NCBI RefSeq assembly: GCF_011082085.1
Contig: NZ_CP041063.1
Span: 2,666,001-2,730,000 of the forward strand
Length of the DNA stretch: 64,000 nt
Reading direction: 5' to 3'
Source of the DNA: Bacillus sp. Cs-700
Lineage (GTDB): Bacteria; Bacillota; Bacilli; Bacillales; Guptibacillaceae
Below the pieces are notes generated by a model. It made no database searches. It was given only the letters and a program-made list of their open reading frames with translations, and was not told the DNA's origin. The translations under genes and the position numbers were made by a program. This document shows, in pieces, positions 1 to 64,000 of this stretch (within the stretch, counting starts at the first letter, position 1; every line of letters begins with the position of its first letter).

Positions 1-1026
1 AGCATAGCCTGCACGCATCATTTCAACATTCTCGAGTCCAGGTACGGTTTTAAGAATTTTCTGCTGCAAGTCTTCTGGGAGACTTGTGGATAGACCCTGC
101 ACATAAACTTCCTTAGTGTTGCGTCCTTCTGGTTCAAGGAAGATCTGGTGTCGCGGTTTATCATTAAAGCGAACAATTTTATCTTCAATCGATGGACAGT
201 AGCGTGGTCCTGTTCCTTCAATCATACCTGAGTACATTGGAGAACGATGAAGGTTATCGTTAATCAGCTTATGCGTCTCTTCTCCTGTATACGTTAACCA
301 ACACGGTAGCTGGTCTGTAATAAATTCAGTCGTTTCATATGAAAAAGCACGAGGTTTTTCATCTCCAGGCTGAATTTCAGTTTTACTATAATCAATTGAT
401 TTATTATTAACACGCGGCGGAGTTCCTGTCTTAAACCGAACCATTTCAAAGCCTAACTCTTCTAAATGGTGAGACAAGTTAACGGATGGCTGCATGTTAT
501 TTGGCCCACTTTCATAAGAAAGATCACCAATAATGACGCGACCACGCATGAACGTACCTGTTGTTAACACAACAGATTTCGCTTCATACTCTGCACCAGT
601 TTTCGTAATAACGCCTTTACAAATCCCATCTTCCACGATCAGTTTCTCAACCATTCCTTGCAGAAGAGTGAGATTATCTTGCTCTTCAATTGTTCTTTTC
701 ATTTCACTTTGATAGAGCACTTTATCAGCCTGAGCACGCAGTGCGCGTACAGCAGGTCCTTTACCCGTGTTTAACATACGCATTTGTATATGCGTTTTAT
801 CAATATTACGGCCCATTTCTCCACCAAGTGCATCGATTTCCCTTACAACAATTCCTTTTGCAGGGCCTCCTACACTCGGATTACATGGCATGAAAGCGAC
901 AGAATCTAAGTTAAGTGTAAGCATGAGTGTTTTGGCACCCATTCTAGCTGAAGCAAGTCCTGCTTCCACACCTGCATGGCCTGCGCCAACGACAATAACA
1001 TCATAAGAATCGGCTTTGTAACCCAT
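1..1026 (-). CDS. mnmG: tRNA uridine-5-carboxymethylaminomethyl enzyme MnmG (GidA), 3' end cut by window
   Basis: MnmG is the FAD-dependent partner of MnmE; together they install the carboxymethylaminomethyl group on U34 of certain tRNAs. The first 342 codons are present and the frame is still open at base 1; the family is usually about 630 residues, so the C-terminal half lies outside the window. The N-terminus shows the dinucleotide-binding glycine motif [12 protein letters not shown] and the conserved segment [13 protein letters not shown]. The ATG at 1026-1024 follows a strong AGGAGG ribosome site. It lies 24 bp downstream of mnmE on the same strand, so the two complex partners are probably cotranscribed. 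Identification is secure. Confidence 0.96.
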
Positions 1027-1050
1027 TGCCGTATTCCTCCTTTAATCTTC

Positions 1051-2427
1051 TTATTTCCCAAGACAAAACTGTGAAAATAACTGATCGATCAAACTATCAG
1101 AAACGGTATCACCAATAATTTCTCCAAGAATCTCCCAGGTACGCGTAATATCAATCTGCACCATATCAACCGGCATTCCTGCCTCAACTGCTTCTAACGC
1201 GTCTTCAAGCGTTCTTCGGGACTGCTCCAGTAAAGCGATGTGACGAGAATTTGATACATATGTTAAATCCTGCGACTCAACTTCACCTGCAAAAAACAGT
1301 TCTGAAATGGACTGCTCTAGTTCATCCACGCCCTGTTCATGTTTAAGAGAAGTTGTAATCATTGGATGTTCTTCTGCTAACTCTTTCACTTTGTCTAAAT
1401 CAAGTTTCTTATCAAGATCTGTTTTATTAATAATAACGATGACATCCATACCTTTAACAGCTTCGAATAGCTTCTCATCTTCATGGGTTAGCTCATCATT
1501 ATAATTTAGTACAAGTAGAATAAGATCAGCTTGTTTCAAACGCTCCCTTGAACGTTCAACACCAATTCGTTCAACAAGATCTTCTGTTTCTCGAATCCCC
1601 GCTGTATCGACGAGTCGTAACGGAACGCCTCTTACATTAACATATTCTTCAATAACGTCCCGCGTCGTTCCGGGAACATCTGTTACAATCGCTTTATTTT
1701 CATGAACGAGACTATTTAACAAAGAAGACTTTCCAACATTCGGTCGTCCAATAATAACGGTTGAGAGACCTTCACGCAAAATCTTCCCCTGCCTTGCAGT
1801 TACGAGAATCCCTGCAATCTCCTTTTCTACTTCTTTTAATTGAGTCGAGAGAAGATCCTTCGTCATTTCTTCTGCATCATATTCAGGGTAGTCGATGTTT
1901 ACCTCAACATGTGCAACCGTCTCGAGCAATTGCTGTCTCAAAGAGGCAATTAATGTCGACAAACGTCCTTCCATCTGATTCAAAGCAACGTTCATCGCAC
2001 GGTCAGTTTTCGCTCTTATCAAATCAATCACAGCTTCTGCTTGCGATAAATCGATCCGACCGTTTAAAAAAGCTCTCTTAGTAAATTCACCTGGTTCTGC
2101 AAGACGAGCTCCACTTCGTAATACCAATTCAAGGACACGATTCACAGAAACGAGCCCTCCGTGACAGTTGATTTCAACAATATCTTCTTTCGTAAATGTA
2201 CGAGGTCCTCGCATGACTGAAACCATTACTTCTTCGGCAACTTGTTTCGTATCTGGATCAATCAAATGCCCATAGTGAATCGTATGTGTATCAACAGACT
2301 CAAGCCGCTGCTTTCCTTTGTATAACCGATCAGCTATTCTTATGGCCTCTTCTCCGCTAAGTCGGACAATCGCAATTGCTCCTTCACCCATTGGAGTCGA
2401 TATCGCAGCAATTGTTTCATATTCCAC
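1051..2427 (-). CDS. mnmE: tRNA modification GTPase MnmE (TrmE/ThdF)
   Basis: GTPase partner of MnmG in U34 modification of tRNA. The 458-residue protein has the usual length and order: an N-terminal formyl-tetrahydrofolate-binding domain, a helical domain, and an inserted Ras-like G domain with P-loop GRPNVGKS (227-234), DTAG (274-277) and NKTD (334-337). It ends in the family-specific CLGK tail carrying the essential cysteine (residue 455). The upstream gap to jag holds a cluster of DnaA-box-like sites and the jag terminator, so mnmE probably has its own promoter there. No anomalies seen. Confidence 0.97.
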
Positions 2428-2441
2428 TTACATTCACCTCT

Positions 2442-2555
2442 CTATCCACACTTTGTCTTTTTATTTAACGTCTATTTCTATTAATAAGTACTATTAGTTT
2501 AACCAATTATCCACAGTGGATAACTATCAGCTCAAAAGCGACAGACTAATCCACA
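2442..2555. promoter_or_regulatory. DnaA-box cluster between jag and mnmE
   Basis: Four matches to the DnaA box TTATNCACA lie in the short gap upstream of mnmE. They are CTATCCACA at 2442-2450 (8 of 9), TTATCCACA at 2507-2515 (exact), an overlapping opposite-strand box at 2515-2523 (8 of 9), and TAATCCACA at 2547-2555 (8 of 9). The middle two form a palindrome. From memory, the jag-thdF (mnmE) gap is one of the DnaA-box clusters outside oriC in Bacillus subtilis, so this looks like a conserved DnaA-titrating or regulatory site. Binding itself is inferred. Confidence 0.7.
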
Positions 2556-2666
2556 ATACCTTTTAGTGTAACCCATTTTTATAAAAAAAGAAATAACGAT
2601 GCTTATCCTAACTACATCAGACAGAAGTACGAAAAACAGTCAATTGGCTACATAACCCTTGTTCCT

Positions 2667-2700
2667 CAAAAAAACCTTCGGGCTACTTGCCCGAAGGTTT
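2667..2700 (-). terminator. Rho-independent terminator after jag
   Basis: Perfect 11-bp stem (2672-2682 with 2690-2700, 7-nt loop) containing CCTTCGGG. On the minus strand it is followed by a run of T residues. It lies directly after the jag stop codon and ends the rpmH-to-jag transcript. Confidence 0.85.
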
Positions 2701-2704
2701 CATG

Positions 2705-3325
2705 TTACTTATTACGTGGAACAATGACCACACGGCGGTGCGGATCTTTTCCATCTGAGTGAGTTGTAATCCCTTTTTTATCTTTAAGATAAAGATGAAT
2801 CACTTTTCGTTCAAGCGACGGCATCGGTTCTAGCTGGATGTCCTTTTTCGTAACCATCGCTTTGTCTGCAAGACGATCCGCCAGTTTCTTTAGCGTATCT
2901 TCACGTCTTTCACGATAGTTCTCAGCATCGAGAACCACCCGGACAAATCGGTCAGAAAATCGATTTGCGGCAAGATTTGTTAAATATTGTAGAGAATTAA
3001 GAGTTTGGCCACGTTTCCCTATCACAATCGCAATTTTTTCACCAGATAGCGTAAAGAAAAGATCGCGATCTTCTCTTCTACCTTTTATACTGGCTTCAAC
3101 TCCCATGTTGCGGATGACTTTTTCTAAAAAAGCCCTTGTTTGCTCCATGATATCAGGTTTCTCGCTAACTTTAATTCGGGCGGGCTTTCCTCCAAAGCCT
3201 AAAAATCCTTTTTTAGGCTCGTCTAACACTTCAACATCAACATTCTCTTGAACAGTCCCGATTTGATTAAGCGCATCTTCGATGGCTTTTTCAATCGTTT
3301 TCCCCGTTACCGTAACGCTTCTCAC
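2705..3325 (-). CDS. jag: RNA-binding protein Jag/KhpB
   Basis: RNA-binding protein of 206 residues with the three-part Jag layout. There is an N-terminal Jag_N domain (about 1-50, with the glycine-rich KKGFLGFGG segment), a KH domain carrying GKRG at 103-106, and a C-terminal R3H domain with the signature R173-x3-H177. Homologues (KhpB, EloR) act with KhpA in RNA binding and cell-elongation control; in B. subtilis the gene is the partner of spoIIIJ. The GTG start overlaps the spoIIIJ stop by 4 bp and has a GGGGAG ribosome site, implying translational coupling. Function in this organism is inferred from the family. Confidence 0.94.
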
Positions 3326-4089
3326 TTCTTCGCTCCCCCCGTATTCGTATCAGCGGTTTTGATGGTAGGCTTCGTAATAAAGTAAGTTTGCGCAATCATA
3401 AAGATATTACCTACAACCCAGTACAATGCAAGCGCTGCAGGGAAGTTAATTGCAAAAACAATAATCATAATCGGCATAACGTATAGGAGCATTTTCATTT
3501 GAGGCTGCACCGTTCCGCCGCTACCCATCATGATTTTTTGTTGAATGAATGTTGTTATACCTGCAGTGAGTGCCAGGATGATATCTGGCTCTCCAAGGCT
3601 AAACCAGAGGAAAGTATGCGTTTCAATTGCTTGTGTACGCATAATCGCGTGGTAAAAACCTAACAGAATCGGCATTTGTACTAAGATTGGTAAACAACCG
3701 GCAAGCGGGTTAACCCCGTTCTGTTGAAATAGCTGCATCGTTTCTTGCTGAAGCTGCTGCTGCGTTTTCTGGTCTTTACTGCTATATTTCTCTTTTAGCT
3801 TCTGCATTTCTGGCTGCAGTTCCTGCATCGCTTTTGAACTTCTCGTTTGTTTGATCATTAATGGAAGCAAGAGAAGTCGAATTAAGATCGTTACAATAAT
3901 AATTGAGAGACCGTAATTTCCTTCACCTGTTAAATCGGCGAAAAACGTTAAGGTCATGGATAGTGGATAAACGATATATTCCGTCCAAAATCCTGTGCTT
4001 TCTGCGTTAACTGGCTCGTTAATGTTACAGCCTGAAAGGACCGCAACGAGACCAATTAATAGAAATGCGAGGGTTAGTTTTTTCCTCAC
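3322..4089 (-). CDS. spoIIIJ: Membrane protein insertase YidC1/SpoIIIJ
   Basis: YidC/Oxa1-family insertase that places proteins in the cytoplasmic membrane; SpoIIIJ is also needed for sigma-G activity in the forespore. The 255-residue protein starts with a lipoprotein signal peptide whose lipobox LSGC places the modified cysteine at residue 21. This is followed by about five membrane segments. R71, in the first core helix, corresponds to the conserved hydrophilic-groove arginine. The start is GTG, seven bases after GGAGG. The gene sits between yidD and jag in the standard Bacillus order. Many Bacillaceae have a second YidC paralogue elsewhere, not seen here. Confidence 0.95.
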
Positions 4090-4145
4090 GCTTCATCCTC
4101 CTTGCAATCATATCTCGACAAAATTTATGTAGTTAAAGCATACCG

Positions 4146-4367
4146 TTATTTCTTCTTATCTGGAACGGGGTCAAAGCCGCCAGGATGAAATGGATGGCAT
4201 TTCGAAATTCTTTTCACCGTCAACCAGGATCCTTTTATAAATCCATGCTTCTGAAAGGATTCGAAACTGTAATGAGAACAAGAAGGGTAGAAACGACAGG
4301 AAGGAGGAGTTAATGGAGAAATGAATTTCTGGTAGACGCGAATTAGCATCATAGCCAGCTTTTTCAT
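4146..4367 (-). CDS. yidD: Membrane protein insertion efficiency factor YidD
   Basis: Small 73-residue protein with an N-terminal amphipathic helix and the conserved cysteine-rich core [13 protein letters not shown], followed by [11 protein letters not shown]. YidD proteins are thought to help YidC-dependent membrane insertion. The ATG overlaps the rnpA stop by 4 bp and spoIIIJ follows, so rnpA, yidD and spoIIIJ form one translationally coupled unit. Confidence is high from motif and position. Confidence 0.93.
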
Positions 4368-4738
4368 TTAGCATCCCTTCCTTTACCAGTCTGTTTCACT
4401 CCTCTTAATACACGAGCTCGGTTCAGCACATGAATTAAGCTACTCTTTACTTCTTCGAAACTCATCTCTGAAGTAGGTTTTCGAGCAATAACGACAAAGT
4501 CATAAGGATATTTAATTTGATCGGACAATTGATGGAAGGATTCTTTTACGAGTCTCTTCACACGATTTCTTGTAACTGCATTGCCGATCCGCTTACTTAC
4601 TGAAAGACCGAGTCGAAATTGAGGTTGATCATTTCGCTTTAATACGTACACAACAAATTGTCTGTTTGCAGTTGAGTTTCCATTCTTGAAAACGTTCTGG
4701 AACTCAGAATTCTTTTTAATCCGGTAGTTGCTGTTCAA
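4364..4738 (-). CDS. rnpA: Ribonuclease P protein component
   Basis: Protein subunit of RNase P, which trims tRNA 5' ends together with the rnpB RNA. It carries the RNR signature in [15 protein letters not shown] and a basic, single-domain sequence of 124 residues, the usual size. The frame is open back to an ATG at 4771. I prefer the TTG at 4738, because GGGAG precedes it by eight bases and the protein then begins at the usual family N-terminus ([12 protein letters not shown]). A terminator-like hairpin separates it from rpmH, which may lower its expression relative to L34. Confidence 0.93.
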
Positions 4739-4788
4739 TCCGCACACTCCCAGTGTTACTTGGATAAGCATATTATAAACCTTATCTT

Positions 4789-4816
4789 AAAAAAAGACCA
4801 CTGATGATCAGTGGTC
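4789..4816 (-). terminator. Terminator/attenuator between rpmH and rnpA
   Basis: Nine-base-pair hairpin (GACCACTGA paired with TCAGTGGTC, 3-nt loop) followed on the minus strand by seven T residues. The stem touches the last base of the rpmH stop codon. As rnpA starts only about 50 bp further on, it probably acts as a partial terminator that reduces rnpA expression below that of rpmH. Confidence 0.75.
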
Positions 4817-4950
4817 TATGCAGACAATACTTTTCTACCTTTACGGCGACGACGAGCAAGAACTTTGCGTCCGTTAGCTGAGCTCATACGTGCACGAAAA
4901 CCGTGAACTTTTTTACGTTTACGTGTGTTTGGTTGAAACGTTCTTTTCAT
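4816..4950 (-). CDS. rpmH: 50S ribosomal protein L34
   Basis: Very basic 44-residue protein beginning [14 protein letters not shown] and ending with a run of arginine and lysine residues ([14 protein letters not shown]), the full-length L34 pattern. The ATG follows a strong GGAGGT site. It is the first gene of the minus-strand unit and is transcribed away from oriC. L34 binds 23S rRNA in the large subunit. Confidence 0.97.
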
Positions 4951-5138
4951 TCTATTACACCTCCCTGAGGATAAACTGTATAAAGACAGTCCAAGTAATT
5001 ATAAGAAAAGAGGAGGGTAATTGTCAAGTTTAATTAAAATTTCAACCTATCTCTTTCAAATCTCAATATCAAATCTCCAGGTAGATCAGCCTCTTAAACT
5101 TGTCCTAAAATCATTGACGAAAGCTCTACAAATAGTTG

Positions 5139-5471
5139 TGTGGATAACTATATTCGACAGTTTTCACTTATTCACATCACTTATCGACAGCTTCTACACA
5201 AAATCTAGTGCTGTGGACAGTTTAAATCCACAAGATATGTCCTCTGTGGATAACCACTTGAAAAACATTGCAAACAAGCTATTCTTTTGTTATGATATTT
5301 GTGTTTTAACTCGTGAATAAGATTAACGACCACAAAAACAATCCACAGTCTGTGGATAAAAATGTGGACAGTTATTAAGAGGTGTTATTCATCGTATCCA
5401 CAGCGGTGTGAACACAGTCGATAATTCGACTTTCTTCTATATTATATGATCCACTTCGATACTGTGGACAG
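5139..5471. promoter_or_regulatory. Upstream oriC part: DnaA boxes before dnaA
   Basis: Gene-free region between rpmH and dnaA. Exact DnaA boxes lie at 5139-5147, 5245-5253 and 5351-5359 (all TGTGGATAA, minus orientation) and at 5168-5176 (TTATTCACA, plus). Near matches lie at 5181-5189, 5312-5320 and 5394-5402 (8 of 9), and weaker ones at 5212, 5363 and 5463. This corresponds to the incA/incB part of the bipartite Bacillus origin and also overlaps where the dnaA promoter should be, consistent with dnaA autoregulation. The rest of 4951-5661 holds no gene that I can support. Confidence 0.88.
5153..5159 (-). promoter_or_regulatory. Candidate Spo0A box in oriC
   Basis: TTCGACA, the exact complement of the Spo0A core TGTCGAA, lies six bases from an exact DnaA box. 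A near match is embedded in the DnaA-box-like sequence at 5181-5189. In B. subtilis Spo0A binds oriC at sites overlapping DnaA boxes. Binding here is inferred. Confidence 0.45.
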
Positions 5472-5661
5472 TATAATTATTCGTGAATATTCAAATGATT
5501 GTACAAAGGTTGTACGTTGGCACATTAGGCGACTATCGTCAGCGATTACAGCCTGTTTTTATTTGGGTGAAAATGCAGTTTACCTATTGATCTAAGTATC
5601 ATTAATAGAAGTAAACCGGTTTGCCCTAGTTAGATATTTTTGAACAAAAGGAGGGACTTCG

Positions 5662-7014
5662 TTGGATAACATCACGGATCTCTGGCAACAGGCTCTATCC
5701 GAAATCGAAAAAAAGTTAAGCAAGCCCAGCTTCGAAACCTGGCTCAAGTCTACTTCTGCAAACCGTATGGAAGGCGACACAATTATTATTACTGCCCCCA
5801 ACGAGTTCGCTAGAGACTGGCTTGAGTCACGATATTCAAGTTTAATAACGGAAACGTTGCTTGAGCTGACCGGAAGTGAATTACAAGCTAAGTTCATTAT
5901 TCCCCAAAATCAGTCAGATGCTGATTTGGATCTAGAACAAGCTATGAAAAAAAAGCCTAAGGGAAATCCGGCTCAGGAAGAACACCCTCAAAGTGTGCTT
6001 AATTCAAAATATACCTTTGATACGTTTGTTATTGGATCTGGAAATCGATTTGCGCATGCTGCTTCTTTAGCCGTAGCTGAAGCACCAGCCAAAGCGTATA
6101 ATCCGCTATTTATATATGGAGGAGTTGGGCTTGGAAAAACCCATTTGATGCATGCTATTGGTCATTATGTTATCGAGCATAATCCAAATGCGAAGGTGGT
6201 TTATTTATCATCGGAAAAATTTACAAACGAATTTATTAATTCCATTCGAGATAATAAAACCGTTAATTTTCGAAACAAGTATCGTAATGTAGATGTACTA
6301 CTGATTGATGATATTCAATTCCTGGCAGGAAAAGAACAAACGCAAGAGGAGTTTTTCCATACATTCAATGCTCTTCATGAAGAAAGTAAACAAATCGTTA
6401 TTTCAAGTGATCGACCACCTAAGGAAATTCCTACACTAGAAGATCGACTTCGATCACGATTTGAGTGGGGACTGATTACTGATATTACGCCTCCTGACCT
6501 GGAAACAAGGATTGCTATTCTTAGAAAGAAAGCAAAAGCAGAAGGTCTTGATATCCCAAATGAAGTGATGCTCTATATAGCCAATCAAATTGACACCAAT
6601 ATTCGTGAACTTGAAGGTGCACTCATACGCGTAGTGGCCTATTCTTCATTAATTAATCAAGATATGAATGCAGACCTTGCAGCTGAGGCGTTAAAAAACA
6701 TTATCCCCTCTTCAAAACCAAGGGTGATTACGATTCATGATATCCAAACTGTCATAGGAGATCATTTTTCAGTAAAACTCGAAGACTTTGCGGCGAAGAA
6801 AAGAACAAAATCTGTTGCATTTCCTCGTCAAATTGCCATGTACCTTTCGAGAGAGCTTACCGATTTCTCGCTTCCAAAAATCGGAGAAGAATTTGGTGGA
6901 AGAGATCATACAACAGTCATTCACGCACATGAGAAGATCTCGAAACTAGTGGATTCTGACCAAGCTTTTCAAAAGAAACTACAAGATATCGTCGAACAAC
7001 TAAAAAACGGATAA
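5662..7014 (+). CDS. dnaA: Chromosomal replication initiator DnaA
   Basis: AAA+ initiator that binds DnaA boxes and opens oriC. The 450-residue protein has domain I (about 1-85), a variable linker rich in K, E and Q (85-113), and the AAA+ core with Walker A GGVGLGKT (153-160) and Walker B LLIDDIQF (213-220). The C-terminal DNA-binding domain contains [11 protein letters not shown]. The start is TTG, eight bases after GGAGG; no better in-frame start is available. Origin sequences lie on both sides, and dnaN follows. Expression is probably autoregulated through the upstream boxes. Confidence 0.98.
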
Positions 7015-7023
7015 GACTCTTTT

Positions 7024-7182
7024 TGTGGATAGTAGTTAATAGAGTGTGTACAATTATCAACAGTTACTAACACACTGTCCACAGGTGGATAACTTGTTCG
7101 TTATGGGTTTGTGAGCACTTATCCACACATTCACAGCCCCTACTAGTAAGACTACGACTTTTTTTAAGTAATAATTATATAA
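7024..7182. promoter_or_regulatory. Downstream oriC part: DnaA boxes, DnaA-trios and unwinding element
   Basis: Between dnaA and dnaN. DnaA-box-like sites lie at 7024-7032, 7054-7062 and 7084-7092 (8 of 9 each), with an exact TTATCCACA at 7119-7127. This is followed by a short C-rich stretch (7137-7140), then a triplet-repeat segment at 7140-7158 starting CTACTAG, and then an AT-rich tract to 7182. The order box, GC-rich spacer, trio repeats and AT-rich DNA matches the basal unwinding system described for B. subtilis oriC. Only the first trios fit the consensus well. Confidence 0.85.
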
Positions 7183-7210
7183 TCTGGATCATTTATTTAG
7201 GAGGTAAATT

Positions 7211-8353
7211 ATGCGTTTCAAGATCGAAAGAGATTATCTAGTATCAAGCGTATCTGATGTAATGAAAGCAGTGTCTTCAAGAACAACGATACCTATTCTT
7301 ACGGGGATTAAAATTGTAGCAAGTGATGAAGGCGTAACGTTAACAGGATCTGACTCAGATATTTCAATCGAATGTTTCATTCCCTCAGAAGAAAATGATA
7401 AACAAATTGTTGAAATCTCTCAGATGGGAAGCATCGTACTTCAAGCTCGATTCTTTTCTGATATCGTTAAAAAGCTACCAGGTGATCAAGTTGAGATAGA
7501 AGTACACGATAGTTTAACAACAAGAATCCGTTCAGGTTCTTCAGAATTCAACTTAAACGGTTTGGATCCTGAAGAATATCCTCGTTTACCTGAAGTGGAA
7601 GCACAAGAAGGTTTTCAGATCCAGGCAGACTTACTAAAAAACATTATCAGGCAAACAGTATTTGCTGTTTCTACATCAGAAACTAGACCGGTGTTAACAG
7701 GTGTAAACTGGAAGCTAGAGGATGGCGAACTTAACTGTACTGCTACAGATAGTCATAGACTTGCACTCCGCACAGTTAAAGTTGAACCAAATGGTAATGA
7801 CCTTTCTTTTTCAAATGTAGTAATTCCAGGTAAAAGTCTAAGTGAGCTTTCTAAAATCATCGATGATAACGAAGAACTTGTTGATATTACAGTTACTGAA
7901 AATCAAATATTGTTTAAATCAAATCACATTCTTTTCTTCTCGAGACTTCTTGATGGCAACTATCCAGATACAAGCCGATTGATCCCAAATGAAAGTAAAA
8001 CAAACGTAACAGTTTCTGCAAAAGAATTGTTACAAGCAATCGATCGTGCATCGGTATTAGCACGAGAAGGAAGAAATAACGTAGTAAAACTCGCTAGCCT
8101 TGAAGAATCAACACTAGAGATTTCTTCGAATTCCCCTGAAATTGGGAAAGTTATTGAACAAGTACAATCACATTCTTTTGATGGTGAGGAACTTAAAATT
8201 TCATTTAGTGCAAAATACATGATGGATGCTTTAAGGTCAATGGACACTAACGAAGTGAATATTAGCTTCACGGGGGCTATGAGACCTTTCTTAATTAAAC
8301 CAATCGAAGGTGCTGCGATTATGCAGTTAATCCTCCCTGTCCGAACTTATTAA
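7211..8353 (+). CDS. dnaN: DNA polymerase III beta subunit (sliding clamp)
   Basis: Ring-forming processivity clamp that tethers DNA polymerase III and mismatch-repair proteins to DNA. It has 380 residues with three repeated clamp folds and the conserved C-terminal pocket region ending MQLILPVRTY. The ATG follows GGAGGT. It lies directly downstream of dnaA and the unwinding element, and a good terminator follows it. The gene is normal in length. Confidence 0.98.
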   Translation: MRFKIERDYLVSSVSDVMKAVSSRTTIPILTGIKIVASDEGVTLTGSDSDISIECFIPSEENDKQIVEISQMGSIVLQARFFSDIVKKLPGDQVEIEVHDSLTTRIRSGSSEFNLNGLDPEEYPRLPEVEAQEGFQIQADLLKNIIRQTVFAVSTSETRPVLTGVNWKLEDGELNCTATDSHRLALRTVKVEPNGNDLSFSNVVIPGKSLSELSKIIDDNEELVDITVTENQILFKSNHILFFSRLLDGNYPDTSRLIPNESKTNVTVSAKELLQAIDRASVLAREGRNNVVKLASLEESTLEISSNSPEIGKVIEQVQSHSFDGEELKISFSAKYMMDALRSMDTNEVNISFTGAMRPFLIKPIEGAAIMQLILPVRTY

Positions 8354-8375
8354 AATCTAACAAGTTTTTACTGTG

Positions 8376-8415
8376 GCCACTGAGAAGTTTTCCTTCCAGT
8401 GGCTTTATTTTTTTT
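8376..8415 (+). terminator. Terminator after dnaN
   Basis: GCCACTG (8376-8382) pairs with CAGTGGC (8397-8403), followed by a T-rich tract. It separates the dnaA-dnaN unit from yaaA-recF. Confidence 0.8.
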
Positions 8416-8541
8416 AGCTATTTATGAAATTTCCATGCGATTATTCATGCGTTATAATAAAAAAAGAGTTATAATAAACTATTGTCATCCTTCAGACTCT
8501 ATATAGTAAGATGGAGCAGGAGGAAAATGAGGTGAACGAAC

Positions 8542-8754
8542 GTGAATGAAATTAAATTAATTAAAGAATTCATCACTCTTGGACAACTTCTTCAAGAAGC
8601 AGGAGTGATCAATACAGGCGGAATGGCAAAGTGGTTCCTGTCAGAGTATGAGGTCTATGTAAACGGAGAATTAGAAGACCGACGTGGCAGAAAACTCTAC
8701 ACCAAGGATACCGTTATGATTCCTGGGGTAGGAGAGTTTGTTGTATCTAGCTGA
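8542..8754 (+). CDS. yaaA: S4-domain RNA-binding protein YaaA (RlbA)
   Basis: A 70-residue protein that is essentially a single S4 RNA-binding domain, with the typical [23 protein letters not shown] pattern split over residues 27-49. The Bacillus counterpart, between dnaN and recF, is named YaaA or RlbA and is linked to ribosome assembly. The start is GTG with GAGGTG upstream. It is probably cotranscribed with recF, which begins 14 bp after its stop codon. Confidence 0.92.
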
Positions 8755-8768
8755 ATGGGGGTTTCCCG

Positions 8769-9887
8769 TTGCATCTAAACACATTAAAAGTAACGAATTA
8801 TCGTAATTATCATAAACAAGAACTTCAGTTCGAAAATAACGTAAATGTTTTTCTCGGCGAGAATGCGCAAGGAAAAACAAATATCATGGAAGCCATCTAT
8901 GTCCTTGCTATGGCAAGGTCCCATCGTACACCAAGAGATAAAGAATTAATCAATTGGGACGAGGAATATGCTAAAATAGAAGGTAGAATTGAAAAACGAA
9001 ATGGTCCCCTCTCCCTCCAACTGGTTATTTCCCAAAAAGGTAAAAAAGCCAAGCTAAATCAATTGGAACAGCAGAAGCTTAGCAACTATATTGGTGCCAT
9101 GAATGTTGTCATGTTTGCACCAGAGGATCTCAATCTGGTTAAAGGTAATCCTGGCGTGCGCAGAAGGTTTATTGATATTGAGATTGGCCAGGTTCAACCC
9201 GTTTATCTTTATCATCTGGGACGATACCTTAAACTTCTTCAGCAGCGAAACAGCTTATTGAAGACGATGCGATATCAAAAGAAGCCTGATTATGTCATGC
9301 TTGATATTTTGACCGAACAATTAATAGAAGCAGCTGCGAATATCTATTTACGACGAGTACGATTCGTTCAACTCCTGCAACAATGGGCTGAACCAATTCA
9401 TTATGGGATTAGTAGAGGACTAGAAAAACTCGAAATCCATTATAATCCGACGGTTGAGGTATCAGAACCAACGGATTTGTCGAAAATAGTAGATGGATAT
9501 AAGGAAAAGTTTGATAAAATTAAAGAGAGAGAAGTTGAGCGTGGCGTCACGCTCGCGGGACCGCACCGAGATGATTTGTCGTTTTTTGTAAATGGAAAGG
9601 ACGTTCAAACGTATGGATCCCAGGGACAACAGCGAACAACTGCTTTATCCCTGAAACTCGCTGAAATTGAATTAATTCATAGTGAAGTAGGCGAATATCC
9701 TTTACTTCTACTCGATGACGTACTGTCAGAGTTAGATGACTTTAGACAGTCTCATCTTTTAAATACGATTCAAGGAAAAGTTCAAACGTTTGTGACCACA
9801 ACGAGCGTTGAAGGCATCCATCATGAAACGCTTGAAAAAGCGACGACTTTTCAAGTTCAAGAAGGACTAATCGAAAAGGTGAAATGA
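8769..9887 (+). CDS. recF: DNA replication and repair ATPase RecF
   Basis: SMC-like ATPase that, with RecO and RecR, loads RecA at gaps. In 372 residues it shows Walker A GENAQGKT (30-37), the ABC-type signature region and a Walker B with [12 protein letters not shown] near the C-terminus. The start is TTG preceded by a G-rich ribosome site just after the yaaA stop. It sits in the canonical dnaN-yaaA-recF-remB order. Confidence 0.97.
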
Positions 9888-9896
9888 GGTGAAGTG

Positions 9897-10175
9897 TTGT
9901 TTATACACTTAGGAGAGGACGTTGTCGTCCAATCGAGAGATGTTGTAGGAATCTTTGATTGGCAAGTTATGGAGGAAGCAGAGATCACGAGTGAATTTTT
10001 GCATCGCCATCAAAAAGACAGGCTAGTAGAAGACATCGGTGGTGATTTAACGAAATCGATCGTTATCACGACTGATACGGTCTATTTGTCTCCTTTATCT
10101 TCACTCACACTAAAAAGACGAGCATACACAATCTCAGATAGTGTGGAAGTTACATCAAATGGAGAATCATCTTAA
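9897..10175 (+). CDS. remB: Extracellular matrix regulator RemB (YaaB)
   Basis: Small protein of the DUF370/RemA-RemB family, known in B. subtilis to influence biofilm matrix gene expression. It begins LFIHLGEDVVVQSRDVVGIFD and contains YLSPLSSLTLKRRAY, both characteristic of YaaB. The frame is open from a GTG at 9894. The TTG at 9897 aligns better with the family N-terminus and sits better relative to AGGTGA at 9887-9892. It follows recF by a few bases and precedes gyrB. The exact regulatory role in this organism is inferred. Confidence 0.9.
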   Translation: MFIHLGEDVVVQSRDVVGIFDWQVMEEAEITSEFLHRHQKDRLVEDIGGDLTKSIVITTDTVYLSPLSSLTLKRRAYTISDSVEVTSNGESS

Positions 10176-10235
10176 AACCAGGTTGTCTGATCATCAGCAA
10201 GCTGAATTGAGTCTATCTTTGATAGAGAAATGTAG

Positions 10236-12173
<1,938 letters not shown>

Positions 12174-12178
12174 GAGAC

Positions 12179-12200
12179 AAAGGGGGGTATCCCCCTTTTC
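12179..12200 (+). terminator. Hairpin after gyrB
   Basis: AAAGGGGG pairs with CCCCCTTT (loop of four), followed by a pyrimidine-rich stretch. It is a plausible terminator or partial terminator between gyrB and gyrA. Confidence 0.6.
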
Positions 12201-12305
12201 TTCTGTTTCTATTAAGTGGTTACTTTAAAAGACAATATAGAGTAACGAAAAGATCTTTAGCTAAATGTTATGAGATGAACAAGAGTATAATTGGAGGTTT
12301 TCCGT

Positions 12306-14864
12306 ATGTCTGATATGGAAAGATCGAGAGTTAAAGAAATAAATATTAGTCAGGAAATGCGCACCTCCTTCATGGATTATGCGATGAGCGTTATTGTAAG
12401 TCGTGCTCTTCCTGATGTGCGAGATGGTTTAAAACCAGTACATCGACGAATTTTATATGCGATGAACGACCTTGGTATGACTTCTGATAAGGCTTATAAA
12501 AAGTCTGCGCGTATTGTTGGAGAAGTTATTGGTAAGTACCACCCACACGGTGATTCAGCTGTATATGACACAATGGTACGTATGGCTCAAGACTTCAGCT
12601 ATCGTAATATGCTTATTGACGGGCATGGGAACTTTGGTTCTATTGATGGTGATTCAGCAGCTGCAATGCGTTACACAGAAGCAAGAATGTCCAAGATTGC
12701 CATGGAAATGGTGCGAGATATTAATAAAGATACCATCGATTATCAGGACAACTATGATGGTTCTGAACAAGAACCCATCGTTCTTCCAGCAAGGTTTCCT
12801 AATCTACTTGTAAATGGTGCTTCAGGAATTGCCGTCGGAATGGCGACAAACATCCCACCACATAATCTTGGCGAAGTAATCTCAGGAATTTTAGAACTAA
12901 GTAAAAATCCTGAGATGACAATTCCTGAACTAATGGAATTTATTCCTGGACCAGACTTCCCAACAGCAGCTGAAATTCTTGGACGTGAAGGAATTCGCAA
13001 AGCTTATACAACTGGAAGAGGTTCAATCATCCAGCGTGCAAAAGCTGAAATCGAGGAATTCAGCAATGGTAAGAAAACAATCATTGTTTCTGAGCTTCCT
13101 TATCAGGTTAATAAAGCACGTCTTGTCGAGAAAATTGCAGAACTTGTTCGTGATAAGAAGATTGAAGGAATCACCGATCTACGCGACGAATCTGACCGTA
13201 CAGGTATGCGAGTGGTGATTGAAGTTCGTAAAGATGCAAATGCAAATGTTCTATTAAATAACTTATATAAACAAACGGCACTTCAAACTAGCTTTGGTAT
13301 TAACACTCTTGCATTAGTAGATGGACAGCCTAAAGTATTAACTTTGAAAGAATGTCTAGAACACTATCTTGAGCATCAGAAGGTCGTTATTAAAAGAAGA
13401 ACGCAATTTGAGTTAAATAAAGCGGAAGCAAGAGCTCATATATTAGAAGGTTTGCGAATCGCACTTGATCACTTAGATGAAGTAATCAAATTGATTCGTG
13501 CTTCTGAGACGACAGATATTGCTAGAGAAGGTCTGATGACTAAGTTCTCCTTAAGCTATGAGCAGTCTCAAGCCATTCTTGATATGAGACTGCAGCGTCT
13601 TACTGGTTTAGAACGAGATAAGATCGAATCTGAATATCAGGAATTAATGAAGCGAATCGCAGAATTAAAAGCTATTCTTGCTGATGAAGAGAAAGTTCTT
13701 GAAATCATTCGCGAAGAGCTAACAGAGGTAAAAGAAAGATTTGCTGACAAACGTCGTACCGAAATCACAGTTGGTTTCGATATGATCGAAGATGAAGATC
13801 TTATTCCTAAACAGAATATCGTGATCACCTTAACTCACAAAGGGTATATTAAGAGATTGCCTATCGATACGTACCGAAGTCAAAAGCGTGGCGGTCGTGG
13901 AATCCAGGGGATGGGTACAAACGACGGAGATTTCGTCGAACACTTATTTACAACACTTACGCATAACACCATTCTGTTCTTTACGAATAAAGGTAAAGTA
14001 TACAGAATGAAGGGATATGAAGTACCTGAACTTAGTCGAACAGCAAAAGGGATCCCAATCATTAACCTGCTCCAGATCGAAAAGGATGAATATATCACTG
14101 CGATTATTCCTATAGAAGAATTCGTTGATGATTGGTTCGTGTTCTTTGCGACAAAGCAGGGTGTTATCAAACGTTCGCCACTTTCTGCTTTTGCGAATAT
14201 CCGAAAAGGTGGACTCATTGCCATCAACTTTAAAGAAGACGATGAGTTAATGGGTGTTCGACTAACAAATGGATCGAAAGAGCTAATCATGGGAACAAAA
14301 CAAGGGATGGCGATTCGTTTCCATGAAGAAGACGTTAGATCTATGGGCCGAACAGCTACTGGTGTTAAGGGAATTACGCTACAAGAGAATGACCAGGTTG
14401 TTGGTATAGGTATTCTAGATGAAAATCAGGATGTCCTTATCGTCACAGATAAAGGGTTTGGTAAGAGAACACCTGTTGAAGAATATCGCGTTCAAACAAG
14501 AGGCGGTAAAGGGATTAAGACGTGTAACCTCACAGAGCGTAATGGTGTGTTAACAGCCCTGAAAACTGTCACACTTGAAGAAGAATGTATGATCATTACT
14601 GAGAGTGGTGTCATTATTCGTATCGATGTACAGGATATTTCTCAAACTGGAAGAAACACTCAAGGCGTGAGATTAATCCGTATCTCTGAAGGAGACTCTG
14701 TCGCGACGGTCGCAAAAGTTGAGATCAATGAAGAAGGCATTGAAGGTGAGGACATTGAAGAGTCTGAAGCTACTGATGGAATTGCTGAGGAAATCATTGA
14801 TGTTGAAGCTGAGGAAGTCTCAGAAGATGACGAAAATAATGGTTCAACAACAGAAGAAGAGTAA
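12306..14864 (+). CDS. gyrA: DNA gyrase subunit A
   Basis: DNA-cleaving subunit of gyrase. The 852-residue protein has the catalytic tyrosine at about residue 123 ([10 protein letters not shown]), a breakage-reunion domain and a C-terminal beta-propeller with the GyrA box QRGGRGI. The quinolone-region residues are S84 and D88, so there is no classical resistance change. ATG 12306 is preferred because GGAGG lies eight bases upstream; an earlier in-frame start at 12291 overlaps that site. The C-terminus carries an acidic tail in which 23 of the last 47 residues are Asp or Glu, longer than I recall for B. subtilis. Confidence 0.98.
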
Positions 14865-14871
14865 CTTTTTA

Positions 14872-14901
14872 AAGAAGAGGAGAAATCCTCTTCTTTTTTT
14901 G
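14872..14901 (+). terminator. Terminator after gyrA
   Basis: Ten-base-pair stem (AAGAAGAGGA with TCCTCTTCTT, GAAA loop) followed by T residues, just after the gyrA stop. The remaining sequence to 15170 holds only rRNA promoter and leader elements. Confidence 0.88.
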
Positions 14902-15009
14902 TTGTTTACTATTGCAATAATAAATAGCAGATGGTAAGATGTAATTCCGTCGCATTGACGGTGTCTCCAAAACCTTATTAATCGGTTTTAAAAACTTTTT
15001 AAAAAAGTG

Positions 15010-15039
15010 TTGACGAGATAATGTGTTGCATGATATATT
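15010..15039 (+). promoter_or_regulatory. rRNA operon 1 promoter
   Basis: TTGACG at 15010-15015 and TATATT at 15034-15039 (18-bp spacer) lie about 130 bp upstream of 16S. A second TTGACG at 14955 could mark an upstream promoter but lacks a convincing -10. The leader from about 15072 onward matches that of operon 2. Confidence 0.8.
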
Positions 15040-15170
15040 ATTTAAGTCGCCGATAAAAAAACGGCGGAAACGAAAGAAACAAATTGCTCTTTGAAAACTG
15101 AACGAAACGCCATGTAAGTAGTTGTTTCTACGGAAACAAAACATTGTTTTAAAAGCTAGATTAAGCTTTC

Positions 15171-16725
<1,555 letters not shown>

Positions 16726-16960
16726 TGGAGAATTACGAAGGTAACTTACGTTACCAACCTTACATGAGCGTTTCGTTTAGTTTTGAAAGAATGATTGTAT
16801 TCTTTCAAAATAGGTGAAGTGATGAAGCTTACGCTGATTCAATTAGTAGCCTTGTTCCTTGAAAACTAGATAGCATAAACAACGACATCCAATAATTATT
16901 TTTTATGCAAGAACTTAGTAATAACTGATGCGTTATGGCAGCAATGCCTAACAAATCGAA

Positions 16961-19889
<2,929 letters not shown>

Positions 19890-19946
19890 AAAAATATTGG
19901 AATACGTTGTGCGTGCTATCTAGTTTTCAGGGAATACCCTGTAAAG

Positions 19947-20063
<117 letters not shown>

Positions 20064-20073
20064 AACTGAAGAA

Positions 20074-20107
20074 AAGCGAGAGACCAAACGGTTTCTCGCT
20101 TTTTTTG
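20074..20107 (+). terminator. Terminator of rRNA operon 1
   Basis: AAGCGAGA paired with TCTCGCTT, followed by seven T residues, directly downstream of the 5S gene. Confidence 0.9.
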
Positions 20108-20182
20108 TATCTATAAAATATTGAAAACTCGCAAGAGAAAAAACTTCATGTCAAACAATCAAAACTTCTTCGAAAGCTACGT

Positions 20183-20300
20183 AGGGGTGGGAGAAGCAAG
20201 AAATTCGAGGAAGCAAGTGATGTCAGACCGGAGTGGATATTTGGAGATCCATGAGGATCTGGCAGCGCGCAGCTGACGAAGAAGTTCGCCGCTTATCGCG
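20183..20300. repeat. Unclassified structured intergenic element
   Basis: Between the operon 1 terminator and a decayed 5S copy. It has nested pairing: GTCAG (20222-20226) with CTGAC (20273-20277), enclosing GATCC (20246-20250) with GGATC (20255-20259). It contains no open frame. The pattern resembles short non-coding intergenic repeats seen in Bacillaceae genomes, but there is only one copy here, so repeat status is not shown by this window. Confidence 0.4.
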
Positions 20301-20384
20301 CCCCGTATGAGAACACGGAAGTTAAGCTCTAGCGCCGATGGTAGTTGGGGGATCTCCCCCTGCAAGAGTAGGACGTCGCTGGGC
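20301..20384 (+). pseudogene. Degenerate 5S rRNA fragment
   Basis: The 3' part of a 5S gene, from about CCCGT to the terminal GTCGCTGGGC, repeated after the intact 5S of operon 1. It lacks roughly the first 40 bases, has a gap before GAACACGG, and has lost two bases in the CTTCAG segment (reads CTAG). Its own copy of the rRNA terminator follows. The flank beyond that resembles the flank of operon 2, so this is a recombination or duplication remnant and not a working 5S gene. Confidence 0.85.
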
Positions 20385-20392
20385 AAAGAAGA

Positions 20393-20429
20393 AAAGCGAG
20401 AGACCAAATGGTTTCTCGCTTTTTTTTTA
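20393..20429 (+). terminator. Second copy of the rRNA-type terminator
   Basis: AAGCGAGA and TCTCGCTT arms followed by nine T residues, nearly identical to the terminators after both intact 5S genes. It lies after the 5S remnant. Confidence 0.85.
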
Positions 20430-20475
20430 TGGTTTTGTGGATGAATTTTCACTAGCTTAAATCCATCATTCATCA

Positions 20476-20590
20476 CGTTCGCGGAATTAATCTCGAATTC
20501 GCGGGAATATCATGTGGAAGCGCGGAATAAATCCGATTTTCGCGGAAATATCTAAAAAATAGCGGAAATAGCCTCGAAAGACACGGATTT
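20476..20590 (+). repeat. Array of about 20-bp CGCGGAAAT-type repeats
   Basis: Six degenerate units recur every 20-24 bases, each with a core such as CGCGGAATTAAT, CGCGGGAATAT, CGCGGAATAAAT, CGCGGAAATAT or GCGGAAATA, separated by variable, T-rich spacers. The first 16 bases (CGTTCGCGGAATTAAT) recur exactly, on the opposite strand, at 31313-31328. The array ends shortly before the 3' end of yaaC. Confidence 0.65.
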
Positions 20591-20614
20591 CATTAACTGC
20601 CTTCTGCTTTATCA

Positions 20615-21577
20615 TTATTTTCCTCTCTGATCTAGAAAGCCATAAAGCAATTTCGGAATCTTTTTAGAAGTTATCTCAAGGAATTGAAGAATATAAGGTA
20701 GATCAGATGACTCCTGTGTATGAAACAAATCCCCCCACCATTCTGTCTCGTATCGACAAATCATGCTCAAATTATATAAAACCAGATAGTGTACCATTAC
20801 TTCTGTAATAGAATTGTACTGGTTCCTTTCTGCAGGGAGATACACGCCGCCCGTACCATAGAGAAAAGGACGCTCCTGTAACTCTAGTTTGGGCTCTCTG
20901 TGAACTTGTAAAGTTATGAAGTCACGATGCTGTGCTAGGATTTTTACTGAACACAACCCCTGCTGCTGAAGATAAGATTCCAAACGTTCAACAGTCATGT
21001 TTAAAGAATCAAGAATATTTGAATGAACTGTAAATGTGTTAATAGAAATTGGGGTCATATAATAATTTGTTCGCTTGCCATTTAGTTTCCCAAACAACGG
21101 ATCAATTTCAGGTATAAGGGATAGAAGATCTTCCATTCTATACTTTTCCCCCTCAACCTGTTTCACATGAAACATTTTCCTTGAAAAGTATTCAAAAAGT
21201 CCGTTTTTTTGACCCTTCACTTCATCTTGTAAGAAAGCATATTGCCGCTTTTTTCGTTTTCGAGATGTTACCCCGTGGGCAAGTACATGGGTATCCCCAG
21301 GATAATTCGGATCAATCGTGATGAGACAAGCTTTTAATAGTTGAATCATCCCATAGAAAAGAAGGATCGGTTTTAGCTCGGCATCAGCCATTTCAGCATG
21401 TCGGTAGTAGCGATCTCCGTATTCAATAAAGTACATAAAACGATAGCATGTATCATAACTTTTTCGTTCTGCATCTGGAAGTTCAATTTTAGAATAACAT
21501 TCCTTTAAATATTGCTGAACATATGAGGCAGAGTGATAAGCTAAGTTGGCTGAGTGTTGATGTCCAGAATATCCCAT
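20615..21577 (-). CDS. yaaC: YaaC family protein
   Basis: Protein of unknown function of the YaaC family, found next to guaB in many Bacillus genomes. The 320-residue version starting at ATG 21577 (GGAGG six bases upstream) is close to the B. subtilis length. The frame extends to a TTG at 21604 with no ribosome site. The sequence is rich in Tyr, His and Leu with no signal peptide or membrane segment, so it is probably cytoplasmic. It is divergent from guaB, sharing the promoter gap. No catalytic motif recognised. Confidence 0.85.
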   Translation of the reverse strand: MGYSGHQHSANLAYHSASYVQQYLKECYSKIELPDAERKSYDTCYRFMYFIEYGDRYYRHAEMADAELKPILLFYGMIQLLKACLITIDPNYPGDTHVLAHGVTSRKRKKRQYAFLQDEVKGQKNGLFEYFSRKMFHVKQVEGEKYRMEDLLSLIPEIDPLFGKLNGKRTNYYMTPISINTFTVHSNILDSLNMTVERLESYLQQQGLCSVKILAQHRDFITLQVHREPKLELQERPFLYGTGGVYLPAERNQYNSITEVMVHYLVLYNLSMICRYETEWWGDLFHTQESSDLPYILQFLEITSKKIPKLLYGFLDQRGK

Positions 21578-21620
21578 AGGAAACCTCCATGTTTGATAAT
21601 TCAAACTTATTCTATCTTTC

Positions 21621-21649
21621 TTGACAGTAGTTTAACCAATTGATAAGCT
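21621..21649 (+). promoter_or_regulatory. Candidate guaB promoter
   Basis: TTGACA at 21621-21626 and, after 17 bases, TAAGCT with an upstream TG (extended -10 type), about 45 bp before the guaB start. The -10 match is weak. Confidence 0.45.
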
Positions 21650-21678
21650 ACTAATAAAATTTCGGACAATTCGATTAG

Positions 21679-23151
<1,473 letters not shown>

Positions 23152-23214
23152 ATAGGGCTTTAGACGGAAGTTATAACAGGTGTGTGACAAAAACAGCCGA
23201 ATATATTCGAAAAG

Positions 23215-23246
23215 TAGATAGGGGACTTTCCTCTATCTATTTTTTT
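23215..23246 (+). terminator. Terminator after guaB
   Basis: Eleven-base-pair stem (TAGATAGGGGA with TCCTCTATCTA, one G-U pair) followed by seven T residues. Confidence 0.85.
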
Positions 23247-23301
23247 AATTTTAGGTGTGATAGAATAGCGGTTATGTGAGACTTATTTGGAGGTGTAGGG
23301 G

Positions 23302-24642
23302 TTGAAAAACCTTGGTTTGAAAGCCATGACTGTAGCCATGGCGATGGTATTATTACTAGCAGGAACATTTGGTGGAGGCAATACTGCAGAGGCTGCAGAG
23401 GCGCCTGACATCAAAGCGGAAGCATCAATCTTAATTGATGCAAGTTCAGGGAAAATTTTATATCAAAATAATCCTGAATTAACACTCTCACCTGCAAGTA
23501 TGACAAAGATGATGTCGGAGTATTTAGTGCTTGAAGCGATTAGTAAAGGTGAAGTTAGTTGGGATGAGAAAGTTACTGTAAGTGATACGATTCAAAAGTT
23601 ATCTCAGAACCGTTCTCTTTCAAACGTACCACTTCGTGTGGGTGAACAGTATACAGTTAAGGAATTATATGAAGCAATGGCAATTTATTCTGCAAATGCT
23701 GCCACAATGGCACTTGCTGAGCACGTTGCAGGAACAGAATCGAAGTTTGTCGAAATGATGAATGCCAAAGGAAAAGAAATGGGCATGAAAGAATACAAGT
23801 TCGTGAATAGCTCAGGACTAAATAACAGAGACCTTCTAGGAAATCATCCGGCTGGTGATGCGGATGAAGAAAATATGATGTCTGCACGTTCCACAGGGCT
23901 TCTTGCATATCATCTTCTAAAAGATTATCCAGAAGTGCTTGAAACAACGAGTACGCCTGTGAAAGAATTCCGTGAAGGTACAGATGATCAAATCACCATG
24001 AAGAACTGGAACTGGCTTCTGCCATCTCTGATCTATTCAAATAAGTACAAAGTAGAAGGAATTGACGGGCTTAAAACAGGATCAACTGATTTAGCTGGTT
24101 TTGCTTTTACAGGAACAGCAAAGCAAGGGGATATGCGATTAATTTCAGTTGTTATGAAAACCGACTCTTATGAAGCTCGCTTCGAAGAGACCTCAAAATT
24201 GCTGAATTATGGTTTTGATCAATTTGAACAAAAAACAATCGTTTCTAAAGGTGATAAAGCAGATGGAGAATCATCCGTTAACGTCGCAAAAGGAAAAGAA
24301 AAAGAAGTTGGCGTAGCTGCTGGGGAATCGTTTAATACTGTAACTGTAAAAAACACGGAAGAACCATTTGAACTTAGCTACGAATACGACAAGTCTCTCC
24401 TTAACGAAGATGGGGAACTAACTGCACCAATCAAAGAAGGCGACCAAGTTGGAACAGTTGTCTTAAAAGCCACAGGGGAAGATTTTGGTTACATAACAGG
24501 GGACAAAGGTTCATCAGTACCACTTGTAGCAACTGAATCAGTTGAAAAAGCAGGTTGGTTTACCCTTACTATGCGAGCAATTGGTGGTTTCTTCTCGGGT
24601 GTGTGGACGAGTGTAGCAGATGCAGTGACAGGACTGTTTTAA
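23302..24642 (+). CDS. dacA: D-alanyl-D-alanine carboxypeptidase DacA (PBP5)
   Basis: Low-molecular-weight penicillin-binding protein that trims the terminal D-Ala of peptidoglycan stem peptides. It has a signal peptide (about 1-32, cleaved near AEAAEA), the serine motif SMTK (66-69), SAN (130-132) and KTG (258-260). A C-terminal beta domain and an amphipathic membrane-anchoring helix (about 418-446) follow. The start is TTG after GGAGG. At 446 residues it is the normal length. Position after guaB matches B. subtilis. Confidence 0.96.
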   Translation: MKNLGLKAMTVAMAMVLLLAGTFGGGNTAEAAEAPDIKAEASILIDASSGKILYQNNPELTLSPASMTKMMSEYLVLEAISKGEVSWDEKVTVSDTIQKLSQNRSLSNVPLRVGEQYTVKELYEAMAIYSANAATMALAEHVAGTESKFVEMMNAKGKEMGMKEYKFVNSSGLNNRDLLGNHPAGDADEENMMSARSTGLLAYHLLKDYPEVLETTSTPVKEFREGTDDQITMKNWNWLLPSLIYSNKYKVEGIDGLKTGSTDLAGFAFTGTAKQGDMRLISVVMKTDSYEARFEETSKLLNYGFDQFEQKTIVSKGDKADGESSVNVAKGKEKEVGVAAGESFNTVTVKNTEEPFELSYEYDKSLLNEDGELTAPIKEGDQVGTVVLKATGEDFGYITGDKGSSVPLVATESVEKAGWFTLTMRAIGGFFSGVWTSVADAVTGLF

Positions 24643-24669
24643 CTTATAATAACAAGCATAATTGGTGAA

Positions 24670-24705
24670 AATACTCTTCGATTAGGTAATCGGGGAGTAT
24701 TTTTC
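24670..24705 (+). terminator. Terminator after dacA
   Basis: AATACTC...CGATT pairs with AATCG...GAGTATT around a 4-nt loop, followed by a short T-run. Confidence 0.8.
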
Positions 24706-24829
24706 TAAATCTTTTACGAAATCACCGCACATGTGATAGGACAAGTCATAAAAAAATGTTACAATAAAAGCGTTTGATAGATGTCGTGTATAATAGACGT
24801 TTCTAAGTATAGATATGGGAGGAATATAG

Positions 24830-25717
24830 ATGAATCAACAAACAGGTACAGATCGTGTAAAACGTGGTATGGCTGAAATGCAAAAAGGCGGCGTTATTAT
24901 GGACGTTGTGAATGCAGAACAGGCGAAGATTGCAGAAGAAGCTGGTGCAGTAGCAGTAATGGCACTAGAACGAGTACCATCTGATATTCGTGCAGCAGGC
25001 GGCGTAGCACGTATGGCTGATCCTACAATTGTAGAGGACGTTGTGAATGCCGTATCCATTCCAGTAATGGCAAAATGCCGTATTGGTCATATTGTAGAAG
25101 CACGCGTTCTTGAATCAATGGGCGTTGACTACATTGATGAAAGTGAAGTTCTTACGCCAGTTGACGAAGAATTCCACCTTGATAAACGTAAGTACACAGT
25201 TCCATTTGTGTGTGGAGCGCGTAACCTCGGTGAAGCACTGCGCCGCGTAGGTGAAGGTGCAGCAATGCTTCGTACGAAAGGCGAACCTGGAACTGGTAAC
25301 GTTGTTGAAGCTGTGCGTCATCAGCGTCTTATTCAATCCCAAATTCGTAAAATTTCAAGCATGTCTGAAGATGAATTGATGACTGAAGCGAAAAACCTTC
25401 AGGCTCCATTTGAGCTTCTTCTTCAAATTAAAGAGCTTGGACGTCTACCAGTTGTTAACTTTGCTGCTGGTGGTATTGCTACTCCTGCAGATGCAGCATT
25501 AATGATGGAACTCGGTTCTGACGGCGTATTTGTTGGTTCTGGAATTTTCAAATCAGATAATCCTGAGAAGTTTGCTAAAGCGATTGTTGAAGCAACAACT
25601 CACTATCAGGATTACGAATTGATTGCAAACATTTCTAAGAACCTTGGTATCGCAATGCCAGGAATTGAAATTTCTTCACTTAAGCCATCAGACCGTATGC
25701 AAGAGCGCGGCTGGTAA
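24830..25717 (+). CDS. pdxS: Pyridoxal 5'-phosphate synthase lyase subunit PdxS
   Basis: Condenses ribose 5-phosphate, glyceraldehyde 3-phosphate and ammonia into PLP, forming a dodecamer with PdxT. The 295-residue barrel is highly conserved. The catalytic lysines are K82 ([10 protein letters not shown]) and K150 ([10 protein letters not shown]), and D25 lies in [16 protein letters not shown] precedes the ATG. pdxT follows after a hairpin-containing gap, and a good -10 sequence (TATAAT at 24789-24794) lies upstream. Confidence 0.98.
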
Positions 25718-25726
25718 AACATTGAT

Positions 25727-25753
25727 CCCCCACCTGCGTAACGTAAGGTGGGG
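25727..25753 (+). other. Hairpin between pdxS and pdxT
   Basis: CCCCACCT (25728-25735) pairs with AGGTGGGG (25746-25753). There is no good T-tract, so it is more likely an mRNA-stability or partial-attenuation element than a full terminator. The same two arms recur in the metS leader. Confidence 0.6.
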
Positions 25754-25789
25754 TTCTTACTTAGATAAAGAGAAGGAGTCGAGAGCAGT

Positions 25790-26383
25790 ATGGTGAAAGT
25801 CGGGGTCCTTGGACTGCAAGGTGCGATCAGAGAACATGTGAAAGCACTAGAAACAAAAGAAGCAGAAATCATTGTCGTAAAACGTGTTGAACAGCTTGAG
25901 GATTTAGATGGACTCGTGCTGCCTGGTGGAGAAAGTACGACAATGCGTCGTTTAATTGATCAGTATGGATTTCTAGAGCCTCTTAAGGCTTTTGCAGCAG
26001 AGAAGCCTATTTTCGGCACATGTGCTGGATTAATCCTTCTCTCAAAGCATATTGAAGGTGTTGATGGATCTCATATTGGTGTCATGGATGTAAGGTCTAA
26101 AAGAAATGCTTTCGGACGACAGCGTGAAAGTTTTGAAGCACCGTTACCAATTAAAGGACTAAAAGAAGACTTTATTGGTGTCTTCATTCGTGCTCCATAT
26201 ATTGAAGAAGTTGGAGAAGATGTTGAAGTGCTTGCTACCTTTAATGAAAAAATTGTAGCGGCACGTCATGGACGTTTTCTCGCGTGTGCTTTTCACCCAG
26301 AATTAACGGACGATGATCGCATGCATCAGATGTTTATTGACATGGTTTTGGAGTTTAAGAAAGAAGGACTTGCAACGGAGTAA
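25790..26383 (+). CDS. pdxT: Pyridoxal 5'-phosphate synthase glutaminase subunit PdxT
   Basis: Glutamine amidotransferase that supplies ammonia to PdxS. It has 197 residues with the class-I triad: nucleophile C78 in FGTCAG, and H169 and E171 in AFHPELT. The GGES loop is at 47-50. It lies directly after pdxS in the standard pair. The hairpin between them may set the ratio of the two subunits. Confidence 0.97.
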
Positions 26384-26429
26384 CTTTTCGTGTAAATTAT
26401 TACGTACCAAGAAGAAGAGAATTCTTTTT

Positions 26430-26675
26430 CTGCAAATGACGAATGATAAACGAAAACGTTGACGGGAAATAGTAATAGATGTTCAATGCCAAGAGAGTCG
26501 ATGTGTGGTGTGAATCGATCATTGAACCCTGTGAATCCATCCCTGAGTAGGAAGCTGAATGAAGTAAGCTTTCTCGGAGCAGACCGTTATTCTGTTAAGA
26601 GGCAGACAATTGTCTGCAATCAGGGTGGCAACGCGGGTAGCTCTCGTCCCTTTATAGGGGATGAGGGCTTTTTTG
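26430..26675 (+). promoter_or_regulatory. T-box leader of serS
   Basis: Transcribed tRNA-sensing leader. The T-box sequence AGGGTGGCAACGCGGG lies at 26622-26637 and is followed by a terminator (CTCTCGTCCC with GGGGATGAGGG) and a T-run ending near 26674. In stem I, the segment GTGAATCCATCC suggests a UCC serine specifier at 26536-26538, which fits the downstream gene. Uncharged tRNA-Ser should stabilise the antiterminator and turn serS on. An open frame runs through this leader into serS but is not a real N-terminus. Confidence 0.92.
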
Positions 26676-26746
26676 TATTCAAAAACCTTACTTTCACTCT
26701 AGATAGGTTAACGCGTTTATCATTCATTAATAAAGGAGGAAAAAGC

Positions 26747-28021
26747 ATGATCGATTTAAAGTATTTGCGTAAAAATTTTGAAGAAGTAAAAGTAAAGCTA
26801 TCAAAGCGTGGGGAAGATCTAGTCGGTCTTGATCGTTTTGAAGAGCTTGATCAGCGCAGAAGAGAGCTTATCGCTGAAACAGAGCAGTTAAAAGGACAGC
26901 GTAATGAAGCTTCTAAAAACGTGGCGGTATTTAAACGCGAGAAGAAGGATGCCGATCACCTTATTAAAGAAATGCGTGAAGTTGGTGATAAGATTAAAAC
27001 CATTGATGAAGAACTTCGCACTGTTGAGACAGAGCTTGAACAAATTCTTCTTCAAATCCCAAATATCCCTCATGATAGTGTACCTGTAGGTGAGACGGAA
27101 GATGATAACATCGAAATCCGTACATGGGGAGAGAAAAATGATTTTGCTTTTGAAGCAAAGCCTCACTGGGATATTGCAACCGATCTTAATATCATTAACT
27201 TCGAACGTGCAGCAAAAGTAACCGGAAGCCGATTTGCTTTCTATAAAGGTGCTGGAGCGCGTCTAGAACGTTCTTTGATTAACTTTATGATGGATCTACA
27301 TGAATCTGAGCATGGGTATGAAGAAATTCTTCCTCCATACCTTGTGAACCGTGAAAGCATGACTGGTACTGGTCAGCTTCCTAAATTTGAGGAGGATGCT
27401 TTTAAAATTCGTGAAGAAGATTACTTCTTAATCCCAACAGCGGAAGTACCGGTAACAAACTTCCACCGTGATGAAATTATGGACGGAGAAGATCTTCCAC
27501 TAGCTTATACAGCTTACAGTGCTTGCTTCCGTTCTGAAGCTGGATCTGCAGGGCGCGATACTCGTGGCCTGATTCGTCAGCACCAGTTTAATAAAGTAGA
27601 GCTCGTTCGCTTTGTGAAGCCTGAAGATTCTTATGACGAGTTAGAAAAGCTTACCGGACACGCAGAAAAGGTGCTACAACTGCTGGAACTTCCTTACCGC
27701 GTTATGAGCATGTGTACGGCTGACCTTGGCTTTACTGCAGCAAAGAAATATGATATTGAAGTTTGGATCCCAAGCTATGGCACGTATCGAGAAATCTCTT
27801 CTTGTAGTAACTTTGAAGATTTCCAGGCACGTCGTGCAGGCATTCGCTTCCGTCGTGAAAAGAATGGAAAGCCAGAATTTCTTCATACGTTAAACGGCTC
27901 TGGTCTTGCGATCGGAAGAACTGTTGCCGCAATTTTAGAGAATTACCAACAAGAAGATGGCTCAGTTATTGTCCCAGAAGTGCTACGTCCATATATGGGT
28001 GGGCGTGACGTGATTAAATAA
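26747..28021 (+). CDS. serS: Seryl-tRNA synthetase
   Basis: Class II synthetase charging tRNA-Ser. The 424-residue protein has the N-terminal coiled-coil arm (about 28-105, rich in E, K and R) that contacts the long variable arm of tRNA-Ser. It also has motif 2 ([15 protein letters not shown]) and motif 3 ([16 protein letters not shown]). ATG 26747 follows AAAGGAGG; the frame extends upstream into the T-box leader but only the 424-residue form matches the family. Regulated by the T-box. Confidence 0.98.
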
Positions 28022-28028
28022 AAGTGAT

Positions 28029-28061
28029 AAAGAGCAGAGTGATCTCTGCTCTTTATTTTTA
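28029..28061 (+). terminator. Terminator after serS
   Basis: AAGAGCAGAG pairs with CTCTGCTCTT around a 4-nt loop, followed by a T-rich tract. Confidence 0.88.
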
Positions 28062-28167
28062 TATAAGAATCGTGTATAGTGAAGGAAGCTAATTTTCGAC
28101 GAAGTTCTTCATAAATCATCAATGTACACACATGAAAAAACTTTTTTAAAAAGTTTTTGAGATATCG

Positions 28168-28196
28168 TTGACATTATTCTAAGACGATGATAATAT
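28168..28196 (+). promoter_or_regulatory. Promoter of tRNA-Ser(UGA)
   Basis: TTGACA at 28168-28173, a 17-bp spacer, and TAATAT at 28191-28196, about 37 bp before the tRNA. A strong sigma-A type match. Confidence 0.8.
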
Positions 28197-28232
28197 ATTA
28201 CTTGTCGCAGTTAGTTAATAACTTCTTCACAC

Positions 28233-28325
28233 GGAGGAATACCCAAGTCTGGCTGAAGGGATCGGTCTTGAAAACCGACAGGGGCTTAGTCGCCCGCGGG
28301 GGTTCGAATCCCTCTTCCTCCTCCA
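28233..28325 (+). tRNA. tRNA-Ser (anticodon UGA)
   Basis: 93-nt class II tRNA with the long variable arm. The acceptor GGAGGAA pairs with TTCCTCC, the anticodon loop is CTTGAAA with TGA at 28269-28271, and the T-arm contains GGTTCGAATCC. CCA is encoded (28323-28325). The discriminator base is T, where G is usual in tRNA-Ser. Confidence 0.96.
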
Positions 28326-28374
28326 TTTACTAATTAATAACCAACGCGCATATAATTTGGAGATTATATTTCGA

Positions 28375-28402
28375 CCGCTGTCATCGCCGACAGCGGTTTT
28401 TC
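28375..28402 (+). terminator. Terminator of tRNA-Ser(UGA)
   Basis: CCGCTGTC (28375-28382) pairs with GACAGCGG (28389-28396), followed by T residues. Confidence 0.88.
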
Positions 28403-28424
28403 TATGTGAAATTATAGTAGGATA

Positions 28425-28457
28425 AGAAAAAAGCTATCCAATTGGATAGCTTTTTTA
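28425..28457 (-). terminator. Terminator after dck (bidirectional)
   Basis: AAAAAAGCTATCCAATTGGATAGCTTTTTT-type palindrome: arms GCTATCC and GGATAGC flanked by A- and T-runs. It can work on both strands and directly follows the dck stop codon. Confidence 0.88.
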
Positions 28458-28460
28458 AGA

Positions 28461-29129
28461 TTATCGATTTAGTGAAGGGATTTGCTGAAACTTCTGATCA
28501 ATACGTTTTAAAATCAGTTCAACAGAAGAAGGATCATTCACAAGGTCATATTCATTGATATTCAAGCGAAGAATAGGACAAGCATTGAAGCTGTCGATCC
28601 AGTTCGTGTAGCGTTCGTACATTTCTTCCCAATAAGCAGTTGGCGTTTGTTGCTCCATCGGACGGCCTCGCTCTTTAATGCGATCCACGACGTCGTCAAA
28701 GGAACCTTCAAGGTAAATCATGAGATCTGGATGTGGGAAGAAAGGCGTCATCACCATTGATTGGAAAAGGTTTGTGTAGGTGTCATAGTCAACACTCGAC
28801 ATCGTCCCTTTTTCATAGTGCATTTTTGCGAAAATGCCTGTATCTTCATAAATAGAACGGTCTTGAACGAAGCCGCCACCATATTCAAACATTCTCTTCT
28901 GTTCTTTGAAGCGTTCTGCCAGGAAATAAATTTGCAGATGAAAGCTCCAACGAGAGAAGTCATTGTAGAATTTCTCTAAATATGGATTGTTATCCACTTT
29001 TTCAAGAGAAGTTCGAAATTGCAAAGCATTTGCAAGTGAGCTTGTAATCGTTGACTTCCCAACACCTACCGTCCCGGCAATTGTAATGACGGCGTCCTGT
29101 GGGATGTTGTATTTTTCTCTTAGGTTCAT
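28461..29129 (-). CDS. dck: Deoxynucleoside kinase, Dck-like (deoxyadenosine/deoxycytidine kinase)
   Basis: Salvage kinase that phosphorylates deoxynucleosides. The 222-residue protein has the P-loop GTVGVGKST (about 19-27), the DRS motif (VQDRSIYED) and the lid arginines in RIKERGRPMEQ. It overlaps dgk by 4 bp (ATGA) and is the downstream member of the pair, as in B. subtilis. Assignment to dC/dA rather than dG specificity rests on position and resemblance to Dck. Confidence 0.9.
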   Translation of the reverse strand: MNLREKYNIPQDAVITIAGTVGVGKSTITSSLANALQFRTSLEKVDNNPYLEKFYNDFSRWSFHLQIYFLAERFKEQKRMFEYGGGFVQDRSIYEDTGIFAKMHYEKGTMSSVDYDTYTNLFQSMVMTPFFPHPDLMIYLEGSFDDVVDRIKERGRPMEQQTPTAYWEEMYERYTNWIDSFNACPILRLNINEYDLVNDPSSVELILKRIDQKFQQIPSLNR

Positions 29130-29767
29130 TTAACAGGGTCTCCTTCTTTCAATGTTTTTTCGAGGGATTGGAAGATGGCGTGCAAATCTTCTTGATTGGA
29201 CACAAAATCCATCTCATCACCATTGAAACGGAGCACAGGGATATCTGGGTGCTGTGCTTCAAATTCATACATAAACCGTTCATAATCAGATGAAAGACGT
29301 TCAAGGTAAGCAGGATCGATGCTTTTTTCGATTTGTCTGCCTCTTTGAGAAATTCGATTAAGCAGCGTTTCAAGGCTAGCATTTAAATAAATAATGACGT
29401 TGGGTTCAGGCATTCCCTCGGTTAGAATGTCATAGATCTTCATATATTTAGAAAAGTGTTGGTCACTAAGTGTTTGTTGCGCAAAAATCTTATTTTTAAA
29501 AATGTGGTAATCAGAAATAACCGGAAGCTTCTTTGATAAATGTTGCTTCTCCATTTCTTCTAATTGCTTGTATCGATGGCTGAGAAAAAACATCTCGGTT
29601 TGGAAGCTCCACTCTTCAATGTTGTCGTAAAACTTCCCTAGAAACGGATTCTCTTCTACGATTTCTTGAAAAAGTTCAAATTGATAATGAGCAGCAATAG
29701 CTCGAGATAGGGAGGTCTTTCCAACTCCGATGGGGCCTTCGACGGCAATAAATGGGGTCTGATTCAT
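29126..29767 (-). CDS. dgk: Deoxynucleoside kinase, Dgk-like (deoxyguanosine kinase)
   Basis: Paralogue of the next gene. It has 213 residues, the P-loop GPIGVGKTS, the segment EENPFLGKFYDN and the lid RISQRGRQIE, closely resembling B. subtilis Dgk. ATG 29767 (MNQTPFIAVEG) is chosen because GGAGGAGG lies just upstream. An in-frame ATG at 29824 would add 19 residues with no family counterpart. Coupled to dck by a 4-bp overlap. Confidence 0.92.
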   Translation of the reverse strand: MNQTPFIAVEGPIGVGKTSLSRAIAAHYQFELFQEIVEENPFLGKFYDNIEEWSFQTEMFFLSHRYKQLEEMEKQHLSKKLPVISDYHIFKNKIFAQQTLSDQHFSKYMKIYDILTEGMPEPNVIIYLNASLETLLNRISQRGRQIEKSIDPAYLERLSSDYERFMYEFEAQHPDIPVLRFNGDEMDFVSNQEDLHAIFQSLEKTLKEGDPVK

Positions 29768-29948
29768 TACGTATCCTCCTCCGTCGTTTCCTATAGCAGA
29801 CCTTACATATCTTTTAATAGACAAAGATTATTGTAGCATACACCAGGATTGGTTGACAGGGTTAAAACCGGTAAGGTAAAGGTAAAAATAGCCTCTCCGT
29901 TTGATGCTAAAATCGTTTGGGAAAATAGGGAATAAAAGGAGTGAGATG

Positions 29949-31145
29949 ATGAGCTCGAATCAAATCATAATTCTACTTTTTATCGGTTATTTAGTCTACA
30001 CAATTGATAACAAACAAAAAAACTTCCCTGCCCCTCTCGTTTTATTGCTGATTGGAATCGGTCTTTCTTTTCTTCCATTCTTTAGTTCAGTACATATCAC
30101 GAAAGACATTATCTTTGAATGGTTTCTTCCAGCACTACTTTTTATTTCCGCTTATCAATTTCCGTTTGCTCATCTTAAAAAGCACGCTGGCATTATCGCG
30201 GCATTAAGTACATTAGGCTTATTATTTAGTGCTCTTCTACTTGGAAGCTTACTTTATGTTTTAAGCGGACCATTCCTTTCCCTTTCGTTCGTGGGGGCGC
30301 TATTAATCGCATCAATCCTAACGCCTACCGATCCGGTGTCTGTGGTAACCATCTTAAAGCAGGCATCAAAAGATCCGAAAATAGCTGATGTAGTTGAAGG
30401 AGAATCAATGGTGAACGATGGCACCAGTATCGTGCTTTTCACTGTGTTTGCTGGCATGTACCTTGGTGGTGAGAGCTTTTCTATTAGTACGTTTCTTTAT
30501 GACTTTGCTCTTGTTTCAATTGGAGGAATTGCGATTGGGGCCATATTTAGTTGGTTCGTGTGTCGGGCGATTTCGTTCACTCATCAGCGGCAATATCAAG
30601 TGATGTTAAGTATCGTTCTCGCTTACGGTAGTTTTTATGTGGCAGAAAACCTAGGTGTATCAGGCGTTCTCTCCGTTGTTGCAGCGGGAATTATGCTTTC
30701 ATATGAATTGGACGGTTATATTAAAGAATCTCATTATCGAGAATACCTCAATAGCTTCTGGGAAGTCGTAGAGCCGAGTATTCTTGCCTTAATTTTTCTA
30801 TTAATCGGTATTGAAACAACCAACTATCTAGACTTTGATCATTGGCTCTTTGTTGGGGTCGTTTTTCTGGCTTCGATTATTGTGAGGTTCCTTGTCCTTG
30901 CTGGAATTATCAAATCGTTCTCAGCATGGCGAAGTGAATTTAATTGGAAAGACATCTCCCTTGTTACATGGTCTGGCATTCGTGGAACGATGTCAGTGGC
31001 ACTTCTTTTGAGTTTGGAATCAGAATATGGATCAGGTGATAGTACGCTCATCTCGCTCACTTTTGGTGCCGTACTGTTATCACTTATTTTTCAAAGCGTA
31101 ACAATCTATCCCATGTCCAGCTATTTTGAGAAAAAGGCGAGATAA
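29949..31145 (+). CDS. CPA1-type Na+(K+)/H+ antiporter
   Basis: Polytopic membrane protein of 398 residues with about 12 hydrophobic segments. It carries the two cation:proton antiporter hallmarks: TPTDPVSVV in the fifth or sixth helix and ESMVNDGTSIVLF around the transport Asn-Asp. It has no long cytoplasmic C-terminal extension. Likely exchanges Na+ or K+ for H+ in pH and salt homeostasis; ion preference cannot be read from sequence. ATG 29949 follows AAAGGAG by seven bases; other in-frame starts lie at 29901 and 29946. It is not part of the core oriC gene order and is followed by repeat DNA. Confidence 0.9.
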   Translation: MSSNQIIILLFIGYLVYTIDNKQKNFPAPLVLLLIGIGLSFLPFFSSVHITKDIIFEWFLPALLFISAYQFPFAHLKKHAGIIAALSTLGLLFSALLLGSLLYVLSGPFLSLSFVGALLIASILTPTDPVSVVTILKQASKDPKIADVVEGESMVNDGTSIVLFTVFAGMYLGGESFSISTFLYDFALVSIGGIAIGAIFSWFVCRAISFTHQRQYQVMLSIVLAYGSFYVAENLGVSGVLSVVAAGIMLSYELDGYIKESHYREYLNSFWEVVEPSILALIFLLIGIETTNYLDFDHWLFVGVVFLASIIVRFLVLAGIIKSFSAWRSEFNWKDISLVTWSGIRGTMSVALLLSLESEYGSGDSTLISLTFGAVLLSLIFQSVTIYPMSSYFEKKAR

Positions 31146-31235
31146 GTGGAGGGAGGTGAAGGTGTCTCCATCTAGTGCTTTTTTATGAAGTGAAGCATAG
31201 CCTTTCTGAGCTTGATCGGCACTCGATTAGGGGGA

Positions 31236-31328
31236 ATTCGGCGATATTCTTGTTTTTTCCGCGAAAAGCTCATTTAATCCCGCGATATTCAGGATATATC
31301 CGCGAAAATGGGATTAATTCCGCGAACG
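31236..31328 (-). repeat. Second array of CGCGGAAAT-type repeats
   Basis: On the minus strand, units beginning CGCGGAATTAAT, CGCGGATATAT, CGCGGGATTAAA, CGCGGAAAAAA and CGCCGAATT follow each other every 20-24 bases. It has the same layout as the array at 20476-20590 and shares its first 16 bases exactly. It lies between the antiporter gene and the hairpin array. Confidence 0.65.
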
Positions 31329-31368
31329 AGCGTAAGGGCTCCGCTACTAAAGGCTCGTCTCCGTTTTT
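31326..31368. repeat. Truncated copy of the nested-hairpin repeat
   Basis: Only the outer part of the element remains: ACGAGC (31326-31331) pairs with GCTCGT (31353-31358), with the unit-terminal signature CTCCG plus T-run and a TAAA linker. It abuts full copy A. Confidence 0.55.
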
Positions 31369-31965
31369 CATGTCTAGCTGCAGCGCCCAGCCTCTCGATC
31401 GCTTCTCCCTATAAAATGAACACAAAACCGTGTTCTTTTTATAGGGCTCCAGCGCTTGTCGAGGCTAAACAGGCGCTTCCGCTTTTCATAGATCCAGCTG
31501 CAGTGGGCAGACACTCGGTCACTTCACCTTTTCATCCGAACACAAAGAACGTGTTCAAAGGAAAAGGCTCCAGTGCCTGCCGATTCTAAACGCCCGCTTC
31601 CGCTTTTCGTGTCTAGCTGCGCGGGCCAAATCCTCCGGCTTTTTCGCCCATTCGAATGAGACAAAAAGCGTCTCAATCTCTTGGGCTCCAACATCCTGCG
31701 GATTTAATCGGGCCCGCTCCGCTTTTCATAGATCCAGCTACGATTCGCAGAAACTCCGATATTTCACTCTTTCACCAGAACACAAAAATCGTGTTCTAGT
31801 TCAAGATTTCCAATATCTCCGTTTCTAAACGCTCATCTCCGCTTTTCATGTCTAGCTGCAGCGCCCAGCCTCTCGATCGCTTCACCCTATAAAATGAACA
31901 CAAAAACCGTGTTCTTTTTATAGGGCTCCAGCGCTTGTCGAGGCTAAACGGGCGCTTCCGCTTTT
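31369..31965. repeat. Tandem array of five nested-hairpin repeats (about 120 bp each)
   Basis: Five direct copies: A 31369-31486, B 31487-31607, C 31608-31726, D 31727-31846, E 31847-31965. Each begins with a CAT- or CGT-plus-(G)TCTAGCTGC or GATCCAGCT lead and ends CTCCGCTTTT or TTCCGCTTTT. Inside, up to five nested stems are separated by conserved linkers (TTC, CTCC, TAAAC). In A they are AGCGCC/GGCGCT, CTCGA/TCGAG, CGCT/AGCG, CCCTATAAAA/TTTTATAGGG and GAACAC/GTGTTC. The stems differ between copies but remain paired. No protein-coding content, transposase or CRISPR-like spacing is seen. The rest of the 31146-32062 gap contains the two neighbouring repeat features and the hpd leader. Confidence 0.88.
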
Positions 31966-32062
31966 CAATTAATGCGTTATGGCTTTAGCAGGTGTTCTTG
32001 AAAGGAAATGGAAAAAGCTATACGTTTAAGCTGAGTGACAAACTATTTTTGGAGGGATGATT

Positions 32063-33181
32063 GTGCAGGAGCAAATGTTGAATCAAAATCAACAGGAAAC
32101 GGCTGATTTTTTCCCGGTACGTGACGTCGATTATTTGGAGATTTATGTTGGAAATGCGAAACAGGCCAGTCATTATTTTTGTAAGGCGTTTGGATTTAAG
32201 CCCGTTGCTTATTCAGGTCTTGAGACAGGGGATCGTGAAAAGGTTTCTTACGTATTGCAACAGAATAATATCCGCCTTGTTTTATCAGGTGCCCTGTCGA
32301 ATGATCATCCAATTGCAGAGTTTGTTAAATTGCACGGGGATGGCGTGAAAGATATTGCTCTTACTGTAGAAAATGTTGATAGCGCTTACAGAGAAGCTGC
32401 TGAGCGGGGGGCGATTGAGCTAAGCCCACCTAAAGAATACAAAGATGAGAACGGTGTTGTAAAAATGGCCGTTATCGGCACGTATGGTGATACGATTCAT
32501 ACGTTAGTTGAACGTAAAAACTACTCCGGACTTTTTCTACCAGGATACAAAAAGTTTGAAGGGACAATTCCATCGAAGGAAACAGGCTTGCTCGGCATTG
32601 ACCACTGCGTTGGAAACGTAGAATCAATGGAAGAGTGGGTTTCTTATTATGAGAATGTGATGGGCTTTAAGCAAATGATACATTTCGATGATGAAGACAT
32701 TAGCACAGAGTATTCTGCTTTAATGTCGAAAGTGATGCACAACGGGGGACGCATTAAATTCCCGATTAATGAGCCTGCAAATGGGAAAAGGAAATCGCAA
32801 ATTCAAGAGTACCTTGATTATTATAATGGTCCTGGCGTTCAGCATATTGCCGTCTTAACGAATGATATTGTTGATACCGTTGCTAAACTTCGTGATGGTG
32901 GTGTTGAGTTTCTTGAAACGCCAGATGATTATTATGATGTGCTCACTGAGCGAGTAGGTGAGATTGATGAAGAGATTAGTAAACTTCGTGAGTTGAAAAT
33001 ATTAGTGGATCGTGATGATGAAGGGTATTTGTTGCAAATTTTCACAAAGCCTGTTGTCGATCGACCAACCTTATTTATTGAGATTATTCAACGTAAAGGT
33101 GCAAAAGGGTTTGGGGAAGGTAACTTCAAAGCATTATTCCAGGCGATTGAGCGAGAGCAGGAACGTAGAGGCAACTTATAG
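32063..33181 (+). CDS. hpd: 4-hydroxyphenylpyruvate dioxygenase
   Basis: Converts 4-hydroxyphenylpyruvate to homogentisate in tyrosine breakdown. The 372-residue protein contains two vicinal-oxygen-chelate domains. The iron ligands are visible as H181 (GIDHCVGNV), H261 (GVQHIAVL) and E340 (LFIEIIQRKG). GTG 32063 is preferred because GGAGGG lies six bases upstream; the ATG at 32057 directly abuts that site. It is the first gene of a four-gene cluster on the same strand. Confidence 0.96.
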   Translation: MQEQMLNQNQQETADFFPVRDVDYLEIYVGNAKQASHYFCKAFGFKPVAYSGLETGDREKVSYVLQQNNIRLVLSGALSNDHPIAEFVKLHGDGVKDIALTVENVDSAYREAAERGAIELSPPKEYKDENGVVKMAVIGTYGDTIHTLVERKNYSGLFLPGYKKFEGTIPSKETGLLGIDHCVGNVESMEEWVSYYENVMGFKQMIHFDDEDISTEYSALMSKVMHNGGRIKFPINEPANGKRKSQIQEYLDYYNGPGVQHIAVLTNDIVDTVAKLRDGGVEFLETPDDYYDVLTERVGEIDEEISKLRELKILVDRDDEGYLLQIFTKPVVDRPTLFIEIIQRKGAKGFGEGNFKALFQAIEREQERRGNL

Positions 33182-33222
33182 AAGTTAGCTTCAACCTACT
33201 ATAAGAAGGAGTTGCCTCACTC

Positions 33223-33852
33223 ATGAAAGTTCAACCTAATACATTAGCCTGGAAAGAGGCTTACAAATTATTAATTGGATCTGTCCTTCCTCGTCCAATT
33301 GCTTTCGTATCCACGATAAATAAAGTGGGTGAAGTGAATCTGGCGCCTTTTAGCTTTTTCACGGGCATATGCGCTGATCCTATGATGGTTTGTTTTGCGC
33401 CAATGCGAAAAGCGGGGGAAGGCGATAAAAAGGATACGCTCTTAAACATAGAGGAGTCCCGGGAATTTGTGATTAATATCGTTGGTGAAAAAATTGTTGA
33501 GCAAATGAACGAGTGTGCAACACCGTTTCCAAAAGGAACAGATGAGTTTCTTGAATCTGGACTTACAAAAGCTAACAGTGAGCTGGTTGGCCCTCCGAGA
33601 GTGGAAGAGAGTGACGTGCAGCTCGAATGTGTTCTTGATCAGATCGTAGAGTTCGGTGATCATGAAGGATCAGGTAGCCTTGTTATTGGCAAAGTAGTGA
33701 TGGTGCACGTACGTGATGCATTATATCGGGATGGGAAGATAGATACAGCGATGCTCCAGCCGGTAGGACGACTCGCTGGTCAAGAGTATACGAGAGCGGT
33801 AGCAGATACCTTTACATTAATTCGAAAAACATCTCCTGATGGAAAGAGCTGA
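33223..33852 (+). CDS. Flavin reductase-like FMN-binding protein
   Basis: 209-residue protein of the flavin reductase / FMN-binding split-barrel family, with the N-terminal signature LLIGSVLPRPIAFVST and NLAPFSFFTGICADP. Such proteins bind FMN and often reduce it with NAD(P)H. Position between hpd and the fumarylacetoacetase-type gene suggests a part in aromatic amino acid catabolism, perhaps a ring or side-chain oxidation or isomerisation partner, but no such role is shown by the sequence. AGGAG precedes the ATG, and the next gene starts 6 bp after its stop. Confidence 0.82.
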   Translation: MKVQPNTLAWKEAYKLLIGSVLPRPIAFVSTINKVGEVNLAPFSFFTGICADPMMVCFAPMRKAGEGDKKDTLLNIEESREFVINIVGEKIVEQMNECATPFPKGTDEFLESGLTKANSELVGPPRVEESDVQLECVLDQIVEFGDHEGSGSLVIGKVVMVHVRDALYRDGKIDTAMLQPVGRLAGQEYTRAVADTFTLIRKTSPDGKS

Positions 33853-33857
33853 GACGA

Positions 33858-34787
33858 TTGAAGTTCGTTACTTTCGAAGTAGATGGGAAAAGACAGGCGG
33901 GTATTTACAAAGATTCACGTATTATCGGATTACATGACGCTTCTAACGGAATTATTCCAGCAGATCTCATGAGGATCATTATCGATTATCCTCAGTACCA
34001 ACCGCTCATTGGGCAATGCCGCAATGGAGATTACGCGCTGGGGGATATCACGCTATATGCGCCTCTTCCTCGTCCAACGAGCATCAGAGATTTCTACGCC
34101 TTTGAAGAGCATGTGGTCACTGCAAGGGGGAAAAGAGGGCTTGATGTTGTGCCTGAGTGGTACGAGATTCCAGTTTTCTATTTTTCAAATCATCTTGCTG
34201 TGAAAGGGCCAAAAGATGTTATCCTGCGTCCCAAAGCATGTGAAAAGCTAGACTATGAACTAGAAATTGCCTGCGTCATTGGGAAAGAAGGGCGCAATAT
34301 TAAAGCAAGTCAGGCGAAAGACTACATTTTTGGTTTTATGATCATGAATGACTGGAGCGCACGCGACCTGCAAGCACAAGAAATGAAAGTGGGCTTAGGG
34401 CCAGCAAAAGGAAAAGATTTTGCTACTTCTTTCGGTCCGTTTCTTGTTACGGCTGATGAGTTCTCTCTTGACCAAGGAAAGCTTGATTTGCATATGGAAG
34501 CGTTCGTTAATGGTGAGCGTTATTCCTCGGGAAATGCGAAAGAGATGTATTATTCATTTGCTGAGCTCATCGAACAGGCTTCGCGTAATGTGACCTTATA
34601 TCCTGGTGAAGTAATCGGTTCAGGTACGGTTGGCAGCGGGTGTATTCTTGAACAATCGGGACGTGAATTCCTTATACCTGGTGACAGAGTTGATTTGTCT
34701 ATTGCTCATCTAGGCACACTTTCAAATGTCGTTGGAGAGGAGGATGAACATGGTTTACTATCGGACGATGGGCGAGATACCGTCTAA
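33858..34787 (+). CDS. Fumarylacetoacetate hydrolase family protein
   Basis: 309-residue protein with the FAH fold: metal-binding glutamates in KLDYELEIACVIG, the NDWSARDLQAQE signature and SFGPFLVT. In this cluster it most likely hydrolyses fumaryl- or maleylacetoacetate to the TCA intermediate and acetoacetate. The family also contains decarboxylases and other C-C hydrolases. The start is TTG with a weak ribosome site six bases after the previous stop, which suggests translational coupling. Its last 38 bases overlap hmgA. Confidence 0.88.
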   Translation: MKFVTFEVDGKRQAGIYKDSRIIGLHDASNGIIPADLMRIIIDYPQYQPLIGQCRNGDYALGDITLYAPLPRPTSIRDFYAFEEHVVTARGKRGLDVVPEWYEIPVFYFSNHLAVKGPKDVILRPKACEKLDYELEIACVIGKEGRNIKASQAKDYIFGFMIMNDWSARDLQAQEMKVGLGPAKGKDFATSFGPFLVTADEFSLDQGKLDLHMEAFVNGERYSSGNAKEMYYSFAELIEQASRNVTLYPGEVIGSGTVGSGCILEQSGREFLIPGDRVDLSIAHLGTLSNVVGEEDEHGLLSDDGRDTV

Positions 34788-35907
34788 ACGTCACACAACT
34801 TTTAAAAGAGAAGACGGTTCCTTATACCGTGAACAAGTGATGGGGACGAAGGGGTTTTCGGGGATCCAATCGATTTTGTACCATCACCATTTTCCAACAG
34901 CAGTAACGGAAGCAACTTTTATAAAAAAGACAACACCTGAGTATGAAGCAGAATCTGCGCTCCGTCATCGTCATTTCCGAACGGCACAATACGACAAAAA
35001 GGGCGATGCAGTTGTCGAGCGGTGTTATTTCCTGGGGAATGAGGATGTGATCCTCGGTGTCGTAAACCCAACAGAACCGATGGACTATTTTTACCGAAAT
35101 GGTGACGGAGATGAGCTTTTCTTTATCCACCATGGGTCAGGGAAGATTGAGTCGATGTTTGGGGAGCTCTCTTATAAGCCCGGCGACTACATCTTAATAC
35201 CGATTGGAACGATATACCGGGTTATCCCAGAAGGAAATGACAATCGTTGGCTCGTTATAGAAGCAAGTAGCGCGATTACGACACCGAGAAGATACCGAAA
35301 TGAATACGGTCAGCTGATGGAACATAGTCCTTTCTGCGAACGTGACATTGATGGTCCTGAACGCCTTCTATCGCATGATAAAAAAGGTTCGTATGAAGTA
35401 GTGACGAAAACACGTGATGGATTGCATCGTCATATGTTCGATCATCATCCGCTTGACGTTGTTGGCTGGGATGGCTACCTCTATCCATGGAAGTTCAACA
35501 TTAATGATTTTGAACCGATTACAGGGCGAGTGCACCAGCCGCCGCCAGTCCATCAAACCTTTGAAGGTCATAACTTTGTCGTATGCTCCTTCGTACCAAG
35601 GCTTTATGACTATCATCCAGATGCTATTCCAGCACCATATTTTCATAGCAATGTTGATAGTGATGAAGTGCTTTACTATGTAGAAGGAAACTTCATGAGC
35701 CGAAAAGGCATCGAGGAAGCTTCGATTACGCTTCATCCTTCAGGCATTCCACACGGGCCACATCCGGGGAAAATTGAGGCAAGCATCGGCAAAAAAGAAA
35801 CGCTCGAGCTTGCCGTGATGATCGATACGTTCCGGCCGCTTAAAGTCATCGAACAGGTGCAGCAGTATGAAGATGAAAATTATATGAAGAGCTGGGTTAC
35901 GGAATAA
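34750..35907 (+). CDS. hmgA: Homogentisate 1,2-dioxygenase
   Basis: Iron-dependent ring-cleaving enzyme making maleylacetoacetate. The 385-residue cupin-type protein resembles Bacillus homogentisate dioxygenases (EPMDYFYRNGDGDELFFIHHG). Probable iron ligands are H299 in YFHSNVDSDE and H335 in GIPHGPHPG. The acidic ligand is D or E six or seven residues after H299 (Glu at plus six in the human enzyme). ATG 34750 is chosen because GGAGAGGAGG lies six bases upstream. It overlaps the previous gene by 38 bp and is the last gene of the cluster. Confidence 0.93.
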   Translation: MVYYRTMGEIPSKRHTTFKREDGSLYREQVMGTKGFSGIQSILYHHHFPTAVTEATFIKKTTPEYEAESALRHRHFRTAQYDKKGDAVVERCYFLGNEDVILGVVNPTEPMDYFYRNGDGDELFFIHHGSGKIESMFGELSYKPGDYILIPIGTIYRVIPEGNDNRWLVIEASSAITTPRRYRNEYGQLMEHSPFCERDIDGPERLLSHDKKGSYEVVTKTRDGLHRHMFDHHPLDVVGWDGYLYPWKFNINDFEPITGRVHQPPPVHQTFEGHNFVVCSFVPRLYDYHPDAIPAPYFHSNVDSDEVLYYVEGNFMSRKGIEEASITLHPSGIPHGPHPGKIEASIGKKETLELAVMIDTFRPLKVIEQVQQYEDENYMKSWVTE

Positions 35908-35929
35908 CTAATTGGGGAAATGTACGGAC

Positions 35930-35965
35930 ATCGCGCGGTCTATCGATCGCGCGATAATTATTTTG
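35930..35965 (+). terminator. Terminator-like hairpin after hmgA
   Basis: ATCGCGCG (35930-35937) pairs with CGCGCGAT (35948-35955), followed by an AT-rich tract with TTTT at 35961-35964. Likely ends the tyrosine catabolic transcript. Confidence 0.65.
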
Positions 35966-35974
35966 CACGATGCT

Positions 35975-36002
35975 TTTGCTTTATAAGATTTTGCTGTATA
36001 AT
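35975..36002 (+). promoter_or_regulatory. Candidate promoter of tRNA-Arg
   Basis: TATAAT at 35997-36002, 11 bp before the tRNA, with a weak TTTGCT at 35975-35980 (16-bp spacer). Confidence 0.5.
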
Positions 36003-36013
36003 GTTAGTCATTC

Positions 36014-36089
36014 GGCCCCGTAGCTCAGGGGATAGAGCAACGGTTTCCTAAACCGCAGGTCGGAGGTTCAATTCCTCTCGGGGCCACCA
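36014..36089 (+). tRNA. tRNA-Arg (anticodon CCU)
   Basis: 76-nt tRNA. The acceptor GGCCCCG pairs with CGGGGCC, the anticodon loop is TTCCTAA with CCT at 36047-36049, and the T-arm GGAGGTTCAATTCCTC is intact. Discriminator A and CCA are encoded. It reads AGG. Confidence 0.96.
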
Positions 36090-36093
36090 TTTA

Positions 36094-36120
36094 AATCCTT
36101 ATGAGATAAGGGTTTTTTAT
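36094..36120 (+). terminator. Terminator of tRNA-Arg
   Basis: AATCCTTAT pairs with ATAAGGGTT around a GAG loop, followed by a T-run. Confidence 0.82.
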
Positions 36121-36257
36121 TTTGCCTTTCTTACCCTCAATTTTCTTCATTTATCTTTCTCTTACCACTTTAACGATATGTTCAACTACATAAAAGGAAA
36201 CACCGCACTGTACAGCGAAAGAGTAACGAACGATTCAGCGGAAATGAGTGAATTGGT

Positions 36258-37526
36258 ATGGGGAAGCGTAAATGGCTTGCGCTCATTGTTCTTTTAGGAG
36301 CGGCATTTATTACGTTTACAGTCATTGGAAAGGATAAGAGTGTTCCCGATGACGTTTTAACTGTGGAAAAGGTTGAGGACATCGTTCCTCATTTTATAAA
36401 TACAACTCCTGGGCTTGAACTCGCGATTCAGTCTGGAGACTATCAACCATTAAAAGATATGCCACTGCAAGATGATTTTAAAATAAACTTGGATGGCGTT
36501 TGGTATTCTCGACATAACGTCTATGTTTTCTATCATGTTGATGTGTCGAATAGTGAGTTTGTACTAACAAGAAATAGAGAAGATCTTCCGAAAATCGATC
36601 AGCTTGTGATGGACGTTCGTTCTGGTGAAGCATCTGTATTGGAACTCGTTGAAACAGAAGAAGGTGTTCTATTTGAAGATGACTACTATATGAAGGGAAC
36701 GTTTCAATCTGTCGCTCCTTCTGAGACGAACGAACCACTTCGAAATTGGAATGGAGCACTTACAACGATCGTAAGTGGAAATCGTTCAGCTAAGGTTAAC
36801 GTACCTGTATCTTATGAATATGAAAAGGAAACAAAGACTACGAAACAGATTAATGAAACAAGGAAATTTGACGAAACGACAGTAACGGTTTCTCGCTGGG
36901 AGGAGACGGCTTCTGAGAGTCGGCTCATATTAGATGTCGATTCTCCTTTTTCGACAATCCGTCATATGGAATTGATAATTTCCGCCAAGGAGGAAGAGAT
37001 AGCACCGTTATTAGTGGAGGAGCTAATCGGCGGGCAATTATACTCAGTCTCTTTTCCAGCTGGAACGAAGCTACCTGAAGCGATTCAACTTGACGGGCTG
37101 ATTGGCAACTTCTCAAAGGAAGTAAGTATTGACGTTGATCCAAATCAGTATGAAGTCTATAAGCAGATTAAAGAATCAACTTACACGCATCAGTTAGGTG
37201 AGCCGATTGTATCGATTTATGGATCTGATGTGGTTAAAGATACACTCTTTTATAACGAGGACGGTGTCACTTTTACCTTACAGGTGAATGCAGTTGCTTC
37301 TGAAGCGCCTTACTTAAATATGAAGTATAAAAAACAGATCAAAATCGAAGCGATGAATGAAAAGGGAGAAATTCGTAAGCCAAACTTACTTGATAGTGAG
37401 CAAGATCGAATTGTATTCATGATTGATCGTGGTTTCTATGAAAGGTCTGAAAGCATTCAAGTTAATATCACAAACCTACCTGTGTATGTGAAAACAGACT
37501 GGACGATTAACCTTCATACTGAGTAG
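36258..37526 (+). CDS. Hypothetical membrane-anchored or secreted protein
   Basis: 422-residue protein not recognised at family level. Residues 5-22 form one hydrophobic segment preceded by basic residues (MGKRKWLA), so it is an anchored or exported protein with a large extracytoplasmic part. The rest is rich in beta-forming and charged residues, with no cysteine-rich or catalytic motif visible. Repeated alternation of V/T/S with K/E suggests several beta-sandwich-like domains. The ribosome site is weak, and an in-frame stop at 36249 forces this start (ATG). It is followed by another unknown membrane protein on the same strand. Confidence 0.75.
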   Translation: MGKRKWLALIVLLGAAFITFTVIGKDKSVPDDVLTVEKVEDIVPHFINTTPGLELAIQSGDYQPLKDMPLQDDFKINLDGVWYSRHNVYVFYHVDVSNSEFVLTRNREDLPKIDQLVMDVRSGEASVLELVETEEGVLFEDDYYMKGTFQSVAPSETNEPLRNWNGALTTIVSGNRSAKVNVPVSYEYEKETKTTKQINETRKFDETTVTVSRWEETASESRLILDVDSPFSTIRHMELIISAKEEEIAPLLVEELIGGQLYSVSFPAGTKLPEAIQLDGLIGNFSKEVSIDVDPNQYEVYKQIKESTYTHQLGEPIVSIYGSDVVKDTLFYNEDGVTFTLQVNAVASEAPYLNMKYKKQIKIEAMNEKGEIRKPNLLDSEQDRIVFMIDRGFYERSESIQVNITNLPVYVKTDWTINLHTE

Positions 37527-37608
37527 GAAACATTGTTAAAAAATGCAAGCTAAAGCGACCTAAAGGTGATATGATAGAAGTAGTATGGAGAGTTGGGAGG
37601 ATTTTAAG

Positions 37609-38595
37609 TTGGACGATTGGAAAGGGACATTGGCTGAATTATTTCGTGCCGTTGGCATCAATCTTAAATCAGAGCTTTCTCCCGTGGTTGATGGTTTACA
37701 ATCTGTATTCGCAGATAATCCGTGGGGACAGCTTTTCTTATTATTACTTATCCTTCTCATCGCTGCTCAGGGTATGAGTGCGATTGCTCGGCAATATGAC
37801 CGTGCTTTTAGGCAAACGATTGAGCGGAAGATGGAAACTAATTCACATCTACATAATTTTTTTAAAGGGTTCTTGCATCATAAACGTTCGGAAGGGTGGA
37901 TGAATGATGCGGCCTGGCAACAAAAAGAGCTTCAGCGTTTTGACTTATATGAGCTCGAATGGTTAAAAGCAGAGCTTACGACAGCAGAAAATGACTTTCG
38001 TGATTACCGTCCTCAAACTTTTCTAGCAGGCATTCTTTTTTCGATAGCCGTTCTTTTTCTAATTTGGTACTATGACTGGACGATTTTTGAAAAAGACATT
38101 CTAACCATTTTGCTACCTGTTCTTATTGTTACTTGGTGTATGGGACTTGTTTTCTATAAAGTGGGGATTAAGAAACGCTTCTATCAATCTTTAAATACAA
38201 GTGTCCAATTGGCGATTTCGACGAAGAAGGTTCAGGATGTGATGATGTATATTGATTCTGATCTAAAGCGATATAAAACAGAGCGTGTGACAACTGACGG
38301 AGGGTATTATGAAGTTGTTCGCTGCATGACCTGTCTTTATCATTCAAAGTATCTTGAAGAAGTACGCTTCCAGATCAATGACACAACCCTTACCTTTACA
38401 GCGAAAGAGCGTTTGATTGAAGTAACTGTGAATAGTGGGTACAGCCATTCATTCTTAATTGATCGTCTTGAGTTTAGAGATGGCTACTGTCAAAGCCTTC
38501 GTAAAGGCAGTAAGCTTTTCGATGATAAGTTAATGGTCACTTATTTAAACGCTGCCTTTGAGCAAAGGCCTGCTTACTTTCAAACAAGCTCTTAA
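37609..38595 (+). CDS. Hypothetical multi-pass membrane protein
   Basis: 328-residue protein not recognised. It has three likely membrane segments: about residues 37-57 (leucine-rich), about 138-158 and about 166-186. Between the first and second is a charged region rich in H, R, E and K; a soluble C-terminal domain of about 130 residues contains RCMTCLY. I prefer the TTG at 37609, because GGGAGG lies eight bases upstream; the ATG at 37585 has no ribosome site. A strong terminator follows. Function unknown. Confidence 0.75.
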   Translation: MDDWKGTLAELFRAVGINLKSELSPVVDGLQSVFADNPWGQLFLLLLILLIAAQGMSAIARQYDRAFRQTIERKMETNSHLHNFFKGFLHHKRSEGWMNDAAWQQKELQRFDLYELEWLKAELTTAENDFRDYRPQTFLAGILFSIAVLFLIWYYDWTIFEKDILTILLPVLIVTWCMGLVFYKVGIKKRFYQSLNTSVQLAISTKKVQDVMMYIDSDLKRYKTERVTTDGGYYEVVRCMTCLYHSKYLEEVRFQINDTTLTFTAKERLIEVTVNSGYSHSFLIDRLEFRDGYCQSLRKGSKLFDDKLMVTYLNAAFEQRPAYFQTSS

Positions 38596-38600
38596 TTACT

Positions 38601-38632
38601 GCCCTCTCTTCTCAAGAAGAGGGGCTTTTTTT
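38601..38632 (+). terminator. Terminator after the hypothetical membrane protein gene
   Basis: GCCCTCTCTTC pairs with GAAGAGGGGC (one mismatch or bulge), followed by seven T residues. It lies between convergent genes. Confidence 0.85.
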
Positions 38633-39254
38633 AACCTTCATAAGCTGTTATTGTTTTTCGTTGGTTCGCTTTTTCAATAAGCTTTTCTAGTTTTAATTCG
38701 CTTGAAGCCTGGGTGTTTGCTTTTAAGTTTCCTTCCATTAAGCGAAGGGCATAGTCATTGTCTTCTTTGACATTAGACGCACAGCAATCAGATGGAATAT
38801 AAAGATCATATTCTCTCATGTATGCATCGTTTGCAGTAAAAAGCACACAAATGTTTCCTGCAAAACCAGTTATAATGAGAGTATTAACGTTCAAATACTT
38901 CAATAGTGTTGAAAGTGGTGTTGAAAAAAAGCCAGAGTGCTTTGGCTTAACGACTGTATAATCATCATCTTCAGGCTCAAGACGATCAACAAGGTGTTGG
39001 CCATTTGCCTCGGCGGCATAGTTAATCACCTTTTTGAAATCAGATTGCCATAAACCATAATTATCATTAACATAGATCACAGGCATTCCTTTTGATTTTG
39101 CCTGTTCTTTTAAAGATTTAATATTATCGGCTGTTTCCTCTGTATATCTTGCTAGAAGTTCAGCATCTTCAAAATCCATCGTGTTGATCACATCGATTAA
39201 TAAAAGTGCAGCGGAAGTGTCTTGATGGCTATGTTCGATATGTTCTTTACCCAT
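38631..39254 (-). CDS. yaaI: Isochorismatase-family cysteine hydrolase YaaI
   Basis: 207-residue cysteine hydrolase. The family triad is visible as D21 in LLLIDVIN, a lysine in VVKPKHSGFF and the nucleophilic cysteine in GFAGNICVLFTANDA. Substrate is not predictable; family members act on isochorismate, nicotinamide or other amides. Position next to tadA matches yaaI of B. subtilis. AGGAGAGGAG precedes the ATG. Confidence 0.88.
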   Translation of the reverse strand: MGKEHIEHSHQDTSAALLLIDVINTMDFEDAELLARYTEETADNIKSLKEQAKSKGMPVIYVNDNYGLWQSDFKKVINYAAEANGQHLVDRLEPEDDDYTVVKPKHSGFFSTPLSTLLKYLNVNTLIITGFAGNICVLFTANDAYMREYDLYIPSDCCASNVKEDNDYALRLMEGNLKANTQASSELKLEKLIEKANQRKTITAYEG

Positions 39255-39318
39255 GTGAACTCCTCTCCTTTAAATAAATTGGAATAATATGTAGTTTACC
39301 CAAACTGTTCTTAGATAA

Positions 39319-39873
<555 letters not shown>

Positions 39874-39906
39874 TATAGTCTTTTTGTCAGCGAGACAACG
39901 ATTGAT

Positions 39907-39999
39907 GGAGGCGTACCCAAGTCTGGCTGAAGGGGGCTGACTCGAAATCAGTTAGGACGTTCACGCGTCGCGGGGGTTCAAATCCTCTCGCCTCCGCCA
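39907..39999 (+). tRNA. tRNA-Ser (anticodon CGA)
   Basis: 93-nt class II tRNA. The acceptor GGAGGCG pairs with CGCCTCC, the anticodon loop is CTCGAAA with CGA at 39943-39945, and there is a long variable arm. The usual G discriminator is present and CCA is encoded. Confidence 0.96.
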
Positions 40000-40026
40000 T
40001 TTACATTTAATGGAGTATTTGACCTG

Positions 40027-40055
40027 TTGCTAAAATGGTCGAAATGCGATATACT
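40027..40055 (+). promoter_or_regulatory. Promoter of the SRP RNA gene
   Basis: TTGCTA at 40027-40032, a 17-bp spacer and TATACT at 40050-40055, about 40 bp upstream of the RNA. Confidence 0.65.
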
Positions 40056-40095
40056 TTATTTTGCACCATTCGAGTGCACAACATTATTATCAAAT

Positions 40096-40368
40096 TTGCC
40101 GTGCTAGGTGGGGAATTAGCGGTGCCCTGTACTCGCAATCCGCTATAGCGAGACTGAATCCCTTCCCGAGGTTTAGCCACTGCAGGGTCTGACCTGAATA
40201 AGTGGTGTTGACATTCGGGTCCTGCGCAACAGAGTCCTATGAATCCTGTCAGGTCCGGAAGGAAGCAGCAGTAAGTAGGTACCCTCTGTGTGCCGCGGGA
40301 GTGCCCGGATCGAGCTAACTGTTCAGGTAACGCCTGTGGTGGCTTTATCGAAGGAAGGTGCACGGTTT
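40096..40368 (+). ncRNA. scr: Signal recognition particle RNA (scRNA, long Bacillus type)
   Basis: RNA scaffold of the signal recognition particle. The conserved domain IV tetraloop region GTCAGGTCCGGAAGGAAGCA lies at about 40248-40267, and the Alu-domain segments GGTGCCCTGTA and GTGGTGTTGACATT are present. The 5' TTGCCGTGC and 3' GGTGCACGG ends pair, giving about 273 nt, the size class of the B. subtilis scRNA. It lies between tadA/tRNA-Ser and dnaX, as in Bacillus. Confidence 0.95.
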
Positions 40369-40385
40369 ACTTAATTTATATGCTC

Positions 40386-40418
40386 AAACTCACTCTTTTA
40401 AAAGGGTGAGTTTTTTAG
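40386..40418 (+). terminator. Terminator of the SRP RNA
   Basis: AACTCACTCTTTT pairs with AAAAGGGTGAGTT, followed by T residues. Confidence 0.88.
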
Positions 40419-40441
40419 TATCGTTTTAGTAGGATTGTCTT

Positions 40442-40470
40442 TTGAATTAAAGGCGATGAAACGGTATAAT
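40442..40470 (+). promoter_or_regulatory. Promoter of dnaX
   Basis: TTGAAT at 40442-40447, a 17-bp spacer and a perfect TATAAT at 40465-40470. Confidence 0.75.
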
Positions 40471-40506
40471 AGAAACGTATGAAGAGGTTAGGAGGAGAGT
40501 AGGCGA

Positions 40507-42198
40507 ATGAGTTATCAAGCGCTATACCGCGTTTGGCGACCGCAAACGTTTGAAGATGTGGTTGGTCAAAAGCATGTTACAAGAACAATTCAGAACGCAC
40601 TCATGCAGCAAAAAATCTCTCACGCCTATTTGTTTACAGGACCTCGAGGAACGGGAAAAACGAGTGCTGCCAAAATTATTGCGAAGGCGATTAACTGTGA
40701 GAAGGCACCAGTAGCTGAACCATGCAATGAATGTTCAGCGTGTCTTGGCATCACTGATGGTTCAATTTCTGACGTCATAGAAATTGATGCGGCTTCTAAT
40801 ACAGGGGTCGACGACATTCGTGATATTCGCGATAAAGTGAAGTATGCACCAAGTTCTGTTTCTTATAAGGTGTATATCATAGATGAAGTTCACATGCTTT
40901 CAACAGGAGCTTTCAATGCTCTTCTTAAAACATTAGAAGAACCTCCAAAGCATGTGGTGTTTATTCTTGCAACTACGGAGCCTCACAAAATCCCATTAAC
41001 AATCATTTCAAGGTGTCAGCGTTTTGATATGAGAAGGATTACAGCGCAGGACATTGTGGGACGGTTACAAACCATTATTCATGCGCAGGATATTGAGGTA
41101 GAAGAAGATGCTCTTTATCAAGTCGCTCGAGCGGCAGATGGCGGAATGCGAGATGCTTTAAGTATTCTTGATCAGGCGATCTCATATAGTGAGGCGGAAG
41201 TTGTATTAGATGATGTGCTTGCTGTAACAGGAAGCGTGTCTCAAAAAATGATTTCAAAAATCGCATTGGCTTTCCATCATAAAGATGTGGCGGAAGCATT
41301 GAATGCAGTGGAAGAATTAATGGATCACGGGAAAGATGCTGCACGTTTCCTTGAAGATCTGATCTATTACTATCGTGATTTATTACTTTATCAAACGGCC
41401 CCTCAGCTTGAAGAGGTTGTTGAACGAGTGAAAATTGATGAAACGTTCCAGCAGTTAGGTGACCAATCCGCGAAAGATTGGATCTACAAAGTCATCGAGA
41501 CGTTGAATCGCAGTCAGCAAGAGATGAAGTGGACAAACCATCCGCGGATTTTTCTTGAATTAGCTCTCGTACAAATTTGTCAGGATGAAACCAGCAGTCA
41601 GAGTCAACCAGCTCAAGATCAGAGTGAATTACTTGAACGTATTCAAAAGCTTGAGGGTGAACTGAAAACACTGAAAGAGCAAGGTGTTACGGTTAAACAA
41701 GAAGAGACAAGTGAACCGAAACAGAAGAAACAATTTAAACCTTCCAGACAGAAATCTGGTGTATCTCATGGTAGAATAAAAGAGATGCTGAAGAAAGCGA
41801 CCAAGCAGGATTTAATGAAAGTAAAAAGTGTTTGGGGCGAAGTGATGGAGAACGTCCGTCAGGAAAAAGTCTCTGCTCATGCTTGGTTAAAGGATAGCGA
41901 GCCAGTTGCAGCTACGGATAACTCCTTCTTGCTATCTTTCCAGTATGATATGCACTGCCAGATGGCAACGAAAGACAACATTCGTGGTACGCTTGAACAA
42001 GTACTTTCACGAACGATTGGCAAACAGCTTGAAATGGTTGCAATAGTCGAAACAGAGTGGAAGGAAATCCGCGCTGAGTTCTTGAAGACAAGAGATGAAC
42101 CAGAACCCGACGAAAATGGTGGGGAGCCAGCAGAGGATCCATTAATTGCTGAAGCAAGACGCCTTGTAGGCGATGATTTATTAGATATTCAAACTTAA
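40507..42198 (+). CDS. dnaX: DNA polymerase III subunit gamma/tau
   Basis: AAA+ clamp-loader subunit. It has Walker A GPRGTGKT (about 45-52), a four-cysteine zinc module (C64 onward, CEKAPVAEPCNECSAC), Walker B with DEVH, and sensor-1 TTEPHK. The C-terminal part is lysine- and glutamine-rich and should carry the tau polymerase-binding region. At 563 residues it is the full Bacillus length; no slippery frameshift site was recognised. It starts the dnaX-yaaK-recR-yaaL-bofA run. Confidence 0.97.
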   Translation: MSYQALYRVWRPQTFEDVVGQKHVTRTIQNALMQQKISHAYLFTGPRGTGKTSAAKIIAKAINCEKAPVAEPCNECSACLGITDGSISDVIEIDAASNTGVDDIRDIRDKVKYAPSSVSYKVYIIDEVHMLSTGAFNALLKTLEEPPKHVVFILATTEPHKIPLTIISRCQRFDMRRITAQDIVGRLQTIIHAQDIEVEEDALYQVARAADGGMRDALSILDQAISYSEAEVVLDDVLAVTGSVSQKMISKIALAFHHKDVAEALNAVEELMDHGKDAARFLEDLIYYYRDLLLYQTAPQLEEVVERVKIDETFQQLGDQSAKDWIYKVIETLNRSQQEMKWTNHPRIFLELALVQICQDETSSQSQPAQDQSELLERIQKLEGELKTLKEQGVTVKQEETSEPKQKKQFKPSRQKSGVSHGRIKEMLKKATKQDLMKVKSVWGEVMENVRQEKVSAHAWLKDSEPVAATDNSFLLSFQYDMHCQMATKDNIRGTLEQVLSRTIGKQLEMVAIVETEWKEIRAEFLKTRDEPEPDENGGEPAEDPLIAEARRLVGDDLLDIQT

Positions 42199-42228
42199 AA
42201 ATGAACGATAACTAAGGAGGAATTTTTT

Positions 42229-42561
42229 ATGAAACGTGGTATGGGTGGCGGAGGAAACATGAATAACATGATGAAGCAAATGCAGAAGATGCAGAAGGAT
42301 ATGGCAAAGGCACAAGAAGAACTGAAAGACAAAGTCGTTGAAGGTTCAGCTGGCGGCGGCATGGTTCTTGTTAAAGCGAATGGCCATAAAGAAATTCTTG
42401 AAGTTATTGTAAAAGAAGAAGTTGTAGATCCAGAAGACATCGATATGCTTCAGGACCTTGTTCTTGCTGCAACGAATGATGCGCTACGTAATGTAGACGA
42501 ATTGGTTAACAAAGACATGGGTAAATTTACGCAAGGGCTTAATATGCCAGGAATGTTTTAG
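42229..42561 (+). CDS. yaaK: YbaB/EbfC family nucleoid-associated protein YaaK
   Basis: Small DNA-binding protein of 110 residues with a methionine- and glycine-rich N-terminus ([18 protein letters not shown]), a coiled-coil helix and the [15 protein letters not shown] strand region typical of YbaB/EbfC. Homologues bind DNA as dimers. It lies between dnaX and recR in the widely conserved order. AAGGAGG precedes the ATG. Confidence 0.95.
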
Positions 42562-42572
42562 GGGGAACGCAG

Positions 42573-43169
42573 GTGCATTATCCTGAACCAATCTCAAAAC
42601 TGATCGACAGTTTTATGAAGTTGCCGGGAATCGGACCAAAAACGGCGGTCCGCCTGGCTTTTTTCGTTCTTGAAATGAATGATGATGACGTACTTGATTT
42701 CGGAAAGGCACTAGTCAATGCGAAGCGTCAGCTAACGTATTGCTCTGTTTGTAATCACATTACTGATACGGATCCTTGTCGGATCTGTTCAGACACTCAT
42801 CGAGATGAAACCGTTATTTGCGTCGTTCAAGATGCGAAAGATGTCATCGCTATTGAGAAAATGAAAGACTATACGGGTCTTTATCACGTGCTCCATGGTG
42901 CTATTTCTCCTGTGGAAGGAATTGGTCCGGAGGATATTAAAGTGCCAGAGCTTTTGAAACGTCTACAGGATGATAAGGTGACGGAAATCATTCTTGCCAC
43001 AGATCCTACAATTGAAGGGGAAGCAACAGCAATGTATATTGCTCGTCTTGTGAAACCGACTGGGATTCGGATTACTCGTATTGCTCACGGCCTTCCTGTA
43101 GGTGGCGATCTTGAATATGCTGATGAAGTCACCCTTTCTAAAGCAATGGAAGGTCGTCGTGAATTGTAG
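42573..43169 (+). CDS. recR: Recombination protein RecR
   Basis: 198-residue RecFOR-pathway protein. It has an N-terminal helix-hairpin-helix ([13 protein letters not shown]), a C4 zinc finger (C-x2-C-x8-C-x2-C starting at CSVC), a TOPRIM domain and a C-terminal Walker-B-like segment. The start is GTG with a GGGGG site. It is coupled with yaaK. Confidence 0.97.
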
Positions 43170-43186
43170 CGTCAGGAGGAAACAAA

Positions 43187-43402
43187 ATGTTCTTCAAACG
43201 TAGAGGCTATTTACGCAAGGAAGCTGATGAGCGTTTGATTCAGACGCTATATGAATTAAAAGAAGTATGGAACAAACAGAAAGAAATTGTAGAGCGTAGC
43301 GTAGAACCCTCTGGAGCGGTTCTTGCTAAGCTGAAAGTTGATGAAGCGAAATACTTCTTTCTATTAAAAGAAGCGAAACGAAGAAAGATAAGAATGGGAT
43401 AG
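43187..43402 (+). CDS. yaaL: YaaL family protein (DUF2508)
   Basis: 71-residue, highly charged, mostly helical protein of unknown function (FKRRGYLRKEADERLIQTL). Such genes lie between recR and bofA in Bacillus. AGGAGG precedes the ATG. A terminator overlaps its stop codon, separating it from bofA. Confidence 0.88.
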   Translation: MFFKRRGYLRKEADERLIQTLYELKEVWNKQKEIVERSVEPSGAVLAKLKVDEAKYFFLLKEAKRRKIRMG

Positions 43403-43428
43403 TTCAAACTTCCCGTTCTTTTTTATTT
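43390..43428 (+). terminator. Terminator overlapping the yaaL stop codon
   Basis: AAGAATGGGA (43390-43399) pairs with TCCCGTTCTT (43411-43420), followed by a T-rich run. Confidence 0.82.
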
Positions 43429-43477
43429 GGACAGACATAAGATTTAGTAATTCTGAGAAAAAGAGCGGAGGCCCATC

Positions 43478-43744
43478 ATGGATCCAAAACTCATTATTGG
43501 CTTATTTGTCCTAAGTATTGTTTTGCTTCTTTTCGTAGGGGCGCCATTGAAACCGTTGCGTTGGATCGGACAGGGGTTAATCAAGCTTGCCATCGGTGCG
43601 TTACTACTGTTCTTTCTAAATACGTTCGGAAGTCCTTTTGATTTACATGTTCCTATTAATCCAGGAACTGCTGTCGTTACCGGATTCTTAGGTATCCCTG
43701 GCCTTGTAGCACTTGCTGCCATACAGCTTGTTATCATAGGGTAA
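43478..43744 (+). CDS. bofA: Pro-sigma-K processing inhibitor BofA
   Basis: 88-residue membrane protein with two hydrophobic segments (about 5-22 and 29-48) and a hydrophobic C-terminus. BofA holds the SpoIVFB protease inactive during sporulation until the forespore signal arrives. Conserved NPGTAVVTGFLGIPG lies in the C-terminal half. It is placed just before an rRNA operon, as in B. subtilis. GGAGG precedes the ATG. Confidence 0.93.
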   Translation: MDPKLIIGLFVLSIVLLLFVGAPLKPLRWIGQGLIKLAIGALLLFFLNTFGSPFDLHVPINPGTAVVTGFLGIPGLVALAAIQLVIIG

Positions 43745-43785
43745 AACAAAAGGATCCTATCATAAAAGGGTCCTTTTTGTTTTTC
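43744..43785 (+). terminator. Terminator after bofA
   Basis: AAACAAAAGGATCC pairs imperfectly with GGGTCCTTTTTGTTT, followed by T residues. Confidence 0.8.
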
Positions 43786-43808
43786 TGAAATAATTTTTAA
43801 AAAGGGGG

Positions 43809-43837
43809 TTGCATACCAAAGACAACCCTGATATAGT
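43809..43837 (+). promoter_or_regulatory. rRNA operon 2 promoter P1
   Basis: TTGCAT at 43809-43814, a 17-bp spacer and TATAGT at 43832-43837. Confidence 0.7.
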
Positions 43838-43892
43838 TATATAGGTCGCCGCAACAACGCGGTTGACGCAAAAAACAATTTCAAAAAAGTTG

Positions 43893-43922
43893 TTGACGCT
43901 AACTGAGTTAATATGGTATATT
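43893..43922 (+). promoter_or_regulatory. rRNA operon 2 promoter P2
   Basis: TTGACG at 43893-43898, an 18-bp spacer and TATATT at 43917-43922. It has the same two boxes and spacing as the operon 1 promoter. Confidence 0.8.
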
Positions 43923-44045
43923 AATAAAGTCGCTGAAAACGACATTGAAAGAAACGAATTGCTCTTTGAAAACTGAACGAAACGCCATGTAAGTAGTTGT
44001 TTCTACGGAAACAAAACATTGTTTTAAAAGCTAGATTAAGCTTTC

Positions 44046-45600
<1,555 letters not shown>

Positions 45601-45835
45601 TGGAGAATTACGAAGGTAACTTACGTTACCAACCTTACATGAGCGTTTCGTTTAGTTTTGAAAGAATGATTGTATTCTTTCAAAATAGGTGAAGTGATGA
45701 AGCTTACGCTGATTCAATTAGTAGCCTTGTTCCTTGAAAACTAGATAGCATAAACAACGACATCCAATAATTATTTTTTATGCAAGAACTTAGTAATAAC
45801 TGATGCGTTATGGCAGCAATGCCTAACAAATCGAA

Positions 45836-48764
<2,929 letters not shown>

Positions 48765-48769
48765 AAAAA

Positions 48770-48891
48770 CGAAAAGCGAAGTAAGCCGTTTAAATCCGAC
48801 AAGCGTTGGAAGCTTTTGAATCAGACGCGCTTTTTGCGTCAGAATCAAAAGGTGAAACGATCGAGGATTTGGCTTACGTAGCTGGACACAT
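48770..48891 (+). repeat. Nested-hairpin repeat inserted in the 23S-5S spacer
   Basis: 122 bp present in operon 2 and absent at the matching place in operon 1, so the boundaries are exact. Nested stems: GTAAGCC/GGCTTAC (48781-48787 with 48871-48877), AAATCC/GGATTT, CGTT/AACG, CTTTTGA/TCAAAAG and GACGC/GCGTC with a T-rich loop. Its linkers (GAAAAGCG at the start, GTTT, GGA, GTAGCTGGACA at the end) match the reverse complement of the tandem copies at 31369-31965. No target-site duplication is seen. It would be transcribed within the pre-rRNA. Confidence 0.88.
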
Positions 48892-48943
48892 TATTGGAAT
48901 ACGTTGTGCGTGCTATCTAGTTTTCAGGGAATACCCTGTAAAG

Positions 48944-49060
<117 letters not shown>

Positions 49061-49069
49061 AAAGAAGAA

Positions 49070-49104
49070 AAGCGAGAGACCAAATGGTTTCTCGCTTTTT
49101 TGTA
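49070..49104 (+). terminator. Terminator of rRNA operon 2
   Basis: AAGCGAGA and TCTCGCTT arms followed by T residues. The flank after it resembles the flank of the decayed 5S copy at 20301-20384. Confidence 0.9.
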
Positions 49105-49309
49105 TGGTTTTATGGATGAGTTTTTACTAGCTCAAAACCCTCATTCATGACGTTCGCGCAATAAACTTGGTACCTTCACATCCCTCCTTGAGCGATAAGG
49201 ATATTATACCTTTGAAATTTTCTTTCTTTTCGTAAATCACAGACACGGGATAAGTTACAGGCACATATCCTTAGAAAGAAGCGAAAAGTCAGCTTAAATT
49301 AAAAAAACG

Positions 49310-49338
49310 GTATAGATCCGCTATAATTGGGCAATGCT
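49310..49338 (+). promoter_or_regulatory. Candidate sigma-F-type promoter of csfB
   Basis: GTATA at 49310-49314, a spacer of exactly 15 bases, and GGCAATGCT at 49330-49338, matching four of the five fixed positions of the sigma-F -10 element (GGNNANANT). csfB is under sigma-F control in B. subtilis, which supports the reading. Confidence 0.55.
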
Positions 49339-49358
49339 TTTACCATGGAGGTGGGAAG

Positions 49359-49553
49359 ATGGAGAAGACAATCAGGGAGAGCAGCGAGTGCTGTCTTGTT
49401 TGTGAAGAGCACAGTTTCAAAGGCATCCATATTTGTGATCGTTTTATCTGTCATGACTGTGAACGAAAGGTCATTCAAACAGATACCAGTCATGAAAACT
49501 ATCAATTTTACCTTGAAAAATTACGCAAACTACGACTAAGTCGATTAGCATAA
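49359..49553 (+). CDS. csfB: Anti-sigma-G factor Gin (CsfB)
   Basis: 64-residue zinc-binding protein with two CxxC pairs (CLVC near residue 12 and CHDC near residue 31) and the conserved segment GIHICDRFICHDCERKV. CsfB/Gin binds and inhibits sigma-G (and sigma-E) to time forespore gene expression. GGAGGTGGG precedes the ATG. It lies directly after the rRNA operon, as in B. subtilis; the neighbouring xpaC and yaaN found there are absent here. Confidence 0.92.
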   Translation: MEKTIRESSECCLVCEEHSFKGIHICDRFICHDCERKVIQTDTSHENYQFYLEKLRKLRLSRLA

Positions 49554-49588
49554 GCAGATAGCTGTTTTATAGGCTATCTGCTTTTTTA
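49552..49588 (+). terminator. Terminator after csfB
   Basis: AAGCAGATAGC (49552-49562) pairs with GCTATCTGCTT (49573-49583), followed by T residues. The stem overlaps the stop codon. Confidence 0.88.
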
Positions 49589-49700
49589 CTTAACCTGAAG
49601 AAGGGACAATCATACTTATCCCTTTACTTCTCCGATAGTCGAGATAATGATAGAATACTAGTATAAGGAAATGACTCTTCAATAGATTGTAGTTGATTAA

Positions 49701-51140
49701 ATGAACAAAATGGATCAAGCTCCATTATATGAAGCTCTCCTATCGTGGAAAGATCAAAATCCTCTTTCTTTTCATGTCCCTGGGCATAAGAATGGGACGA
49801 GTTTTTCAACATATAAACGTGCGGATGATTTATATAAAGACTTATTGAAAATAGATGCAACCGAACTTTCTGGACTAGATGATCTTCATCATGCAGATGG
49901 TCCAATTAAAAAAGCAGAGCAGCTTACTGCTCATCTCTATGGAAGTGTTGAAAGTCGCTTTTTGGTGGGTGGTTCTACAGCTGGGAACCTGGCGATGATT
50001 ATGGCGTTATGTTCTGAAGGAGATCGTGTTCTCGTTCAGAAGAACTGTCACAAATCCGTATTGAATGGACTGCGCTTAGCTAAAGCTAGACCCATTTTTC
50101 TCAGCCCATCTATTGATCAAGCAAGTCAGGTGCCGACAGGAGTAACACTCGATCTCATACGTCGTGCATTGAATCAATATAAGGATATCAAAGTGATTGT
50201 ACTAACCAACCCCAATTATTATGGAATGACTGTTAACCTAGAGCCGATTATCTCTTATGCTCACCAAAATGGAATTCCGGTTCTAGTTGATGAGGCGCAC
50301 GGTGCACATTTTGTAAAAGGAGAGTTTTTCCCTGAGAGTGCTTTAAAGCAAGGAGCAGATGTAGTTGTTCAATCTGCCCACAAAACCCTACCTGCTATGA
50401 CGATGGGTTCTTACTTACATGTAGGGAATGAAACGTATAGGGATGCAATCAATGACTATTTACAACTCTTTCAATCAAGCAGTCCCTCCTATCCAATTAT
50501 GGCTTCGCTCGATTTAGCAAGACACTATCTTTTTTCGCTGACAGACGATCAGCTTGGTCTTATTTTAGAAGAGGTTCATCAATTTAAGAGACTACTAAGT
50601 GAGGTTCCTGGTATAAGTGTCATAGGGGATGTAGGTCAAGCGTATCACCAGCTTGATCCTCTCAAAATTACGGTACAGTTATCTGGCATGTCAGGATATG
50701 AGTTAGCAAAGAAACTTGAGAATGAGAATGTATTTGTTGAACTTAGTGATCCTTTAAATGTTTTACTTGTGTGCCCAATTGCTTCTAATAAGGAGGTTTT
50801 TGAGCGGGGATTACAGGCATTTAAAAAAATTGCTTCTCTTAGAGATGAAGCTAATTTTAACGTGTCATTACTTAAGATAGCTGATGAAGATATTACTTTT
50901 CCTGCTTATTCCTTTGCGAAGTTGGAGACGATGATGAAAGAGAAGGTTAAGATAAATGAGGCGAAGGGATTGATTGCAGCAAAAGCTGTCATTCCCTATC
51001 CACCGGGTGTTCCTATTGTCATACCGGGTGAACGAATTGGATTAGAGAAAATGAACCATTTAAATATGATTTTACGTTCTGGTGGGCACATACAAGGATT
51101 AGATACTGACATGATTGAGATTGCAAGAGAAGAGGAGTAG
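49701..51140 (+). CDS. yaaO: Orn/Lys/Arg decarboxylase family protein YaaO
   Basis: PLP-dependent fold-type I decarboxylase family member of 479 residues. N-terminal FHVPGHKNG, the PLP-pocket aspartate in VLVDEAHGAH and the Schiff-base lysine in VQSAHKTLPAMTMGS are visible. The C-terminal domain has PYPPGVPIVIPGE. The substrate is not certain; relatives act on arginine, lysine or ornithine. An in-frame stop directly precedes ATG 49701, and a second ATG lies at 49710; the ribosome site is weak. tmk starts 4 bp after its stop. Confidence 0.9.
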   Translation: MNKMDQAPLYEALLSWKDQNPLSFHVPGHKNGTSFSTYKRADDLYKDLLKIDATELSGLDDLHHADGPIKKAEQLTAHLYGSVESRFLVGGSTAGNLAMIMALCSEGDRVLVQKNCHKSVLNGLRLAKARPIFLSPSIDQASQVPTGVTLDLIRRALNQYKDIKVIVLTNPNYYGMTVNLEPIISYAHQNGIPVLVDEAHGAHFVKGEFFPESALKQGADVVVQSAHKTLPAMTMGSYLHVGNETYRDAINDYLQLFQSSSPSYPIMASLDLARHYLFSLTDDQLGLILEEVHQFKRLLSEVPGISVIGDVGQAYHQLDPLKITVQLSGMSGYELAKKLENENVFVELSDPLNVLLVCPIASNKEVFERGLQAFKKIASLRDEANFNVSLLKIADEDITFPAYSFAKLETMMKEKVKINEAKGLIAAKAVIPYPPGVPIVIPGERIGLEKMNHLNMILRSGGHIQGLDTDMIEIAREEE

Positions 51141-51144
51141 GGCA

Positions 51145-51786
51145 TTGAAAGGATTATTTATAACTTTTGAAGGACCAGATGGTGCGGGTAAATCCACACA
51201 GGTTCAGAAACTAGCTGATTATTTAAATGAAGAAGGGATTCGTTTTATTCATACACGAGAGCCTGGGGGTACAGCAATAAGTGATCAGATTCGCTCGTTG
51301 ATTTTGAACCCAGAACATAAAGAGATGGTGGATGAGACAGAAGTTCTTCTTTATGCTTCATCGCGTGCACAGCACGTAAGGGAGAAGATCATTCCAGCAT
51401 TAAATGAAGGGTACCTGGTGATCTGTGATCGCTTTGTTGATGCATCAATTGCTTATCAGGCAGTTGGGCTTGGATTAGATGTGGATAGTGTGAAGGTGAT
51501 CAATGAATTTGCTACCGGTGGACTTACACCGGATCGGAGCTATATGATTGATCTGCCAGTTTCCGTTGGTAAGGAAAGAATGATTGCCAGAAATCAACTA
51601 GACCGCATTGAACAAAAAGGAACAGCTTATCATGAAAAAGTAAGAGAAGCCTTTTTGGAACTATATAAAGATAATAAAGAACGGATTCATTTAATTAATG
51701 GTGAGCAAAATGTTGATGAGATTTTTTCATCTATAATAAAGGATTTTAAAACACTTTGGGATAATTATTCTACGAATAGCAAATAA
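51145..51786 (+). CDS. tmk: Thymidylate kinase
   Basis: Phosphorylates dTMP to dTDP. It has the P-loop FEGPDGAGKST, the DRF motif (ICDRFVDASIAYQ) and a lid region. TTG 51145 is chosen, as GAGGAG lies eight bases upstream, giving 213 residues, the normal size. The frame runs further upstream inside yaaO, without a family counterpart. It leads into darA and holB. Confidence 0.96.
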   Translation: MKGLFITFEGPDGAGKSTQVQKLADYLNEEGIRFIHTREPGGTAISDQIRSLILNPEHKEMVDETEVLLYASSRAQHVREKIIPALNEGYLVICDRFVDASIAYQAVGLGLDVDSVKVINEFATGGLTPDRSYMIDLPVSVGKERMIARNQLDRIEQKGTAYHEKVREAFLELYKDNKERIHLINGEQNVDEIFSSIIKDFKTLWDNYSTNSK

Positions 51787-51794
51787 AAGGGTGA

Positions 51795-52151
<357 letters not shown>

Positions 52152-52173
52152 TACGGTAGGATGAGGGATAGAA

Positions 52174-53160
52174 ATGGTAGATTGGAATGAATTAAAAGAA
52201 CGTCAGCCTACGGTTGTTAGGATGGTAACCAACAGCTTCACAAAGGATCGTCTTTCTCATGCGTACTTATTTGATGGTGGAGCAGGAACTGGTAAAAAAG
52301 ATGTCGCTGTTCATATGGCAAAAACTTATTTTTGTCAGGAACGTACGGGAATTGAGCCTTGTCAACACTGCAAAGACTGCAAGCGAATTGATTCAGGGAA
52401 TCACCCGGACCTTCACCTCATAGAGCCTGAAGGTCAATCAATTAAAATTGATCAAATAAGAAAGCTACAAAAGGAATTCTCCTATCTTGGAGTTGAGTCT
52501 CGAAAAAAAGTTTATATCTTGAATCATTCAGATCGAATGACAACGCAAGCTGCAAATAGTTTACTTAAATTCCTAGAAGAGCCGGGGCAAATGACGATGG
52601 CGATTTTATTAACTGAACAAAAGCAGCACATTCTTTCAACGATTTATTCGAGGTGTCAGGTCATTACCTTTCAGCCACTTTCAACAAATGGAGTGGAGGA
52701 AGCTCTTATAAATGATGGAGTGCCCTCATACCTTGCTAAATCGGCTGCTCAGCTAACAAATGATCAGCGTGCAGCAAAGGAGCTTGCACTTGATGAGTGG
52801 TTTGCACAGGCAAGAGCGATAGTGATACAATTGACTGAAGAGTTGAAGGAAAGACCTCATCAGGTTTTCCTAACGATCCATGACAAATGGCTAGCACATT
52901 TTAAGGATAAAACGCAGCAGGATATGGGCCTTAACCTTATGCTTTTTTGGTATAAGGATTTATTGAAAATACAACTGCAGGATAATCGGATTGTCTATGC
53001 AGATCAGAAGGATAAGCTCGAACGTTATGCCCTTCAATTCGGAAGAAAGAAGATAAGTCAGCATATGATGGCGATACTCGATGCCAAAAGACGTCTGAGT
53101 GCAAACACAAACCCACAGTTTGTGATGGAACAGCTAGTGCTCAGGTTACGGGAGGGATAA
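52174..53160 (+). CDS. holB: DNA polymerase III delta' subunit
   Basis: Clamp-loader subunit of 328 residues. Its P-loop reads GGAGTGKKD, where K replaces the usual S/T. A zinc module CQERTGIEPCQHCKDC and sensor TEQKQHILSTIYSRCQ are present. It works with DnaX and HolA to load the DnaN clamp. ricT follows 4 bp later. Confidence 0.94.
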   Translation: MVDWNELKERQPTVVRMVTNSFTKDRLSHAYLFDGGAGTGKKDVAVHMAKTYFCQERTGIEPCQHCKDCKRIDSGNHPDLHLIEPEGQSIKIDQIRKLQKEFSYLGVESRKKVYILNHSDRMTTQAANSLLKFLEEPGQMTMAILLTEQKQHILSTIYSRCQVITFQPLSTNGVEEALINDGVPSYLAKSAAQLTNDQRAAKELALDEWFAQARAIVIQLTEELKERPHQVFLTIHDKWLAHFKDKTQQDMGLNLMLFWYKDLLKIQLQDNRIVYADQKDKLERYALQFGRKKISQHMMAILDAKRRLSANTNPQFVMEQLVLRLREG

Positions 53161-53164
53161 GTTT

Positions 53165-53992
53165 GTGTATGAAGTAGTTGGCGTTCGCTTTAAAAAAGCG
53201 GGGAAGATCTATTACTTTGATCCGAGTAGCCTCCAGGTGTCCGACAAAGAATTTGTTATCGTGGAGACTGCCAGAGGGGTTGAATTTGGGAAAGTTGTAT
53301 TAGCTAACAAGCAAGTTGATGAAGAAGATATCGTTCTTCCTCTTAAGAAAGTCATTCGCATAGCCGATGAGAAAGATCGTCTTGCGGTCGAAGATAATAA
53401 ACATGCAGCTGAAGAAGCATTTGATGTATGCGTTTCTAAAATTGAAGAGTACAAGCTTGATATGAAGCTTGTTGATGTGGAATATACATTTGATCGAAAT
53501 AAAATTATTTTTTATTTCACAGCAGATGGAAGAGTTGATTTTCGCGAACTTGTGAAAGGGCTCGCATCCATTTTTCGAACAAGAATTGAACTTCGTCAGA
53601 TCGGGGTACGCGATGAAGCGAAGATGCTTGGTGGTATTGGACCCTGTGGCAGAATGCTTTGTTGTTCAACGTGGCTTGGCGATTTTGAACCTGTTTCAAT
53701 AAAGATGGCAAAAGATCAAAATTTATCCTTAAATCCTGCTAAAATATCAGGACTTTGCGGCAGATTAATGTGTTGCTTGAAGTATGAGAACGATGCTTAT
53801 GAGTCTGGTAAAAAAGAGCTTCCAGACGTTGGGAAGACGATTCATACCGGACAGGGCAAAGGAAAAGTTGTTGGGTTGAATATATTGGAACGTCTTGTTC
53901 AGGTCGAATTGTTCGAACTTAACCGCGTGACAGAATATACGCTTGATGAATTAATACAAGACGGTGCAGTATCTACGCAAGCCACAGATTGA
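53165..53992 (+). CDS. ricT: RicT (YaaT), PSP1-domain stage 0 sporulation protein
   Basis: 275-residue protein of the PSP1 family. In B. subtilis it forms the Y-complex with RicA and RicF, which affects RNase Y-mediated mRNA maturation and entry into sporulation, competence and biofilm formation. Several cysteines in GPCGRMLCCSTW and GLCGRLMCCLKYE probably bind an iron-sulphur cluster. The start is GTG, 4 bp after holB. It is followed by yabA. Confidence 0.94.
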   Translation: MYEVVGVRFKKAGKIYYFDPSSLQVSDKEFVIVETARGVEFGKVVLANKQVDEEDIVLPLKKVIRIADEKDRLAVEDNKHAAEEAFDVCVSKIEEYKLDMKLVDVEYTFDRNKIIFYFTADGRVDFRELVKGLASIFRTRIELRQIGVRDEAKMLGGIGPCGRMLCCSTWLGDFEPVSIKMAKDQNLSLNPAKISGLCGRLMCCLKYENDAYESGKKELPDVGKTIHTGQGKGKVVGLNILERLVQVELFELNRVTEYTLDELIQDGAVSTQATD

Positions 53993-54008
53993 TTGAGGTG
54001 GAACGGAA

Positions 54009-54353
54009 GTGGAGAAAAAAGAAGTTTTTTCACGTGTAAGCTCAATGGAAGAACAGATTGGTGACTTATACAAACAATTAGGCGAACTTAAAGAACATCT
54101 TGCAGGACTGCTGGAAGAAAATCACCATCTCGAAATTGAGAATCACCACTTGCGAGAGCGGTTAGAACAAACTTCAGAGCCGAAGAGTCATTCATCTGGC
54201 AAGAAGAAGCGTGGTAAACCAGAAGTCGGAGAAGGCTATGATAATCTTGCCAGGTTGTACCAGGAAGGTTTTCATATATGTAATCTCCACTATGGTAGTA
54301 TTCGGACAGAAGGAGATTGCCTTTTCTGCCTGTCATTCTTAAATAAAAAGTAG
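54009..54353 (+). CDS. yabA: Replication initiation control protein YabA
   Basis: 114-residue regulator that binds DnaA and DnaN to prevent re-initiation. It has an N-terminal coiled coil (about 5-60, many E, L and Q) and a C-terminal zinc-binding domain with [19 protein letters not shown]. The GTG start lies eight bases after GAGGTG. Located within the same oriC-proximal region as its targets dnaA and dnaN. A terminator follows. Confidence 0.95.
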
Positions 54354-54359
54354 TGATCT

Positions 54360-54390
54360 GGTCTTTCCGTATCTGGAAAGACCTTTTTTA
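54360..54390 (+). terminator. Terminator after yabA
   Basis: GGTCTTTCC (54360-54368) pairs with GGAAAGACC (54375-54383), followed by T residues. Confidence 0.88.
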
Positions 54391-54435
54391 CACTTTCGAG
54401 TGACAAACATTTCATATAGATAGGAGAACAGCATC

Positions 54436-55173
54436 ATGCAATTAAACGGTGATGAACGAATTGATTACATCGTTGAAAACGAACTAAGCATTATTCAAAG
54501 TCCAACAGTTTTTTCTTTTTCCTTAGATGCAATCTTACTAGCTAGGTTTGCTTGGGTTCCAATCAAGCGTGGAAAGATAATCGATCTTTGTACAGGAAAC
54601 GGTATTATCCCGCTGTTATTATCGCGGAAAAGTGAAGTTACGATTGAAGGGGTGGAAATTCAAGAACGCCTCTTTAATATGGGGCAGAGGAGTATTGAAT
54701 TAAATAAACTAAACGCTCAATTAACCCTCCATCATGCGGATATTCGTGAATTATCTTCAACCATTAAACGGGAATCATATGATGCTGTTACGTGTAATCC
54801 ACCATATTTTAAAAGTACGCGAAACGAGCAGCATAATTTAAACGAGCATCTTACTATTGCTCGACATGAAGTGATGTGTACTCTTGAAGATGTCATTCAA
54901 TCCTGTAGCCAATTAGTTAAGCAGGGCGGTAAGGTATCCCTTGTGCATCGTCCTGAAAGATTACTGGACATTATGACATTAATGCGAAAGTATCGAATCG
55001 AACCAAAAAGGATGCAGCTCGTCTATCCGAAAGCTGGTAAAGAAGCAAATACATTGTTAATTGAAGGAATTAAAGATGGAAAACCTGATTTAAAAGTACT
55101 GCCGCCTTTCATTGTGTATCGAGACGACAATCACTACACTGATGAAATGAGACATGTTTATGCAGAGCTCTAA
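54436..55173 (+). CDS. yabB: tRNA1(Val) (adenine37-N6)-methyltransferase family protein YabB
   Basis: 245-residue SAM-dependent methyltransferase. The SAM-binding motif [14 protein letters not shown] and the N6-adenine signature NPPYF are present. It resembles TrmN6; the exact tRNA target in Gram-positives is not certain. It overlaps yazA by 20 bp, and yabB-yazA-rsmI form a compact overlapping unit. Confidence 0.92.
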
Positions 55174-55462
55174 TCACTATGTGTATATAGTGCAGTGTGG
55201 AGACGGAAGCTATTATACTGGCTATACAACCGATTTATCACATCGGTTGGCTCAGCATGAATGTGGAAAAGGTGCGAAATATACAAGGGGAAGAGGTCCG
55301 TTAACCCTCGTCTACCAAGCAGAGTTCAAGACAAAGCGTGAAGCGATGCAAGTAGAGTATCAGATCAAACAACGATCGCGCGCTCAAAAAGAAAAGATTA
55401 TTAAAGAAGAGAGGCAAAATCATGTGGAGTCAACAGAGCTACAAAGAGACCGAGACAGGTAA
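55154..55462 (+). CDS. yazA: GIY-YIG nuclease-fold protein YazA
   Basis: 102-residue stand-alone GIY-YIG domain, beginning [19 protein letters not shown] and containing the catalytic arginine and glutamate region ([28 protein letters not shown]). Its biological role is unknown; relatives may act in DNA repair. Starts at ATG 55154 or ATG 55160, with no decisive ribosome site. It overlaps both neighbours (20 bp and 41 bp). Confidence 0.92.
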
Positions 55463-56288
55463 GCTTTATCTCGTCCCCACCCCAATAGGCAATTTAAACG
55501 ATATGACCTTTCGTGCGATTCAGACCCTAAAAGACGCTGATCTTATTGCAGCAGAAGATACGAGACAATCCAAAAAATTGACGAATCACTTCGAAATTGA
55601 AACAAAGTTAATTAGTTATCATGAGCATAACAAAGAGTCGAGTGGCCATAAATTATTGGAACGTTTAAGAGAAGGACAAACCATCGCCCTGATTAGTGAT
55701 GCTGGAATGCCTGCTATTTCAGATCCTGGTTATGAAATTGTATCTTCTTGCGTTGCTGAAAATATTCCTGTTATTCCTTTGCCAGGAGCAAATGCAGCGA
55801 TTACTGCACTTATAGCATCAGGGTTACCGACCCAACATTTCTATTATTACGGTTTTCTCTCGCGCCAAAAAAAGGAGCGAAAAAAGGAACTTTCTCATCT
55901 AAAAGGAATTCCTTCGCCAATTTTGTTCTACGAAGCCCCCCATCGGTTAAAGGAAATGATGAAAGCAATCATTGAAGTACTTGGCAATAGAGAAGTTGTT
56001 GTAGCAAGAGAATTAACGAAGCGGTATGAAGAATTTGTCCGTGGAACTGCAGAAGATGTATTGGAATGGTGTGAACAGTCAGAGATTCGTGGTGAATTCT
56101 GCGTCATTGTTGAAGGTGGTAATGAAGAAGAGTCAAATGAAGAACATTGGTGGGCAAGCCTTTCTGTCCAAGAACATGTTGAGCATTATATTAATGAGGG
56201 AATGAAAAGTAAAGATGCGATCAAACAAGTATCTGTTGAAAGAGAACTTCCGAAACGGGAGGTCTATCAGATCTATCATGTCGAATAA
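55422..56288 (+). CDS. rsmI: 16S rRNA (cytidine1402-2'-O)-methyltransferase
   Basis: Methylates C1402 in the 16S decoding centre. The 288-residue protein has the tetrapyrrole-methylase fold with LYLVPTPIGNLNDMT, AEDTRQSKKL, SDAGMPAISDPG and PGANAAITAL. Its start overlaps the yazA end by 41 bp. The next gene, abrB, is convergent and separated by a terminator. Confidence 0.96.
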   Translation: MWSQQSYKETETGKLYLVPTPIGNLNDMTFRAIQTLKDADLIAAEDTRQSKKLTNHFEIETKLISYHEHNKESSGHKLLERLREGQTIALISDAGMPAISDPGYEIVSSCVAENIPVIPLPGANAAITALIASGLPTQHFYYYGFLSRQKKERKKELSHLKGIPSPILFYEAPHRLKEMMKAIIEVLGNREVVVARELTKRYEEFVRGTAEDVLEWCEQSEIRGEFCVIVEGGNEEESNEEHWWASLSVQEHVEHYINEGMKSKDAIKQVSVERELPKREVYQIYHVE

Positions 56289-56295
56289 TCATGTC

Positions 56296-56328
56296 GAAAA
56301 AAAGCTCCTGCCTTGGGCAGGAGCTTTT
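56296..56328. terminator. Bidirectional terminator between rsmI and abrB
   Basis: AAGCTCCTGCC pairs with GGCAGGAGCTT, with an A-run on the left and a T-run on the right. It serves both convergent genes. Confidence 0.88.
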
Positions 56329-56339
56329 GTAAATTACTA

Positions 56340-56618
56340 TTATTTTGCAAGAGCTTTTTGAATTTCTTCTAATACTTGCTCTGCGCCTTCTTTGCTAAGA
56401 ATAAGCTTGCCATTACCGATTGCAAGGTTGTCATCGGATACTTCGCCAGTTACCTGACAAGTCATGTTAGGCTTATATTTCTTTAGGATGATGCGCTCGT
56501 CGTCAACATAGATTTCAAGAGCATCCTTTTCTGCGATACCAAGTGTACGGCGTAATTCGATCGGAATAACAACACGGCCAAGCTCGTCAACTTTACGTAC
56601 AATACCAGTAGATTTCAT
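56340..56618 (-). CDS. abrB: Transition-state regulator AbrB
   Basis: 92-residue DNA-binding regulator that represses post-exponential genes. The N-terminal swapped-hairpin domain (KSTGIVRKVDELGRVVIPIE through about residue 53) is almost identical to B. subtilis AbrB. The C-terminal multimerisation part is more variable. GGGGAG precedes the ATG. A sigma-A promoter and Spo0A-type boxes lie upstream, fitting the known repression of abrB by Spo0A. Confidence 0.96.
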   Translation of the reverse strand: MKSTGIVRKVDELGRVVIPIELRRTLGIAEKDALEIYVDDERIILKKYKPNMTCQVTGEVSDDNLAIGNGKLILSKEGAEQVLEEIQKALAK

Positions 56619-56651
56619 GTTTTATACTCCCCTATTCCCAATTTTTTATTA

Positions 56652-56672
56652 ATTACGTCAAGATTCGACAAA
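56652..56672 (-). promoter_or_regulatory. Spo0A-box pair downstream of the abrB promoter
   Basis: An exact Spo0A core (TTCGACA on the plus strand, TGTCGAA on the minus) at 56664-56670 is followed in abrB orientation by a weaker box at 56652-56660. Both lie between the -10 and the start codon. This is the same tandem arrangement I recall for the B. subtilis abrB operator. Confidence 0.65.
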
Positions 56673-56692
56673 TTTCTCTATTTATGTTCTAT

Positions 56693-56721
56693 ATAATACC
56701 AGTGTTTCCCATTAGCGTCAA
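56693..56721 (-). promoter_or_regulatory. Promoter of abrB
   Basis: On the minus strand, TTGACG (56721-56716), a 17-bp spacer and TATTAT (56698-56693). Confidence 0.78.
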
Positions 56722-56784
56722 TCCTTTTGAATGGGTAAATATTTCCTAGAAAAGGTTCGTTAAGGGATTGATAGTACTATGAAA

Positions 56785-59078
<2,294 letters not shown>

Positions 59079-59084
59079 TCACTC

Positions 59085-59118
59085 AAGACTCGGTCTTAAT
59101 CAGACCGGGTCTTTTTTA
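59085..59118 (+). terminator. Terminator after metS
   Basis: AAGACTCGGTCT pairs with AGACCGGGTCTT, followed by a T-run. The rest of the gap to tatD (59119-59357) shows no gene or clear element. Confidence 0.88.
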
Positions 59119-59357
59119 CTTTTCATTTCACAATTTATCCCTGTAAATAAATAGAGGATTTATGAGTGGATTCCCTTCGCTTGCACATTATAAAAGCAAA
59201 GCGAACCATGATAGAAGACCTTAATATACAGAATATTCTAACTTATTTTCTGTTCGTTGTAAACAAATTGTAATTAAAATGAAACTGTTTAGACTTAGAA
59301 AAAAACTAGGACATTTGGTACACTAGCATCGTACTAGAGCGGAGAAGGAGTTTTGAC

Positions 59358-60128
59358 ATGCTATTCGACACACATACACATTTGAATGTTGAACAATTTT
59401 CCGAAGATCAACAAGAAGTGATTGAGCGAGCTCAATCAGCAGGAGTCAGTAAGATGGTTGTGGTTGGTTTTGATCGTGAAACCATTACACAGGCCATGGC
59501 GCTTGTAGAAAAGTATGATTTTCTTTACGCAGCAGTAGGTTGGCACCCTGTTGATGCAATTGACATGAAAGAGGAAGACCTCGAGTGGATTGAAGAACTT
59601 GCTGGTCATCCAAAAGTTGTTGCAATCGGCGAGATGGGCCTTGATTACCATTGGGACAAGTCACCTCATGACATACAAAAAGACGTTTTTCGTAAGCAAA
59701 TTACGCTTGCGAAAAGAGTGAATTTACCAATCATCATACATAATCGCGAAGCGACGAGAGATGTCATTGATGTATTGAAGGAAGAAAATGCAGCAGAAGT
59801 AGGCGGCATTATGCATTGTTTCGCTGGAACTGTAGAAGAGGCAAATGAGTGTCTTGATATGAATTTCTACATTTCTCTTGGTGGTCCAGTGACATTTAAA
59901 AACGCTAAACTACCTAAGGAAGTTGCGAAAGAAATACCAGTTGATCGTTTGCTTATTGAAACAGATTGTCCATTTTTGGCACCGCACCCAAACCGAGGTA
60001 AACGAAATGAGCCTGCTTACGTAAAGCTTGTAGCAGAGCAAATTGCGGAGTTAAAGGGAATGGACTACCAAGAATTAGCAAGAAGAACATCTGAAAATGC
60101 GATGAACCTATTTGGAATCAATCGCTAA
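59358..60128 (+). CDS. tatD: TatD family metal-dependent hydrolase (YabD)
   Basis: 256-residue TIM-barrel hydrolase with metal ligands H6 and H8 (FDTHTHLN), the glutamate of GEMGLDYH, IIHNREA, MHCFAGT and ETDCPFLAPHP. Homologues act as 3'-5' DNA exonucleases; the cellular role is uncertain. AGGAG precedes the ATG. Confidence 0.94.
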   Translation: MLFDTHTHLNVEQFSEDQQEVIERAQSAGVSKMVVVGFDRETITQAMALVEKYDFLYAAVGWHPVDAIDMKEEDLEWIEELAGHPKVVAIGEMGLDYHWDKSPHDIQKDVFRKQITLAKRVNLPIIIHNREATRDVIDVLKEENAAEVGGIMHCFAGTVEEANECLDMNFYISLGGPVTFKNAKLPKEVAKEIPVDRLLIETDCPFLAPHPNRGKRNEPAYVKLVAEQIAELKGMDYQELARRTSENAMNLFGINR

Positions 60129-60283
60129 TCAAAACCGTTGTCGTTAAAAAAAGAGATCATCTTATGCTTTTTTCAGAAACTTCCCCATCTATAGTGAAAA
60201 TAAAACCTTTTCTATTAATCTTGTAATAAGGGGATAAGTCAGAAGCTTTTCTTTATGAAACACAGTCGGTTCAAGGGGGATCT

Positions 60284-61579
60284 ATGACAATGAAATCGAA
60301 CATGGAAAACTTTTTTGCTCGTCTTAAGGGCGGAAAGAGCGTATTCATGATTTGCTTAAGTGTAATTGTACTGGGTTTAGTCTCCGGCTTTATCGTGTTT
60401 GAAACTACAAAAGCTTCGGTCACGCTTGTCCTTGATGGGGAAGAGAAGTTAGTAGATACACATGCAGATACAGTTGCGGAGTTATTAAAAGATGAAAACT
60501 TGAGTCCTGATGCTCATGATTATTTAAGTCACGATTTATCAGCACCGTTGGATTCTGGTGACGTGATTGAATGGAAGCCTGCTTTTCAAGTAACACTGTC
60601 TGTCAATGGCAAGGATCAACAGGTCTGGTCAACGCAAGAGACCGTGAAAGGCTTTCTAGAAGGTCAGAATATTAAGCTAAAAGAACATGATGATATGTCT
60701 GTTTCCCTCGATGATGAATTGAAGGAAGATATGACAATTGCCGTGGATAAGGCGTTTAAAGTGGCTGTAAATGACGGTGGAAAGCAGAATGATATTTGGA
60801 CAACTTCGACTACGGTCGCTGGCTTTTTAGAACAGCAGAACATTCAACTTGGAGAACTTGATCGTGTAGAACCAGGAAAAGACGAGAATGTAAAAGCGAA
60901 CTCGATAATCAACGTGATTCGAGTAGAAAAGGTCACCGATGTAGTGGAAGAAACAATCGATTATGCAACTATTAAGAAAAACGATAGCTCGATGCAAAAA
61001 GGAACTGAAAAGGTAGTAGAAGATGGACATGAAGGCAAGCAAGAGAAACATTATGAAGTTGTTTTAGAAAATGGCAAAGAGGTTTCACGCGAACTTAAGA
61101 AAACCGATGTTGTGAAGAAAAGCAGTGACAAAATCGTTGCTGTTGGAACTCAGGTGATTATGCAAACAGCTGTTAAAACAAGTAGTGAGTCTTCAACAAC
61201 GCCTACTAAATCAACGAAGTCGTCTAGCAAGCCTGAGCCTGCTGCTGATGTGAAGAAGCCTGAACCAAAAGCTAAAAGTGAACCTGCTGGTAAAGTACTT
61301 AACGTATCAACAACAGCATACACAGCAAATTGTACAGGATGTTCAGGAATCACTTCGACTGGGTTTAACTTAAAGTCTAACCCTAATGCGAAAGTGATTG
61401 CGGTTGATCCCAGTGTTATTCCACTTGGTTCAAAAGTATTTGTTGAAGGATATGGAACAGCGATTGCTGCTGATACAGGGGGAGCCATCAAAGGGAATAA
61501 AATTGATGTCTTTTTCTCATCCAAGTCACAAGCCTATGCATGGGGAAATAAGACCGTACAAATTACGATTCTCGATTAG
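60284..61579 (+). CDS. yabE: YabE-like cell-wall-associated protein with DUF348, G5 and 3D domains
   Basis: 431-residue exported protein. A membrane segment at about 20-39 is followed by three DUF348 repeats (about 42-205), a G5 domain (about 205-290), a serine/threonine/lysine/proline-rich linker (300-345) and a C-terminal 3D domain (about 348-431). The 3D domain carries the Asp motif AADTGG and KIDVFF. Related proteins are wall-remodelling enzymes (resuscitation factor-like). GGGGG precedes the ATG; an in-frame ATG also lies at 60290. Confidence 0.92.
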   Translation: MTMKSNMENFFARLKGGKSVFMICLSVIVLGLVSGFIVFETTKASVTLVLDGEEKLVDTHADTVAELLKDENLSPDAHDYLSHDLSAPLDSGDVIEWKPAFQVTLSVNGKDQQVWSTQETVKGFLEGQNIKLKEHDDMSVSLDDELKEDMTIAVDKAFKVAVNDGGKQNDIWTTSTTVAGFLEQQNIQLGELDRVEPGKDENVKANSIINVIRVEKVTDVVEETIDYATIKKNDSSMQKGTEKVVEDGHEGKQEKHYEVVLENGKEVSRELKKTDVVKKSSDKIVAVGTQVIMQTAVKTSSESSTTPTKSTKSSSKPEPAADVKKPEPKAKSEPAGKVLNVSTTAYTANCTGCSGITSTGFNLKSNPNAKVIAVDPSVIPLGSKVFVEGYGTAIAADTGGAIKGNKIDVFFSSKSQAYAWGNKTVQITILD

Positions 61580-61602
61580 TGATCGATCTATGATATGCTA
61601 TT

Positions 61603-61639
61603 AACACAGAGTGAGGCAAATCTCTCTCTGTGTTTTTTG
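61603..61639 (+). terminator. Terminator after yabE
   Basis: AACACAGAG (61603-61611) pairs with CTCTGTGTT (61626-61634), followed by T residues. Confidence 0.88.
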
Positions 61640-61724
61640 TATGATAAAGAAAAGTTTAATGAGGAAAACTAAAAGAATTCACGCGTTATAAATAGAATCG
61701 GTTATGTATTATGGAGGAAACAGA

Positions 61725-63154
<1,430 letters not shown>

Positions 63155-63159
63155 TTTGA

Positions 63160-63186
63160 AAAACACCTTAGAGGGTGTTTTTTTTA
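63160..63186 (+). terminator. Terminator after rsmA
   Basis: AAAACACC (63160-63167) pairs with GGTGTTTT (63174-63181), followed by T residues. Confidence 0.88.
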
Positions 63187-63244
63187 TGCGCTTTTGCTTT
63201 CGTATGGTAAGGGACTGGTGGACACTCTTAATCAGCTCTAGAAA

Positions 63245-63274
63245 AACATCTTTTCGAAAACTTCTCATATAGTA
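63245..63274 (+). promoter_or_regulatory. Candidate sigma-K-type promoter of yabG
   Basis: CATATAGTA at 63266-63274 fits the sigma-K -10 pattern CATANNNTA, with AACA at 63245-63248 (17-bp spacer) as a possible -35. yabG is sigma-K dependent in B. subtilis. Confidence 0.45.
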
Positions 63275-63325
63275 GAAAAAGGAGCCATCGTTTCGTTTAA
63301 AGGTCAAGCGGCGTGGAGGGAAGAG

Positions 63326-64000
63326 ATGACGATGAAAGAAGGAGATATCGTTGCAAGGCGTTCATACGGCTGTGATTTAATCTTCCGTGTTACGAGATTG
63401 AACGAAGCGAACAAGTCAGCTGAGCTCGTAGGTGAGGATATGAGGCTCATCGCAGATGCCCCATATGACGATCTCGTGTTAATTGACTCAAGTGAACATA
63501 AAATGAGGCGAGAGCAGTCGAAAGAGAAAGAGGATTATTCGTTTCGCTTGTTCAGACAAGATTATCAGTTGTTACGTATGAAGCGAGAATATTCGGCTAC
63601 TAGCCATTTTAAGAAAGAAACAAGTTTCTTTGAACTTCCAGGTAAAATTCTTCATATTGATGGCGATCCACTTTATTTAAGCAAATGTTTAGAAATGTAT
63701 AAGCGTTTAGGAGTTCCAGTCTATGGTTTGTATATGAAAGAAAGTGAAATTCCTGAGAATATCATTAAATTAGTTAACAATGTAAGACCAGATATTCTAG
63801 TGATAACAGGACATGATGCGTATAGTAAACATAAAGGCGAAAAAAAAGATTTGCAGTCCTATCGCAACTCACGCTATTTTGTTCGTGCAGTAAAAGAAGT
63901 AAGAAGTATTTTTCCGAACCTAGATCATCTTGTGATTTTTGCCGGCGCTTGTCAGTCTCATTTTGAATCATTAATTCGAGCGGGTGCTAATTTTGCGAGC
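63326..64000 (+). CDS. yabG: Sporulation-specific cysteine protease YabG, 3' end cut by window
   Basis: Coat-protein processing protease of late sporulation. The 225 codons present read MTMKEGDIVARRSYGCD onward and include KILHIDGDPLYL, RPDILVITGHDAYSK and FAGACQSHFESLIRAGAN. The last holds the probable catalytic cysteine. About 65 residues are missing at the C-terminus compared with B. subtilis. ATG 63326 follows GGAGGG; a second in-frame ATG is at 63332. Confidence 0.95.
   Translation, partial: MTMKEGDIVARRSYGCDLIFRVTRLNEANKSAELVGEDMRLIADAPYDDLVLIDSSEHKMRREQSKEKEDYSFRLFRQDYQLLRMKREYSATSHFKKETSFFELPGKILHIDGDPLYLSKCLEMYKRLGVPVYGLYMKESEIPENIIKLVNNVRPDILVITGHDAYSKHKGEKKDLQSYRNSRYFVRAVKEVRSIFPNLDHLVIFAGACQSHFESLIRAGANFAS

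Follow-up and report, generated by a model that had tools for sequence, protein, structure and literature searches.

Among the closest described systems, elements derived from IS200/IS605 form single-strand hairpins, keep a short target motif on one side and leave no target duplication, and group II introns are ribozymes with a reverse transcriptase. ERIC elements are imperfect palindromes of about 127 bp found in 3' regions of enterobacteria, for which we know of no transposase, and bcr1 is accompanied by a TTTAT duplication. REP sequences are described as palindromes of 20-40 bp with GTAG or CGTC at one end, which occur in high copy number outside genes, in clusters or tandem runs, and are thought to be miniature transposons (PMC3733652). 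The same source reports that RAYTs bind single-stranded REP DNA, and that REP repeats without a linked transposase are known in many copies for the CGTC type (PMC3733652). The repeats bcr1-bcr18 of the B. cereus group are described as interspersed, intergenic, MITE-like and often transcribed in UTRs (PMC3446304), and group IIC introns as inserting just past Rho-independent terminators with a strand preference, so that genes are spared (PMC8919778). Two stem-loop families of Bacillus halodurans, Bhal-1 and Bhal-2, are given as 74 and 76 bp long, the latter containing CRISPR repeats (PMC2267715).

The DNA analysed here (the window) is a stretch of 64,000 nucleotides from Bacillus sp. Cs-700. At 31372-31966 it carries five direct tandem units, each about 117 nt long and forming a single long hairpin with interruptions, with the remnant of a sixth unit upstream. 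All lie on the plus strand. The remnant, 30 nt of the 3' end of a unit (31339..31368, direct repeat family D1), forms the left edge of the array and is followed by unit A (31372..31487, outer stem AGCGCC/GGCGCT), unit B (31492..31608, AGTGGGC/GCCCGCT), unit C (31611..31727, GCGGGCC/GGCCCGC, with a different tip), unit D (31732..31847, of a subfamily with weak pairing) and unit E (31850..31966, almost the same as A). The right edge is exact and equals CGCTTTTC, i.e. the end of unit E, and TRF reports a single array at 31339-31967 with a period of 239, i.e. two units. The initial annotation had described five direct copies of about 120 bp, each folding into a long interrupted hairpin; these are found as described, and every stem, tip and linker that it quoted is present in the sequence. 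Compared with its extent of 31369-31965, the array begins about 30 bp earlier on the left. It had stated that corresponding stems stay paired; unit D belongs to a subfamily whose outer and inner helices are paired only in part (0.68 each). A terminator-like match within the units was found at the tip hairpins of A and E only, and no long open reading frame occurs in any of the element's six frames.

About 100 such units are present in the genome of Cs-700. A BLAST search with unit A listed 60 matches in this genome, nhmmer found 98 units or fragments in 28 fetched stretches plus the window, and a covariance model gave 100 listed matches from 150 scored candidates. When the genome was scanned together with 60 relatives, with at most 60 candidates scored per genome, the model matched 50 of the 61 genomes and 37 of the 48 genera. 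Among 398 genomes drawn evenly from the phylum and searched with stricter filters and nine candidates per genome, five had a match, all from the order of the window; seven genomes of this order were among those listed, two of which had no match, and no match was found in the rest of the draw. Carriers among the matches listed include Mesobacillus, Neobacillus, Metabacillus, Lysinibacillus yapensis and several Bacillus species. Three loci labelled Chryseobacterium sp. ISL-80 (L071, L109, L138) hold a Bacillus-type element on several contigs, a label that may be wrong. In L079, L107, L121, L130 and others we also note longer variants, whose units measure about 174 nt, as well as matches to the inner hairpin of about 50 nt that stand apart (80 of at least 120 loci were searched for these).

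A match to a known family, which had been named beforehand as a refuting result, was looked for in Rfam and none was found: no family was reported for the array or the rRNA copy described below by gathering score and E-value, nor for the element in 12 loci of Bacillus sp. V3-13 by gathering score. Distant blastn searches of plasmid and phage collections with unit E and with a 167-nt form of the element gave no match. In the literature searched, which mostly excluded subscription journals, neither a description of the family nor any of four motif strings of the element was found.

The fold is well supported. On the plus strand, four array units and the rRNA copy fold 4.3 to 8.8 SD below dinucleotide shuffles, with none of 200 shuffles as low, and unit E, when its minus strand is folded as DNA, lies 7.2 SD below shuffles. 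Covariation was calculated from 74 units of the Cs-700 genome, chosen from 82 full ones. The alignment used for covariation (A2) had been fitted to the model, and counts of cells or of pairwise comparisons do not represent independent events. Paired cells made up 89.5% as opposed to 74.0 in shuffles, a value slightly flattered because the eight units set aside were two duplicates and six low-scoring copies. Double-sided changes were seen in 31 of 40 pairs (23.3 in shuffles) and in 540 cells (190.9 in shuffles), and the covariation score was 0.444 (0.168 in shuffles). The values for pairing, double-sided pairs and covariation score were each reached by none of 500 shuffles, and sliding the partners by 1-3 columns left 30-44% of cells paired, with scores of 0.049-0.127. 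RNAalifold alone predicted 29 pairs, 23 of them with double changes. The initial annotation had named many hits with significant covariation as support for a structured element family, and both the matches in 50 of 61 genomes and these covariation tests provide that support.

All four helices are paired to at least 0.7, counting G-U as paired, in 152 of 203 distinct units of the genus; with the 3' halves reassorted, 18.4 such units are expected and the maximum in 200 trials was 29. Forty outer and 26 middle stems occur in 61 combinations in which both helices are paired. In other words, stem modules combine widely, with both arms moving together. There are also some unmatched chimaeras among the units, with the join at the tip, such as L024:1073 and L018:1033.

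The kind of change seen between units depends on their distance. Among units one to four differences apart, 0.06 of the changed pairs are double-sided (9/157), and over successive distance classes, in which the pairwise comparisons overlap, the fraction climbs through 0.06, 0.25, 0.47, 0.59 and 0.71 to 0.75. The differences between close copies are single and mostly break a pair. Nearest neighbours, taken as 42 disjoint pairs, differ by 62 single and 12 double changes, with 1.9 doubles expected at independent sites and at most 7 in 500 trials. Change is less frequent where sites are paired, with 56 single-sided events over 718 paired sites versus 79 over 444 unpaired ones. Three of eight subfamily consensuses are perfectly paired (1.000; 26, 25 and 3 units with member means of 0.969, 0.966 and 0.982, respectively). 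Six of the eight lie above the mean pairing of their members, the others in this group being 0.919 (15 units, members 0.890), 0.921 (7 units, 0.891) and 0.842 (4 units, 0.836). The consensus of the largest subfamily, D, equals its members (32 units, 0.865 in both), and that of a subfamily with 3 units falls below its members (0.895, members 0.904).

Single copies undergo ordinary decay, and the fold persists in the longer term. This argues against instant template switching and for a need of the fold at the time of spreading, to which the D subfamily, weakly folded and yet spread, is an exception. The array had been called the reverse of ordinary repeat decay, which fails for close copies, and the proposed mechanism that would by itself preserve palindromes (template switching) is not supported either, since recent differences are single-sided. 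Selection on the fold, the other proposal, is upheld in that distant units differ mostly by matched changes and that far more units keep four helices than expected; it is weakened in that only three consensuses are fully paired and that of the largest subfamily does no better than its members' mean.

If selection acted on the RNA of one strand, G-U pairs should stand clearly above A-C mismatches, as in the control, tRNA stems, with 44 G-U versus 2 A-C (43 of 57 tRNAs kept). At strong pairs, the units of the Cs-700 genome have 23 G-U versus 35 A-C (p 0.15), and those of other genera 54 versus 19 (p 5e-5); over all pairs the counts are 79 to 93 and 152 to 80, respectively. Recent single changes in the genus, from overlapping comparisons, give 12 G-U and 76 A-C on the plus strand, and read on the minus strand, which is the sense of the gene that the array abuts, an A-C becomes a G-U. 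Unpaired positions likewise show an excess of G>A per site (11 events at 38 G sites versus 19 C>T events at 161 C sites), so the A-C excess of the genus may be a mutation bias. Derived changes at paired sites on the plus strand of genus units were 15 G>A versus 4 C>T. The sign of the G-U/A-C balance differs between genera and nowhere shows the strong G-U excess of tRNA, and this disagreement leaves the odds of selection at the RNA level unchanged.

One insertion is seen in an rRNA operon. A single copy of 122 bp lies between the 23S and 5S rRNA genes at 48770..48891 on the minus strand; it had already been pointed out as a further copy, and the unit model matches it at 48771-48887 in reverse orientation. 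The other rRNA operon of the window has the empty counterpart at 19885..19899 (junction 19894/19895), and comparison of the two sites shows a clean 122-bp insert without target duplication. Of the eight 23S-5S spacers of the genome, seven hold the element, in four cases one subtype and in three another, and the insertion points agree to within one A of an A-run. In L205 and L218 both subtypes stand in tandem, in opposite orders, and the spacers of G008 (L201, L222, L248) hold short derivatives that have kept the outer stem and lost the inner hairpin. Neither a terminator nor TTAW is found beside the element at the rRNA site. As a separate observation, a conserved stretch, CTTCGAAAGCTACGTAGGGGTGGGAGAAGC..., lies past the first rRNA operon at about 20160-20390 of the window; it enters the apparent 3' half of a second 5S gene and recurs after 5S in L195, L199, L207, L209, L235 and L250.

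Six identical copies were found at different places, four of them in Bacillus sp. V3-13. This strain (the genome of L061) has 12 full copies of 167 nt, in which the hairpin is extended by a tail of about 50 nt, with no more than 2 differences between any two. In all 12 the preceding letters are ATAA (10) or TTAA (2), and the far side has a run of five or more A; their flanks otherwise differ. TAA also occurs on the far side in 8 of 12, so that a 3-bp TAA duplication may have taken place in this strain. The minus strand of the element begins with GAAAAGCG right after WTAA, so that the order on the plus strand is a T-tract, usually that of an intrinsic terminator, then the element, then TTAW. 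A strict terminator test beside the element, applied to 11 of the 12 copies, was passed by 9. The adjoining terminator in L339 is that of a 6S RNA gene, and we therefore regard the edge of the terminator, rather than a stop codon, as the target. In many cases TTAW is, read on the opposite strand, the TAA stop of a convergent gene, which is why many arrays abut a stop codon, where insertion breaks neither gene nor terminator. Of 100 distinct flanks in other genera, 42 have TAA right before GAAAAGCG, as compared with only 9 of 78 in the genus of the window, where A-rich triplets are common (e.g. AAC, 14/78).

The placement of whole arrays follows the same lines. A gene stop falls -6 to 12 nt from the right end in 18 of 34 arrays of the Cs-700 genome versus 7 of 612 shifted controls, in 38 of 87 arrays of the genus versus 16 of 1440, and in 26 of 111 in other genera versus 60 of 1930; at the left end the corresponding numbers of arrays are 1, 0 and 1. 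Plus-strand terminators lie in the left versus the right flank in 18 versus 4 of 33 arrays of the Cs-700 genome, and in 59 versus 15 of 99 in other genera, the 59 being perhaps up to four too high on account of four impossible negative distances in the left flank, which come from arrays at locus ends. By a stricter test 15 of the 33 arrays of the Cs-700 genome have no terminator. Arrays run with replication in 25 of 33 cases (p 0.005) if the origin is placed, as we assume, from dnaA at window position 5662, and in 24 of 33 (p 0.014) with an alternative assumed origin. We judge this bias to be real and as expected from the terminators of mostly co-directional genes. One-ended insertion was considered because of truncated left units (of 11 partial hits, 10 lack the 5' part and stand left-most or alone); it is not supported by the 12 V3-13 copies, which have both ends alike. 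Six fragments in V3-13 say nothing about truncation, because all of them end at contig ends.

The number and type of units at a site are variable. The orthologues of the window locus, where a neighbouring protein is 97-99% identical among congeners, have three units in G009, at least four full units and one cut by the locus end in G011, four in G007, two in G006, fragments in G001 and a remnant only in G005, as compared with five in Cs-700; no unit was found at this locus in G003 and G010. Thirteen loci of the Cs-700 genome have orthologous flanks in G009 or G007, and at 12 of these, units or fragments are present in the relative as well, differing in number and type, the orthologue of L014 having no unit in this comparison. 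The L011 site has one to five units, fragments or none in congeners, and L025 has five near-identical units in succession. Most of the recent change between close species is within arrays and not at new sites. Ordered growth, with the newest unit at the TAA end, was tried as a model and rejected: right-most and left-most units of 23 arrays of the Cs-700 genome are alike in pairing (p 0.44) and in nearest-neighbour distance (p 0.22), and units common to species make up 20 of 56 on the left, 30 of 71 in the middle and 23 of 56 on the right. A second dispersed repeat of about 20 nt around CCGCG (e.g. ATTCCGCGATATT) often stands beside arrays; it occurs in the window at 31235-31330 and 20478-20547 and in the left array flanks of L015, L017, L023 and L027. 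Near-repeat runs of TTTGGCCAATATAT / TTTGGACAATAAAA are seen to the left of the L011 array in several congeners (L303-L315).

The Cs-700 genome encodes two RAYT-like Y1 proteins, at L029 (1246-1863) and L030 (1282-1863), with the repeat not nearby; their best NCBIfam model is REP_Tyr_transpos, and both score under its cut-off. Y1 matches occur in 55 of the 61 genomes and in 47 of the 50 carriers, the carriers without one being G026, G027 (30 units) and G057 (17 units). Element and Y1 counts are correlated weakly (Spearman 0.33, p 0.01 over 61 genomes; 0.24, p 0.11 outside the genus). V3-13 has five Y1 matches, some of them broken. No unit was found near the 37 Y1 loci examined (32 + 5, taken from a longer list), nor any insertion sequence with the element's ends near the Y1 genes of these loci.

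In comparison with the known systems, the element shares with REP sequences (PMC3733652) a short palindromic form, high copy number and a place outside genes in clusters and tandem runs, and differs from them in its length of about 117-167 nt, its nested hairpin with matched stem change, its fixed end GAAAAGCG without a GTAG or CGTC tag, and the lack of a transposase gene flanked by the element among the 37 Y1 loci. It may resemble elements derived from IS200/IS605: it has a hairpin, WTAA on one side in 12 of 12 V3-13 copies (a motif that is weak in the genus of the window) and no duplication at the rRNA site. Like group IIC introns it sits just after intrinsic terminators, in V3-13 at least (9 of 11 copies), and unlike them it is 117-167 nt long and has no open frame for a reverse transcriptase, and Rfam matched no intron at the 12 V3-13 loci. 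It is a MITE in the wide sense, being non-coding with many near-identical copies at different sites, and unlike a MITE of a DDE transposon its extreme ends are not inverted repeats and its rRNA site has no duplication. Three further families were compared by description only: ERIC, alike as an imperfect palindrome of 3' regions and unlike in being enterobacterial; Bhal-1 and Bhal-2, alike as repeated stem-loops in a related species (PMC2267715) and unlike in their listed lengths of 74 and 76 bp; and bcr1, alike in the features given above and set apart as B. cereus group-specific in a title cited by PMC3446304. REP/RAYT systems, DDE-type MITEs and introns each have a tested defining feature that the element lacks; in the way it works it resembles REP or MITE elements, and in its placement group IIC introns.

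In our view the array is probably a local cluster of a fold-back element that is mobile, non-coding and non-autonomous and occurs in the order to which the window belongs, because 12 near-identical copies in V3-13 share a target, and because rRNA spacers are filled or empty within one genome and orthologous sites differ in presence or absence. The initial annotation had not touched on mobility, on a target preference or on the link with gene ends and terminators. Against mobility it must be said that no insertion was observed happening and no enzyme was linked to the element, that the rRNA site lacks terminator and TTAW, that the TAA is weak in the genus of the window and 15 of 33 arrays are without a terminator, that the D subfamily spread with a consensus paired to 0.865, and that recent change is mostly inside arrays. 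A rival reading is that of old tandem repeats that change by recombination only, without transposition, and the units or fragments persisting at 12 of 13 loci, with change in number and type, and the five near-identical units of L025 would suit such repeats. We hold this to be very improbable, since in V3-13 single near-identical copies share a target at different places, one and the same genome has both filled and empty rRNA spacers, and some congeners have element-free sites. Still less credible is quasi-palindrome correction, in which template switching copies one arm from the other and gives matched changes without selection: matched double changes are indeed common between distant units, and the 12 doubles in nearest pairs exceed expectation, although singles prevail among these pairs (62) and hardly any double-sided change is seen among the closest units.

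The same covariation could reflect a cis-acting structured RNA of 3' UTRs and the rRNA spacer, selected on the transcript for decay, processing or termination. Its strength, the fixed orientation relative to the abutting gene, the copy inside an rRNA transcript and the G-U excess in other genera, which selection on RNA predicts and which counts against a purely mobile element, are all in its favour, as are the recent A-C changes of the genus if read as G-U on the minus strand. These genus counts may, however, be explained by mutation bias; the Cs-700 genome lacks the excess seen in tRNA and the sign differs by genus, unit number and type vary freely at orthologous sites, and only the tip hairpins of A and E resemble a terminator. 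We regard an RNA function as improbable. Membership in the REP/RAYT family, i.e. palindromes moved by a dedicated REP-associated tyrosine transposase, is somewhat less so and still unlikely. The two RAYT-like proteins of the Cs-700 genome (below the cut-off), the wide occurrence of Y1 matches with a weak correlation in number, and the reported binding of single-stranded REP DNA by RAYTs (PMC3733652) speak for it; the absence of units near the 37 Y1 loci, the three carriers without any Y1 match, the unit of about 117 nt instead of 20-40 bp and the fixed end without GTAG or CGTC speak against it.

If the array is a cluster of mobile elements, insertion would take place at the edge of a T-tract and TTAW, at the rRNA spacer without target duplication. 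The enzyme that moves the element may recognise the folded single strand. Our first guess, at somewhat less than even chances, is a Y1 transposase (IS200/RAYT-like) acting in trans; a putative second candidate, and a rather unlikely one, is the reverse transcriptase of a terminator-seeking group II intron. With recognition of the fold, mainly well-folded copies would found new subfamilies, and arrays may turn over by unequal recombination and gene conversion that keep the nested stem modules matched. The outcome would be compensatory changes between distant units together with decay of single copies. More tentatively, and with some doubt on our part, this may be a mobile DNA known to its enzyme mainly by shape, as a nested single-strand hairpin in which only short linkers and the ends are fixed, and which homes to the edge of terminator T-tract and TTAW, multiplies there into arrays and diversifies by swapping concentric stem modules, the two arms remaining matched.

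The genomes of many Bacillus relatives contain dozens of these small, gene-less and probably mobile elements, a high-copy family absent from Rfam that sits at gene ends, at terminators and in the rRNA spacer. Its placement looks like a further safe-harbour strategy at terminators, beside that of group IIC introns. The family makes it testable whether selection for mobility, acting on folded single-stranded DNA alone, can yield RNA-like covariation, a question that matters wherever covariation is taken as proof of a functional RNA.
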